Made by a program: the position numbers and the translations under genes. Shown in pieces: positions 1 through 64,000 of a stretch of DNA of 64,000 nucleotides. Origin of the DNA: Xiphias gladius. Its lineage: Eukaryota > Chordata > Actinopteri > Istiophoriformes > Xiphiidae. Position 1 is the first letter of the stretch. Each line of letters opens with the position of its first letter. The DNA lies in assembly GCF_016859285.1 (NCBI RefSeq), contig NC_053422.1:14997001-15061000 (forward strand), given 5' to 3'. The notes under the pieces are model-generated. The model searched no databases, had not been told where the DNA came from, and saw nothing but the letters and a program-made list of their open reading frames with translations.

Positions 1-874
1 GGAAGCGACCACTGGCCACACAAGCTACATTGTGAATGCTTGTCGTTGATGGAGTGTGGCAGATTTCAGCTCATCACAGTTCACCAAATCGAGCACCTGT
101 GGAAAACAGGGAGCCTCTGGTCTTTGTGGAAAGATGCAGTGTTGCTAACATCATCCTTTGAAACCATGTCGGTTTTAACAGTACAACACGAATGCCAACG
201 TAAGCCCTGAAGGTAATGTAAAAGCTAAAACCAGAATTTGAATGAGACAAAGTTAACCAAAAGTGAAATTTGTCAAGCAGCTCCCTCCCCATTCCTCATA
301 CCAACGCTTCTCGTGTCAGTTTAATACCCATCTCCACTCAAGAACGATTATAACTTGCAAAAAAGAAAAAAGGTATTAAAAGCAAACATTTTCAGCTACT
401 TTCACGTTTACATTTAAGTTCAGTGACAAAACCTTTTGCTTATATATCCATCAGGAAAATATGATGTTTACGCATGCCTTGGAGCAGTTGTTCCTCTTAA
501 TATTTTCCTACACCCTATGTGTACCTCAGCAAAGACAGTGTATGCTGTTGTTTATAACGCAGAGCTTCTCTCTCCTCATGCTTTAACAAACCATCCGACT
601 CTCAGTGCACCGTATGCCGTTCATGTTATAAACTCCGTGTTTATGAAGCTTAATGATGTGAGTGGATCTCTCACAAGTTTACCTGGTTGAAATAATTTGC
701 CCATTCATCCAAATGTTGTACAGTTCTTTAATTAAAAAAAAAAAGGTTACAGTTTTACAAACAAGATTTTACACTCAAAGGACAAACACTGATATATAAA
801 AATACATCTAAAAAACACAAAGTCATAAATGTTGTCTGTGAAGCTTTTGATATGTTTCAAAGCTGTTATAATGC
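1..874. other. 3' flank of cabp2, no gene seen
   Basis: AT-rich sequence without a convincing coding frame. It probably holds cabp2 3' UTR and intergenic DNA. The short open frames have no recognisable domains and no splice context. Confidence 0.5.
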
Positions 875-976
875 TTTATTACTGTGTTGCACCTTGAGTT
901 CAGATCTGGACAGTCATGTTAGTTGCAGGCTGGATTCTATTTGTCTATTCGAAGCATTTTTTTTTTCTCATTTTCC

Positions 977-982
977 TTTATT
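977..982 (-). promoter_or_regulatory. Candidate polyadenylation signal of cabp2
   Basis: AATAAA on the minus strand, about 140 bases after the cabp2 stop codon. A second AATAAA lies at 875-880. Either could end the transcript. Confidence 0.45.
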
Positions 983-1121
983 TACTATAAAAATAGAATT
1001 TTAGATGCATGCTCTTAAGAGCAGATGAAGAATGTGCACTACACGTGTTGAGTGTTGTCCTATCCAGCAGTTGCATAATGTCTGTCTGTCTGTCCATCTG
1101 ACACGTGGGCAGCTGAACCGG

Positions 1122-2867
1122 TCAGCGGGACATCATCCGCACAAACTCTGAAAATCCAAGAGAGAGGAGTGAGGGGCGGGGAGCTGAGAATGAATGTCTT
1201 TGCCTAAGAGAATCTCATAAAAGCAAAGAGAGTTTCTGTTACCCTCAAAGTCCACCAGACCGTCTCCATTGAGGTCAACATCTCGGAGGATCTCGTTGAT
1301 CTCTCTGTTGGTCACTTGCTCTCCCATCAGCTTCTTCATGGCCTCCCGCAGCTCCGTTAAACTGATCTGGCCGTCACCGTTAGAGTCAAACTGGACATAA
1401 AGAGAGACAGTGAGGATCACATCGCGTCACATCTGAATTCAGTCACATCTTGTTCTTATCAAACTGAACACACCGGGACATTGTGGGAAATGCTTTAGTT
1501 TGCTCTCAGTGCAGCCTGCATTGCAACCTCCGCCACTGGCATAGTAAGTAAGAAATGTTCACATCCTTCGCACTGTGCTGTGGTTCCCAAACTTTTTTTC
1601 TGGCATGACCTCCTTTGGAATACTGAAAAAATTCTACGCCCCCACCCTGACACATAGGCAAGAACACGGGGAAACTGCAGTGCAACCGAGAGGAGGAAAG
1701 TTGAATTTATTGAAATAACACTACAAGAATGTGAATTTAATGTTTCTTTACTAATATTTCTGATTAGTTTCTACGGAAGCCCTAAGAATTTTCCAGTGTT
1801 TGTTGTTGTAATACTCTTTTTCTCACTTTCCCTTTCAGGGCGTCCGTAAGTCTCTGTTGTACAAATAAAAAATAAAAGGTAGCCTTTCTTGAGCTTTCTT
1901 TTTTTCGTTGTTAAAAATCTGTCCATTTTGTGTAGATCTTGCTAAACCCGAAACTTGATTGCCTTGCCTGCACTCTTTTCTCTTTGTTGTTCTCAAATGA
2001 ATCAGATTCGTAGCAGACATTCTGGCTTGTCATAACAGGAAAAGCAGTGGGGGAGTTAATCAAAAAGCGTCTATGCCCCAACAGCCAGCCTTCATGAACA
2101 ACATGTATATCCTGACCTCTTTGAATGCATCTCGTAGTTCTTTGACTCCAATCATGTCTGCTGTCTCTGCCAGCATCTTGGGTCCCATCAGCTCCACAAA
2201 GTCTTCAAAGTCCACTTTACCTCCACCTACAGGACACACACAAAGTTATTTACTACCATGGAGCTGGATGTCAGTCCCCGCTCTCCAGTTAGTAATAATT
2301 TTAATTTAATTTAATTTTAATAAATTATTGTAAATTAAGTGCATTAACAATAAATACAAGTGATTGAATTCTGTATTTATCATGATAAGAAAAATCACCC
2401 ATGTCGTTTTAATAACTTCCACGTAATTTCTGTAGCTAACGTTCTCATTATGTTCTGCTTAGTTCTGTTCTGTTCCTGTTCTTTTTCTTGTTCTTGTTCT
2501 TGTTCTGTTTCTACTTCTGTTCCACTCACAGATCTGCTGGCTGAGCTCGATGAGTTCCATCTCTGTGGGCATGTATCCCATGGTCCTCATACACTCCCCC
2601 AGGTCTTTATGACTGATGTAGCCATCTTTATTCTTATCAAACTCCACAAACGCCTCGCGGAGCTCTGGTAAAAACACACATTCACATGTGTGAGTCAGCT
2701 GTCGTTTTGAGATGCTGTGAGGCAGAAACGCACTGTGGTGTGCTGTGGATAAATCATCTCACCATCAATCTCCTCTGGTCTCAGCTCCCTGTCCTGTCGG
2801 TGGGAGAAGTTTCACACATTAGCCTCTCACTTCATACTACACGAAACCTCTCTCTCTCTCTCTCTGT

Positions 2868-2952
<85 letters not shown>

Positions 2953-5900
2953 ACACACACACACACTAAGGCTGAAAATATTTAGAAAGCTTGTTTGGCA
3001 AAGTAGGGAGAAGTAAACACAGTTGGTCTTAAAGCAACATCATTGCAGAACCACACCTATAACCATCTTAGCAAACTCACACATTGGTCATGACACAGGG
3101 ACACGTTGAACGCGGAGGAAAGGAAACACGAATACAAACATCAAGTGATCAAAACAACACATGAAAATGAATTATGAGTGGGGAGAAATTATTAAACACG
3201 TATTCTCAGTTATTTGCAATCCAATCTCATGAAGTCTGGCCAGTGCTTTAATTTATGAGTTTGGCTTTATATGGTTGAAGTGAGTTAGAGAATGTGTGAG
3301 GTGTTGTACTGTATATTTACATTGTTTTAAAACTGACCACATGTATTATTGTCAGGATTTTATATATATCTATCCTATATATAGGATTCAATATCATTTG
3401 CAAATGTGGAGAAGTGATGGTGATTCTGTGCTGTGTGCCTTTATAGTTGTTCAGTAAGCTGTATTAGATATTAGATGGCATCTCGAAATGAAAAACTGTC
3501 TTAATCTGTATGGATTAAATTGTATACCACAATATGATATATATGACAATTCATGTAGCATAAATCACAAGTGGGAACCAGATTATTTGTGGGTGGTTGC
3601 CAGGCAACAAGCATCTAGAGATTAGGTGATCCGGGAGTTTGAGTTGGTACAGATACCCTTGTTCAGGCACACTTAAATACACATATACTGTATATGCATG
3701 TACTAGATGCACATAGCACTCAAGATCGCCCATACGAAAGCACACGCTCACACAATGGAAGTTGTGATCCAGCACATAGTTAGGATAAGAGCTTTAGAGA
3801 GAAAAAAAAATGCGGGACAAATCCTCTCAGATCCTTGTATTTACTTTGGTTGCTCTGATGAAACCCTGTCCCACATGACTAAACAGACACGCCTGAAGTT
3901 CAAAGCGAATTATAAATGGACATCCTCTAATTTGTTAACAAGTGACTTTACGCTGGGGCACACTGACAACATAGCTGGAGTTCATCCCAGCGAGTCTGAT
4001 ATGAACACAGAGTATGCTGAAAGGAGGTGAAAAAAAAAAAAAAATCTCGTCATATTTAAGGTGTTACATTCCACCTGTAATGTGGGATTATCTCGTCTGT
4101 TTGGGAGATGGAAACCTTTAGACCTACTTTATGGTTTTAGTGAAGTGATATTAGAAAGCAAACCGTTTTACCTTCACCGGGGATGGACTAGGGGATAAAA
4201 ATTAACTTCAGACTGGTACGGGACACCCTGTTTCTCCCACTGTCTCAGCATTGTGAATGGACAACTCTTGCCTTTGTCCACCCATCAGGCACAATGAGGA
4301 CTACAAATCTTCTTTATATTTTTTCCCAGAGCCACAGACACAAACCTGTCTTACTCCGCCGTAAAAGTACCCAGTCTTAGTTCGCTGTGTATCAGTTGTT
4401 TTGGACCAAGTCCATTCAACATTATTTTATATGCGCAGGGAGACGGACCACGTGAGCCTAAGATCAACTGAAATAATAAGGGTACTAAATTGAGATTTTG
4501 ACACAGGTCCTCTGTACGAGACACAGCTTCAAGAGTGCGTAAAAAGGTTCCCGGATCATTAATCATCTTATCATTTGAGTCTATATTGTGCTTTTTTGGT
4601 GCATACATGATTATGAAGGACATCTGCAGTTAATCAAATTACAACAAACTAATGGTCATGCAGTGAACCAAGAGTCTCCAGGGGGCCTTCCTGGGGCCCC
4701 GGGGACACTTTGTGTGTTACTTCGGTATTGGTGCGCTTCAGCCTCGTTGTGAGTATAGCTCCACAAAGCCAATCAATAATTTTCCATGGAAAGGCATGAT
4801 CGACCTCTTTGAGTCTGTAGTGGTGCCACGAGATTTGATCGTCTGACACGGACCAGGGACGTGGTGGGATGACACAGCTGGTGTGGTGGAGAGCAGGAGG
4901 GAGGGTCAGCCACTATGTAAGGATGATGATGAATCGAAAAGAGGGGAAAAAGTTGCACCGGGGGTCGGGTGTGGACACACGTAGTGTATTTTTACATACG
5001 AGTGTCTGAGAAAAGCCCTGTCTAAGGAAGATGCAGGCCGGGCCCACGATGTTGTGCAGCATGTTGCAGTTCTTCACTAGTGCACCGAAAGGATCCTTGA
5101 ATGACTTTTCCTCCACGTCGTTACCCCGGAGGGGCCCCTCCGTTGCCCTCTTTAGAGGCAGATCAGGCTGTTAACACACAACTCTCATTGTCAGTTGCAC
5201 ACTGTCTCCATGACTGATTTCTTCACACATACAACACAATTATATCTTTCAAGGAACAAGGTTAGGACCCTCTCTTTTCTGGTCATGCAAACATTAGATA
5301 GAATGTGTCTGTAAACCTGGATTACATAAACTCCTTATTATTTCAAGGCAATCCACTGACGTCAGATATCATCCTCACTGTGAAAAACTGTCTTGATCTC
5401 AACCTTCTCCTCATGTTTCCATCCTGCTGCAGTCTCACAAGGCTGACACGCACTGAGTTGATTCTGCTAAGTGTCTGGTCTAATGACTGACGTCTTGTGT
5501 CAGTACATAATACTTTTACAGTAAGAAGTTAAATAATGTGTCCTTGATTAAAAATTTTGAATAATGTAGTGAGTGTAGTGAACTTTGATGCAACAAATGC
5601 TGAAGGAGACATTTTATATGAGAAGATTCAAAACAAGCAGTGCAGTAATTTCACCGCATACTTCTGCTTTTTCCTGCTTTTACAAAAATATAAGATGAAT
5701 AAAACTAGTATTCAAAGTATTAAAGTATTTAATATTTAAGGCAGGTTGTTTTAAAAAAGCGCCAAAAGCTAGTAAAGGGACGACTGAGCTTGGACTGCTG
5801 TGCTACACATGCTGTTTCCAAAGGTCAAGAATGAACTTTCATGTTCAAAGTTGCAGAGATGTTTTAGTCAGAGAAAAACCATGCAAATGCAAATAATTAA

Positions 5901-6034
5901 TAATCTATAGCTACAATAAGGAAGTGCGAGCGAAAGCACGAAGCTCCAGTCAGCCAGAGTCTAGCAAAGATGAGAAGAAATGCTCCTACCTTCTTCATGT
6001 TGTCGTTCATTGATGAGTTGGTGCAGTTACCCAT
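1122..6034 (-). CDS. cabp2: Calcium-binding protein 2 (CaBP2), neuronal EF-hand calcium sensor, seven exons
   Basis: Coding exons on the minus strand, in order, are 6034-5990, 5167-5000, 2793-2763, 2664-2530, 2226-2117, 1390-1243 and 1147-1122. All have GT-AG borders and compatible phases, and the total is 220 aa, the length of human CABP2. The start is MGNC, an N-myristoylation signal typical of the family. Exon 2 carries the CaBP hallmark [10 protein letters not shown], followed by the 31-nt micro-exon (LRPEEID) seen in CaBP genes. EF-hand 1 ([13 protein letters not shown]), EF-hand 3 ([13 protein letters not shown]) and EF-hand 4 ([13 protein letters not shown]) keep their calcium ligands. 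EF-hand 2 ([14 protein letters not shown]) lacks them, as is known for CaBPs. The protein ends FVRMMSR. The family modulates voltage-gated Ca channels; CABP2 acts at inner hair cell synapses and in the retina (family knowledge). The GGKVDFEDF linker fits CaBP2 better than CaBP1 or CaBP5. The a/b paralogue is not resolved. Confidence 0.95.
1560..1800. repeat. Decayed interspersed repeat in a cabp2 intron
   Basis: Contains the phrase GTGGTTCCCAAACTTTTT followed by a run describing CCCCCACCCTGACA. This resembles dispersed vertebrate repeat fragments. It lies in the intron between the exons at 1390 and 2117. The family is not identified, and the call rests on remembered similarity only. Confidence 0.35.
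2848..2965. repeat. (CT)n(CA)n microsatellite
   Basis: A run of CT units passes straight into about 45 CA units, ending near TGACACACAC. It sits only about 55 bases upstream, in gene orientation, of the 31-nt micro-exon of cabp2, inside the intron before it. Confidence 0.98.
2966..4999. other. cabp2 intron 2, no exon recognised
   Basis: Intron between the exons at 5000 and 2793. It includes short open frames at 3551-4030 and 4351-4849 that match nothing I know. The stretch at about 4640-4860 is GC-richer than its surroundings and may be a repeat fragment. There is no credible alternative exon with both splice sites. Confidence 0.5.
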
Positions 6035-7918
6035 TACAGAACCTCACGTGGTAAACAAGCAATCTCACCCCCCCCCCACTGTCTGACACTGTATTTTATA
6101 TTCTTATTTGTCTGTTGTTGTTTTTTTTGTTGTTTTTTTTTTTTTTCTTCTTCACCTTTTTTCATCTGCTGTGTCTCTTTGGGCTTCAGAGGTCCAGTTC
6201 GGGTTCACGCTCTGAAGTCAGAGGTAACATTTCTGAGTGTCCCATGCTGGTTACTACCAGGTCACATCTGAAACCACAGAGATGGAAACCAGCTCCAATC
6301 CATGCAAGAGCAATCCTGACTGACTCTGCCCATCTCTATACATGATCCAAGGTCAAGTGATGTCACCGAACGAAGCCGTACGAAACCAAAACAACCGCAA
6401 GAAGCTCCGCTACAACCAGTCCACTCGTGTGTCTCTTCACAGCAAGAGCATCATTGTCTCTTTTCTCTTCACACCACGATCAACGCTTTTATCCCCCCCT
6501 CCTCTCTTCCTCTCCTTCCCCTTCAGTTGCTTTCTCTCTCTCTCTCTCTCCTCCCTGCTTTCCTTCTCTCGCTCATTCACGTCACATCAGCATTCAATTG
6601 ACTTCATCCACAGCATGAAGAGTTTTAGGGGGAGAATTAAGAGGGCACCAACAGAGAGGGATTAATCCCTACCATTTTAGATTTAAGAGGAAGATGGGCT
6701 GATGAAAAGAAAAAAAATGGAAAGGGATACAGTAAAGAGATTAAAAGAAGAAAACAAAAAGAAAGAGAACCTGACCTCAACTTGAGTAGTGTATACTTAA
6801 CTTACACTGAATCCAGAAGTGACAATGTAACTATTTGAGTGCAAGTAAAATTTGAACCAAAACTGGAGCTGTATTTCGTAACTGGCTGAAATACAGTTCT
6901 CGCAGCAGCTTGAACAAGCACAAGGAATAAAAAACGAATGCTACAATGTAATCAAAATCTTGATTTCCTGTTTATCTGCCTTTTCTTTGCTAAACATTCG
7001 ACTAGACAAGATCACAGCATAATAATTATATATGTCCAAAAAATGTATAGGTACAGTAAAAAACCGGAACATCAATTTTTCACGTAAAACAAAGATGAAA
7101 CATTTTGTAAAAACAAAAAAAAAAGCTTGTATAAAACAAGAATTAATATTGAAATGTGCACTAATTTAAATCACTGACCCTATAAAACTGGTAGCAGGCA
7201 CTACAGACCATAAGTGGAAATGTGTGGAGAATGAAGATTCAGTACATGTCTTTAAAACATATTTATGTCTTTATACATAGTTTTAAAACCACAACAGATG
7301 GGACTGATTTGCTTGTGAATCACAATTTTTTAAATTTCGTGGGAACTATAGTGCTCACGCTGAAGGAGAAATTTGATTTAAAATCCCCTAGTCAACTGTT
7401 GAGTGCGTGGTTGTCAAACTAAAAACAAGTCTTAGTTTCCTGATTCCTTAAACGTTTCGTAGATACACAGAATTAACCTCTGAGCTGTGAGTTGTAAGTA
7501 TTTTCCATGAAAAACTGGAAATGTTTCAGAGTTTAAATCCTTCAAAACCCTCGCACTAATGAAAAAGTGCCACGAGCGAGCTGTGACGCTTCAGTGAAAG
7601 GAAGCTTATGCAAGACGCTGTGAGACCCGGAGTGTCAGTCGCTTGTGTCAGTCATCTCAGGTCACGCTCAACAGGATGCGAAATCCGAGGTGGGTTGAGC
7701 TCTCGCCGAACTTCCGAGAACTTCCCTTGCCCTCTCACATCCCAGGACTAGTTTGGCCAAGTTGTCTAAAACACTGACGACATTGAAATGAAATGTTGGA
7801 GTTAAGAGTGCAGCGTTAAGTGGTCAGCTGAGCTCGTACAAAGCATCTGTCAACAAATCTCTCCAAGAGCAGATCTGGCATTCTGCTTACTACAGTACAT
7901 CCGTATGGAGAGAACATC

Positions 7919-7970
<52 letters not shown>

Positions 7971-9168
7971 ATGTGTCCAATATCCGATTCTAGCCTCTAA
8001 TGTTGCTTCTCCAAAAATGACACACACTCTTGTATGTAATGTAATAGCTATACACTATAACGTAAAATGGTGAGATACACTAGAGATACACTGACAGGAG
8101 AAATAATATTTGCTGGGTTGTATTTTCGTTTTAATGTGTTGGGAAATAACACAAGTGAATGTCAAAAGCATGTATAGTTGCAATGGTGAAGTTTGTGAGG
8201 GAAATGGGTGTTTAAGTGCCAAATGGTGAAATAGTCAAATGAAATGTTACTTTGCTGCATAATCTGTTTTTAAAATGGACCTTAAAATTCTACTGTACGT
8301 CATCGGTAAATCGCTTTGGACTGCAAAGTGTCTGTCAAATGAATAAATGTAAATAAAAAAAGTTCACTGATGTGGTCATTGTCAGTGAAATGAAAGGGTT
8401 TCTATCAAAAAAAAACAAAAAACCAATTCTCTTCCACTATATATCATTTAGCAGCATTCACCACTAGAGGCCACTTTGGGGAAAGATCTAATAACTAGGT
8501 TTTATCTGACAGCTGCTGCAGTGAAGACGTCAGACAGTAATGATACAACTTCTATTTTTAGCACAACTTCTGGACGTGCTGAGCCTCCAGTGGCTGATGT
8601 GCAGCTTAAGGGCAACCACCGTAAATGAAACTTTACCCGGAAAAAGTTTTCCGCAGGGGCAGACTGTTTGGAAGGAAACAGTCTCAAATTGTGGGTGATC
8701 TAGCCAGCTTGCAGACAAATACGAGTGCTGTCCCTGGGTGTAATAGGACCGTCTTTAATTTATCTGATCCAAAAGCAAGAGATCCAAATGACAGTTGCTC
8801 CCAGCATGCCACAACATATTTCTGCTGCCAGTGACACCGGACATCCACCAGCTCAGTTTTCTGTCCCACATGAGTCCTGCCGCCGAAATTTTGATATTCT
8901 TGAAAAAAAAAAACATTTTAAACTTACCTTAGAATTTTCTATATTCCACAATGACCCCTCAATGAGGTGTGTGGACATAGTATCTTTACGGTATCTTTAA
9001 CACGTGAAAGAAAGCAACATAAACGGACGTAAAGCATTTAGACAGTGGACTAATGCAAACAAACCCTGAACATATTTTAATGTTAAAGAAATCATCTTGT
9101 GCTCATAGAGCATTTTGTTATTGTTTGCACAAATACATTTTGTGATGTTCCCTTGCATAATGAAGATG
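6035..9168. other. Intergenic stretch upstream of cabp2
   Basis: Presumed cabp2 promoter side, then AT-rich DNA. A pyrimidine-rich patch lies at about 6475-6580 and a (GT)n tract at 7921-7969. No complete coding exon was recognised. The missing 3' exons of the minus-strand gene at 12740-13928 could lie here undetected. Confidence 0.45.
7921..7969. repeat. (GT)n microsatellite
   Basis: About 24 uninterrupted GT units, directly visible. Confidence 0.98.
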
Positions 9169-9598
9169 TACACTCCGTGGACACTTTATTAGGTACACCT
9201 GTACAATCTAATGCAATCCAATACAAATGTTCTGCCATAAATTCTGTATGCAGAATGTTTTCATTGAGGTTTTAATTTATTCATATGTTTTAGCATTGAG
9301 TTCATGGTTAGTGGCGGTGTTGCACTGGACTGCATCATATTCAGAGGTATTTCTATAGTATTGTACCTACTCATGTATGTAATTAAGAGATATACCTCTC
9401 AATAAAATGTGGCCCAGTACAACACTAACTTTAACTATCTTCTCACTAATAAACATAAAATTATATTTACTCGTTTCCCACAATGTCCACAGAAACTGAA
9501 CATTATAAACTTCCGAAAAGTAGACTTTATAGCTGAGCTGTTTTGTCGAATTTCACCAGACTGTACAGGTGTACCTAATAAAGTGGCCACTGAGTGTA
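9169..9598. mobile_element. MITE-like element with 36-bp terminal inverted repeats
   Basis: The left end (9169-9204) and the reverse complement of the right end (9563-9598) agree at 34 of 36 positions. Both contain CACTTTATTAGGTACACC. The interior is about 358 bp, AT-rich and has no transposase frame, so this is a non-autonomous element. The terminal motif is familiar from dispersed fish repeats. I do not assign a superfamily. Confidence 0.85.
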
Positions 9599-9800
9599 TT
9601 TTCTGCATAATTAAGTGTATATCTCATCGCCACATATTTAACAGTGAATCACAAACCGCAAAGTCCAAAATGTATTCAACTTCGGACTCAGTTTTTGAAG
9701 TATGAAAAAAACAACTCATCAGTCACCTATTAGCAATACAAAACATTTCTACGAGCATCAGTCAGACTAGTTATATCAGTGAAGAGCTATCAACTCCGTA

Positions 9801-9843
9801 CAACACAACTCAACGCAACGCAACGCAACACAACACAACACAC
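9801..9843. repeat. Short tandem CAACR pentanucleotide array
   Basis: Repeated CAACA and CAACG units with slight variation, about eight copies. Visible directly. Confidence 0.85.
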
Positions 9844-10051
9844 CTTTATCAATCAAGTGAACTGTATCTTTCTTTGAGCTCCTTCATCATCCACCTCGAT
9901 GACTGTGCCTTCAACAAAACTGACACCAGCAACTGCATGAATAACCCATGACTCAACCAACACCAAGAAGCCTGATTAATTACCAGGTTGATTCTCTCTC
10001 GCTGAGGGTTTCAATTAATCGTGGAAATGAGATGCTGTTGGTACATGTGTC

Positions 10052-10055
<4 letters not shown>

Positions 10056-10114
<59 letters not shown>
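10056..10114. repeat. (CA)n microsatellite
   Basis: About 29 CA units. Open frames running through it are artefacts of the repeat. Confidence 0.98.
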
Positions 10115-10117
<3 letters not shown>

Positions 10118-10359
10118 CTTATGTTGCTGGCTTTCTTTTTTAATTACCTTTCAATTGATTGTCTTAAGCTATCAGCATTGAATGACAGTCACACTGGCAG
10201 CCGTAGGTTAATTTTATCACACACACACTTTCGACAGTAACCCTGCGTTGTTTATGTGTGCTTTAGCTTGTGTGTATGTGATGGGCAACAGCTAGGTAAT
10301 GTGACTCTGTCCTTTGTCTTGGACTCAGCGTACTGTTGTGCCTTTTATGATGAACTTGG

Positions 10360-10360
<1 letters not shown>

Positions 10361-10419
<59 letters not shown>
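10361..10419. repeat. (GT)n microsatellite
   Basis: About 28 GT units, roughly 250 bases from the (CA)n at 10056-10114. The two tracts are complementary and could pair as an inverted repeat. Confidence 0.98.
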
Positions 10420-10422
<3 letters not shown>

Positions 10423-10574
10423 TGTGAGAGCAGGTAAACCAGTAAATATATCATGTACTGATCTGGTATCAGATCAGCTGGTGTCCAGTAACAAGAGCTG
10501 TCAATCAGAGAAAAACTAGAGGAGGCAGGATAGATGGAGAGTGGGGAAAAAAGGGAAGGAAGGAAGGAATTAGG

Positions 10575-11005
10575 CAGTGGTGGAAGAATTATTTAGATCT
10601 TATACTCAAGTAAAAGCAGAAATATAGCAATGTAAAAAATACACCATTACAAGTTACAAGTCCTGCATTCAAACTCTTACCCAGGGAAAAGCACAGAAGT
10701 ATTATCAACAAAACGAATAACACTCAGTTATTTTAGCCACTTTATATAATATTGGGTTATTTGATCAATAAAAAAAGTATCATATTTCATTTGTTGATCA
10801 TAGGTTTTGGCTCTAAAATATTTATCTTCAAAGTGTACAGTTGTCAAATACATGTACTGAAGTAAAAAGTTCAATATTTCCCAGTGAAATGTAGCGGAGT
10901 AGAAGTATAAATTAGCATGAAATAGAAATGCTCAAGTAAAGAAGAAGTATCTCAAATTGTACTTAAGTATAGTACCTGAGTAAATGTACTTAGTTACTAC
11001 CACTG
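10575..11005. mobile_element. Non-autonomous DNA transposon (fish MITE) with CAGTGGTGG terminus
   Basis: The element starts CAGTGGTGGAAGAA and ends TACTACCACTG, which are imperfect inverted termini. The interior shows repeated CTCAAGTAAA, AGTACTTAAGTA-like and AAATGTACTTAGTTAC phrases characteristic of a very common teleost MITE. A hAT relationship is probable but unproven, and no clear target-site duplication is visible. Confidence 0.75.
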
Positions 11006-11284
11006 CAGACAGGAAGGAGAGAGTCCTAAAACCTTCGATTGCTTGGTTTTGTGATAACGCTTTATTTTCAGGTATGTAATTATTGGATTTCCTTGATAGG
11101 GAATCAATTTGATACAGATTACAAGTAAGGCACACTTTGGCTCATTTCCAATTAATCACTTCCAACTAAAAGCGAAAGTGAAAAGTGAAGTGAAATCCCC
11201 AGGAAATCAAACAATACTTCCTTTTTACTTCCTTTCACTTAAGAAGTAAGCAGCAGTTTCACAATTTAGAAATACTCCATTACA

Positions 11285-11500
11285 AGGAAAAGACTTTATG
11301 CAGATTATTATTTGATATATTATATTATTGGATTACTATTATTCATGCATTAACGTGAAAGCAGCATTTTAATGAGCTGCAGTGAATTTTAAGTATCTTA
11401 TATAGTTTTGGGCATTTTCATCTATAGCAATGATATTTTATAAAATGATGAGAGGTTCTGTATGAAAAAATCTGTAAACTAACTAGTAGAAGTACAAAGA
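11285..11500. mobile_element. Second, internal fragment of the same MITE family
   Basis: Phrases such as TATTATATTATTGGATTA, CATTAACGTGAAAGCAGCATT and AACTAGTAGAAGTAC correspond to the interior of the family seen at 10575-11005. It has no termini. It may be a broken or nested copy. Confidence 0.5.
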
Positions 11501-12739
11501 GTATGGATATCTTTAAATATACGTAGTAGGAAGTTATTATGAAATACTCAGAAAAATTAAAGACCCATTAAAGTGTTTCCAATTTAGTTATGATGTAATG
11601 TTTGCATCTTGTTTGTGTGAGTCTTTCTGCAAGCTCCGTCTGTTTCAGTTCAGCTCAGTGTGGGGGCCGAGGATCTGTGGGAATACCACATGTTCACTGG
11701 CCGTGACTTGCCTGTTACACACAAGCGTCACGCCATAATGCACCAGTTGTCAAAGTGAGGTTCAGGGACCCCGAGGGACCCTGCAGTGAAAGGAGAAGGT
11801 CTCCCCCATGTCCAGGCTCTGTTGACTCAGTCCTCTCTCCAACTCACTCAGACGTTCTCTCTTATTTTGGATCACTTGCATAACCTTTGACATCGCTTTT
11901 ATTTGCCTCTCTTTTTATATTGATATCCTGTTTCTAACCTCAGGTTCAATAATCATCACCCCCTTCAGAGTTTACTGATGTGTTTGGGTGGATGAGACTC
12001 TTTCTTAATGTGAGGAAAAAAAAAAAAATCCAGTCACTCGGCAGCAGGAGGCGAGTGGGCTTTTAACTTCTGTGTAATCTCTTTTAATTGTATTTTCATA
12101 CACACAAACCCACCACTTTCTTACACTACAATGTCTAATCCTGGGGTGATGGATGCTGTAATGGTGTAGCCTACCGTGCCGTGTCGTGTGTCACCGTTTG
12201 CCATGTGAGTGACGGGATGTGTTTTGATACCGAGCTGATACAATGGCTGCAATGATACGGTGTCCACCAGATCCCTGGCTGGCTATGGCAGTATATATTA
12301 CGGATTACACTTAATGTTTTCCAAAGTAAAGGAGCTTAAATCCTCCCAAACACACGCTATCTCCATCCTCTGCTTTAGCCCTATAGTGCTTTGCAGCTCC
12401 TGCCATTTCCAGAAGGAGCTGGGGTTAAATGGTTAATGTCTGTGTTGCTGTGCTGAATTTAACTTTATGCCCTTCTTCCATACGAGGTCAAAGAGGTCAG
12501 GGGTGTGAGAGAGATGGCTGTTTACAAAACTGGCGCTCAGTCAGGCTTTAAATTTCAATTGGAGGCTTGGGGTTTCAATCAAGCCAATGGCGAGACATTC
12601 AGTCAGCTGGACAACCTGATGCCACATGAGTGTCAGACACACACCTACTATCATACATACACAAAAGCATGCACCATGCAGAGACACACACACACACACA
12701 CATATGAACGCACGAGTCGCACATACTGACGACTCCTAC
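11501..12739. other. Non-coding stretch downstream of the unidentified minus-strand gene
   Basis: No supported exon. Contains a short (CA)n at 12684-12700. By orientation this is the intron or 3' flank of the gene whose exons are 12740-13021 and 13845-13928. Confidence 0.4.
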
Positions 12740-13689
12740 CTGGCCAAACATGGAGCCCACTATGGGCAGCAGGTCGATGGGCTCCACCACCTTCTCTTTC
12801 TCCTTCTCTCTCCTCCTTGTTCCCTCCATCATCTCCTCCAGCTTCCCCTCCAGCGCCGTTCTGTCCTCAGCAGCCGCCGCTGTCATCGTTTGGGGGATCT
12901 GACCGGATTTGTGATGGCAAGGGGGCTGAGGGGGACCAGTTTCAACTTCTCCACTACCCGCTCCCTGCTTGCTGGTTCGCTTCTTCTGCTTTTCCACCTT
13001 CCTCTTGATGGCGGCCTGCACCTGAGCGGGTGGGGGCAGAGGGGTCGAGGAGATGACACTTGTGGAGTGTGTTGAGCCTCATATACATCATAATAACATC
13101 AACACTAATGCACACACCATATATTTTTAACATATTTAGTCATGTACATAAATGCAAAATGCAGTGTTGAGTGGTTCACATGTCTTCCTATAAAGACTGC
13201 ATTTGTCTACTTAGAAATTCACTGTGTTAATCAAAACATGTGGCCTTTTTGAAATCTCATTCTCTTACTGTCTTTCATTTCAAAGCACATCATGATATCT
13301 GATCTAGGACGGTGTTATATGAATAAACTTTAGTGTAAAAACGCCAAAAACAGAGCAACGTTTCATGGAGTAAGAAAAACAGTCATGCATTAAGCTTTGT
13401 GCAATAAATTTTTTTAGATGTCTTAATGGGTTTCTATTAGCTTAAGACATAAGAAGTTTTCTCAACCCATAAAGGAGCACTTCCGGTAATTAATTTCTCT
13501 CAAAACTTAAATTTGCCAAATATGAAGCCACCTGTTTTTCACTAGAAAGCAACGTTTCATCGGTTACATCAATTAGACTATATTACTGGTTTACAGTTAT
13601 CTTTAAATCACCACATTTTTTAACTGAGTTTAGTGGAACACCATCATAAACTCATACACTATTGCACATGTATCTTTGTGTGCATACAG

Positions 13690-13727
<38 letters not shown>

Positions 13728-13928
13728 ACACAGAAAAGCATAAGAAAATTTGTTTATAAAGACAGGACAGCCTGACAGGGAAGACTGCACATATAACACA
13801 TGTACAGTATACATCTATACAAATATATATGTAAAGACACACACCTGTTTTGCGCTCCTCTCCGGTGGTGCGCTCATCCCTCCAGCACCGCCTCCTCCGG
13901 CAAACGGCTCTCGAATGATCATGAACAT
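12740..13928 (-). CDS. Two coding exons of an unidentified protein (5' part of gene)
   Basis: I do not recognise this gene. Exon A (13928-13845, 84 nt) opens at the first ATG after an in-frame TGA and encodes 28 aa with a Gly-rich stretch (GGGGAGG), ending AKQ at a CAG|GTGTGT donor. Exon B (13021-12740, 282 nt, 94 aa) follows a CTCAG acceptor and ends at a CAG|GTAGGA donor. Both introns are phase 0 and the join is in frame. Exon B is Lys/Glu-rich: a basic start (KRKVEKQKKR), a probable short coiled coil around LEGKLEEMMEGTRRREKEKEK, then the hydrophobic phrase IDLLPIVGSMFG. The protein must continue past 12740, but no further exon was found. Without the 3' end no function can be given. A lowly constrained or lineage-specific gene is possible. 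Confidence 0.55.
13022..13844. other. Intron of the unidentified gene, with a (TA)n tract
   Basis: AT-rich and non-coding. A (TA)n run of about 15 units lies at 13694-13724. No alternative exon seen. Confidence 0.6.
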
Positions 13929-16900
13929 CACAGGCTCGATACAAACTCTCTCTCACTCCCTTGCTCGCTCTCCCCCTCCCTCACCCTCTCTCTTCCCTGC
14001 TCTCCTCTCTCCTGCAGTAGCTGTCTTCTATTTTACGTGCTAAAACTCCCGACAAGGTCAGCCACAGAGGTCATTAGAATTGTCAGCTTCTCTCAAAAAT
14101 GGCTTAAAAATATTTCCCCGTTGGTGCAGTGGCAGTCTTTTCTTTGTCCCGGGTAAGAAAGAAAGAATGAAAGAAAGAAATAAAGACTGAATGAAGAGAT
14201 AGGAAAAAATGATAGCTCAAATGTTTCTTCCTTCCTCCTCTCTGTCAGTGTTGCACTGTGCTTCTGTCCATGTGTCTCTCTTGGTGAGTGCAGGTGAGGA
14301 GGTTTTTATCATCAGCTGTTGTCTTGGCTATGGGATTGAGTTCCTGCGCCTCTGCCCCCTCTCGCTAGCTCTTGGTCCTTTGGGTGACACTCTATACCTG
14401 CCTGAACTTTACCTCTCTTGCGTTATCTGCCTGTAGCACATCAACCTCTCTCTCCCTCTCTTCCTCCACCTTTTCCACCTTTTTTGCTGTCATCACAGGT
14501 GAAGACTCCTCCTGTTGCCTGGGTGCTTTGTTTCAACTACTTTCATCTGTGTATATATGCATCTCAGAATTACCCTTTGCCCGTCCTTGCCTCTTCCTTG
14601 TCACCATCATTCCCCTGACAGTAATCCACGTTGCTCTCCACGCTTCCCCCTTTTCCCCATCCCTCTCAGACTATCCGCCCTCAATCCCCTGTCTTCCCCC
14701 CTGTCATATTTTGAGCCTTTGTTGTAACGCAAATTGGATTTTTTTGGAGGTGCCCAGGTCAGCTATTCATTTAGCAGGGACAAGCAGAGATAGAAAGAGA
14801 GAGAGGGATACAACAAACTCAGCAGCTATGTGATGATGAAAGACTTTTCGTTTAGCTATAACACATCACCTCTGTGTTGTCCTGCATGCATAATCTTATC
14901 CAACAAGCATGGCCGAACACACACACACACACGCACACACACACATGCACATACAGGTGAACATGTCACAACCGACCTCTATTTTTAGACATAAATGCTC
15001 ACACAAGCATGTAAACATATCATTGTGCTTTTCACCTCTCTATAAAGAGCCATATAGCTTTGTGGCTTTTATCTAAAGCAACAAATTCTGCTAAAAGCAT
15101 CAGTTTTCTATAAATAAAACATCCCATCAATTTGTTTTCTCACCTCTCCTTACTTCCACGAGAAAACGGGGACGTTGGCAGGTGTTTGGCAGCTTTGAGC
15201 TGATAAAACGTCTCACCTTTCCCCCTATTTTGCCCTTAACTGCCTCCCCTGAAATCTCCCTCCATCTCCGCCTTTCCTGCTTTCTCTCTCCGCATCTCCT
15301 ATTAGCCCATATTAAACATTTCTCTTTCAAACTGAAACCCTGATAGTGTAGCTTCTCTAGACTTAGGGATAATATATAGCTTGACTTCTCTCCAGTTCCT
15401 AATGAGATTTCTATTATTCACTTCAACACCGTCTGTCAGTTGCCTCTCTGTCTTTCTTCAGCCCCTCTCCTCATCGATTATTGATGGGATGGGAGAGGCA
15501 AATTCTTGTGGAGGCAGAAAAGAGATCCATTACAGAAAAGCTAAGTTACACACATTGAGGGTTAAAAATAGGGCTTGTATTTTGGGAACAGGTCGGTCAT
15601 CTGAGAGACGAAAGATGAAGGATTAATGGACAAGATGAAAAGAGAAATGAGGGATGGAAAAAATAGATTTTCTTGGAGAAAGTGGCAGAAAGCTAACTTA
15701 TTTCATCTCCGACTTATCTTTCACCTTGACACTCCCGGAAATTGATCAAAGACAGCAATGAATGACAGAAGATGTGGCAGTATTGTAGAAATGAAGACTT
15801 GTATTACTGCATGTTGATCACCGTGCAATGATATCTAATTACAGATCAGGACAGTTATGGGAGAGAAGGGTCGGACTGCACATGAAACTGACAGGTGTAG
15901 ACGTAAGACCAACAGTCTATGGTTAATACATAGGCAGATGACACTCAGATTAAGCTGACATGGATACCAGACACGTTTTATTTGAGCCAGACTAGTTCTC
16001 ATTACTAATTTATTAATCTCGCTTAACTGGACAGTGAAAAAGGAACACTATGTGAGTATCCACGACAGGTAAACACCAAACTCAAGCACAGTGAATTGAC
16101 AGCTATTCAACTGTTTATTTTAAGAAACAGGTATTCACAGCCATGGAACGCAATGCCATGAATGAAATGTTCAGGTTTTTTATGTAACAGGTTGTTGTTT
16201 TTTTCAACTCTATGGCTTTAGTGTGAGGTGCTCTTGTGTTGCATTATATTGTAAAATGAGTTGAGTTGGTCACAACATTCTGGTTTTCCTTTCGAACAGA
16301 GATGGAGGAATTTCCTGCCATTTAAATAGCAATGTATCCAGTAATTGATTATGTATTCTCTGTGTCAGTATCATATCAGATGCATTTCAATCCTGCATAA
16401 TAAATTACTCACAAACGGTTATCCAGTGTCCTTGCTGAAGTATAAGAAATCTGTGTGTATTTAATTTGACGTTGCTCTCCTGACATGTTCCGCTTTGTTG
16501 TCTCAAAATAAAAAAGAAAGTAGGAAAAAATATGTGCGGAATCAACACCTCTCTGATATCATGGAGTTTCTTCCATTTTTCTTTGAAGGGTTTTGTGGGG
16601 AGGGAGTTTGCCCTTATCCAAATTGAGGGTCTAAGGATAGAGGGTGTTGTATGTCTTACAGATTGTAAAGCCCCTTGAGGTAAATATGTGATTTGTGATT
16701 TTTTGGACAATAAATAGAAAACTGACTCGGCTTGACTGGAAAACCTAATAACTGGTGAAAAATAATTCTGCATCGGTACTTGAAATGAAGTAAAAGCTTT
16801 GAGTGGGCTGCAGTTGCTAGAGGTGGGCCTCCATATTGTTCATAAATGCTCAAAGTTGTATTATAAAGACCACTGAGCGGCACAGTGATGCTTCATTCAA

Positions 16901-18231
16901 AGTTAGTTTTGGGCGCCCACTGGTGGATTCAGATGTACCAACAACAACTTCATTAGAAAATTTATTCATATTATGAAACTCTCATGTGACAGTTTTTACT
17001 CTCATCTTGACTCGGATGCTTCAAAACCTAGAGGCCCAGTGTTGGACAAATGTGATGGTGGTGGGAGGTGAGAAGTGTCCATTTACATGTACAAGTCATA
17101 ACAATTACAGGATAAGGTATATAAAAACAGAAAAATACATGATGTCATATTGTTAGATATTGATTCAAAAACACACAAGAGGATATTGCAGCAAAATCAA
17201 TGACTAAAATTTAAAAACCTTTTTGCCAAGACTTTTTGCCAGTAAAGTCTTTGATTACATTTTTAGCAAACAATATGCCTTACCCCTTTTTCTAATGAAT
17301 TCAGAACCAATACAAAAACTTAAAGGATTAGACTAGTCAATATTTTTCATATTGTCAACATATTCCCTGAAAAAACCAAAACCAATAGTGTTAGAATACT
17401 GTATGTATCAGTACTTATTCAGCTGCCAGCCCCAAGCTCCATTCATCTCTACAGAAGAAGATTATACAAAAGATGTAAAGCTTTAAAAAAAAAAAAAAAA
17501 AACAGCTAAGACTATATAGCTTCATTAAAAAAAGAGAAAAAAAGTCCAAGTAAATCCCTCCAACAAATAGCGTATTTGTTTAGGAATATTTTCATCCGCG
17601 GATTAATACACAATTGGTGCTTTAGGCAACAGGGTGTTAGTGGGATTTACTCCATTTCTGTCCAGACTCATATAATAGTGAAGACTTTGAAGGAATTTAA
17701 TTTGAAGTATTAAGTGTATTTTGCTATAATTACCATATGAATTATGGCCAAAGTTATGAGTTATGGCCAAAAACATGTTTCGTGAGGTCACTTGACCTTT
17801 GACCTTTGACCACCAAAATCTAACCAGTTCATCCTTGAGGTCAACTGAAGGCTTGTGCCAAATTTGAAGAAATTCCCTAAAGAAGTTCCTGAGATATCGT
17901 GCTCACAAGAACTGGACAGACGGGCTGACAATCCGGGAACATGATTCCTCCACTTAATCAGGTTTTGGTTACACAGAAAATACTTGTTGACAGGATACCT
18001 TCATTGTGGTTCTTTGTCTTTTCATGGGGTTTGTTTACAGTAAGAAAAATGTGGAATATCCTTCTAAGTGTCATTTGTCTTGTGCTATGGTAGTTTCATC
18101 TTAATTTCAGTCTTACAAGTTATTGTTACCTGCATGTTCATCATCACCACATCATCAATTCAGCAACGTCTTTATAACAAGGCAGATGTGTGAAAGCTCA
18201 TGAATGAGTCCACCCGAATCTCTTTTGCAGT
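13929..18231. other. Intergenic, pyrimidine-rich then AT-rich
   Basis: Strongly pyrimidine-rich at 13945-14025 and around 14440-14710, with a (CA)n at 14921-14944. The rest is AT-rich with no coding exon recognised. The 14209-14833 open frames are products of the pyrimidine bias. The first part would hold the promoter of the minus-strand gene at 12740-13928. Confidence 0.5.
17740..17955. repeat. Dispersed fish repeat carrying TGACCTT tandem half-sites
   Basis: The phrases TTTGACCACCAAAATCTAA, CCAGTTCATCCTTGAG, GCCAAATTTGAAGAAATTCCC and CCTGAGATATCGTG belong to a widespread teleost repeat I have seen often in fish sequence. The family name is not certain. It contains three TGACCT half-sites at 17793-17811. 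Confidence 0.6.
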
Positions 18232-18237
18232 TTTATT
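18232..18237 (-). promoter_or_regulatory. Candidate polyadenylation signal of the TRIM gene
   Basis: AATAAA on the minus strand, only 22 bases after the stop codon. It implies a very short 3' UTR if used. Confidence 0.35.
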
Positions 18238-18259
18238 CTGAATCTGATGATGTAGAACA

Positions 18260-21200
18260 TCAGTAGTCTCCCCAGTTTGGTTTTACTATGGTGAGTGGCT
18301 CCCAGTTGTGTCCGTTGATAATCGGCCAGGGATTAAAGTAGGGGAAAACAGGCTCTTTGAATTTCGCATCATAGAAGGTGAAGAGGTGGCTCATGTTTCC
18401 TGCATCGTAAAATGCGACTTCACCACGGCCGTAGTCCAGATAGACCCCCACCCTTCTGGGAGGTTTGGAGGGATATAACAAGCTGTCCTCTGAATCGGTG
18501 CACGCTTCATACTCGCTGGTGCCGTTGCCGTTGTCCCTCAGCACGAGGGTCCAGAATCCATCATCTGGGCAGAGGCTGATCTCGTCCTTCCTGTTAACAG
18601 AGGCTGTGGCCACGCCCAGACCCCACGCAGTCTTGGAGCCCACCTCCACCTCCCAGTAGTGTCTGCCAGAGGAGAAGGCTTCAGAGCCAAGGACGATGTT
18701 GTAGCGGGTGAAGCGCTCTGGGTTGTTGGGCAGGTTGGGCTGGATTTTGCCCACCTGGACACTGCTGCGACACAAGGAAACCCACAAGCAGGGGTAGGCT
18801 GTGTCTGGGTTAAGGGTCACGGCTGTGACAGCTTGGAAGGAAAAAAAAAAGAGTTAGAAATGGAGAAATACTCAACAAAGATGTGCTTACAGAGAACAAG
18901 ATACTGTATGCCTCATGCTTAATTAGTGTAAGATGAGCTAGAGCATCAGCTGCATGGATACCGATAAAATATAAATGACATACTGCGTCAAGAAAGAAAA
19001 CTGTGATGTAACTCCAGAGACTCATTTAATCCGGCCGTTCTGTCAAGTGTTACAGAATCAACAACGATGTACGGTGACATGCATTGGCAAATGACCTGAA
19101 ACACCCCAAACAAGTCTTTGCACACCTGACTTCAGCCCAGCAACAGACTGGTTTTAGTTGTGAGAGCAGGTACAGACACGTTTGAAACTCACTGTCGTCC
19201 AACTCATCCAGAAAGAGCAGGCCGATTCTAGACTTCAGTTTAAATGCAAAGAACAAAAATGTGTTCCGAAGATACAGCATAGCCAACTTTTTAAAAGGGG
19301 AACATTTAACATGTCCAATTCAGTTTATTAGTCACTGAGAATACCAGCCAGGGCCATGGCTACCATTCAGGACACTGGGGTTGTATTTTCTCTGGGAATG
19401 CAGGAGGTTTAGCAACCTGGACAGGGGGTATCAGGCACAACAATGGAGAAGGGAAAGCAGCCTTGAAGAGTCAAAACTACAGCAACATATAGTTGGACAC
19501 TTTTTGGCTTCAGGTTCTTCAAGTTCAAGTGGTGTATGATGAACCTGATGAAGGCTGACAAGAAAGTTGTTCTTATACCAAAATTGTTACTAAAGTTTAA
19601 TTGACATTTAAGGTAATTACCATTCTATTATTGACAAAAATTCCAGACTTGCCACCACTTGCCAACAAAATAAATAAATGAGCAAGTCACTAATTCCCCT
19701 CCAGAATATGATTGCTGGCTTTGCAGAAGTGAATTGAAACACAAAACATTTAAAATTTCATTTTGTGGGAGACTTTAAAAAACAAACAAAAAAAAAGGAT
19801 TATCAAAGAGTTTAATGAATAAAATATTAAAAATCCAAATAGTTAAAATATTTTTAGACTTTTTTTTTGTGTCTAGTCAGAATTTTTCTGGCTATGGTAT
19901 ATACACAGCCTGTGAAAACAGCTGTACAATCTTCTGTGGCTCTGGAGGAGCGTTAAAGTCTGACACAATTACTCCAGTGGTACCTCTGCTTGAGTTTGGA
20001 GACGATACATTTTTGACAGAAAGCCCACCTAACAAATCTTATGCGTTGTTTGAAAGTCATGCGCGTTCACGAGACAGGCAGATGAAACAAAATATACTAC
20101 TGTTGGGGAATTTTCTATCGGGTCACACAGGTCAAGCATGGGCCTTGAGGTCTCAGGCGAAACAGCAGCAATCTTTCTGAAAGGCACACAGTCGTCTCTC
20201 CTCGAGACGTTGGGCAGCTGTCTGAGGTTGTTTTGTGAAAACAGCCATTCTGATAAAAGTGAGGCAGCATTGCTTTAGTAGCCAAGGTCAAAGGAGATGG
20301 CTGTTTTGGCCTGACTAGACGCCATAGATTGGGGTCTGCTAGAATCCATGGGCATAGCCAGATAACAGTGGCTCCAGACCAGGATCGCTGACGTTTTACT
20401 GAAGGCTACATGCAACGTGATCTGAACTAATATGGGTAAAAACATTTCCCTGTTTACAGAATAGTGAACCAATAGACTAACTCCACGTACTGTGGAGGCA
20501 CCATTTCTGGTATTTGCAACTTAATCTGTAAGGGTTAAAAGACTGAGCACGGGACTGAGCTTCAGTATTGAGACAGCATCATGTGCATTAACTTGTATCC
20601 ATAATTTTGCCATTCTCCTTGGCCAAGCTCCAATAAATATTTTAAGCATACGACATCTTGGGCTCCTGAACACTTTCTTCACTGGCGAGTTGACCAATAA
20701 TCAGTACTGTGTTGCAGTAGGACCCAGTGTTTTTGGATCTTAAGCAACACAAGGGACTAAAAATTGAGATATATCTGCCTCTGCCGCATCAATTTTGACT
20801 GTTCCTTTTTAACCTATAACATCTCTCGGGAGCTCTGCTCTTGTTGGTGTGTGTTGGTGGAGTGTGTTTATACACCTGGCTGAAAAATGGAGCTCATTTT
20901 CCTCCAGGTCCTGTACTGCAGGGGTCCCAGAAACTCTCCTGACTGCAGATCGACACCCACTTCTGGAGGGCGCTCAAACAAGCTCTCAGCCCTAAGAGAG
21001 AAAGGAAAAAGAGAGTGATTTAAAGCCTACAACTGGCAACGGAAGAAAGTAAGGAATCCTGCTTAGTTTTGTGAGACACACAAGTGATCATCATTCCTCG
21101 TGGTAACTTTTGTGGATACAAATTAGTGTTGATATTTGCCAATAGTCCTTTCACAACTGTCAAGCAAATGTATGCTAATATAAAATATAGTCGCAAAATG

Positions 21201-24200
21201 ATAAAAGGTGTAACTGTTAGCCAGAGGTTTCTTAGCATTATGAAATGTCAAGAATGATATACTTGTAAAAAAAAATATATTATGGCACAGAAAAAGTAAG
21301 CTAATCATAAAGTTCTCCTTTGTTTTAATTAGAAAAAGTCAAGATGTAAGCCATGTATAGCACGTTGAGGGTGTGGCCTTTAAGCCATATCTTTATGTTA
21401 TATCTATATTCTAAGCTAAGCCGCCTATGTGACGAGTCTGATCTAGGAATGCACTTGTAGACATTTCTGTTGTAACTGCGCTGTCATAAACAGTCAGACC
21501 TTCCACTTTCTAGGGACCAATCGCTGGCACGACAATGAGTGACCACAATCCTGTCCCCACATCCTGTTTCAGTGAGACTTTAAGTTAATTACGAAACAAA
21601 ACACAACTTCCTTGTGACTTCTGACAGTTGATTCAGACAGTCACATAGAGAAGGAAGGGAAATCACATAAAAATTGAATGAGTGACTCCGTAAGAAATCA
21701 CTGCCATTGTATGATCATGTTATGTTCAGGATGATACTCACCCTCCAATGAAATCTTTGATTCCCTAAAAAAGAGCAGATCACAACAGGCCTATGATTAC
21801 AAAATACTCCAGTCTCTGCGGAAATGTGCAGATAATACTTACCTCTGATACTACACTTCTAGAGTATAACAATATTCTTTGCTATTTGCTCAGCTCTGTT
21901 TTTTTCATGCATCTGATATTACTTTTTTTCCATCTGTCTAGATTAAAGGAAAGGTTCTATACAATAGATACATCATCCATTCATTCTTATCTTCCTCCTC
22001 TGTTCTCCCTCCTCTCTCCTACCTTGAGCTGCTCTGGGTTCTCTTCTTCCCTCAGTTTGAGGAGAAGCTCGTCGGCTGTACTTTCCAGTTGGCTGATTTG
22101 CTCCGTCGCTTGAGTGAGCGCCTCCTCCAGCTGGCTGAGTTTCTCCTCTTTCTGCTTCTGCAGTTTCTCCTTTATCCGCTCCTCCTCCTCGAGAAGGAAC
22201 TCCCTCAGACGGCCAAACTCTGCAGAGACCAGCTCCTCCAGATCACCCGCTCTCCCCTGAAACACAGAGAGGACTGCGGTTAGCAAGGAAAGTGCTCTAT
22301 GAAGTGTTTTCCTGCTTTCACAATTAGAAAGTAAAGCCAGCGAGTTTTTTCACCAGATAAATTAAACTGCGTATCACACTGTTTCGTTTTCTAATGTATT
22401 TCCGTGGGGCGTCATTTTGCTGAAAAAGCTGTGTGAACGTTCAGACAATTAGGAAGAATAAAAAAGAGACAAAATCTTAATAATGCATTTCCCTCATCTG
22501 AAAGCCTGGTGTTTGTTACTTAAACTAATATTAACCAGTACATGTAAAAAAAATGATATTACTTGGGTGAAAAATGCTGCTTTCCTGGTCTGTTGGGGGG
22601 AATCTTTCAACATGTTGCACTGACACTGACTGACATCGGCAAATTTTAACAGTATTTTAAAGTGGATGTTTGTCTTAAATGATTTGTGTCTATAAATACA
22701 TTTTATTTAAAGCATGTACCATTCTTCTGGACGTGGCAGCTAAACAGGTCTGCATGTGCGTATCATTTTACAGACACACACACACGGACATACAGAAAGA
22801 GAAATGTGCAAGAAAACACAAATTGAAAAACTTCCTCTCAATCTTGCTCACCCACATCCTGTCAAACCGGCAGAACTAGAGAAGTGAAAATCTGTGAGTG
22901 TGCACATAAACTGGGTCAAACAGACAGAGAAGAAAACATACGTACTCAGACACTCAGACAGGCAGACAGACAGGATAGAAAAAGACAGTTGCTAGTAGGC
23001 AAGAGACACAGACGTGTAGTTATCTGCTGCTGCAGAAAAGCTCCACTCTAGGCTCATATCTCAGTTCAACACACACATACACACAAAGACCTCTGGGTGA
23101 ATGAGGTGAATGCTGAAGTGGTAGAGAAAGCGACTCAGCTTAAACTCTGTCTGCTGTTATCTCTCTCTGTGAGGGTGTGTAACAGTCTTTTGTATACTTG
23201 CACATTCTGCACATATATGTGTCTGAGTGTCTGTGTGTGTGTGTGTGCTTGTGTGTGTGTGTGTGTGTGTATGGGTGGGTCTGACTTAGGTTACTTTTGG
23301 GGACAAATTTCAGGCTAAAGACCAGTTCATTGGGGACGGCTTGTCCAATTGGGGACAAAAGCCGTGTCCCCATTTGCGAAAAAGCAGATTTTTGAGTCAG
23401 TGGTTATAGTTAAGGTAAGTCTCCAGGAAATGAATGCAAGTCTAGGTAATTTCCCCAAAAGTAAACTTGTGTGCACGCACGTGTGTGTGTGTGTGTGTGT
23501 GCCCTGTGTGTCAGCCTTGCATAAGATGTGAACATGAGAAAAACAAACATGACATGACGCGTATGAATGTTTATTAACCACCCATTACTCTTCACGACCA
23601 GACCTCTGCATTTGCAAAACACGAGAATCACCAGGTTCAACGTACGATGCTGAGTAACAACCTGTGTCACCGCCAGTCATAATTAGGACGAGTCATCCAT
23701 CATTCACATCTGTCAGACAGGTAAAGTTCTATTCAAAGTACACATACACACGAGTATTTTTTGCTAGGATTACGTTCAGGATATCATTTCTTCCCTTCAC
23801 AATGTTTCACAAATAGCCCACACACGGATACACTAACAAACACACACATATCTCGATACCTTAATGAGGAGGATCTTTTCATTGGTCTGTTTTTGGAAGA
23901 GCGCGGCCTCCTCTTTCTGTAGCTGAACCCTCTCCAGGGCCACAGACAGCTTATCCTGTTGGTAGGCGGCAGAAAGAGACAATCACATGCACAATGTCGT
24001 TAACAAGTGGGATCAGTAAACTAGATTATACTTACATGAAGAGTTAATTGGATTGGTTCCTGTCTCTGAACAACATCATCCTTAATGGGAGTCATATGAT
24101 GCCCACGCTTCCCAAACTACGTGCTCTGACCCACAAACTCAAAGAAAATGGGAATGCAGCACCAGTAAAACACGTTAAAAGACACAGAGAGGCCCCTCAG

Positions 24201-25350
24201 AGTGAGTCTCCAAACAAACTGATGACAGTCAGCTGCGACCTTGAAAGGGTAGGGGAGTTATAAGAGTTCACACTGAGCCGCCGAATTCCTGTAAAACACA
24301 AAGTACCCGAAGGCTCCTGGGGAAAACAAGGAGTCTGCTTTCAAAAACAAATGCCATGTCTCTCCACTGCTCTGTCAAAGCCCTGTCGTTTAGCACCGGA
24401 GCAGCTGTGGTTTTTAATCAATTCAATTTCTAGTGAAAAAAGGTTTTATTTGACTTCTAGGAGTGTTTGTCAAGCTTGAGGAGCATTTGTTTGCATGAAC
24501 AAGGAGAGGACTGTCAAATGAACATGGAGGGGAATGGCACTCCCTAAAACTTAACCAGAGTCCTCATTCTATCTCGTAGCTCCCGCTTTCATCAAATATC
24601 AAACAGAATTGAATTATTCAGCTGAAAACTGTAGAAAAAAAACTTAGGGGATCATTCCTATTATTGATTGCTCACATTAGTCACATAATAAAATCTTCCG
24701 GGTCACATAGTCCCCACTTCATCTAGAAAAGTGGTCTGACTTAAGGTTTTGGTGGGTAACAGATCCTGTCAAATGAGACGCCTTTGGTTTAAATGGACTG
24801 GGAGGTCTGAAACCAGACGATGAGACAATACCTTGTAGTTTTCAAAAGCCTCCGTAATAGGGATGACGTTGTGGGTCTTGTGGTCTCGGGACATACCGCA
24901 CACCAGACAGATGGGGAGCTGGTCGTCCTCACAGTAAAGCTTCAGCTTCTCCTCATGTTCCTCGCACATATCCATACCCAGGCGAGGCCAGTGCCCGATG
25001 GACGAGGCCAGGCTGCTCATGCTGGACCCGGGCTCCCGGTCCTCCGGCTCCTCCAGCGCGCCTTCCGGGTCCCATCCGGTTGTGCCCGAGGCGGTGTCCA
25101 TGGCCCGGACTCGGCGCACACTGTCCACGACGTTGCACAGGAGCGAGTTGGGCCGCAGTTTGCGGGCGCACGACTTTCTGCACTTTGGACAATTCGACAG
25201 CTCGTCCGCCTTGGCTTCCCAGCACTGGATGATGCACCGCTGGCAGAAGTGGTGTCCGCACTCGAGGATCACCGGATCACGGAACAGCTCCAGACACACC
25301 GGACAGGTCAGCTCCGACTGGAGTTCGTCAAGTGCGCTGGCCTCCGCCAT
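18260..25350 (-). CDS. TRIM-family E3 ubiquitin ligase, RING / B-box / coiled coil / PRY-SPRY, six exons
   Basis: Exons on the minus strand are 25350-24832, 23955-23860, 22256-22023, 21764-21742, 20991-20876 and 18831-18260 (519, 96, 234, 23, 116 and 572 nt), giving 519 aa. This exon-size pattern is typical of class IV TRIMs. Residues 16-57 form a C3HC4 RING with all ligands (C16, C19, C31, H33, C36, C39, C54, C57). A B-box 2 spans about 129-163 (C129, H132, C148, C151, H157, H160). Residues 174-283 are a heptad-rich coiled coil for dimerisation. About 330-519 is PRY/SPRY with LDPDTA-like LNPDTAYP, GRHYWEVEVGS and GVYLDYGRGEVAFYDA. The start is the first ATG in the frame. The family ubiquitinates targets bound by SPRY, often in innate immunity. 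It resembles TRIM7, TRIM35, TRIM39 and TRIM62, but the orthologue is not certain. Confidence 0.93.
18832..20875. other. Intron 5 of the TRIM gene
   Basis: AT-rich, with a polypyrimidine tract just before the SPRY exon. No alternative exon or known repeat recognised. Open frames at 19050-19286 and 19815-20180 lack splice support and family features. Confidence 0.6.
23219..23500. mobile_element. MITE-like element flanked by (GT)n tracts in a TRIM intron
   Basis: Between (GT)n runs at 23235-23270 and 23480-23502 lies a sequence with repeated TTGGGGACAAA and GTCCCC phrases, plus AAGTCTCCAGGAAATGAATG. These are well known in fish repeat consensus sequences. An imperfect hairpin of GGGGAC...GTCCCC lies at 23331-23372. 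No coding capacity. Confidence 0.55.
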
Positions 25351-25660
25351 TCTCGGCTGGGCACATAGTCGTAGACAGAGACGTCTGACGGGAACACCGT
25401 GACAAGAGAAAAAAAAAAAAAAAAAGGCTCGACTGCTCTTCCGTTCACGCCGAGAGAGGGAGTGGTCTGAGGCTGGGAGCAGAGCAGATGTTGTCACGGA
25501 AGAGACGAGGAGGGGGCGTGCAGCAACAGGCCCGGTGCAGCCGCGATGAGCGCGCTCACGGGCTCGTCGTTGGCCGAACAGCCGGTCGTCGTGTCATCTC
25601 CCTGCGGCGGGCAGGTCGACTTTTGTCTCCCTAGTGACCGTTGCCACAAGTCAGCCTTTA
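25351..25660 (-). promoter_or_regulatory. CpG-rich promoter region of the TRIM gene
   Basis: Immediately upstream of the TRIM start. CpG dinucleotides are dense, for example around 25500-25620 (GCCGCGATGAGCGCGC, CGTCGTTGGCCG), in contrast to the AT-rich surroundings. A poly-A run on the plus strand (about 25410-25427) lies in the presumed 5' UTR. No TATA box was noted. Confidence 0.55.
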
Positions 25661-28174
25661 GATTGTACCCAGTGGCTTAATAAATGGTGAACACATTGTT
25701 TATAGGACAATCATAAGCATTAAGAAACAACTTTAGGGTTGCCGAAATTTTACACATCTCTACTTTACTTGCGAAGAAGGTTACTTTGTGTTTTTCTTTT
25801 TTCCGGTGTTTTTGTTTTCTCACGTCTATATTTATGTCTGTTGGTTGGTTGATTGTGTTTTGTTTTGCTTGTTGAAGCGCTCTCTGACATCCTCCTCTGC
25901 TGTGTGAATAAACTTCATTATTTACTTGTTTTCCAATGGTGCAACCCAACAACTCGTTGATTTGAAGTTAGTGGTTAAAAACGGCACGGACAAGACAAAC
26001 GCACTTACGGATTTATCAGTAGCTGGTGCTCCTCACTTACCCCCCCCCTGATTAGCTTGACTGATTTAGCCCTAGTACTTTCAGCAAATACGCTACTCTG
26101 CATTCACGCGGAATCAGTATTAGCTACTGACGAGCAAAGGGCACGACTGTGTTTGCGGGGTTTCATCAGTTGTGCTTCAGAGTGCGACTGCAGTCCACAG
26201 CCTTAGTTCAGGTAGACAGGCGTAGGTGTTTACTACGAGTTCCCAAACACACGCCGCAGCCTCTGAGTCAGTCAAACACAAAACAAGCGAGATGGGAAAC
26301 CTGCTGACACAGCGTGCGTCGCTGTAAGGACGACTCGGCAGCTTTCCTCTATGTGGAAACAGAAACCACGGTGACTCCTGGCCAGCCCCGGGCTACGACC
26401 CATCCCCGGTGACCGTAAAGTCGACGTTATTACCCGCAGTCCAACCAGTTTTGCTGGCCCGCGCCCCAGTAGCGCCCGTGGCCCTGGGGGTCGTGCCTCC
26501 GAGGGCTCACTAGATGGCCCTGGCGTACAGGCTGCCACCCGCGCCTCTGCAGACCAACCGCCGGGTTCGTGCAGCGCCAGCTCCTTTTTGATTACTGCAG
26601 GGGTTTCCAATTTCCACCCCCAAGAGAAACCCATCAGCACTCACAAATCACAGACGAATGTGTGAATATTTTGTTTTTTGGATGAAAGGGGAGATGTTGA
26701 GACGGGTCTTCCATTCAAGAGGGTTTTTTTTAATCTACAGTGACCTCATTCCCTCCCAAGATGATCTCTCAACTAACGAGACAATTTCAGTCACTTGGAG
26801 GGGTTTGGGTTGGTCTAAATTCTCGTGTGCTTGAAATTTGGTTCCAGTTAGATATGAAGAGATGCCAGGGCCAGGATCGCCAAATTTCTATATCGATATC
26901 ATATAGAAATTATTAAAATTCATTATAAAAAGGGCCCAACATTTTATAGTTTTTTAATGAATATGTTTCCAAATGCACGTTCATTACTACTGATACTACT
27001 TTAAATTTAAATAACAAAAGTGTTTACGGTGTGAAATCTTACAAGGTGATTTCCGTGCACATGAACGCATCAACAGCAGAAAAGCAAAGAGTGCATTCAC
27101 TAAAAGGTATGTTTATGAGCCCAGAATGTGACCTAACATTAGGTGGATCCGTTTTTTTTGCTTCTTTGTATCAATCCATTGACGATAGCAGCGATACTCA
27201 AAACAAGTATTGGCATGATAAGTCAACTCATCAATACTTGAGGTACCTCATTCCCTTTATTTGTATTGTACACCACGTTGGTTTTCCCCCATGATTTCTT
27301 GTCCTTTCCACAATCTAACAATTCCTTAGCGCAGTAAAATGATCATTTTTGACAAATTGTCAGAAAATGACTGACACGGGGATTTTCCCACCAATGCACA
27401 AGGCCCATAACGGAATAAAGAAACTACACTTTTCGTAAAAAATGACGGTTGAGAAATAGCAGAAGTTCTATGTATAGAATATGGAGCTTTAATATCTTTC
27501 GGTTTTCAGGATGAGGGGAGTTTCAGTGACTCAAGGAATGCAAGATCACACAGAAACCAGGAAAAGACAGAAAAATTAAACTTGCTCAGAGGAGGGTGTC
27601 TGTGTTTTATCAATAAAGACATTGTCGCAAATAAACAAATGAGTTTTCCTAAACAACTCTTGGAGTCAGTTTGGGACAGTACTGTATAAATGCAGGACTA
27701 CTATTTGCATCATACAAATGCAATTTGTATGCAATTTATTCACACCTCTATTTCCAAACCTCTAAGTCTCCCAATGCTTCATCTTTTTGGACAAAGTGTG
27801 AGAAAGCCGGTGTTGACAAACACTCTGCACAGAAATGGGGGTGTCTGGTTCTTCCACCTGTAAAAACCTGGTCCTGGAGGAGACGCACACAAGTAAACGG
27901 GGGTTTTGTTCTTTTTTGGCCTCAAGATTATCAGACTGTCTCATGGGCCAGCAGACCTACACGACTGGTGTGACGAGAAACGGATCCCTAGTATTAGACC
28001 TAGTGGTATTTATGGATCTTAGAGTGCGGCTTCTTTTTCCTTACTTTCCTTTCCTTATATGCAGATCCATTGTTTCCCAGAAGCCAGCCTGACTGCTGGT
28101 TAGCAGGGGAAGTTTGATAGCAAACGGGGTTTCGAGAGGGTTAAACCTGTCACTCGCAGGGTTGCTGCCGTCAG
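25661..28174. other. Intergenic between the TRIM and the ENDOD1-like cluster
   Basis: Mostly AT-rich with no supported gene. A CpG-rich island of about 300 bp at 26340-26640 stands out. Open frames at 27031-28092 and the 122-codon frame in the island show no family signature. Confidence 0.5.
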
Positions 28175-28182
28175 TATATATA
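28175..28182 (+). promoter_or_regulatory. TATA box of the ENDOD1-like gene
   Basis: TATATATA followed by GGAGGAAACC, about 140 bases before the start codon. This gives a plausible transcription start near 28205-28215 and a short 5' UTR. Tissue-restricted secreted-protein genes often have such TATA promoters. Inferred from position and sequence only. Confidence 0.55.
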
Positions 28183-28322
28183 GGAGGAAACCTCAGTGAC
28201 AGGTCACATACACCCAGACTCCAGACACTGAACGGACACAAAGGAACTATAGGAAGTCTGTGTTTGCAGACATCCTTTACCACCAGACTTACATAAGCCG
28301 GCCTGTTGCTCTATTGTGCAGG

Positions 28323-29801
28323 ATGTCTCAAAGGAAGATGCTGCAATTCTCCACGGGAGCTCTGCTTCTTCTTCTACCCTGGTTTGGTGGCCTGGTCCTT
28401 GGAGAGGTCAGCAGTGACTTTTCACAGTGCCTCGATTTCTTTTATAACAAAACTCCACCGCAGGGCATCACCGACGTGGGATACCAACCGATATGCCAGC
28501 GCTACAGAAACCAGTACCGCTTTGCCAGCCTGTACCACCGTCAGCATCGTGAACCGCTGTACTCTGCGTACATACTCAGCCCTGCAGATGGCAAACGGCC
28601 CAATGTCTCTTGGATGTATGAACCACAGGTAAGTAGAACAATGCAATACAATGTTCAAGAGCAAGCTTTTCCTTTAAAGACTAACTGTATTCTATTGAGC
28701 GTTACTGTATCTGATATGATGTGTTTAGCTATGTTAGGATTACATGTTTGTGATTAGACAGATTTTTAGGAAAAACTAGTGTTGTGGCAGGGCTCTTCCT
28801 TGGTTAAGACAGAGCAGCGCTTCCTTCAGCTCAGGGAATTTAGAGATTTTTTACAAAGTATTGTTGTCAAAGTGTAGAGTTAAGTGTGTCTAAATAGGCT
28901 AAATAGATTTAGAAATTTAACATGAGAAGATTGTCGCTAGACGTTTCTGTTTCTAGACGTGTCATTGTGTACAGCGTGTTATTACTGTAAATAAGGTTTT
29001 TGCCATTTTCAAGCAGAGGAATAGGAACCCTATTCCAAACTAAATACAAAAATGCTGTCACACACGTTATCTTTTCCCTGGTGAGGTAATAAAGAAAGGA
29101 AAGTTGCACAGACTCACTCCCACAGGGCTATTCAGCAAAACACTATTTTTTAGCTTCTAAACAGTGACATTTCCTTCTCTCTCCGTGTTTTTCAGTTGGC
29201 ATTTTCCCGTGCCAGCCCAGAGATGAAACCTTTCCATACCCCCCTGGACCAGAATGTGATTGAGAGCCAGGCGATGCTTCGGGACTACAGGAACTCCAAC
29301 TTCACCAAAGGGCATCTCAATCCCAGCATGCACCAGAAGACAATAGAAGACCGTGAGGCCACCTTCACCCTGACTAATATTGTCCCTCAGCGGGCAGGCT
29401 CCAATTCTGGCCCCTGGAACCGTCTGGAGAATGAGATGTTGAGAAAATTCAATGCCTTCTGTGAAGGGCCGATGTATGTGATCACCGGGGCCATGTCTTA
29501 TGAATCTGGAGATCACTGGATTAATAACAGGGTGTCTATTCCTGAGTACATGTGGTCTGCCTACTGCTGCCCATCCTACAAACCTAACCTTCCTGAGTCT
29601 GCGCGGCCATTTTTCCCCACATATGCTGCAGTGGGAAGAAATGACCCCAACAGCGGAGAGGAGATTGTGCCAGTTGATGTCAAGGCGAGGGCCTCAGTGC
29701 GAGGCTATGATGTGAGGCGGATGACTTTGGAGACTCTGGAGGGCATCCTGAGACAAAGGCTGGCCATGCCCGTCAGTCTGTTTCGTGGGCAGTGTCAGTA
29801 A
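28323..29801 (+). CDS. Endonuclease domain-containing 1 (ENDOD1)-like secreted protein, intact copy
   Basis: Two exons, 28323-28628 (donor CAG|GTAAGT) and 29196-29801 (acceptor TTTCAG), phase 0, 303 aa. A signal peptide is clear: LQFSTGALLLLLPWFGGLVLG. Exon 2 carries the DNA/RNA non-specific nuclease fold of the ENDOD1 family: KGHLNPSMHQ, ATFTLTNIVPQ, then SNSGPWNRLENEM with the metal-site Asn and the downstream Glu. In relatives I recall, the catalytic stretch reads DRGH. Here it is FTKGH, so the His is kept but the Asp and Arg positions have changed, and activity may be altered. Conserved Cys residues (SQCLDFF, PICQRY, SAYCCPSY, RGQCQ) suit a secreted disulfide-bonded protein. It is the first of three tandem units. 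ENDOD1-like genes are multi-copy in fish, so a symbol is not assigned. Confidence 0.93.
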
Positions 29802-30095
29802 CAAAGGGGCAATGCTTTAGTTCCTTGTTAAAATTAAATTCAGTAGTCACCAAATACAGCACATCTCCTCAGTGTCTCGTCAGAATCAAGAAGTTAAGAA
29901 GATTCAATTCCCTCCCTTCCTGTCTCTTTAATTACTGAATGAGATGAGAGTTTGATTAACCAGGAGACGATGATTATTTCATCATGTTTGAAATGAATTT
30001 TTCAGATGATTAGGATTTTGTAAAAATTCAGATATATTTCTCTCTTGTCACTGTCATCTTGTAAAATGTTCAATAACTAACTCCATGATTATACT

Positions 30096-30101
30096 AATAA
30101 A
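30096..30101 (+). promoter_or_regulatory. Polyadenylation signal of the intact ENDOD1-like gene
   Basis: AATAAA about 295 bases after the stop codon at 29799-29801. A related 3' flank occurs downstream of the third copy. Confidence 0.5.
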
Positions 30102-30235
30102 ACAAAACTGGGGGGAAAAAACATGCTATTAGTTTAAACATGAATGTATACATGAGTGGTTATTCAACATCACAAATAAGTACTAACTCCAAATAAAATG
30201 GTTGCACATTTCACATTTTGGACTCATACACATTT

Positions 30236-31405
30236 TGTGCACATACTCTCTCAAGCAGAAGGCAAACGGCACAATGCCACCTGGATGCATGAACCACAAA
30301 AATACTGTTTGACATGCAACATCAGCCATGAACTTTTAGGATTAACTGTGGTGTGTTGAGTGTGACTTGTTTTTTTTAATTTTTATTAATTTTTACCTTG
30401 GTAACAACTACCCTTCCTAGCATGACCACATTGACCCAGTAGGGGGCCCTGAGACCCATCTATCTGCATTGTGTACAGTTTTTCTGTGCTGGACAACTTC
30501 CTGACCTGTGTGGTCATTTTGATTAAACACAAATGATTTTAGGAAAATGTAACATACAGTATAAGCACAAAACTGTACAAGATTAAGGTTCTGAAACTCG
30601 ATTTTGACAGAGGAACCCTTTTCTACATAGGGAGGGGCCTCACGCAGGACCCAGTGAAATCAACAAATGTTTAAACCTACACTGTATGTTGTAAATACAG
30701 TTACAATATCCCCATTGCATCCAGCACAATAACATGGGATCAAATTCAAACACAAGACATACATAGGATAAACTACAACAACTGACCATTAAGACAAACA
30801 AACAAAAAACAAAAAAAACAACAAAAAACTAAATCTTAAATAATTTGAATATCCAAGCTGCAAAGAAAGTTAAGGAACACTTTAACCTTGAAGAATAATT
30901 TCTTTATTTTCTAACTTAAAATATTTTTTAGAAAAAGATTGACAGTTGTGTTTCATTGCAGTGACTTTTCCATGTTGCTAGATATGTGTGGGTGATTACA
31001 GTAAATTACATTTTTGAATATGGTTAACATGATTGTTTCAAACCAATTATATTTTTAGATAAAGAAAATAGACTTAAACTGCCTTTAAATTCCAGCCACG
31101 CAACAGCAGCATGCATTTTATCAGTTCATTTTCTTACTGGACAGACGCGTTTGCATTATACTGTGAGATTATAGCGAAATAACGGCTGGCCGGATAGGGA
31201 CAAATGTAGAGCAGAGCACTTTGGTTGAGTTAGAGATACTACAGCTGAGCACCACTTTGAGGCTCACTGCATATAAATTCACTTTTGTTTTTCTAACAAG
31301 GTGTTAGTCTATAATGTGAAGCAGATGTCTTTCGAGACACTGGAAACTATTGTGTCACTGAGGCTGGCCTTAAAAATAAGTCTGTTTCATGAGCAGTGTC
31401 AGTAA
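30236..31405 (+). pseudogene. Fossil ENDOD1-like copy (ends of both exons only)
   Basis: Bases 30236-30300 match the end of exon 1 of the intact copy (GGCAAACGGC, then the equivalent of WMYEPQ read as WMHEPQ), but the donor is gone (CCACAAAAA in place of CCACAGGTAAG). Bases about 31296-31405 match the last 35 or so codons of exon 2, reading ...QMSFETLETIVSLRL... to LFHEQCQ and a stop. The middle of the gene, including the catalytic motif, was not found. It is a dead middle unit of the tandem array. Confidence 0.8.
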
Positions 31406-31426
31406 GAAAGATGAAAGAGTTTGTCC

Positions 31427-32336
31427 ATCGATCCATCCATTTTCTACCACTAATCCAGAGTTGGGTTGCAGTGGCAGCAGGTTAAGCAAGGTAGTCCAGA
31501 CGTCCCTCTCCCCAGCAACAAAAAACAAAACAAAAAAAACCATGACTATCACTCTGGTTTCATAAGGAATAGATGGCTTGTTGTAACAGCCCCTGTAACC
31601 CATACTCCCTCAGTACCCCCCTAAAGACCCCCTGAGGAACACGGTTGTAAGCCTTCTCCAAGTCCACAAAACACATGTAGACTGGATGAGCAAACTCCCA
31701 CGACCTTGCCTTGCAAGGGTAAAGAGTTGGTCCATTGTTCCACAGCCAAGCCAAGTTCTGCATTGCTCCTCCTGGATCCGGCGTCTGACAATCGCTCGGA
31801 GCCTCCTTTCCAGCACCCTGGCATAAGTGTTCCCAGGTAAGACGAGCAGTGTAATACGCCGATAACTGTAGCACACCCTGCGGTCCCCCTTTTAGATATG
31901 GGAACCCCCACCCTGGTCTGCCAGTCCACAGGCACTTTCCCCAACTTCCGTGCAACATTGCAGCGTTGTGCCAGCCGAGAAAGCCCAACAACGTCCAGAG
32001 CCTTTAGCATCTCAAGCTGAATCTCATCAACACCTGGCGTCTTGCCACTGAGGAACTTCCTGACTACCTTCGAGACCTCTGCTAGAGATATGAGTGAGGC
32101 TTTCCCAGAGTCTTCAAACTCTGTCTCCTCCTCAGGGTACACGTTGGCCGGGTTCAGGAGTTCTTCAAAGAGTTCATTTGAGCTGTTGTTTGATGCATAA
32201 GCACAAACAACAGTCAGAGCCTTCCCCCCAGCAACTTGCATTTGCACTTAGGCGACCATCTCCTTCTCCGGGGAGAACTCCAACACAGCGGCGCTCAGCC
32301 TGGGTCCCGATAGCTTCATGATCGTTCATGACCAAG
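31427..32336 (-). mobile_element. Truncated, frameshifted non-LTR retrotransposon (LINE) with reverse transcriptase remains
   Basis: On the minus strand, fragments of a reverse transcriptase are spread over at least two frames. They include SLAEVSKVVRKFLSGKTPGVDEI, GLSRLAQRCNVARKLGKVP and then MCFVDLEKAYNRVPQGVF with REYGLQGLLQQAI. The FVDLEKAY phrase is the A-motif aspartate region of a LINE RT common in fish. The catalytic block downstream is absent. The 3' end carries CATCCATTTTCTACCAC and AAGGTAGTCCAGACGTCCC, seen in many fish LINE copies. It begins about 22 bases beyond the ENDOD1-like fossil's stop codon. Dead copy. Confidence 0.8.
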
Positions 32337-33218
32337 ATCACTGACACCTGACACTGAACTACATGGGTGTGTGTGTGACACTTCTAATTAATTTAGATTC
32401 AATTTTTTATTTCCTGGTTTGATCTGACATCTAGTGTGCATGAGCCAACTTTTTAAACTAACGTTATCAGGTCAGCTAGTAGCCTAAAGTTTTGTTTTAT
32501 GGAAGCTGTGGTAAATTAGCTGTCAGTAGCTGTATAAGCTACTCTCTCTTCTCTTTCTCAAGCTGCTGTTCATCCTGCCTGCTCCTTTTTTATTTTGCAC
32601 CATATAACACCACTGCACACACAGTATCACTCAAATCGGTTCATTGCTTTACTTTGCTGATGTTATTGATTTCTACACCATATTGTTGCTTTTAGTTTAT
32701 GTTAAATGACTGTTTAGGTTTATCTATTTGTAGACTCCCTTCTTGTCACCTTCACTGAGCAAATTAATAAAAAAATTAATAAAAACAAAATACAGAAGTG
32801 AAAAATGGAGCTGTGACTTGCCCCTCGGTCATGTGGGTGATTTGTGGGGTGATACTGATGCTGTCCCACTTACATACTGATGCTGTTCTTTTATTATACA
32901 TCTAAAACACAGTGAAATGACTTGAGATGGAGGCTTAACACAGTTTGACTCTGTTGAATATTCAAGATAGGAAGGGGAAGAGAGGAGCCCCCAGGGGCTG
33001 AACGAAGAGTATTTGACCTGAGAGCCGCCTGAGTTAGAGTGTTTATCAGCCGAGAAATACGCTCTGGTGCTCAGCGTGGAGGAAAAAACACCTCGCTAAG
33101 ACTATTTGGAAGTGACTTATCTGAGAGGATATTTTGACCAAACTGTGTACGCTGTTTAATAGGCATCTCTTCCTCCATCACAGGTACATACGGTCAGCTC
33201 CCTGCTCTGTTGTGCAGG
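32337..33218. other. Spacer before the third ENDOD1-like unit
   Basis: AT-rich with no gene seen. Homology to the upstream region of the intact copy is visible only over roughly the last 60 bases (CTCTGTTGTGCAGGATG), and the TATA box of the intact copy is not conserved here. Confidence 0.5.
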
Positions 33219-33524
33219 ATGTCTCAAAGGAAAACTCTGCAATTCTCTGTAGGAGCTCTGCTTCTTCTCCTTCCCTGGTTTGGTGGCCTGGTCCTTGGAG
33301 AGGTCAGCAGTGTCTTTTCACAGTGCCTCCATTTCTTTTTTAAGAGAACTCCACCGCACGGCATCACCGACGTGGGATATCAGCCAATATGCCAGCGCTA
33401 CCAAAACCAGTACCGCTTTGCCACCCTGTACCATTGTTCGTATCGTTCAGCACTGTACTCTGCCTACACAGTCGGTTCTGTACAAGGCAAACGGCCCGAA
33501 GGAAATTTGATGTATGAACCACAG
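33219..33524 (+). pseudogene. Third ENDOD1-like copy: intact exon 1, catalytic exon lost
   Basis: Exon 1 is 306 nt, exactly as in the intact copy, open throughout, with the signal peptide and a usable donor (CAG|GTAGGA). I count 25 differences in 102 residues, clustered after residue 72. No exon 2 was found downstream. Instead, 3' UTR-like sequence resumes at about 34755 (AGTAGTCACCAAGTACAGCAC), matching that after the intact gene at 29838. If the intron is read through, the frame continues 21 codons to a stop at 33588-33590 and gives a small secreted protein with no nuclease motif. It is either a pseudogene or a truncated product. Confidence 0.8.
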
Positions 33525-33932
33525 GTAGGATGTGGGCAGAGTTGCCAAAAATTTCTCTCAGTTAAAAGTATTGTCATTATACAGTTCTAAGTAGCCTTTT
33601 CAATTAGAAGTCAAAGTCACAAAAAAGCCACTAGAGTGCTATGTGAAAAACAGAAAAAAAACAACAACACACCTCTGTCTTGTTTACTCTACTTTTAATC
33701 ATATCTGACTATATGATCAAAATTTGTCATCATAACTAATTTACAGTCAATTTTATATGGAACGTCACATTATAATTTCTGGATTAAATATTTCAATTAT
33801 AATTATAGTTATCTCGTGTGTGATCACAAAACATTATACTTTATTGAGTACACCAATGAGGGCTTGTAATCTAATATAATGTTGCTCTGGAAAATAAATC
33901 AGCAAATCAGATATGTATAAACCATGTAACTA

Positions 33933-33934
<2 letters not shown>

Positions 33935-34027
<93 letters not shown>

Positions 34028-34030
34028 TTA
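33935..34030. repeat. (TA)n tract followed by poly-T
   Basis: About 37 TA units with a few TACATA interruptions, then about 20 T. It lies between exon 1 of the third ENDOD1-like copy and the palindrome. Confidence 0.97.
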
Positions 34031-34525
34031 AAGTGAATAAAAAGAGTTTTAATATGTTACAGTGTACTAATACCCTGAGATAATCCCAGAAACAATTGTG
34101 TACCCCCAAACAAATCAACTCTTAAATGTGATCTGGATTCAAGTAAACACTTCTTTGTGTAGACAGATGACTGATATCTATGGGCACACAGAGGTGTCCA
34201 AATCAGTCTATAATCTTATTGAAAATAGGCTTACATTTAAATAACACAGTTCCCTCTGCAAGATGGAGTCCAACTACTGAGACCCATTTATTCAGCGGAA
34301 TAAAGAAAATAAGTGACCTGTCATCTCGCAACAGTGAGTTTAACACCTTTGTAGCCCATATAATCATAACATAATCTTAAAAATACTGTATATATTATGG
34401 ACAATAGCAGAAAATGTAAATGTGTCTTATGCAAATAAGTTAGGACAAGAGAACACAAGGCATTTAAAAAAGGCTAATATCAAATGACCGATTCAGCCTA
34501 ATTAGGATACAATTAGATAATGTTT

Positions 34526-34623
34526 CATTAAAAATCATCAATTAAATACAAAATTTACATAAAAGTACATACATATGTATGTACTTTTATGTAAATTTTG
34601 TATTTAATTGATGATTTTTAATG
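34526..34623. repeat. Perfect 98-bp palindrome with no spacer
   Basis: The arm 34526-34574 is the exact reverse complement of 34575-34623 (49 bases each, no mismatch), centred on CATATG. The flanks are unrelated (TGTTT on the left, GAGGAGG on the right). It lies inside the interval where the third ENDOD1-like copy should carry exon 2. Confidence 0.97.
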
Positions 34624-34744
34624 GAGGAGGAGTTGGAGTCTATCATTTGGACAAAACTGGAGATAAAAATCAGTCTGTTTTGATGGGCATTACCAGAAGT
34701 CAGTTGTTAACTTACCTGCACACAGATCATTTATCTTAGCCAGG

Positions 34745-35220
34745 GCTCTAATGGCTGTCCAGTAGTCACCAAGTACAGCACACCCCCACCCTAGTGTCTT
34801 GTCAAACTCCCCCACTGCTGAATTTCTGGATAAACGTTGAAATAAAATATTGTCGAGTCTCATGATGACTGGAGTTTGATGTGTCTGATGAGTATGAACT
34901 TGAAATTCTGATCAATGTCATCTTGTAACATGTTCACTAACCCCATGTTTCTCCTATAAATCAAGACTGAAATGTGTGAGGAGCCTTCTGGTGAATTGAA
35001 ATATTTATTTCTTAATGATATGATCGAAACACAAACATACAAAACACCAAGTGGTCAGTTATATTGTCAGAGAAACACAAGGACTTAGCACAGATGTAAC
35101 ATGAGTGAATTAGTGATAAAAAGATAAAAAATTTATTCATTCAATTAATTCATCATCATAAATAAGTACAAGCTTTTTACATACAAATGAGAACACCTCC
35201 AATTAAAATGGCTGGACATC
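34745..35220 (+). repeat. 3' UTR and flank of the duplicated ENDOD1-like unit
   Basis: AGTAGTCACC..GTACAGCACA, GTGTCTTGTCA, TGTCATCTTGTAA.ATGTTCA and a later CTCCAATTAAAATGG.TG match, in order, segments after the intact gene (29838-30210). This shows that the duplication covered the whole gene, so exon 2 was lost later from the third copy. Confidence 0.7.
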
Positions 35221-35518
35221 TGAGATTAGTTTTATTTCTCCTCCTACAGAGACACACCGAACACAATTGTCTTCCTCTCAACTTTAACCATTTGCCTTCT
35301 TTATTTACTCAACAAAAATCATCCACACACGTATCTGCTTCTTTACCTTCAAGTCAATTTAACATCTCATCCTCTCCGAGTAAGAAAGGCATTTCCAAAT
35401 CACTGAGAATAAAATTAGCATGTAGCAGTCACATTCATCACCAAAATTCTACCACATTCAATAAAAAAAAACAGCTCTCTCTTCTTTCCAGTTCTGTCAG
35501 AGATTTGAAGGAGAGGCT

Positions 35519-38500
35519 CTAAAAACACTGGTGGTTTTTCAGTTGCTCCACATCACTAAAGCCTCTTCCACAGTTGGAGCACTGGAGTGTTGCCTTTTCA
35601 CTGTTGTGTATGAGTTGGTGTCTCTTTAAATATTCCACGCGACTGAAGCGTTTTCCACACGCTTCACACCCGTATGGACGCTCACCTGTGTGGATCCGCT
35701 GGTGCCGTTCCAAGTTGCCGAGACGACTGAAGCTGCGTCCACACTGCGGGCACCGATGCGGCCTCTCGCCGGTGTGCACTAGATGATGCCGTTCCAGCGA
35801 GCGCGAGTGTGTGAAGCGCTTCCCGCAGATCTCGCAGCAGTGCGGCCGCTCTGCGGCGCAGGCACACTCATGGTTCTTAAGAGCCCAGGCGTGGCTGAAC
35901 GTGTTGCCACAGTGGGCACAAGGGAAAAGACTGTCCTCTGCTCCGCTGCTCTGTAAATGGGCGCCTCCTAGTGGACATGGGTGCTCCTCCAGCTCAGCCT
36001 CTGAGGTGAATCCTCCTCCACACTGTGGGCAGAAATGGAGCAAGTCCCCGCCACCCTCCTCTTCCCCTCCGCTTTCCCCGACACTCCCAGGAGCAGACAA
36101 GTGGGGCAGGTGGTCGGACTCTCCCTGCTCCACCACATCCTCTCCAGTCATAAGTGTGCCCGACTCGCCCTCTCTCAACTTCTTTGACCAGCCTAACCTC
36201 AGCTCCGCCACCCCAACTACTCCAGCCCTCTCACTGTCCTTCACCCTGCCTTGCCCTATATGGTCCTCTCTCTGCAGGGTGGGCGGCTGAGGCTCCAGCT
36301 CTCCGTCCTGCTCCATACCATCAAGACCTATGTACTTGGGGGCCAAGCTGATATCGCTGCCTCGCACCACCTCTGAGTCACGGCTGACAGGCTGGGTAGC
36401 CTTCATGGCAGCCTGCTCGCGGCCTCTCTCAGCCCTCAGTGCAGACTCCAGACCCCTCAGCTCATCCATGGTCATGCCACCCTCTGATGGCTCTGCTGAG
36501 CCCACCTCCCAGTCCTCCTCTCTCTCTCCTGAATGAAGCATCGGGGGACGATCTGACAGTTCTCCTGAGCAACGACAGAGGGAGGAGGAGGAGAGAAGTG
36601 AATGACAGAGAGCTGGCATGAACAATCACCTCTAATCAACAATCCACCTTCTATTAAAGTATTGGTCTCTGAACATTTCACTAACTTCCCCTCCCTCAAT
36701 CAGTGTGTCCTGGGGTCATTACCTTCGCTCTGGGCTCTGGAGCCAGTGTGGAGGTTCTGGTTGGGCGAGTCCATCTTCAAAGCCTCCTTGATTAGCCGGA
36801 GAGAGGCGGGTTGATAGCCCTCTGTTTGAGCAAACTGCACAAAGAAACACAGAGATTTATAGGACAAACAACTGAAACCAGGCAGAATATGCTGTTTATT
36901 GTTAAATTTATAGATGCTTTTTTTCAAAATGGCTTGTTAACTTAAATGCAACACTCCATATGTCAGAACCCTACCAATTCCTACGTTTACAAAGCACCTG
37001 GTATTAAAGCAATATGATTGGTTATATTTCTTTAAAGCTGTTTTAGTAGCTATCAAAGCACCTTGAAAGACTTCGCGGGGAAGCTAATAAAACATTCTGC
37101 ATGCTCTGAATATTCAAATACAGAAGAGAAGTGATGTGTGGATCTGTGCCCTGCCACTTGGTCATGTGGTGGAATAGCAAACAGCTTCTCACCTCTATCA
37201 GTAGTGTTTCTACCTAAAACCTCACTGCACTTGAGATGTGGAGAGCCTACTCAACGGGCCCCTCTGAAAGCTAAATATCAAATCAATAGCTTTGCCTTTA
37301 TCCACTACATCTCTGCAGTGATTTGATGGCTGAAGAACAGTAGCAAAACTCTCTCTGTCTGCCTGTATTATCGCTCTCTTTTCTTGTCTATGTTGTTTCT
37401 CATTCTACATGAAGCTGCTGAGCAGTGCAGCGATGATGTGCCACTTTCGCCTCCTACTCCTCCTCCTCTGAGAAAGCCCGTCTCCCTCACCTCCTCTTTG
37501 ATGTTGGCCGTCTCCTCCCCCTCACCGCTGAGGCTGCCCTCCCCTTCCTCGTCCTCCACCATCCCTCCCTCATCCTCTTCATCCCCGGGGAACTGGATGA
37601 GGTACATCTCCCTGGCCTCCTTTCCCCCTGTTCCTCCTGCTCCTGCTACCATCCCCACAGCTCCTCCACTTCCTCCTCCTCCCCCACCACCACCACCACC
37701 GCCACTGCCGCTGCCACCACTGCCACCTCCTCCTTCCTCCCACACACCTCCAGGCCAGCCTTTGCCATAGGCTGCTGCCTTCTTTGACTTGCCTCCTGTG
37801 GAGAAGAGAGGAAGATGAAGGAAGGGTGGGAGGGAGGTTGAGAGACGAAGAAAAAGTGAGGAGGGGGAGAAAGAGAGAGGAAGGGCACAGGGAGACAGGA
37901 AGGAGAGAGAATGAAATATGAGGGGGAGAGAGATAAGTGGGAAGAGACGATTGGAAGGGCGGGAGAGAGAGATGAAGGAGAGAAGAGGGTGGAGAAGTGG
38001 GAGATGATGAGGAGGAGGGGGTTTGAGAGGCAGAGGAGGACATGAGTAGAGGGGGAGTTGGGGGGAAGGGAGAGGGGAAAGGGAGCGGGGGGAGGAGAAG
38101 TGAGCGTGATGAATGAGTGAGGAGAGAGGGGGCATAGAAGGACAAACAAGAAAGAGGAAAGGAGAGAAAAACACGTGTCAGGGAAGAGAGGAGTGAGAGA
38201 CAGAGAAGAGAAGAAGAAGTGGAGTTGGCGGGGGCCGGAGGAGGAGGAGAGGGAAGAGGTGGTGGGATGAAGAGGTGAAACGAGGAGAGAGAGAGAGAGA
38301 GCGACCGAGACAGGAGAAGTGGAAGTGGAGGAGGTAGTGTGTAATTATGGTGGTAGCAGAGAGGAGCGGAAGAGGAGTGGAGTGGAGGAGGTGGGGGAGG
38401 GAGGAGGGAGGGCGGGGGAGAGTGTGTGTGCAACGTGATGAAGGAGAGAACAGAGCAGGAGGAGGAGGGGCGGGGAGTGAGGAAAGGAGGAGAGGGCGTG

Positions 38501-39295
38501 AAGGAGAGAGGAGTGGGAAGGGGAGGAGGAGAGAGTTGGAGAGGGACAGAGAGGAGTGAGGAGATGGGGGAAGGGAGAGGAGCAAGGCAGGAAGGGAGGG
38601 AGGGAAAGAGTGTGCAAAAGCAGAGAGGAGTGGGAGGGACAGAATGCAGAGAGAGACAGAGAGAGGAGAGGGGGAGGTGAAGGACAGAGGGAGAGATCAT
38701 GAAGAGGAGGCGGAGGAGGGAGGGAGGAAGAGAGGAAAGGAGGGAGGGAGAGATCAGCTCTTGCCAGATGGTTTCCAACAAAACAAGTGCGTCTTCACAT
38801 AAGCCCTGACTGCACAGCAAGAACCCAGTTTCTCACATTTAAAAAAACACAATCATACTGAAACATGTAGGATGTTTTAGCGAGGTGTCATTTAACGATA
38901 ATGGTAGCTTCATACATGGCACAATCTAAAGGTGATGTACGCCTCCTTGTTTGGGAGGAAAATCCATCCTCAAGCGACTAGAAATACTTACGGGCCACCT
39001 CAACTTTTCGCTTCTGCCGCCCTCCGGCTCCTTCCTCCGCCGCAGCCAGCCCGGCGTTGCGGCGGTTGGCGGCCCAGCCCATGCCGTACTTGCGCTCGGT
39101 TCTCAGCTTGTTCTCGGTGAGCCTCAGCCGCAGTTTGAGAGCCTCGTTCTCCTTCCTGTTGAGGGACAGCTCCACCAGGTAGTCGTTCACCGTCTCCTGG
39201 AAAAGTTTGGTGATCTCACAGACGGAGGCTCGGATTAGACTATCCATGACAGCCGTCAAATGCGTCTCAAATGTGGTCACCGACTCCTCCATCAT
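35519..39295 (-). CDS. C2H2/C2HC zinc-finger protein with fish-type N-terminal helical module (ZNF trio, member 1)
   Basis: Exons on the minus strand are 39295-38992, 37795-37491, 36834-36723 and 36564-35519. Phases are 1, 0, 1 and the total is 588 aa. The N-terminus (about residues 8-60: [22 protein letters not shown], then [15 protein letters not shown]) is a two-helix/coiled-coil module found in teleost zinc-finger proteins. It is not KRAB, SCAN or BTB. Exon 2 encodes a long Gly run and acidic stretches, and ends in IKEE, a sumoylation-type motif. Exon 4 has three canonical C2H2 fingers linked by HTGER(P) ([24 protein letters not shown]). They are flanked by three C2HC-like fingers ending H-x-C. 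A nuclear DNA-binding regulator is expected. The upstream ATG (39295) is followed at once by a second one (39292). The 5' UTR joins at CAG 39330 or nearby. Confidence 0.92.
37796..38760 (+). repeat. Polypurine·polypyrimidine tract filling intron 1 of the zinc-finger gene
   Basis: On the plus strand almost every base is A or G for about 960 bp (GAGGAGG, GGGAGAGAG and GAGAAGAG units, no fixed period), broken by short runs with C or T. The intron is 38991-37796, so the tract occupies most of it. Long open frames read through it on both strands are composition artefacts. Confidence 0.93.
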
Positions 39296-40387
39296 CGTGG
39301 CCAGGGCTTCGGGACGGGAGCGGACCTGATGATGGTTCAGTGACAGATTATGTTATTGTCATGATCAGGATTACATTTAACCCAGTTTCCCTTCTTGGGT
39401 CACAAAAGTTTCACATTGTCAAATCCATTGGATAGCTATATCCACTGAATATTTCCAATCTAGACACATACCATCCGTGTCACTCGGAGACATTAACTTT
39501 ACTGGTCGATACTAGGTAGCTACATCTCGACATTAAAGTGTGACAGGGCTCAGGGAATCACACTGTAACATAATGGTTATTCCATTTCTATTATCATTTA
39601 CTTAAAGAATATGTATAGCCGGTTTAAATAATAGGACAACTGTGGTATTGTAGTTTAATAAATACCAAATGCACATCCTGCGCCAGGTTAGCTTGTTGGT
39701 AAACTTGTATTATTGATCGACATCCAATAATGTTAAAGGAGAGGAGCAGCAGCCCCGGTACGGTTTTAAAGTGAATGCGCTAGCAGCCTGGCTAATTTAG
39801 CTTTGTATACGCACGGTTTGTGAGATGAAATCCGAAGGAGGGACTCGCGCAACGGCGACAGACGGAAGGATTTCACGGTTCACGGATGAGCTTGGTCGTT
39901 GTTCGTGAACACAGAGACGCGGCGACAAAGGAAAGCGCCATCCAACTTCTGCCTTCTCTTTCCCTGCCACTGTTTTCCTTCTCGCCTCCTTCAACACTGC
40001 TTAATGATGCCTGAAAGCACTGCGCATGCCCGGTACCGTAATTACCCTACACTCAGGAGCAGCCGCACCCTGGAAAGAACACGCACTCAGATTTCAGCCA
40101 TCACTTCCTGCTTGATGTGGTCTAAACAGTGGCGCTGAGAACGTAAGGAATTAATAACAACCCCCCCCCCCCTCCTCAACTTCCACACTGTATGCGTTTG
40201 TTTAGCGTGTCACCAACAAACAGTGTCTTCCACGATGGATGGGGGCGCTGTGGTCATTGTGTCACATGGTCGCTCCGCCTCCGAAAGAGGAAGAGAAGTC
40301 TTCGGTCTGTGGATCCGCCTGTGTGAACAGAGTCGCAGCATTTGCAGCGTGTAAAAGGGAGAAGGAGAGCACCGAAAATCAGTAATC
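39296..40387. promoter_or_regulatory. Shared head-to-head interval between the zinc-finger gene (minus) and mif (plus)
   Basis: The two start codons are 1,092 bases apart and the genes point away from each other. The interval has an NRF1-like TGCGCATGCC at 40021-40030 and GC-rich patches with CpGs at 39830-40060 and 40240-40340. There is no TATA box near either gene. A poly-C run lies at 40160-40172. A 5' UTR exon of the zinc-finger gene probably ends near 39295-39330. A bidirectional promoter is inferred. Confidence 0.5.
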
Positions 40388-42064
40388 ATGCCGATGTTCG
40401 TGGTGAACACCAACGTGGCCAAAAGTGATGTGCCAGCGGCCCTGCTGTCTGAGGCCACGGAGGAGCTGGCCAAAGCAATGGGCAAACCTGCACAGGTAGG
40501 CCTGGTTGGGTCGTTTACATTCTTACATGTCCTGGCATCAACATGCGCCGTGGTGGTCGTTAACATTTGTATGTAGCGCTGTCCACTCGTGAGCCGATCG
40601 TCCAAGACGCATTTTAGTGCCAGGTGTAAACGGGGTCAATCTGTCTGTTTCTTTCCATCACGGAACATCGTGATACGGATCTAACTCCAGAGTTATCTCT
40701 GCCGAGTGCGACGCGACCAGCACCTGAAGCCCGATTTCCATTTAACTGCAGAAAAAAGTGGACATTATATGCCTCTCTGCTGAATGAATGAGGCGGGAGT
40801 CTGGTGGAATTACGCAAACACAGTCTTGACTGTTATTTGTAAAGAGGAAGCATTGGTTAATAATTGATCAGTTAGCTAAACCCACAGGTTAAGAGCATAT
40901 TTTCTATCATGTCATACAAACTGATACTCAGTATTTTTTTAAAGATCATCTCAAAGTATGTTTGAAGATATATAAAAATATTCTGCTTGTTTCTCCTATG
41001 GCTTTTCTGTTAAGGAATTCTGTTACCTGATTAGAAATTCTTCAAATGACACCTATGCCTCCTCCCTCATTGAAAAATCCAGAATCCATGAATGTGCAAA
41101 TGTTTGTCATTTTAAAAGTTTAACTACTGGATACAAGATTTGATACAGTATATGTGCAATGCAGGCTTCTAGTTTCCACACTTGTTTAAGATGTCTATTG
41201 GACCAGAATTGGCTTCCAACCTAGTTGTGATCCAACAAATCGTGCTCGCATGTACCCTCCTTAAAGTCAGATTTTAGGTGAGCACAGAGAAGCTTTCTCC
41301 CTTCAGCAGATGAATATGAACTTTATACAGTAAGTTAAGCAGTCAAATTCATGGATATAATGAGGAAAAACAATCTTAAAATAATTAGATCATTTCACCG
41401 GTATTTTTTTGGTGACTCATCAAAAATCTCTTCAGGGTATAGTTGCATTGGGAGAATTTGGATTCATGACGAAATTTTTTAAAAATTCTCATTGCAACCT
41501 TCACTGTAGTTTATGTTTAAAATGTGCCTGCCTTTATAATGTTGAAGCTACAATGTTTCATTCAGCCTCAAAAAGGGCTAAAATCCTCAAAAACTGACAC
41601 CATGCATGATCCATCCAGTGTGGGCTGACATCAGTTTTGTGCATCTGTCTGTTGTATACTAGTACATAGCTGTGCACATCAACCCGGACCAAATGATGAT
41701 GTTTGGAGGAAAGGGAGACCCCTGTGCAGTCTGCTCCCTCCACAGTATTGGCAAGATCAGCGGTGCTCACAACAAGCAATACTCTAAACTCCTGTGTGGA
41801 CTCCTCAACAAACACCTGGGCGTCTCTCCTGACAGGTACCAAATACAGGCATCAGCCATTAAATTCACTGCTCACACTTTGTGAGCAGGTAGCATGGTGG
41901 GAGAAACGCACAAACTCAGACACTCCTGTATCTTGCATACGTTGCTCACTGTTAATGTCCGATCTCATCAACCTGTTTCTCTTTGTGTCTATTTCAGGAT
42001 TTATGTTAACTTTGTAGACATGGATGCAGCCAACGTGGCCTGGAACAACTCTACCTTTGCCTGA
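40388..42064 (+). CDS. mif: Macrophage migration inhibitory factor
   Basis: Three exons, 40388-40495, 41663-41835 and 41998-42064, phases 0 and 2, 115 aa, the usual MIF length. Starts [10 protein letters not shown], so Pro2 is available as the N-terminal catalytic proline of the tautomerase after Met removal. Lys33 (numbered after Met removal) is present in the MGKPAQ context, and the oxidoreductase-type CxxC is CAVC ([15 protein letters not shown]). The end reads [19 protein letters not shown], matching the MIF signature. MIF is a leaderless secreted cytokine and keto-enol tautomerase acting through CD74 (family knowledge). No signal peptide, as expected. The exon structure matches vertebrate MIF. 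Confidence 0.98.
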
Positions 42065-42247
42065 GATGGAGGTCAACTAACTGAAATAGAAAAAAATTCC
42101 AGTATTTTGCTACATGTATGAGCATAGTTAACACAGAATGAAAAAGCATACACCTGGTAATCCACAGGCCAATATACTATACGACTGTCTTAAAAGCACT
42201 TAGAAGGACCCTTTTGCATTGCACTGATCCTCTCCCCTTTAAAATGC

Positions 42248-42253
42248 AATAAA
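42248..42253 (+). promoter_or_regulatory. Polyadenylation signal of mif
   Basis: AATAAA 184 bases after the mif stop codon. Confidence 0.7.
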
Positions 42254-42269
42254 GCGAACCCTGTAAACC

Positions 42270-45200
42270 ATAAATTAATCTCTTTTCCTTGATTTTCTAG
42301 CTTCACAAAGACACACTACATTTTACAAGCTCAGTTTTTGCTGTTAGCTCCAACCCCTTGAAAACATCCTTTGACAGGCAATATATCTTTTACATTGTAG
42401 ACAAGCGCAGATATAGTTAATAACATTGACAATAGCTCTCTCCTGTTCAAGTGTCCCAGTGTGCCTGCCGGTAGCCAGCCAGCATGCATGGTACCAGGAC
42501 CCTGAAACTGAAGCAGCTTAATGAAATTGAGTCATCATTAATTTCATTATTTCCACGTGTGCTTTTCCTAATGTGACATGTCAAAATTTCCCCCACTAAA
42601 AAGGCCTATTGAGCCTGACTTCTATGTTTTGCACCTGTCATGACTTGCCACCTCTTGAAGCATCTGAACCTTGTGAAAAACTTTTTAAAATAAACTAAAG
42701 GTATTAAGCGTAGGCTTTGGCCATTTGGATAGTTTAGGGGAAACAAATAACTTTTCCTTGAAAGCAGCCATGTTTTTGGTTTTAATTTTAAATTGGAAGC
42801 AGTAAGAAAATGAGAGCTCAGTGAGTGGTGTATTTAACCACTCAGCTGAAGGAAAGTTTCATCATGATGTCCGAGTGAAAACAGAGCTGTCAATTATTTA
42901 CTGCGCAGCCTGCTTGAAACTGTCTGTCTCAATTTTCTTCAGTGAACTACACATATACAGTAACAAAAAATACACATTACTAAGTATACCTATGATAGAC
43001 ACTTTAGCCTTATTTCGTCTTTTTCACTTAGTATTCTTATATCGTACAGCTTGTTTTAACAGCCAGTGTATGTGTTTTTATACAGTAGGATATTAGCAGT
43101 CTCTGTAGTGATAGAATAATAACCAATATGACTATTTTTTCTGATTAAAAACAATTTTATTGTAGTTTTTACCAGACAATGAGCATAATGTTGTTCAACA
43201 CTTGTGTGTTAAATACACATCTATCACAGCTGAAGATGGAGAAAGCAGTATTGTGTTGGCAAAGGCAAAAATAAGAGGTTATATTGGACCTTCTTAGGTT
43301 AATAAAGAATAAATAGTCTACCTCAGGATATCTACTTTTGGACTGAAAGGGGGAACAAATGCAGTGTGTATCACTGCATGTCAGTTTATCAGACTCTGTG
43401 ATACCATGCAAAAGTATTTCAGATTTACATTGGCAGATTCATACAGAACTGTTTTCTAAGCATTCAACATCTGGAAAGAGAAGGAATGCCCCAAATTACA
43501 TCAATTTAGTCTAAAAGGCACCATTTTAGACACCAGTGTCCAGTAACTGCAGCCCTGGCCCTCATCCCTAACTGGGTAAGGTTTGTGTCAGGGCCATGGT
43601 TTTTGTTTTCTGCTCCTGCCTCCAATGACTACGCACCACTCACCCCACTTGCCCACTTTTTTCATTGTAGGATGTAGGATCTATCAAAGTGTGTAGGACT
43701 TTGTAGTAATGACATGTATGTAAGGTGTTAATCAAAGCTACAGAAAGACCATAACTTTTCAATATAATTGCTTTAATCAACAATAGAGTGAATCACCGAC
43801 CTCTCATAAGTAAATCGCACATCATTTTAATGTATGAAGTTCATTCTTTCATCTTTCTATTATCCAGTGTCCACCTTGGCACATTTAGTCTTCCATTTGT
43901 CCCAGGATATAATATCTGAACATAAAATTGAGCCTTGTGTCCATTTATGGACACTATCAAAGAGTAGTATGTGGAAAATATTCACTTTGTCAAATATTAT
44001 TCCATGTAAGCAGTAATTGTAATTAATCAAACGACAAATGATCCTTTAATTTTTTTTATTAATCAATTATATGACTGTTACACCAGTTTTTGATCTTCTG
44101 TACCTACTAGCAGAGCTGTACATTACGCTATGAATTACGAGACCAAGCAAAGTGTGCATAAAAAAGAAAAAGCACTGGAACCAGGTAGGGGTTAGATTGT
44201 AAAGGGGATATGTGGAAAGGTATAAATAGAAATGCTTTTACATTCCAATTCAGTTGCTCCCAGGAGCAGCTCTGTTTATTGTATGATTTTGACTATATGT
44301 AGTAAATCCAATGCAATAAATCCAATACATCAGACCAAGGGATTTCAGTTGATTATTGATAAGATGGAATTTCAGTTGAATTAATTGTTAATTGTTGAAT
44401 TAACTGTGTGGTGGAGGGAACCAAGTTTATCTGGCCTTGGTGAGCGCTCCCCCATCCCAAGAAAAGTAACACTTGTTCTAGGGAGAAAATAAATATATAT
44501 TTTGTTGTAAATGTTAATAAGCAGTTATAAATGGAGGTTGGTTCAGATGTCCTGCAGCCCTTTTCCTGAAGTTAATTGGTCAAACAGTCAGCTGGAGAGG
44601 TCTCCCTGATGAATTAAAGAGTCACGCTGAAGGAGGATTTTCCACAACATGGCAACCCAAAAGCTGTTTTTATTAATGGCGTAAAACATTCTGTAAATAA
44701 TATGATTAGCAAAGCCATTAATTAGAGCGTATAGGCCATTTATAAATGGTGCTTTATCAGAAAGTGGTACCGAATATTCATTCTGACAGTTATAGACACT
44801 TGGCAACACATTTCTGTTTACAGATATACCATCAGTTAATTTGCACTTTAGTGTTTCGTCCGAGTTTTATTAGACCTCTTGTTACAGAGTAGATAATGTA
44901 TTTAAGTAGAATCAGTCTCCACATAAATCGTTTGGCAATAAAATCTCCCTCAGAAGACTATTAAAACTTGTCTGTTTTTATCACTTATTATATAATTTTT
45001 TTATACCTTCCTAACTACCTACCTGTACCCGAAGCGGGGCGGGGGAAAGCCACAGCTTTGTATCCCCAATATTTTTCCACGTTTCTCCACTGTTGTCCAC
45101 TCGTATATTTAGCCCCCAGTTAAAACATACATGGACCTGACAGAAATACAACTGACCTCTCAGAGAGTTACAAAAAACCCAGATTAGCTCACATTCATGT

Positions 45201-45400
45201 TGTTCTTGTTTCGTACCAGATCCGTTGCTATGGTAACCCAGATGGGTCATAAACAAATAGGCAGCGCCTGCGCGAAGGACTTATTAGGACATACACATAT
45301 TATTTTGACCTAATTAAAATATTTTTTTTTAATATTGAGCGATAAAACAAATATACGTGGGGTAAATCGTAGCTTCTAGTACAGTAGAAATTATTACGGG
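42270..45400. other. Intergenic between mif and the second zinc-finger gene
   Basis: AT-rich and non-coding as far as can be seen. No recognised repeat family or RNA gene. Short open frames lack domain features. Confidence 0.5.
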
Positions 45401-45404
45401 TCAG

Positions 45405-45480
45405 CGGAGGATGACGTGTAATGACGTAACCTTCCCCTCCCTTCTGAGCAACTTCAATAAAAATGGCGGACGGGCGGCCT
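45405..45480 (+). promoter_or_regulatory. Putative promoter of the second zinc-finger gene (CRE- and YY1-like sites)
   Basis: TGACGTAA at 45422-45429, with a related TGACGTGT just before it, is followed by AAAATGGCGGAC at 45460-45471, a YY1-type element often found at transcription starts. It is the only CpG-rich patch between mif and the coding start at 47815. A 5' UTR intron is implied, because a TTTAG acceptor lies at 47720-47724. Inference. Confidence 0.45.
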
Positions 45481-46081
45481 GCCGTACGTTTGTTATACTT
45501 TGGCTAATTGGCAAGAAACAAACGTAGCTGATTTAATGTTTATGTGTCAGATGTGGGCGAGCCGGTTTGCTGTTCATGTAACAGGTGTCTGGGTTCAAGA
45601 CAAATTTACGGACCGTTAACCATCGTAGACAAAAGTACAGTAGATCTTGTGCCAAACGGTCAGTAACGTTATGAGTTGCCTGCCATGTGAAACATCACTT
45701 CAATGTTTAGCTTGTAACTTTTGCAGTATTTTTCATTACAGTGCTTTTTAAAATAACAGCATGTGTGCGTAACATAAACTGATTTTTTACTCTGTTTCGT
45801 GCAAAGCGAAATCTATTTACTCAGTCATAAACACAGCTGCTGTTAGTTCACGGTAATAGGGTTTAGGAAAATGAATGATAAATGAAAACATTATCCATGG
45901 TCAACACTCTGGGTTGTACCGTATTACCGGGTAAAGTCATCCCTCCTTTTAGTAATTATATACACATTTACCGTCCTATTTCTAAGTGCTATACGAAGGC
46001 AACTGGACTTCCTTGAGGTTCTTGCTTGAGACGTGTCACCTCTCATCTGAAGCAAGTCCAGTTTCCTTCGTATAAGTGCAC

Positions 46082-46225
46082 TTTCCTTCGTGTGTGTGTA
46101 TGTGTGTGTGTGTGTGTGTGTGTCGTCCTGGCAAAATGTGTTCCTGGAGACACCTACTGTAGTGGGACCTACCACGGTTTGGGCGGTTTTGAGTAAATTG
46201 GCAGTACCATGACCTGGATGACTGA
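46082..46225 (+). repeat. Microsatellite-bearing repeat, copy A
   Basis: A (GT)n tract is followed by TCCTGGAGACACCTACTGTAG and TGGGACCTACCACGG.. TTTTGAGTAA. It is related to copies B and C nearby and is the most diverged of the three. Confidence 0.75.
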
Positions 46226-46502
46226 GAGTCTTCAGACATTTTAACGTCATATCTAAATGCTAATAACGTGATGGTTTTCCATAATGACATTGCTTATGTC
46301 CAAACTGTCTTAGTTATAAGTTATGTGTTGTGACTGAAGAATTGCCCACTTTGTGTGTCTGCTGGTTTCTCCTTTAGTTAAAACATTATATCGTCTACTG
46401 TCATATACTTGAAACAAGAGCCCATCTTGCAATGGGATCACACCAGCCACGATGCCTGTCAGCATCCTGACATTCAGACTCAATAACCACTAACCACTAC
46501 AG

Positions 46503-46529
46503 CTTGGCTGGTATTGTTTTCACCTTGAG

Positions 46530-46607
<78 letters not shown>

Positions 46608-46700
46608 ATAATGGAAATTGTGGTCCTGGAGACACCCAATGTAGTGGGAACTACCACAGAGGTGATTTTGAGTAATTTCACGGGTGTTTATATGTCTGTC
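46503..46700 (+). repeat. Microsatellite-bearing repeat, copy B, with (CT)n(GT)n
   Basis: TGGCTGGTATTGTTTTCACC and TTGAGTCT lead into (CT)n(GT)n at 46531-46606, then ATAATGGAAATTGTGG, TCCTGGAGACACCCAATG and AACTACCACAGAGGTG. Confidence 0.85.
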
Positions 46701-47384
46701 TATCTGTCTGTCTCTGTCTTTCTGTCTGTGGGCCCGGGTCGCTGAAGTGGGCCCAGTCCGACTATGAAGGGTTTTATTTAACCTGGGTGGTGCACACGCA
46801 TAGTACGCTGCCATTCGTAGTGAATATCAGTAGGTAATAAAAATCTATGTAACTTAATATTAGCTAGTTGAATCCACCTCTCTCTCTCTTCTTTCTTTTT
46901 CTCTTATTTCTCTGTCTTACTCTTGCCTCAGCCGGGTGTCGCCACATGCCTCCACTTCCTGTATCCATCACTTCAAATTAAAAGCCCTCTGCAGAGTCAT
47001 GTAATTGTGACTTCATGATTGTGACAGGGCCAACACTGCAAATGTATATAGCAGAAACACTGGTCAACGCCATAGCGTCACAACCGTGTAAGATACAGTC
47101 ACAAAACTTTACAGGTGGGTAGTTGAGAGCAAAATGAAGGCCGAGTTGGAAGATGGATGGGGTCTGACACATGAGTACCGGGTACTCGTGGTAGTGATAC
47201 TGAATACTCAAGGGTCGGAAGGGCAACATGTTGACAGGCGTCGCGGCAGGTGTGATCCAATCGCAAGATGGTCTCTAGTTACATGAGTACTCAGTACTCA
47301 AGGGTGGGACCACACCCATCTTTGAACACTATCCCTGTGACAAAATCTGTCCAAAGACAGACATATAAACACATGCCAAAGTAC

Positions 47385-47512
47385 TGAAGAACACCTCTGT
47401 GGTAGTTCCCACTACATTAGGTGTCTCCAGGACCACAATTTCCATTATGACACACACACACACACACACACACACAGACTCTCAAGGTGTAAACAATACC
47501 AGCCCTGCTGTC
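47385..47512 (-). repeat. Microsatellite-bearing repeat, copy C, inverted
   Basis: The reverse complement reads GCTGGTATTGTTTACACC, TTGAGAGTCT, (GT)n, then ATAATGGAAATTGTGG, TCCTGGAGACACCTAATG and AACTACCACAGAGGTG. It is nearly identical to copy B on both sides of the microsatellite. Confidence 0.85.
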
Positions 47513-47814
47513 GCTGCTGGTAACAATACCACCTGTACCCAGGTACTGCATACTTACAGGCTAGGATGCAGTTAGGTGGATTAATGGAAAGAGAGCATCC
47601 CTCACCCAGATTACCGGGGTTTAGAGCCATATTTCAGCAAACATACGCTCTGCTTAAGTAACCCTGTTTAAAGAATAATGTGCTCTTTTGTAGCCATACC
47701 TGATCTCTTATCTCTGTGTTTAGGGGGTAAGTGATAAGCGAGAGGACCAGTAGAGCATCACAGAAGACTTTCTGATCAAGGGCATCTGTAAGGTGCTGCC
47801 AGCCATCTTCAAAG

Positions 47815-50800
47815 ATGACAGACTATCTGACGAGCGGGTTCAGGACCCAGCTTACCGCAGCCATGGACTCAGTCCTGCGGAGAGCTGTGTTTGAAATAAT
47901 GAGGATCTTTGAGACCAGCCTACATGACCATCAAATGGAGCTGGTGCAGAAAGGAGAAGAGGTCGCTCATCTTAGAATAAAGTTACAGACAGCAGAGCTC
48001 AAGAGGAGAGAATGTGAGTGTGGAGTTGACAGAGGAGTGGAGATGAATAAAACTCAGATGAATGAAACTCAGAGAGAGCCTGAAGTTGTTCTGAACCCCT
48101 CTGGACAAACGTCTGATGTTCCTGAGATTGATTTTGAAGGTATAGTGTTAAAAATTAGGTTATTAACTTGACAAAATATGCTGCTTTCTGCTGTGAAAAG
48201 TACTTTATGAATAAATATAGTCACTATTTTTTTTTTTTTTGAGGGCTACCAGTATAGAGAGAAACTCAGTTGCCTGACTTAACTGCGTTCAAGATCATTT
48301 TAGTATTCACGTTTCATTTTTTTTACAATGCTGAGTCATTTGGATGTAAATAGGGTTTTTTGACTGTAACAAACACAAAAAGATATCCAAGTGAAAACAA
48401 ATCTCTACAATAGAATTAAGTACAAATACATACAATTCACAAAATAACTCGCACAGGTATTTTCACCTTTTACTAGGGCACACCTAAAACATCACTGGTA
48501 TGTTGCCAGATGTTTTGAGAAGGCTCATTATAACTTAAATAGAGATCACCTGTATTTAATCAAGTGCGACAAGTAGTTATAGGTGAATTACAACTGTGTC
48601 CTGAAGGTTCAGTTAAATATTGCTCAGAATACAGTAGCCATTATCAGTTGCAAGTTCATGTGAGGGTAGCAACGAAAAAGCATTTTCAAGTGTGTGTGTG
48701 AACATTTCTTACTACAACATTGTTTAAAAGGAACCACAATATTATATGGCTTACATATGCAGCTTGATCATGTTTGTGTCTTTGTGTATTTGTTTGGCTA
48801 GTGCCTGATGACTGGTGTGCTCCCCTGGGCTGTGAGACTGTGACCAAGCAAGACGATGGTGTGTGCCCCAGTATAAGACTGCGCAAACTGTCGATTCCTC
48901 TGTGGCCTATTTCTGTCATCAAGAGGGAGGTGTGTAACTGGAGATGAAAATCTGGATGTGGTGGCATTACAAATTAACATCATAAACCAGCAGAGAAGAC
49001 TGCTGATGACAACCTGATAATTTATGTTGATTGAAGAGGCAGGCTAAGAAAAATATACAGCACACGCTGTCAAGTTGCTGATTGTCATAGGTAGTCTATG
49101 GCACAGTAGTAATGCGGTGGAATACAATCGGCTCAGAGAGATAGAGATGAGCACTGGTCTGTAGAAGACAGGATGACTGGTGAGATGGGCAGCTGCAACG
49201 TGATTCATTTTCATGAATGGATCAAATACAGTCGTCCTTGATTGGTGCACTGGAAACACTAATGGTACTCTGGAGAAGTCGCCTCAGCCAGTGGCATGAA
49301 GTTGGTAAGACAGGCTTATGTTCTGTCACAAATAAGGTATTTTTTCTTTACCCCATGAAAAACATTTTCACAAAGAATTGATGTGAGAACGTATCGAGCC
49401 ACTGGTATAAAGGTTTGCAGGAAAGGCCGAAGCACTGATTTGCTCTGTACCTGCTGCCTGACACCTTTTTGGTTGTATTTTCTTCAGCTATGATGTGTTA
49501 TAAAGAGCTAGTACATCCACTTCCTCGCATTTAGGCAAAATCATTGAAAGACTCCAAACAGAGAATTCACGTCATTATTGGCTGCTTCTGTAGACACAGC
49601 TCTACATGTATCTGTACCATGTATCTTTCTTGCTTTGTACTGATAATCATTAGAAATACATTATAAACACTAGCCTCTGTGCTTTTAATGTCTGTTTTAG
49701 GTGGCCAACCATGGCATTAACTCCCACCAGCAAACAGAGGGTGTCAGGAGATCCAGGAGAGGTGGGTTTTGTTCCTAACCAATTCTTTCATTCATTATTT
49801 TGTGCTGTAAATATTTTGTTTGTCAGAATAAAGATTGAAATTGCCTTATTATCGCAATGCTTACATTCACTCATTTTCACTTTTGTTTTCACACATTACT
49901 ATTTTATGTTTTTCAAGGCTCCCCTCATAAATTACAATGCTGTCTTGTCATTTTGTCAGATAAAATGCTAAGTTGAGTGTACTTTCATTCATAATTCAAA
50001 GGGTTGGATCAGCAAAATTACACAGAATGATTCAAATATACCATTAGTGGTTGTGTATCCATGCAGATAATTTTGGTTGAAGTCACCCAGGTTTTGAGAA
50101 TCCCGTTTCTGACATTACTGCCTCCACTCTCAATAGAGAGGAATTTAGTTTGTGAGGCACATCACTAAAGAAATTAGGTTTGAAAAATGCAGCAGCATTA
50201 CCTCTTTTCAGAGAGTGTCCCCGTTATTCTAGAAAATCCACAGAGCACACTGTAGAGAGAGTTTTTATAGGGACTATTGTAAATGTTGCGATTATGGAAG
50301 GTAAAATAGCAGTGGCAACAAGCTAGTAGTTTCACTTCACTTAAACATACAACCATCATTATTGTCATTTGTTCAGTGTCTGTAAATGGCCTTACAGTTA
50401 CATCCACCTCTCAGTTCACAGTCAGGTGACAGTTTAATTTTTTTGCAATGTTTTTCTGTCACAGGTTCCTCATTAAACTGGAGGCATAAACACACTCAGG
50501 ACAAAAGCTTACCCATCCATGACCAAGGAACACGACTTAAACCAGTGAGAAAAGATATGAAAAAAAAGCTCCAAGACCTCAAAAAGGAATATTCAGACCA
50601 AACACGTGGTATAGGTCTTAGAAGAAGAGGGAGAAATTTAAAAGGAAAAGAGCAAGAAAATACAGTGAAGAGCAGCAGAGAGGAAAGAAAAATCACAGCA
50701 ACTGAGCCTGAGCCTTCAGGACAGAAAACAGTGGAAAATGATGGTGAGAAGAGGTATTCCTGCAAGTTTTGTAAGAAGGTATTTGATACTGCGTTTGGCC

Positions 50801-51711
50801 TAAGTGTGCATGTACGATCACACAAGAGGTGCCAAGGTTGCAAAAAAGAGTTCCCTTTTCCAAGTTCTCTCAGGTGTCATAACACGTCTTGCAAAAAACT
50901 CAAGAAATTGTTGGCCAAGGAAGTTCTGCAAACTAACCCTCCAAAACCTGAGTCCTGTGGTGAAGAAAAACTGACTCCACCAAGCAAAAAACAGGTGATC
51001 ATTAAGAAGGAAAGCACACTTTCTTCTGGCAACCACAGTGAATCATTGATCCAGAAGGATGGATCCACCAAAAAGCACCCCTGTGCATACTGCAACAAGA
51101 CGTTTCGTATATGCTGCAGGCTTAAGGAGCACATGCGTATTCATACTGGTGAAAAACCGTATCCTTGCAGCATATGCCCGAAGAAATTCCGCATTAATCA
51201 GTCGCTCAAAAAACACATAATGAGAATGCACCAGGACCAAATGAATTCCAGTGAAAAAAACCGAGACCTTGTGTGGACCAAGCCCTTAGAGGACACTGAG
51301 GATAATCGAGATGATTTGATTTCTTCCAACAAAGAAACAAGTTGCACAATCAACCGTAACAATGTTAAGAGAGAACGCAGTCCAGACCTAAGGCCAAGTC
51401 ATAGATGGCAAATGATGAGCATACAAAGTTCTAATGGTTTCAACTGCTCATTGTGTGAGAAGTTTTTGAGAACCAAACGCCTGTTGATTGAACATGTTCG
51501 CATCCACACAGGAGAGAGGCCTGTCAAATGTGAAAAGTGTCCTAAAAGGTTTCGTACTTATCAGCAGCTATACATGCACAAAAAAAGATGCCGTTATCCT
51601 GTGACAGTGAACCAGTGTGAGAAGTGTAAGAAGAAATTTCCATCACAAGAAACATATAATAGGCATGTGTCTGATTGTCTAAAGGTGTGGCCTAATGTCT
51701 GCAAGGTTTAA
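47815..51711 (+). CDS. C2H2/C2HC zinc-finger protein with fish-type N-terminal module (ZNF trio, member 2)
   Basis: Exons are 47815-48139, 48802-48929, 49701-49761 and 50465-51711. Phases are 1, 0, 1 and the total is 586 aa. The N-terminal module (about residues 8-65) has FRTQLTAAMDSVLRRAVFEI and LVQKGEEVAHLRIKLQ, like members 1 and 3. Exon 2 ends VIKRE, a sumoylation-type motif, at a phase-0 border. The last exon has about seven fingers. Four are C2H2: CKFCKKVF, CAYCNKTF, CSICPKKF and CSLCEKF. Three end H-x-C instead of H-x-H: CQGCKKEF, CEKCPKRF and CEKCKKKF. The linkers between fingers are long and rich in Lys, unlike the tight TGEKP arrays of large zinc-finger families. A nuclear regulator is expected. 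Poly-A signals (AATAAA) lie at 51714-51719 and 51722-51727, directly after the stop. Confidence 0.92.
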
Positions 51712-51724
51712 AAAATAAAAAAAT

Positions 51725-52037
51725 AAATGCTAGTAGCCAATAGTACATAATAGTACATATTAATATGTACTAGTATGAATAACCACCTCAGTAGAAGCTG
51801 TATAAAAAATTGTACCTCTTAAAAAAAACTGTCACCTTGCAGTATACAGTGTATCGTCAAATTGCTCAGCCCTGTTTTTTTTTATTTACTGAGAGCAAAT
51901 GTTCAGTTATCTGAGGATCCCGTTTGCCCATTCACCTGAATGGGGAAGTGGTCTCAGACTTTTTGTGCACTGTTTTTCTTAATCACGGGTTACACCGTCT
52001 GGTATCAAGTTTACAAGTTTTAGCCTAATGCGAGAAA
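51725..52037 (+). repeat. 313-bp direct repeat, copy 1
   Basis: Starts AAATGCTAGTAGCCAATAG, right after the stop and poly-A signals of the second zinc-finger gene. It matches 52801-53114 almost base for base. Confidence 0.95.
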
Positions 52038-52800
52038 AGGCTTCTTCACTAAAGGACGCCTCAGGAACCACATGGACCGTTGCCACAGCTAAGCCAGTAT
52101 ACAGTTAGTATTACCCGTCTGTGGACATTGAAACACTGGATGTTGTCATTTATGCTCTTACTGACTGATGTTGGGATTTTCCCCACCACATTTTTTAGGT
52201 GGCTTAAGTTAAGCTGTTGAGTTGTTTTTACTATTTTGAGATGAATCACATGTTAATTATATAAATTCACATCATTATTCCCCATCTCTGTCAAATATTA
52301 AAACAATACTTGTGCCATAATGGGTGTCTGCAAATGGCAAGTTGGCGAGATATAATTTTGATGGCAAATCACACTTTTGTTGTTTCAGTCTAAAGTAAAA
52401 GCCCAGAGGTAAAATGTCAACATCTCTGTCCATGTCCAGAGGGGTCCAGTGTTCTTGTTCTACCATTATCATTTGTTACTTGTTTCAAATTTTTATTCAG
52501 ACATTTCTTAAACAACACTATGGAAAAGTTCACTACTAACATGGAAAACAGTTTGTATAGGGACTGGTGATGGATCTGTCACAGTAAATGTAATTTTAAA
52601 TTATGATAGGGAAACATATTGTGATACTAAATTCCTTAAGGAAATTTGATTATGAAAGCATTTATAGAAAAAATAACACAAGAGATGGCTAATTCAATGA
52701 ATACCTGACAAAGCAAGGCACTTCATCACATTGATGCAGAAGTCATGTTGAGCCAATATTGCCTTAAAGCAGAACTGCTCTTTGATGACATTATTGGCTA

Positions 52801-53114
52801 AAATGCTAGTAGCCAATAGTACATAATAGTACATATTAATATGTACTAGTATGAATTACCACCTCAGTAGAAGCTGTATAAAAAAATTGTACCTCTTAAA
52901 AAAAACTGTCACCTTGCAGTATACAGTGTATCGTCAAATTGCTCAGCCCTGTTTTTTTTTATTTACTGAGAGCAAATGTTCAGTTATCTGAGGATCCCGT
53001 TTGCCCATTCACCTGAATGGGGAAGTGGTCCCTGACTTTTTGTGCACTGTTTTTCTTAATCACGGGTTACACCGTCTGGTATCAAGTTTACAAGTTTTAG
53101 CCTAATGTGAGAAA
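52801..53114 (+). repeat. 313-bp direct repeat, copy 2
   Basis: Nearly identical to 51725-52037, offset by 1,076 bases, with a handful of substitutions and one-base indels. It contains the small palindrome-like GTACATATTAATATGTAC. No coding potential. Confidence 0.95.
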
Positions 53115-54435
53115 CTGCATCACTCAAACAATCTTTCATATCACCCCAGAGTGTCTGAGACCACAGTCTTAGTGTCCACAGTGGTCTCAGACTTTTGGAA
53201 CCCACCATGGTTACAATGCTGAGGATACAAAGTTAAGTTCTTCTTTCATCTGATGCTTGGGTCCTGAAACGAGCCAGCAAAAACAGAGGTAGACAGAATT
53301 TACTTTTTTTAACAGTTCCAGACGAATTTTGTTTATTTTGTATGATTTGTATTATTTCACATTGATCCAGTAATAGTACTAACAAGTGGTAGTAGTTTTC
53401 TAACAAGCATATTGTTCTATTTTTCTTTAATAAAAGGGGTTATAGTGTCGCTAAATTGAGACATTGTCAACATTACCCCAATAAAATCCATATTTTACAC
53501 CGTCTTGCATATTTTTTGAGTAATGAGGTTTTTTTTCTTAAATTTCCAGCTGTGACCATTTTACATTAATTAAGGTGTAATGCTACCTCGTAATTGAAAA
53601 TGTAGGAGATTAATCAGAGCGTGTATCTATACAACATTACACATTTACTTTGGATTTTTTTTTTTTTATCTGCAGTGCCTGAGTACTTCAGCTTTTCTTA
53701 TCGCGATACTTGCGACATGATCACGTTGCAGACACCAACCTGCTAGCTGGACGACGAGTTAAAGCATCTTTACGAAGTGTTCCATGGATTCATTGTTAAC
53801 CAGTGAAGATGGTTTGCCACCGAATGTCAAGAGTCATTGACGATCCCGCGTCTTTAGCTGTTTCCATTGCGTTTACACGGTTAACTTGAGTACTAGCTTA
53901 AACAGGCTTGAACTGGCTACGATTCGTTGACTCCCTTGTTTACACGTTAGCTAGAGGTATTGTAGCATACTTTAAAACACTGACTGCATAACTTGTTTAC
54001 AACCAGTTTTCTTATAGCCAGCCAGAAGTTGACTATGTTTATATTTTCATACTATGCAAACTGACTTTCTACATTCATCGCTTTGCTTGTCATCACTATA
54101 TATAGCAGTAGCGTCAGCTTACAAAATAAAGCAGATTGCATTGACACCATAGCTTAATTGACATCGCTAAAAACGCCGCAAAGGTCAGCTATAAAGGGAT
54201 ATTTAACCACAAGGAGATAGTGTCATAAAAGCGAATTGCTGCAATAGATGGCAATTAGAAATGGCATAGCTACTTAGCATGGCAACATCTCATGGAGGCT
54301 CATAGATACCAGGGCAAAGGAGTGTACAGTGGTAGCCACATCGTCACCCAGCTGCCTCTGGAGGCCAGACATAGGAGTAAACAGCGGTGTGACTCGGTCG
54401 TTGACATCAAAACATCATCACTGAAACAAAGGACA
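53115..54435. promoter_or_regulatory. Upstream region of the third zinc-finger gene
   Basis: AT-rich. CACTATATATAGCAG at about 54094-54108 is a possible TATA box. An in-frame ATG at 54292 would add 48 residues to the protein with no stop between. The ATG at 54436 has an A at -3 and fits the family start better. Confidence 0.35.
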
Positions 54436-56582
54436 ATGGAGTCTGTGAGGAGTGCTTTCCACGCTCAGCTTGCCACCGTCATGGACTCGCTGCTGGCAGC
54501 TGCCGTGTGCGAGATCGCCAAGATCTTTGAGAGCAGCCTGTGTGAACAGCAGGCGGAGCTGGTGCAGAAAACAGAGGAGATCTCCATCCTCCGTGGCAAG
54601 CTGGAGAAGGTCGAGAGGAGGCAGAAGGCGAAGAGCGGAGGGAGCGAGGAAGGGGAGATGTCGTCCGGTGACAGGGAGGGCAGCATGAGGCAGCAGACCC
54701 TGACAGGATCAGGTATTATAGCTGACTAGGTCTTATTCAAGCCAGGAGTTAAGTTCATGGCCAACTCAATATGGTCATTGTCATTTTAGGTCAGCAGAGT
54801 TGAGAATGTATGAAAAATTGACACATAGTATGCTCATAGTCTAGGATAATCCTGTGTGTTAGGCTGTATCTCAAACCCATCCATCAATTTTGCTATCTAT
54901 TCCTGCCTATCCCTTGCTCAACCCCCAAGATTAGCATTTTTTGTCTTTGATTAAGAACACTTCCACTGCTGAACCAACACCAGGGGCTTTACTGATATAC
55001 TGACCACCAACACTTTTCTTGCACAGGACTGAATATGGGAAAGGATGTGTCTTCTCATCAAGACTCAGTGGAAGGACTCAATCAGAACCTCAGTGGGCTG
55101 AAAGAGGAGGTCACAGGCCAGGAGGGAGCTTCAGTAAAACATGAGGTCAGAACCTGTCCTGCCGCTCCATGATTCAAAAGTTGGATGTACAATAAACTGA
55201 GGTAGTTAAGCCTTTTGGATTTCTCAACAGCCAGCACAAAGTGACCTTTGTATCACACCTTTCTATTGCCTTTTCTGTGTCTCAAAGACTTGTTTTACTT
55301 ATTCTTCACAGCGTGCTGGATCACGGCCTACCGTGGGTACTGTCGCAGTGCAAGCTGCAGAGGGAAGCCTTGCTGCTAGAGACCAGAGGCAGATAGATAC
55401 CTTGTCTGCCACACAAGCCAAGGCCAAATGTAAGAAGTCAATAAATTCCATCAAGGCTATTGGCCATTTTACCTTTTTGTATTCTAGAGCAAGATGACCT
55501 TGAAATTCATTTTAGTGTAAGGGTATTTATTATGGTTGGTGAGATGAAAGTGTGTCAGTTTTCCTTTTCCCCCTAATTTGTCAGCAGTGTCTCCTTGGGA
55601 TCAGGGCAGTCGCAGTGCAGACCACAGACCCCTCCAGGATCAAGCCTCCACCCCTTTTCTCTCCATCTCTCAGAGTGGACGATGCTCACCCAGGCCTGAC
55701 CCAAGCTTAGCTCAACCAGGCGAGTGGTTACCAGGGTTGGATGCCACCCGAGTTGGGGTGTCCGGTCTGGAGAATCTGCAGGCAGATGGCACCAGCTGCT
55801 CTGGTCCACCTGGTAGCAGCACTGGCACAGATGCGCCCTGCTTCCGACCTGGTTTTGGCTCTGACGAGACCAGCAACGAAGATGATGATAGTTCTTTCCC
55901 CTTCCTTGACCAGGAGCCTGAAAACCAGAACTCCAATCAGAACTCAGTGCAGGGCCAGGACGTTGGGCAGAGGGGTTCTCCGCAGGATCAACTCCAAGCT
56001 CCCTCAAGTGAATCACCATGGAGACCCAGAGACGAAAGGGGTGGGAGAGGCCCCATCAGTCATACACGGCGAGTCACAACATTTGGCAACAGAGACCCTC
56101 TCCGACCACAGTCCAATTCACAGTCACTCACACTACGGCACACAAACACCCTCAGCCACCCTCCAGCTCCCGGTGGTGGGAATGGACGACCTTACACCTG
56201 CCCATACTGTGCCAAGTGTTTTACCTACCCCTCCCACCAGCGCAGACACCTTTTGCGCCACACAGGAGTCAGACTGCATCCCTGTCAGTTTTGTGACAAG
56301 AGCTTCCTCACTCCCTCTGAGCTTACTGTGCACACACGCACACATACGGGGGAGCGACCTTTCGGCTGCGCTCAGTGTGGTAAACGTTTTGCCCGCAGCG
56401 GGAACTTGAGAGCCCACCAACGGGATGTTCACATGGGGAAGAGGCCCTTTGCTTGCACAGAGTGTGGGAAGAGATTTGCCCACAGGGGGAACCTGAGGGT
56501 GCACAACCACAGAGTCCACCAAGGAGATCCCTATTACATAGAAGATCAGCCGGAGCCTGACATAGGCCCTAATCCCATTTGA
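54436..56582 (+). CDS. C2H2 zinc-finger protein with fish-type N-terminal module (ZNF trio, member 3)
   Basis: Exons are 54436-54712, 55027-55145, 55312-55429 and 55585-56582. Phases are 1, 0, 1 and the total is 503 aa. The N-terminal module (residues about 5-60) reads FHAQLATVMDSLLAAAVCEI and LVQKTEEISILRGKLEKVE. Exon 2 ends VKHE, again a sumoylation-type motif at a phase-0 border, and it also has LKEE. The last exon is Ser/Pro/Asp-rich, then has four C2H2 fingers: CPYCAKCF, CQFCDKSF, CAQCGKRF and CTECGKRF. Between fingers two and three is the TGERPF linker, and fingers three and four resemble each other (ARSGNLRAHQ, AHRGNLRVHN), which suggests internal duplication. The acceptor of exon 4 is a tandem CAGCAG. 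A longer protein starting at 54292 is possible. Confidence 0.92.
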
Positions 56583-59500
56583 AAAGATCTTAAAAAAGAT
56601 GGTTCCGCACTTTAATTTTGTTTACAAAACCCTGAGAACTTGTTTGTCCCACTTAAATTAATTACTGAACACCTAAAACAATTTCAAAGTATTTAAGGTT
56701 TTTGTTTTCTTTCTTTGTTTTTTTTTTGTTTTTTTCAAATTTGATGCGGGAAAACCATAAAAATTAACCCCCATCAAAATTTATTTTATGTTATTAATGT
56801 AGTACAAGATAAAAGTAAATTTTATTTGAGTGTCTTAATTTTATTTTCAAGTATGATTCAGTGTCAGCATTATGGGTCACGCTAAAAGGGAGAGCTTTGT
56901 ATTTGACTGTATTGTAAATGACTCGATATAATCATTAACAAATAAGAAATATTGGCTATTGTTGTAAAAAACTCTTCCCCAGGAGGATCCTATCCTCCAA
57001 CGGTGATCTTCCCGGTCAGTGGAACTAACTGCACAAATCTGAGTACCATTTCATTACTTGAGGTGAAATAAGTACAAAGTGATGTTTTTCATTAAGCCAG
57101 TAAAGAAAGTCTAGTTGATATTAAGTTTAGACATGTGGCATGCAGAGGTAGGATTGCACATCTCTTCCTTCAAAATTGTGCTTATCTACTGCCCATCTCC
57201 TCAAACTTTTACTTACACTGTGCTTTAAAATAGAAACGTTATTGCAAAAAGTACATTACTGTGTTGTTAAAGAACTGCGATTTTTTTTTTCTCATCCTGT
57301 TTTTGCAAAGTGAAATTAAATAATATGCTAATGTACAAACGATTTGCTCTCCTCAGCCTGAAACAGTAATGTGTTATAGAATCTAATATTGTTGCTCCAT
57401 TGTTTGCCAGACACTAGGGGGCAGTGTGAACATACAAATGATTTATAGAAATGGCTTTGGACATCATTGCAAATAGATTATTGATAGAAGTGTTTCTCTC
57501 AGCATGTTTTACCCTATGCCCTATATTTTCAAAATTTTTTCCCTTATGTATGCACTTGTGTCATCATACCATCTCTCCAATGGAGTTGGTGTGTAAGCAT
57601 GTGCTTAAGGCAAAGTCAAAATGTGAGTATGTGAGTCCTTGTGTTTTTGTGTTTAACTGTACAAGGCTTAATTTCTCACCTGCAGTTTGGCATGTGTGCA
57701 AGTGTGTGTGAAGGCATGGGCAGTTTTATCAATCACCTTTAACAGTACCATGACATTTTTACATCAGTCCATCTTCCCTGAAGGATACTCACGTTTTTCC
57801 TAGTCTCTCATAAAACAAAGGTCACTTGTACTCATTCAAGTTGAGTCATCAGTCCCTGCAATTGTTCCTCCTCTCCGCATCAGCCCTGAAACATTCCTTC
57901 CTAATAGGATTTCATTGTAAGTGATGGGGGACACAATCCGGTTTTTCTCATTCTATGTTAAAAATTTAGGTCAGCTGAACTGAATATGTGGCTTCAGCGG
58001 CCTTAGTTAGTAAGGTAAAGTGGGTATCCAACAAAGTTCTAGTTTTTAGTAGGAAAATTACTCCGTGCTACTACCCCTCCAGTGCAGCTCTAGACACTGT
58101 GGATATACAAAGAGGAAATTTTGTACTAAAAAGACTGTACCATCAGAAAATTCCCACAACTTTGATTAACTCAGACTACTGAAGCCTCATATTAGGTTCA
58201 GCTGAACTTTAGAGTGTGTTTTTACCTAGAACATGACTGCGGATTTTGTCCCCGATCACCTATGTACATAAAGGCGTACGGAAAAAATGCCTTGAGCATG
58301 TCGGATGTGTTGAGGCTGATGAGACATTTGTCCCCGTCTCTTGCTCTCCCCTCACGCACAGTCTCAACCGCTGAGCGAGGCCTGGCCAAGCTGTGTGCAT
58401 GTATTCCCTAGGCTGCTGAGTGCTCGGTTTGCTCATTGAAAGATTACATTCAGTGACCGCCTCCAGTGACCTCCCCTCCCCCGAAGGTCACCTGTGTCTT
58501 TCTCTCCCTCTGGGTTGTACGCTCAGTTATAAAAATGAAACTGTTTTAAGGGTGCACAACCAAAGGCCAACCCTAAACTGGCTCTGATACAGGAAAGAGA
58601 GAGAGCCAAATATTGACAGGAATGGGTTTGTGTCTCACTTACAGAGTTTTATATTTATGGATTTATGAGTCAAATCGGGGCAATGTGTGTGTTTGTGTGT
58701 GTAACTGAACCACTGTTAATGTAAGAAGATTGAATCCTCTCTGAGTAAAGCTGCCGGCTCTTACAGACCTTTTAGGTGAATGTACTGGTTAAGTGCTGTA
58801 TTTATGTGCGGATGAAAACGTCGGGTCAGATAGAAACCCAAATCTAGGTGCAGATTTGGATTTGAGTTAAAATAGGTGCGTCTATGTTTCATAAACAAGG
58901 GTCACGTAGGCTTTGCCGTGCTTTCTGTTTGTATGTTTGGTTATGTGTAATCTCCTTACTGCTCTAAGCAGCTTTACCCCGGGGGATAAAGGCAACAAAT
59001 GAACAGCTGACCGGGCTGGAAGGACTATACACTACTGGTGCTTTGAATTTATGTGAGAAAAGCATTGCATAAAGGTAAGATGTATGTAGATATTTTATCA
59101 GGGCACATGCTCAAAACAATATTCTAGTGTTTTACCCTTGTTTTGCCCTCTGGCGCTGGGTTAAACCAGATAAAATCATTTAACCCAAGTCTAATGGTCC
59201 AACAGTCCATTCTACTAATGATTTGATTTGGTATAAATTCTTTCTGTTTGTTTTCACAGTGAACTTGGAATAATAACTATATCACTGTCAGGTAACCATG
59301 TCCTCATTAGGTTTTATTACCAGGTGATAGAGTTTTCATTCTGTTTTCCAGCAGGGATCAGGCTATAATTTGCTCTTTACCTTTTATGTCACCATGTTTC
59401 TCCTGTGCCTACGGCTGCTGCTTTAATTTTCCAAAAAACCCCCCCCAAAAAAAACACTCTCAACCTCCTGCCATCTCCTTGCCCTCGGCTCTAGGAGTCA

Positions 59501-60310
59501 TTCCATCACCATCCCATAATCCTCAAGGAGTAAAATTATCCCCCTGACACCAAGTTACTACACCCTCCCCCCTAAACATGTCATACAAACATAAGAAGAG
59601 AGGAAGCATTACCCCCCAATGAGGAATCAGTGAAATGATGTTGTGTGCGTGTTTATTTTTATGTGCAAACACCTCTCTGTCATTATCTTTTCCATTTACA
59701 AGCATGCCTAGGTATGTGTTTTCATGCATCTTATGGTTATATTTACATGTGCACATTTACCAGCCTCCTTGTGTGTCTATGTGTTGAAGTTGTAAGGGGT
59801 TTAGCGTCGCCCCAAGGCTGCTCATAATCTACCCAGTCCCACTGCTCCCCAGGGGCTGCAGTTTCATGTGGGTTGCCATTACTGTAGTGAAACCCCCCTT
59901 TAGGGGATTACAGTGCTGTCTCCCGCTCAAGGCAGTAAGTTGATCCATCGTCTGCTGACTGTATTTAAGCACTCACTTAATGTGCTAATAGTGTTAGACT
60001 GGGGAGATGCTGCAGAGCTTTTAACTTTCATCTCTTAAAGCTCTTTGTCTGTACAAAAATGCTGATTTCATGGCTGCTGAACTTAAAGCCACTGGTAATC
60101 AGTCACAGTCGAAAATATTAAGTGAGGTCCTGGATGTAGATATGATGTGATTACAAGGACATTTTTTTTTTTTTTAATTTAAAAAAAAAAAAATCAAAGA
60201 CACTGATGGGATTGATTCACTATTATTTTGGATGTACTGTGTGTGTGTGATGCCAACAGTTGAGTGCAGGGACATCTTTCTACTCAAGCACTGAGCTTTA
60301 TTTGTGAATG
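56583..60310. other. Intergenic after the third zinc-finger gene
   Basis: AT-rich sequence with poly-T and poly-A runs and no supported coding exon. Open frames at 57451-58411 and 59523-59827 have no domain or splice support. The first few hundred bases presumably hold 3' UTR; no clean AATAAA was seen. Confidence 0.5.
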
Positions 60311-60317
60311 TTTTCAA

Positions 60318-60475
60318 GTGTGTGTGTGTGTGTGTGTGTCTGTGTGTCCGTGTGTGTGTGTGTGTCTGTGTGTGTGTGTCCGTGTGTGTGTGTGTGTGTG
60401 TCTGTGTGTCCGTGTGTGTGTGTGTGTGTGTCCGTGTGTGTGTGTGTGTGTCCGTGTGTCCGTGTGTCCGTCCAA
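60318..60475. repeat. Compound (GT)n minisatellite with TGTC/CCGT variants
   Basis: About 155 bp of GT units punctuated at intervals by TCTGTGTGTCCGTG-type variants, giving a higher-order repeat of roughly 18-30 bp. Confidence 0.95.
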
Positions 60476-63400
60476 GGCTCTGAAGAGCAGTCATTAGGCC
60501 ACTGTCACCGGGTCAAATCTCCTCCAGGCAGCAGGGTCGACTGTTTCTCTTCAAATTTTGGGGGTCACAGAACGTGATGAAGGGGGTTGAGTGCGAGTAT
60601 GTTATCCTCCTCCTTCAGAGTTCCTGGGTTTTCCAAGCACGTGTGTCAGAGTGTCTGCACGAATGAGTGTGTGTGTTCTCCATAGGCTGTTCTTGGGTTG
60701 CTAAGCAACCCTGTGTCTGCACAGTGGAGTGGGGGTGGAAAGGGAGAGAAGCACCAGGTCAACAGAGACAGACACTCACAAGCACTGCTGCGTCCGACTT
60801 GACACATCAGTACTCCTGATGAATGATGCTGATCATTATCATGACTAGCTTTAGGCCTGAATAGTGTTGGGATCCCAAAGTCTGCTCCCTCCCTCTACAG
60901 AAGGTAAAGTCCATTCGCTTTTATCAGAAACTGTGCCTGAGATTCTGGTTTTCTAATATACCACTAAGTTTGTAGGAAAAGCCTGAAAAAATAAATGAAT
61001 TATATGTGCTCATGAGGATACAGAAGTCTGCATTAGCCTGAATCCACACATCAGGCACAAGTTTATACAGTTATGTTACATAAATTTGATCCTTCAGTGT
61101 CTCAGTTTTGAAGTGGACAGTAGATGTGACAGGAAATGAGAGGACAGAAAAAAATGGGGAATTTAAAGTGGGGAATGTCCAACGTTAGATGTAGTTTGGT
61201 CCAATATTTGTGACCTGTTTTCCAGTGTATATAAAAGTATAGTATATAAGTGTGAGTATATAAAAAAATTATATTTCCCCATAGAGACATGATTTTTTTT
61301 TTTTTTTTTCACATACAATCAGATTTGATGACGGGAACAGTACTGGCCAAAAAAAATCTGATTCACAAAGACTGATAGACAACAATCCCAGTTTGTTTTC
61401 AAAGAAGGTTACAAGAATTGATATCTGTCATACATTTAGAAAAACATTTTAAAATGTAAAACAGTCAGTCGACACGGGAAAATCCTGGGTACTCTTGTGT
61501 GATATCTTCAGACACAATGAATGTGGGTCGACACATGGCTGTTTTTCTTGTTTATCAGTTACTCTCCATCCAGTTTTCCATCTTAGAAAATCCAGACCCC
61601 AGCAATAGGGAAAGTGTTATGTTATGTCTTGGCTTGGCTGACTACATTTGACACAAATAATCGCGTCTATCCCCTTATCTGCAGATTTAGATGTTCTGGT
61701 TAAATATAAAAGAACGAATGAAGACTCTCCGCTAGTTTGCATGCCGTCTCTGCTGGAGGAGATGATGTGTGGACCACAACACAGCTCACAGATTCATTCC
61801 AGGGCAAATGGGTCCAAGTGACGTTGGGGATGGAGGGTCGTCACGCGCCACTGTCACCAAGGTAACAGGGCCCGTCCGAGGCACAGCCTTCATGGCTGAA
61901 TGGCAAAGTCGCTACGGGAGACAGATCCGAGGCTGCTGTCACAAAGGCCCAGGGTCAGGCATGGCAGGTTAACAAGGACAAGCTGAACTGGACTTACTGT
62001 ACCTGATCAAACCTGCCACATGCAGGGGTGATGATGGTGATTATGGTATTATGGTGATTATTATGATGATGAGGATTTTACAGTGTGACAGTTACGGAGT
62101 CGGGCTGATAATGTGAGTGTTTGTGAGTGCTTGTCTTTCTACCTTCTGTAGCTGCCTTGTTTCACTAAAATCTTTTTTCTAGCATAAGGATTGGATTTTA
62201 GGACATTGAAATAAACATGTCAAATGGATTTTTCAACTGAGTGTTATCTCTGATCAGCTGTTGATCAATTAATGTATTTACTGGCTTTTCTCTGTTGTGC
62301 AAACACTTATGGGAAATTGGGAAGTTCCTAAAGGGTTGTTTCACTCAAATATAAAAACAAATCAAAACAAACAAAAACATGTTCCCTTGTGGGAACACGT
62401 TGCAAAATTTATTCATTTTTTTGCCCAGGTTTTCAGATGTCTGCCACCCAAATAAATAAAAAAAAGGTCCATTGAATTTTGTTTGTGAAAAAATAAATTT
62501 AACACATTCGTCGTCACCTAGTTCTGCACTCTGGAGCTTTTAAAACCGATTTAGCTCATTAATTTTATTTTTTCATCCCGAAAATGTAATGTTTGGTGCG
62601 GTCTCACTTCTCTAATCAAACCCAGGCAGCTGTTTTCAGCAAAAAAAACTGCCAGCACAAAATGCAGACAGGCAATAACTGCTAGCTTTTTAGGACAGTT
62701 GAACACCTAGCAAGCTAAAAGCAGATATTTTTCTTCTCATGGGTTGGTCAGCCAGAACAAAAAGGTCAGTGAATGTTAGACTTAACACCGTATCCATTAT
62801 TCAGCCGGAGGGGTTTGCTAAGACGTTAGCCATAGCAAGGTAAACGGTCAGAATACATCACAACTTTTTTTTGGAGCATTTTTCGCAGTTTCTCTTCTCC
62901 AAAATGGCCTAAAAACGATCATAAAAAGGTTAATGTTTCCCTATTAGTTGTTTCTGTTAGTTCATGTGTTAAAAACTGTTGCTGTATATGGGTTGAATGT
63001 TTCCAACAGGTTTGGCTAAATGCTAATCTGTGTCAAGACTTGTGTTTTCCACGAAGGGATCCGTCAGTCTGGACAAAACTGTGCAGATTTATTTATTCTT
63101 TTATTCCCAATAATTCCCCAACTAACAAGAGATGGACATACTGTAAAGAAATGTCTTTTCCGCTAGGTTATGATACTGCATGTACCTATTTATTTCTTAG
63201 GCATTTAAGTTGTTGATTTATCAGTTATTGTTATAGATTAATTTATCATTGTCTTTAAATTAATCAAAGTGTCAGAAAGTATTGCAAATGCCATCACAAG
63301 TTCTGGGAAACCAGTTCAAATTGCTTGTTTTTGTCTGAGCAACAGTACAAAACCCGAAGCCATTCAATTTCAAATGATATAACACAGAAAAAACAAGCAA

Positions 63401-64000
63401 ATCATCTTACTTGAGAAGGTGAAACCAGCTAATGTTTGGCATTTTTGCATGATCAATTATTTAATGGATTATAACTGGCTGATGATTCATTTTTAACAAT
63501 CGACTAACCTCTTCAACATTACAAATCTACATTCTCAATTGAGTGAACAATGGACTGTAAATGGAAAATTGCAAAATGAATTTAAGAGGAACAACTTTAA
63601 ATACTTTATGCATCTCAGTATCATGCCTTCATGATCGCAAAAATGCAATAAGAAAATATGTCTAACTATAGCCTAAGCTAACCTACATACTTAAACCAAA
63701 AGATATGGAAGTACATGAAAGATGCCAAAGACTATAAAAGCATTTTTAGATTTCTCACCTCTCCCTTTGTACTGATGGGACCTTCAGTAAGGGCTAAACC
63801 TAATGGGTTTATAGATTTAACCAGAGGGGGATTTTGGCGGCATATGGTTGTGGTGAACATGTGGAGACAGGTGGAACAGTAGCTAATGTATGTGTGGGAA
63901 ACCGTGGGTGGGCTTAGGGGAGCTTTGTGGAGGATGTTAGGTTGGCGGGGGGCAGTTCGAAGGGCAGATATGCCAGTGGTGTGTGGAGCATCGCCCATCA
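60476..64000. other. Intergenic to the end of the window
   Basis: No gene, RNA or known repeat recognised. A GC-richer patch at about 61740-61975 stands out from AT-rich flanks, and short CTCF-like or CNE content cannot be judged without comparison. Confidence 0.45.

Follow-up and report, generated by a model that had tools for sequence, protein, structure and literature searches.

A perfect spacerless palindrome beside a lost ENDOD1-like exon in the swordfish genome, probably a young fold-back duplication of its left arm

Introduction

How does a long, perfect palindrome come to lie exactly where a gene copy has lost its catalytic exon, and is it the cause of that loss, a consequence of it, or a later arrival? 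The question is raised by a 98-bp palindrome in a 64,000-nt stretch of the Xiphias gladius genome (contig NC_053422.1, positions 14,997,001 to 15,061,000; hereafter, the window). A first-pass annotation had described the element as either very young or maintained, and had proposed that palindrome-driven breakage removed the exon or that the palindrome formed during repair. Here we ask which of the two arms is the original, how old the palindrome can be relative to its surroundings, and which mode of origin agrees best with the answers.

Results

Structure and rarity of the palindrome

The palindrome spans positions 34526-34623. Its two arms of 49 nt each are 100% complementary (49/49) and are joined with a spacer of 0, just as the first-pass annotation had it. 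The AT content is 83.7%. The bases immediately outside, TTT on the left and GAG on the right, are unpaired. Arms of 49 nt would be expected about 2e-23 times per 64 kb given the local base composition, and about 2e-17 times given the palindrome's own composition; a chance origin is thus excluded. When inverted repeats were filtered for arms of at least 12, a spacer of at most 12 and at least 6 distinct trimers, the palindrome was the sole perfect inverted repeat in the window. Under the same filter, the longest arm in 151,154 bases from 48 further loci of this genome was 15; these loci, some of which overlap, were fetched for other reasons and form a non-random sample that includes the repeat loci L037-L059 described below. 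Figures reported for human provide a yardstick. With four mismatches allowed, PMC7680136 counts 783 palindromes of 100-200 bp in the reference sequence and a mean of 84 of 80-100 bp on each chromosome, and PMC13155455 gives 140-bp arms for the longest perfect inverted repeat known in that species. Judged by these numbers, a perfect palindrome of 98 bp is rare, yet not unheard of.

A short direct repeat, TAATG, is present at 34518-34522 in the left flank and at 34619-34623, the right end of the palindrome, a coincidence with a chance rate of 0.6-1.7%. The left border accordingly reads TAATG-TTT-CATTA. We found no mechanism that requires this direct repeat.

The third ENDOD1-like copy lacks the catalytic part of exon 2

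Three tandem ENDOD1-like copies occupy the region from 28.3 to 35.2 kb (Table 1). The label ENDOD1-like is taken from the first-pass annotation, and the nuclease domain was assigned by Pfam. In copy 1, the nuclease reading frame of exon 2 is open. In copy 3, exon 1 shows no stop (dS 0.229, dN 0.151, ratio 0.66) and Pfam identifies 0 families in it. Exon 1 is followed by about 1.1 kb devoid of detectable homology to copy 1, whether to its intron or to its exon 2. Of exon 2 itself, copy 3 retains no more than roughly the final 20-30 codons, in a remnant far more decayed than exon 1. The homology of this remnant is nonetheless clear: when the right flank (34624-34720) was compared with exon 2 in each of the other two copies, 0 of 200 shuffles reached the score in either case. 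Identity amounts to 33/57 bases with copy 1 and 34/57 with copy 2, and the alignments contain at least one frame-breaking gap near the end.

Table 1. Features of the ENDOD1-like region and of the palindrome (positions in the window)
Feature	Position	Strand	Basis or remark
Copy 1, ENDOD1-like gene; its exon 2, which encodes the endonuclease, starts at ~29196 (splice site placed by eye)	28323..29801	+	Pfam Endonuclease_NS, E 4e-20
Copy 2, decayed; exon 1 end and ~31 last exon-2 codons only	30241..31404	+	Sequence comparison
Copy 3 exon 1, open frame, ~85.5% identical to copy 1	33219..33524	+	End set by eye at splice site
Decayed dispersed repeat, first segment	34174..34226	+	Model positions 13-65; E 1.2e-4 in window; ~240 bp from second segment
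Decayed dispersed repeat, second segment	34467..34550	+	Model positions 61-144; nhmmer E 6.1e-9 in window; crosses left palindrome border
Left arm, probably the original sequence	34526..34574	+	Outer 25 bases (34526-34550) continue left-flank dispersed repeat
Right arm, probably a new, exact inverted copy of the left arm	34575..34623	-	49/49 complementary; no detectable exon-2 or intron homology
Decayed exon-2 end remnant of copy 3, starting at the palindrome's right edge	34624..34700	+	Right limit approximate
3' sequence with patches of homology to 29839-30217 of copy 1	34758..35227	+	Sequence comparison

Compared with exon 2 or with the intron, neither arm scored better than shuffles, nor did the 500 bases to the left or the segment 33528-34525. 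The power of the comparison was estimated with simulated versions of exon 2 carrying small indels, of which 100/100 were seen at 40% changes and 87/100 at 45%. A search of the genome with exon 2 yielded 9 matches, copy 1 included. The closest of the others, locus L028 on contig C9, is 57% identical, has an open frame of 218 aa and continues, as one exon, through the point matching the break in copy 3. Altogether, these data indicate that copy 3 lacks the catalytic portion of exon 2. Within the limits of detection, the surviving exon-2 homology starts at the right edge of the palindrome, in line with the earlier description of this site as that of a lost exon.

We also considered that the left flank might itself be exon 2, in which case the palindrome would be a clean insert within the exon. 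The summed score was equalled or exceeded by 59 of 4000 windows and by 31 of 1264 AT-rich ones. A further anchored test gave 357/801; at one fixed register the count was 39/1326, rising to 353/1326 once a few bases' freedom was granted. In view of these counts, and given that the left flank fits a dispersed repeat (see below), this reading was dropped.

Two features of the array deserve mention in their own right. In copy 3 the intron is unrecognisable, yet exon 1 is still open and shares 85.5% identity with its counterpart in copy 1, a state of preservation attributable either to gene conversion from copy 1 or to remaining constraint. Exon-2 homology in copy 2 starts within about 10-25 bases of the start in copy 3, with no detectable shared sequence leftward; the similarity may be a coincidence or may reflect an old shared truncation.

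A dispersed repeat runs across the left border

A search with the block to the left of the palindrome brought up, via 33888-33927, a locus on contig C10 (L020), which also matches 34200-34226 and, ungapped over 55 bases that cross the palindrome's left border, 34495-34549. Alone this match is weak: E is 0.023 for each of two pieces, and 7 of 300 comparison windows, drawn from loci that include some chosen for arm likeness, score as high. The part of L020 that matches is itself a member of a repeat family, of which the genome gives at least 23 matches (of these, L047 and L059 are the same place and L037 is L020's own place). The claim of continuity made here is based on the profile of this family and on a border test. 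Besides the two segments listed in Table 1, the profile of the 23 copies gives one chance-level match in the window (E 8.1). When the L020 (seed) copy is left out of the profile, E values are 3.7e-8 for 34467-34550 and 8.1e-4 for 34174-34226. A composition bias of 17.8 bits in the match of the full profile weighs somewhat against the reading, although it has already been subtracted.

In the border test, the left flank scored 16.0 bits, a value that rose to 30.2 bits once the first 25 bases of the arm were added. None of 1000 shuffles attained this score (maximum 21.9), and neither did any of 1000 compositionally similar 25-mers taken from the genome (maximum 25.7). Right-flank bases placed in the position of the arm bases gave 19.6 bits. 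The left arm is thus collinear with pre-existing sequence for 25 of its 49 bases (0/2000 controls overall), whereas the right arm, its exact reverse complement, breaks collinearity, being succeeded by the exon remnant and by no further repeat. Since homology to the repeat extends past the left border, the left arm appears to be original and the right arm its inverted copy. That this homology does not extend into the right flank, where exon-2 homology starts, supports a fold-back origin. It follows that the two flanks are unrelated, as had been claimed at first pass: the left one is a decayed repeat and the right one an exon remnant.

No match to the repeat family extends into the inner 24 bases of the left arm, which suggests that the repeat copy was shortened or altered there before or during the event; we infer that these bases, too, are original. 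The converse arrangement, with the right inner arm as the continuation of the repeat, was rejected, as 113/400 shuffles and 118/400 genomic pieces score equally well. None of the 23 repeat loci (L037-L059) harbors a long palindrome, the longest arm in the set being 15. A separate locus on contig C2 (L016) shares 87 bp at about 74% with window positions 34177-34263 and carries, at 1035-2660, a 584-bp unit in three tandem copies that are 97-100% alike.

Exact matches to the arm are confined to the palindrome

The 691-Mb genome was scanned for two patterns, covering the outer (34528-34552) and inner (34549-34572) halves of the arm, with a tolerance of 3 mismatches. Each returned 6 matches, 2 of which are the palindrome itself and 4 of which carry 2-3 mismatches. 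Control patterns returned 4 and 9 matches in the same search; near matches to the arm are therefore no commoner than controls. Exact matches to either pattern occur nowhere else in the genome. Similarly, a 218-base query matched the palindrome alone, on both strands; this type of DNA search skips very common words and scores the best candidates alone, and the pattern searches are independent of that. A donor elsewhere in the genome was rejected, as beyond the palindrome each half finds only the 4 mismatched sites, a number in the range of the controls. The first-pass annotation had named a dispersed transposon as the finding that would overturn its reading; exact matches to the arm patterns turned out to be restricted to this site, and the palindrome is not a dispersed transposon in this genome.

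Other searches gave the following results. A 22-base match in a bacterial contig lies in surroundings without a palindrome and was taken as chance. Viral contigs had 0 matches for two patterns; three stretches in these contigs fit an ENDOD1 pattern, none of which codes for a relative. No match to the arm strings was obtained in literature text.

The palindrome is probably younger than the sequences around it

Of 137 sites aligned with the family consensus, the repeat in copy 3 departs from it at 33 (24%). Within the outer portion of the arm, 7 of 25 bases differ from the consensus, and the same 7 differ in both arms; compared with each other, the arms show 0/49 differences. As the arms share these changes and yet are identical, the copying must postdate the divergence of the repeat. 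Provided that the arms evolve independently, the sequences would place the age of the palindrome at no more than about one-tenth of the divergence between the repeat copy and its consensus (95% upper bound). If substitutions are assumed to accumulate at 2e-9 to 1e-8 per site per year, the 95% bound in time is about 15 to 3 million years. The data support a palindrome that is either young or kept perfect, the two options put forward at first pass, and favor the young one.

By comparison, the exon-2 remnant retains only 33/57 identical bases and has a frame-breaking gap, while the palindrome (with independent arms) has at most about one-tenth of the age of the repeat copy. Exon 2 of copy 3 was therefore probably dead before the palindrome formed. 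For this reason the proposal that palindrome-driven breakage caused the loss of the exon is not supported; its companion, that the palindrome formed during repair, is compatible with the data and close in spirit to the reading that we prefer.

Other repeats in the window

Frames on the minus strand at 31560-32247, between copies 2 and 3, resemble, from a motif recognized by eye, a LINE reverse transcriptase fragment; Pfam identified 0 families in them. Two 314-bp direct repeats (51725-52037 and 52801-53114), 98.4% identical and about 1.1 kb apart, each include a 32-bp imperfect palindrome, and are possibly a recent LTR pair or a tandem copy. The segment 46090-47479 holds several direct and inverted repeats of 70-125 bp with 80-90% identity.

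Discussion

The results are best explained, with a probability of roughly 0.72, by a young fold-back (template-switch) duplication of the left arm. A decayed copy of the dispersed repeat would have sat within the third ENDOD1-like copy, itself already dead. During a single recent episode of replication or repair, the nascent strand would have copied the 49 bases of the left arm, reversed at an AT-rich point, recopied the same 49 bases backwards, and then resumed synthesis on the exon-2 remnant, leaving a spacerless perfect palindrome with an old left arm and a new right arm. Both the fold-back nature of the change and its occurrence as a single event are what we infer from the arrangement of the sequences. 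Template switching is described in PMC8794818 as making perfect hairpins or stems in one step, and PMC7954356 reports that template switches are enriched near poly(dA:dT) and AT-rich sequence. A poly-T tract and a (TA)n run, which the first-pass annotation had placed next to the palindrome, are indeed present at 33.93-34.03 kb, about 500 bp to its left. The absence of a spacer counts against a fold-back: the larger fold-back duplications described in PMC3907307 keep a spacer at the junction, and a zero spacer would need a self-palindromic loop or a switch between strands. The palindrome itself is probably without function.

More tentatively, the same event may also have removed the stretch that separated the repeat from the end of exon 2, with the zero-spacer fold-back closing the break, although we consider this extension less likely than not. 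If true, the palindrome would be a deletion scar, and the lost DNA would comprise the rest of the repeat and whatever remained of the catalytic exon.

Two other accounts of the palindrome are improbable but carry some weight. Its perfection might be old, preserved by repeated template switching or conversion between the arms; PMC8794818 describes template switching as also able to mend existing stems, and our age bound is valid only for arms that evolve independently. Such maintenance would demand continuing correction of a sequence that bears no sign of function, and a single young event seems simpler. An inverted chimera arising in the library or the assembly could likewise have contributed the second arm, and does so with about the same low probability: the right arm exactly copies its neighbour, and the palindrome is known here from assembled sequence. 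Against such an artefact, the left block and the right flank each have one full-length match in the genome, both on one and the same 30-Mb contig, and the genome searches turned up no alternative form of the site.

We give very little credence to a recent insertion of a short palindromic MITE (a non-autonomous DNA transposon), in whose favor we count PMC8501715, together with the TA or TTAA inside the arm ends, where target sites might be hidden, and the TAATG direct repeat as a possible target site. The genome contains self matches alone, with near matches at the control level, and an insertion would break the repeat that in fact extends from the left flank into the left arm; the MITE reading is thus largely refuted here. 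Selection for a hairpin RNA, that is, a new microRNA-like gene, appears just as improbable. The 178-base region does fold as RNA at -78 kcal/mol (z -14.5) and 7 of 9 weak Rfam matches fall on the palindrome, but all 9 are far below their gathering scores (the best being 39.8 vs 81), and a long AT-rich stem would presumably yield such matches anyway.

A young fold-back duplication has counterparts among known systems, none of them identical. Like the short-range inverted repeats attributed to template switching under the four-point model (PMC7954356, PMC8794818), the palindrome is an exact reverse complement of adjacent AT-rich sequence for which one event suffices; unlike those described in these reports, it has a zero spacer and a 49-base arm, and the new arm is succeeded by an exon remnant rather than by the rest of the repeat. 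With the fold-back inverted duplications of PMC3907307 it shares an original and an inverted copy that adjoin each other and are then joined to other sequence; the duplications in that account involve large chromosome segments, compared with tens of bases and no spacer here. Palindromic MITEs such as MADE1 are also short and almost or fully perfect palindromes, but the present one is not dispersed in the genome and its left arm is continuous with the flank. Palindromic AT-rich repeats (PATRRs) are similarly AT-rich and, in principle, capable of forming cruciforms; they differ in size and composition (several hundred bp and more than 90% AT according to PMC7999016, vs 98 bp and 83.7% AT), and the swordfish palindrome has no known link to translocation.

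This type of mutation is already known, and the distinctive merit of the present case is that the original arm can be identified. Such identification is possible from a single genome because the dispersed repeat acts as an outgroup. The same approach could serve to orient and date other long perfect palindromes, and to gauge how frequently palindromes form by a one-step fold-back. As for the ENDOD1-like family, the locus illustrates that a conspicuous palindrome adjoining a lost exon need not be the cause of the loss.
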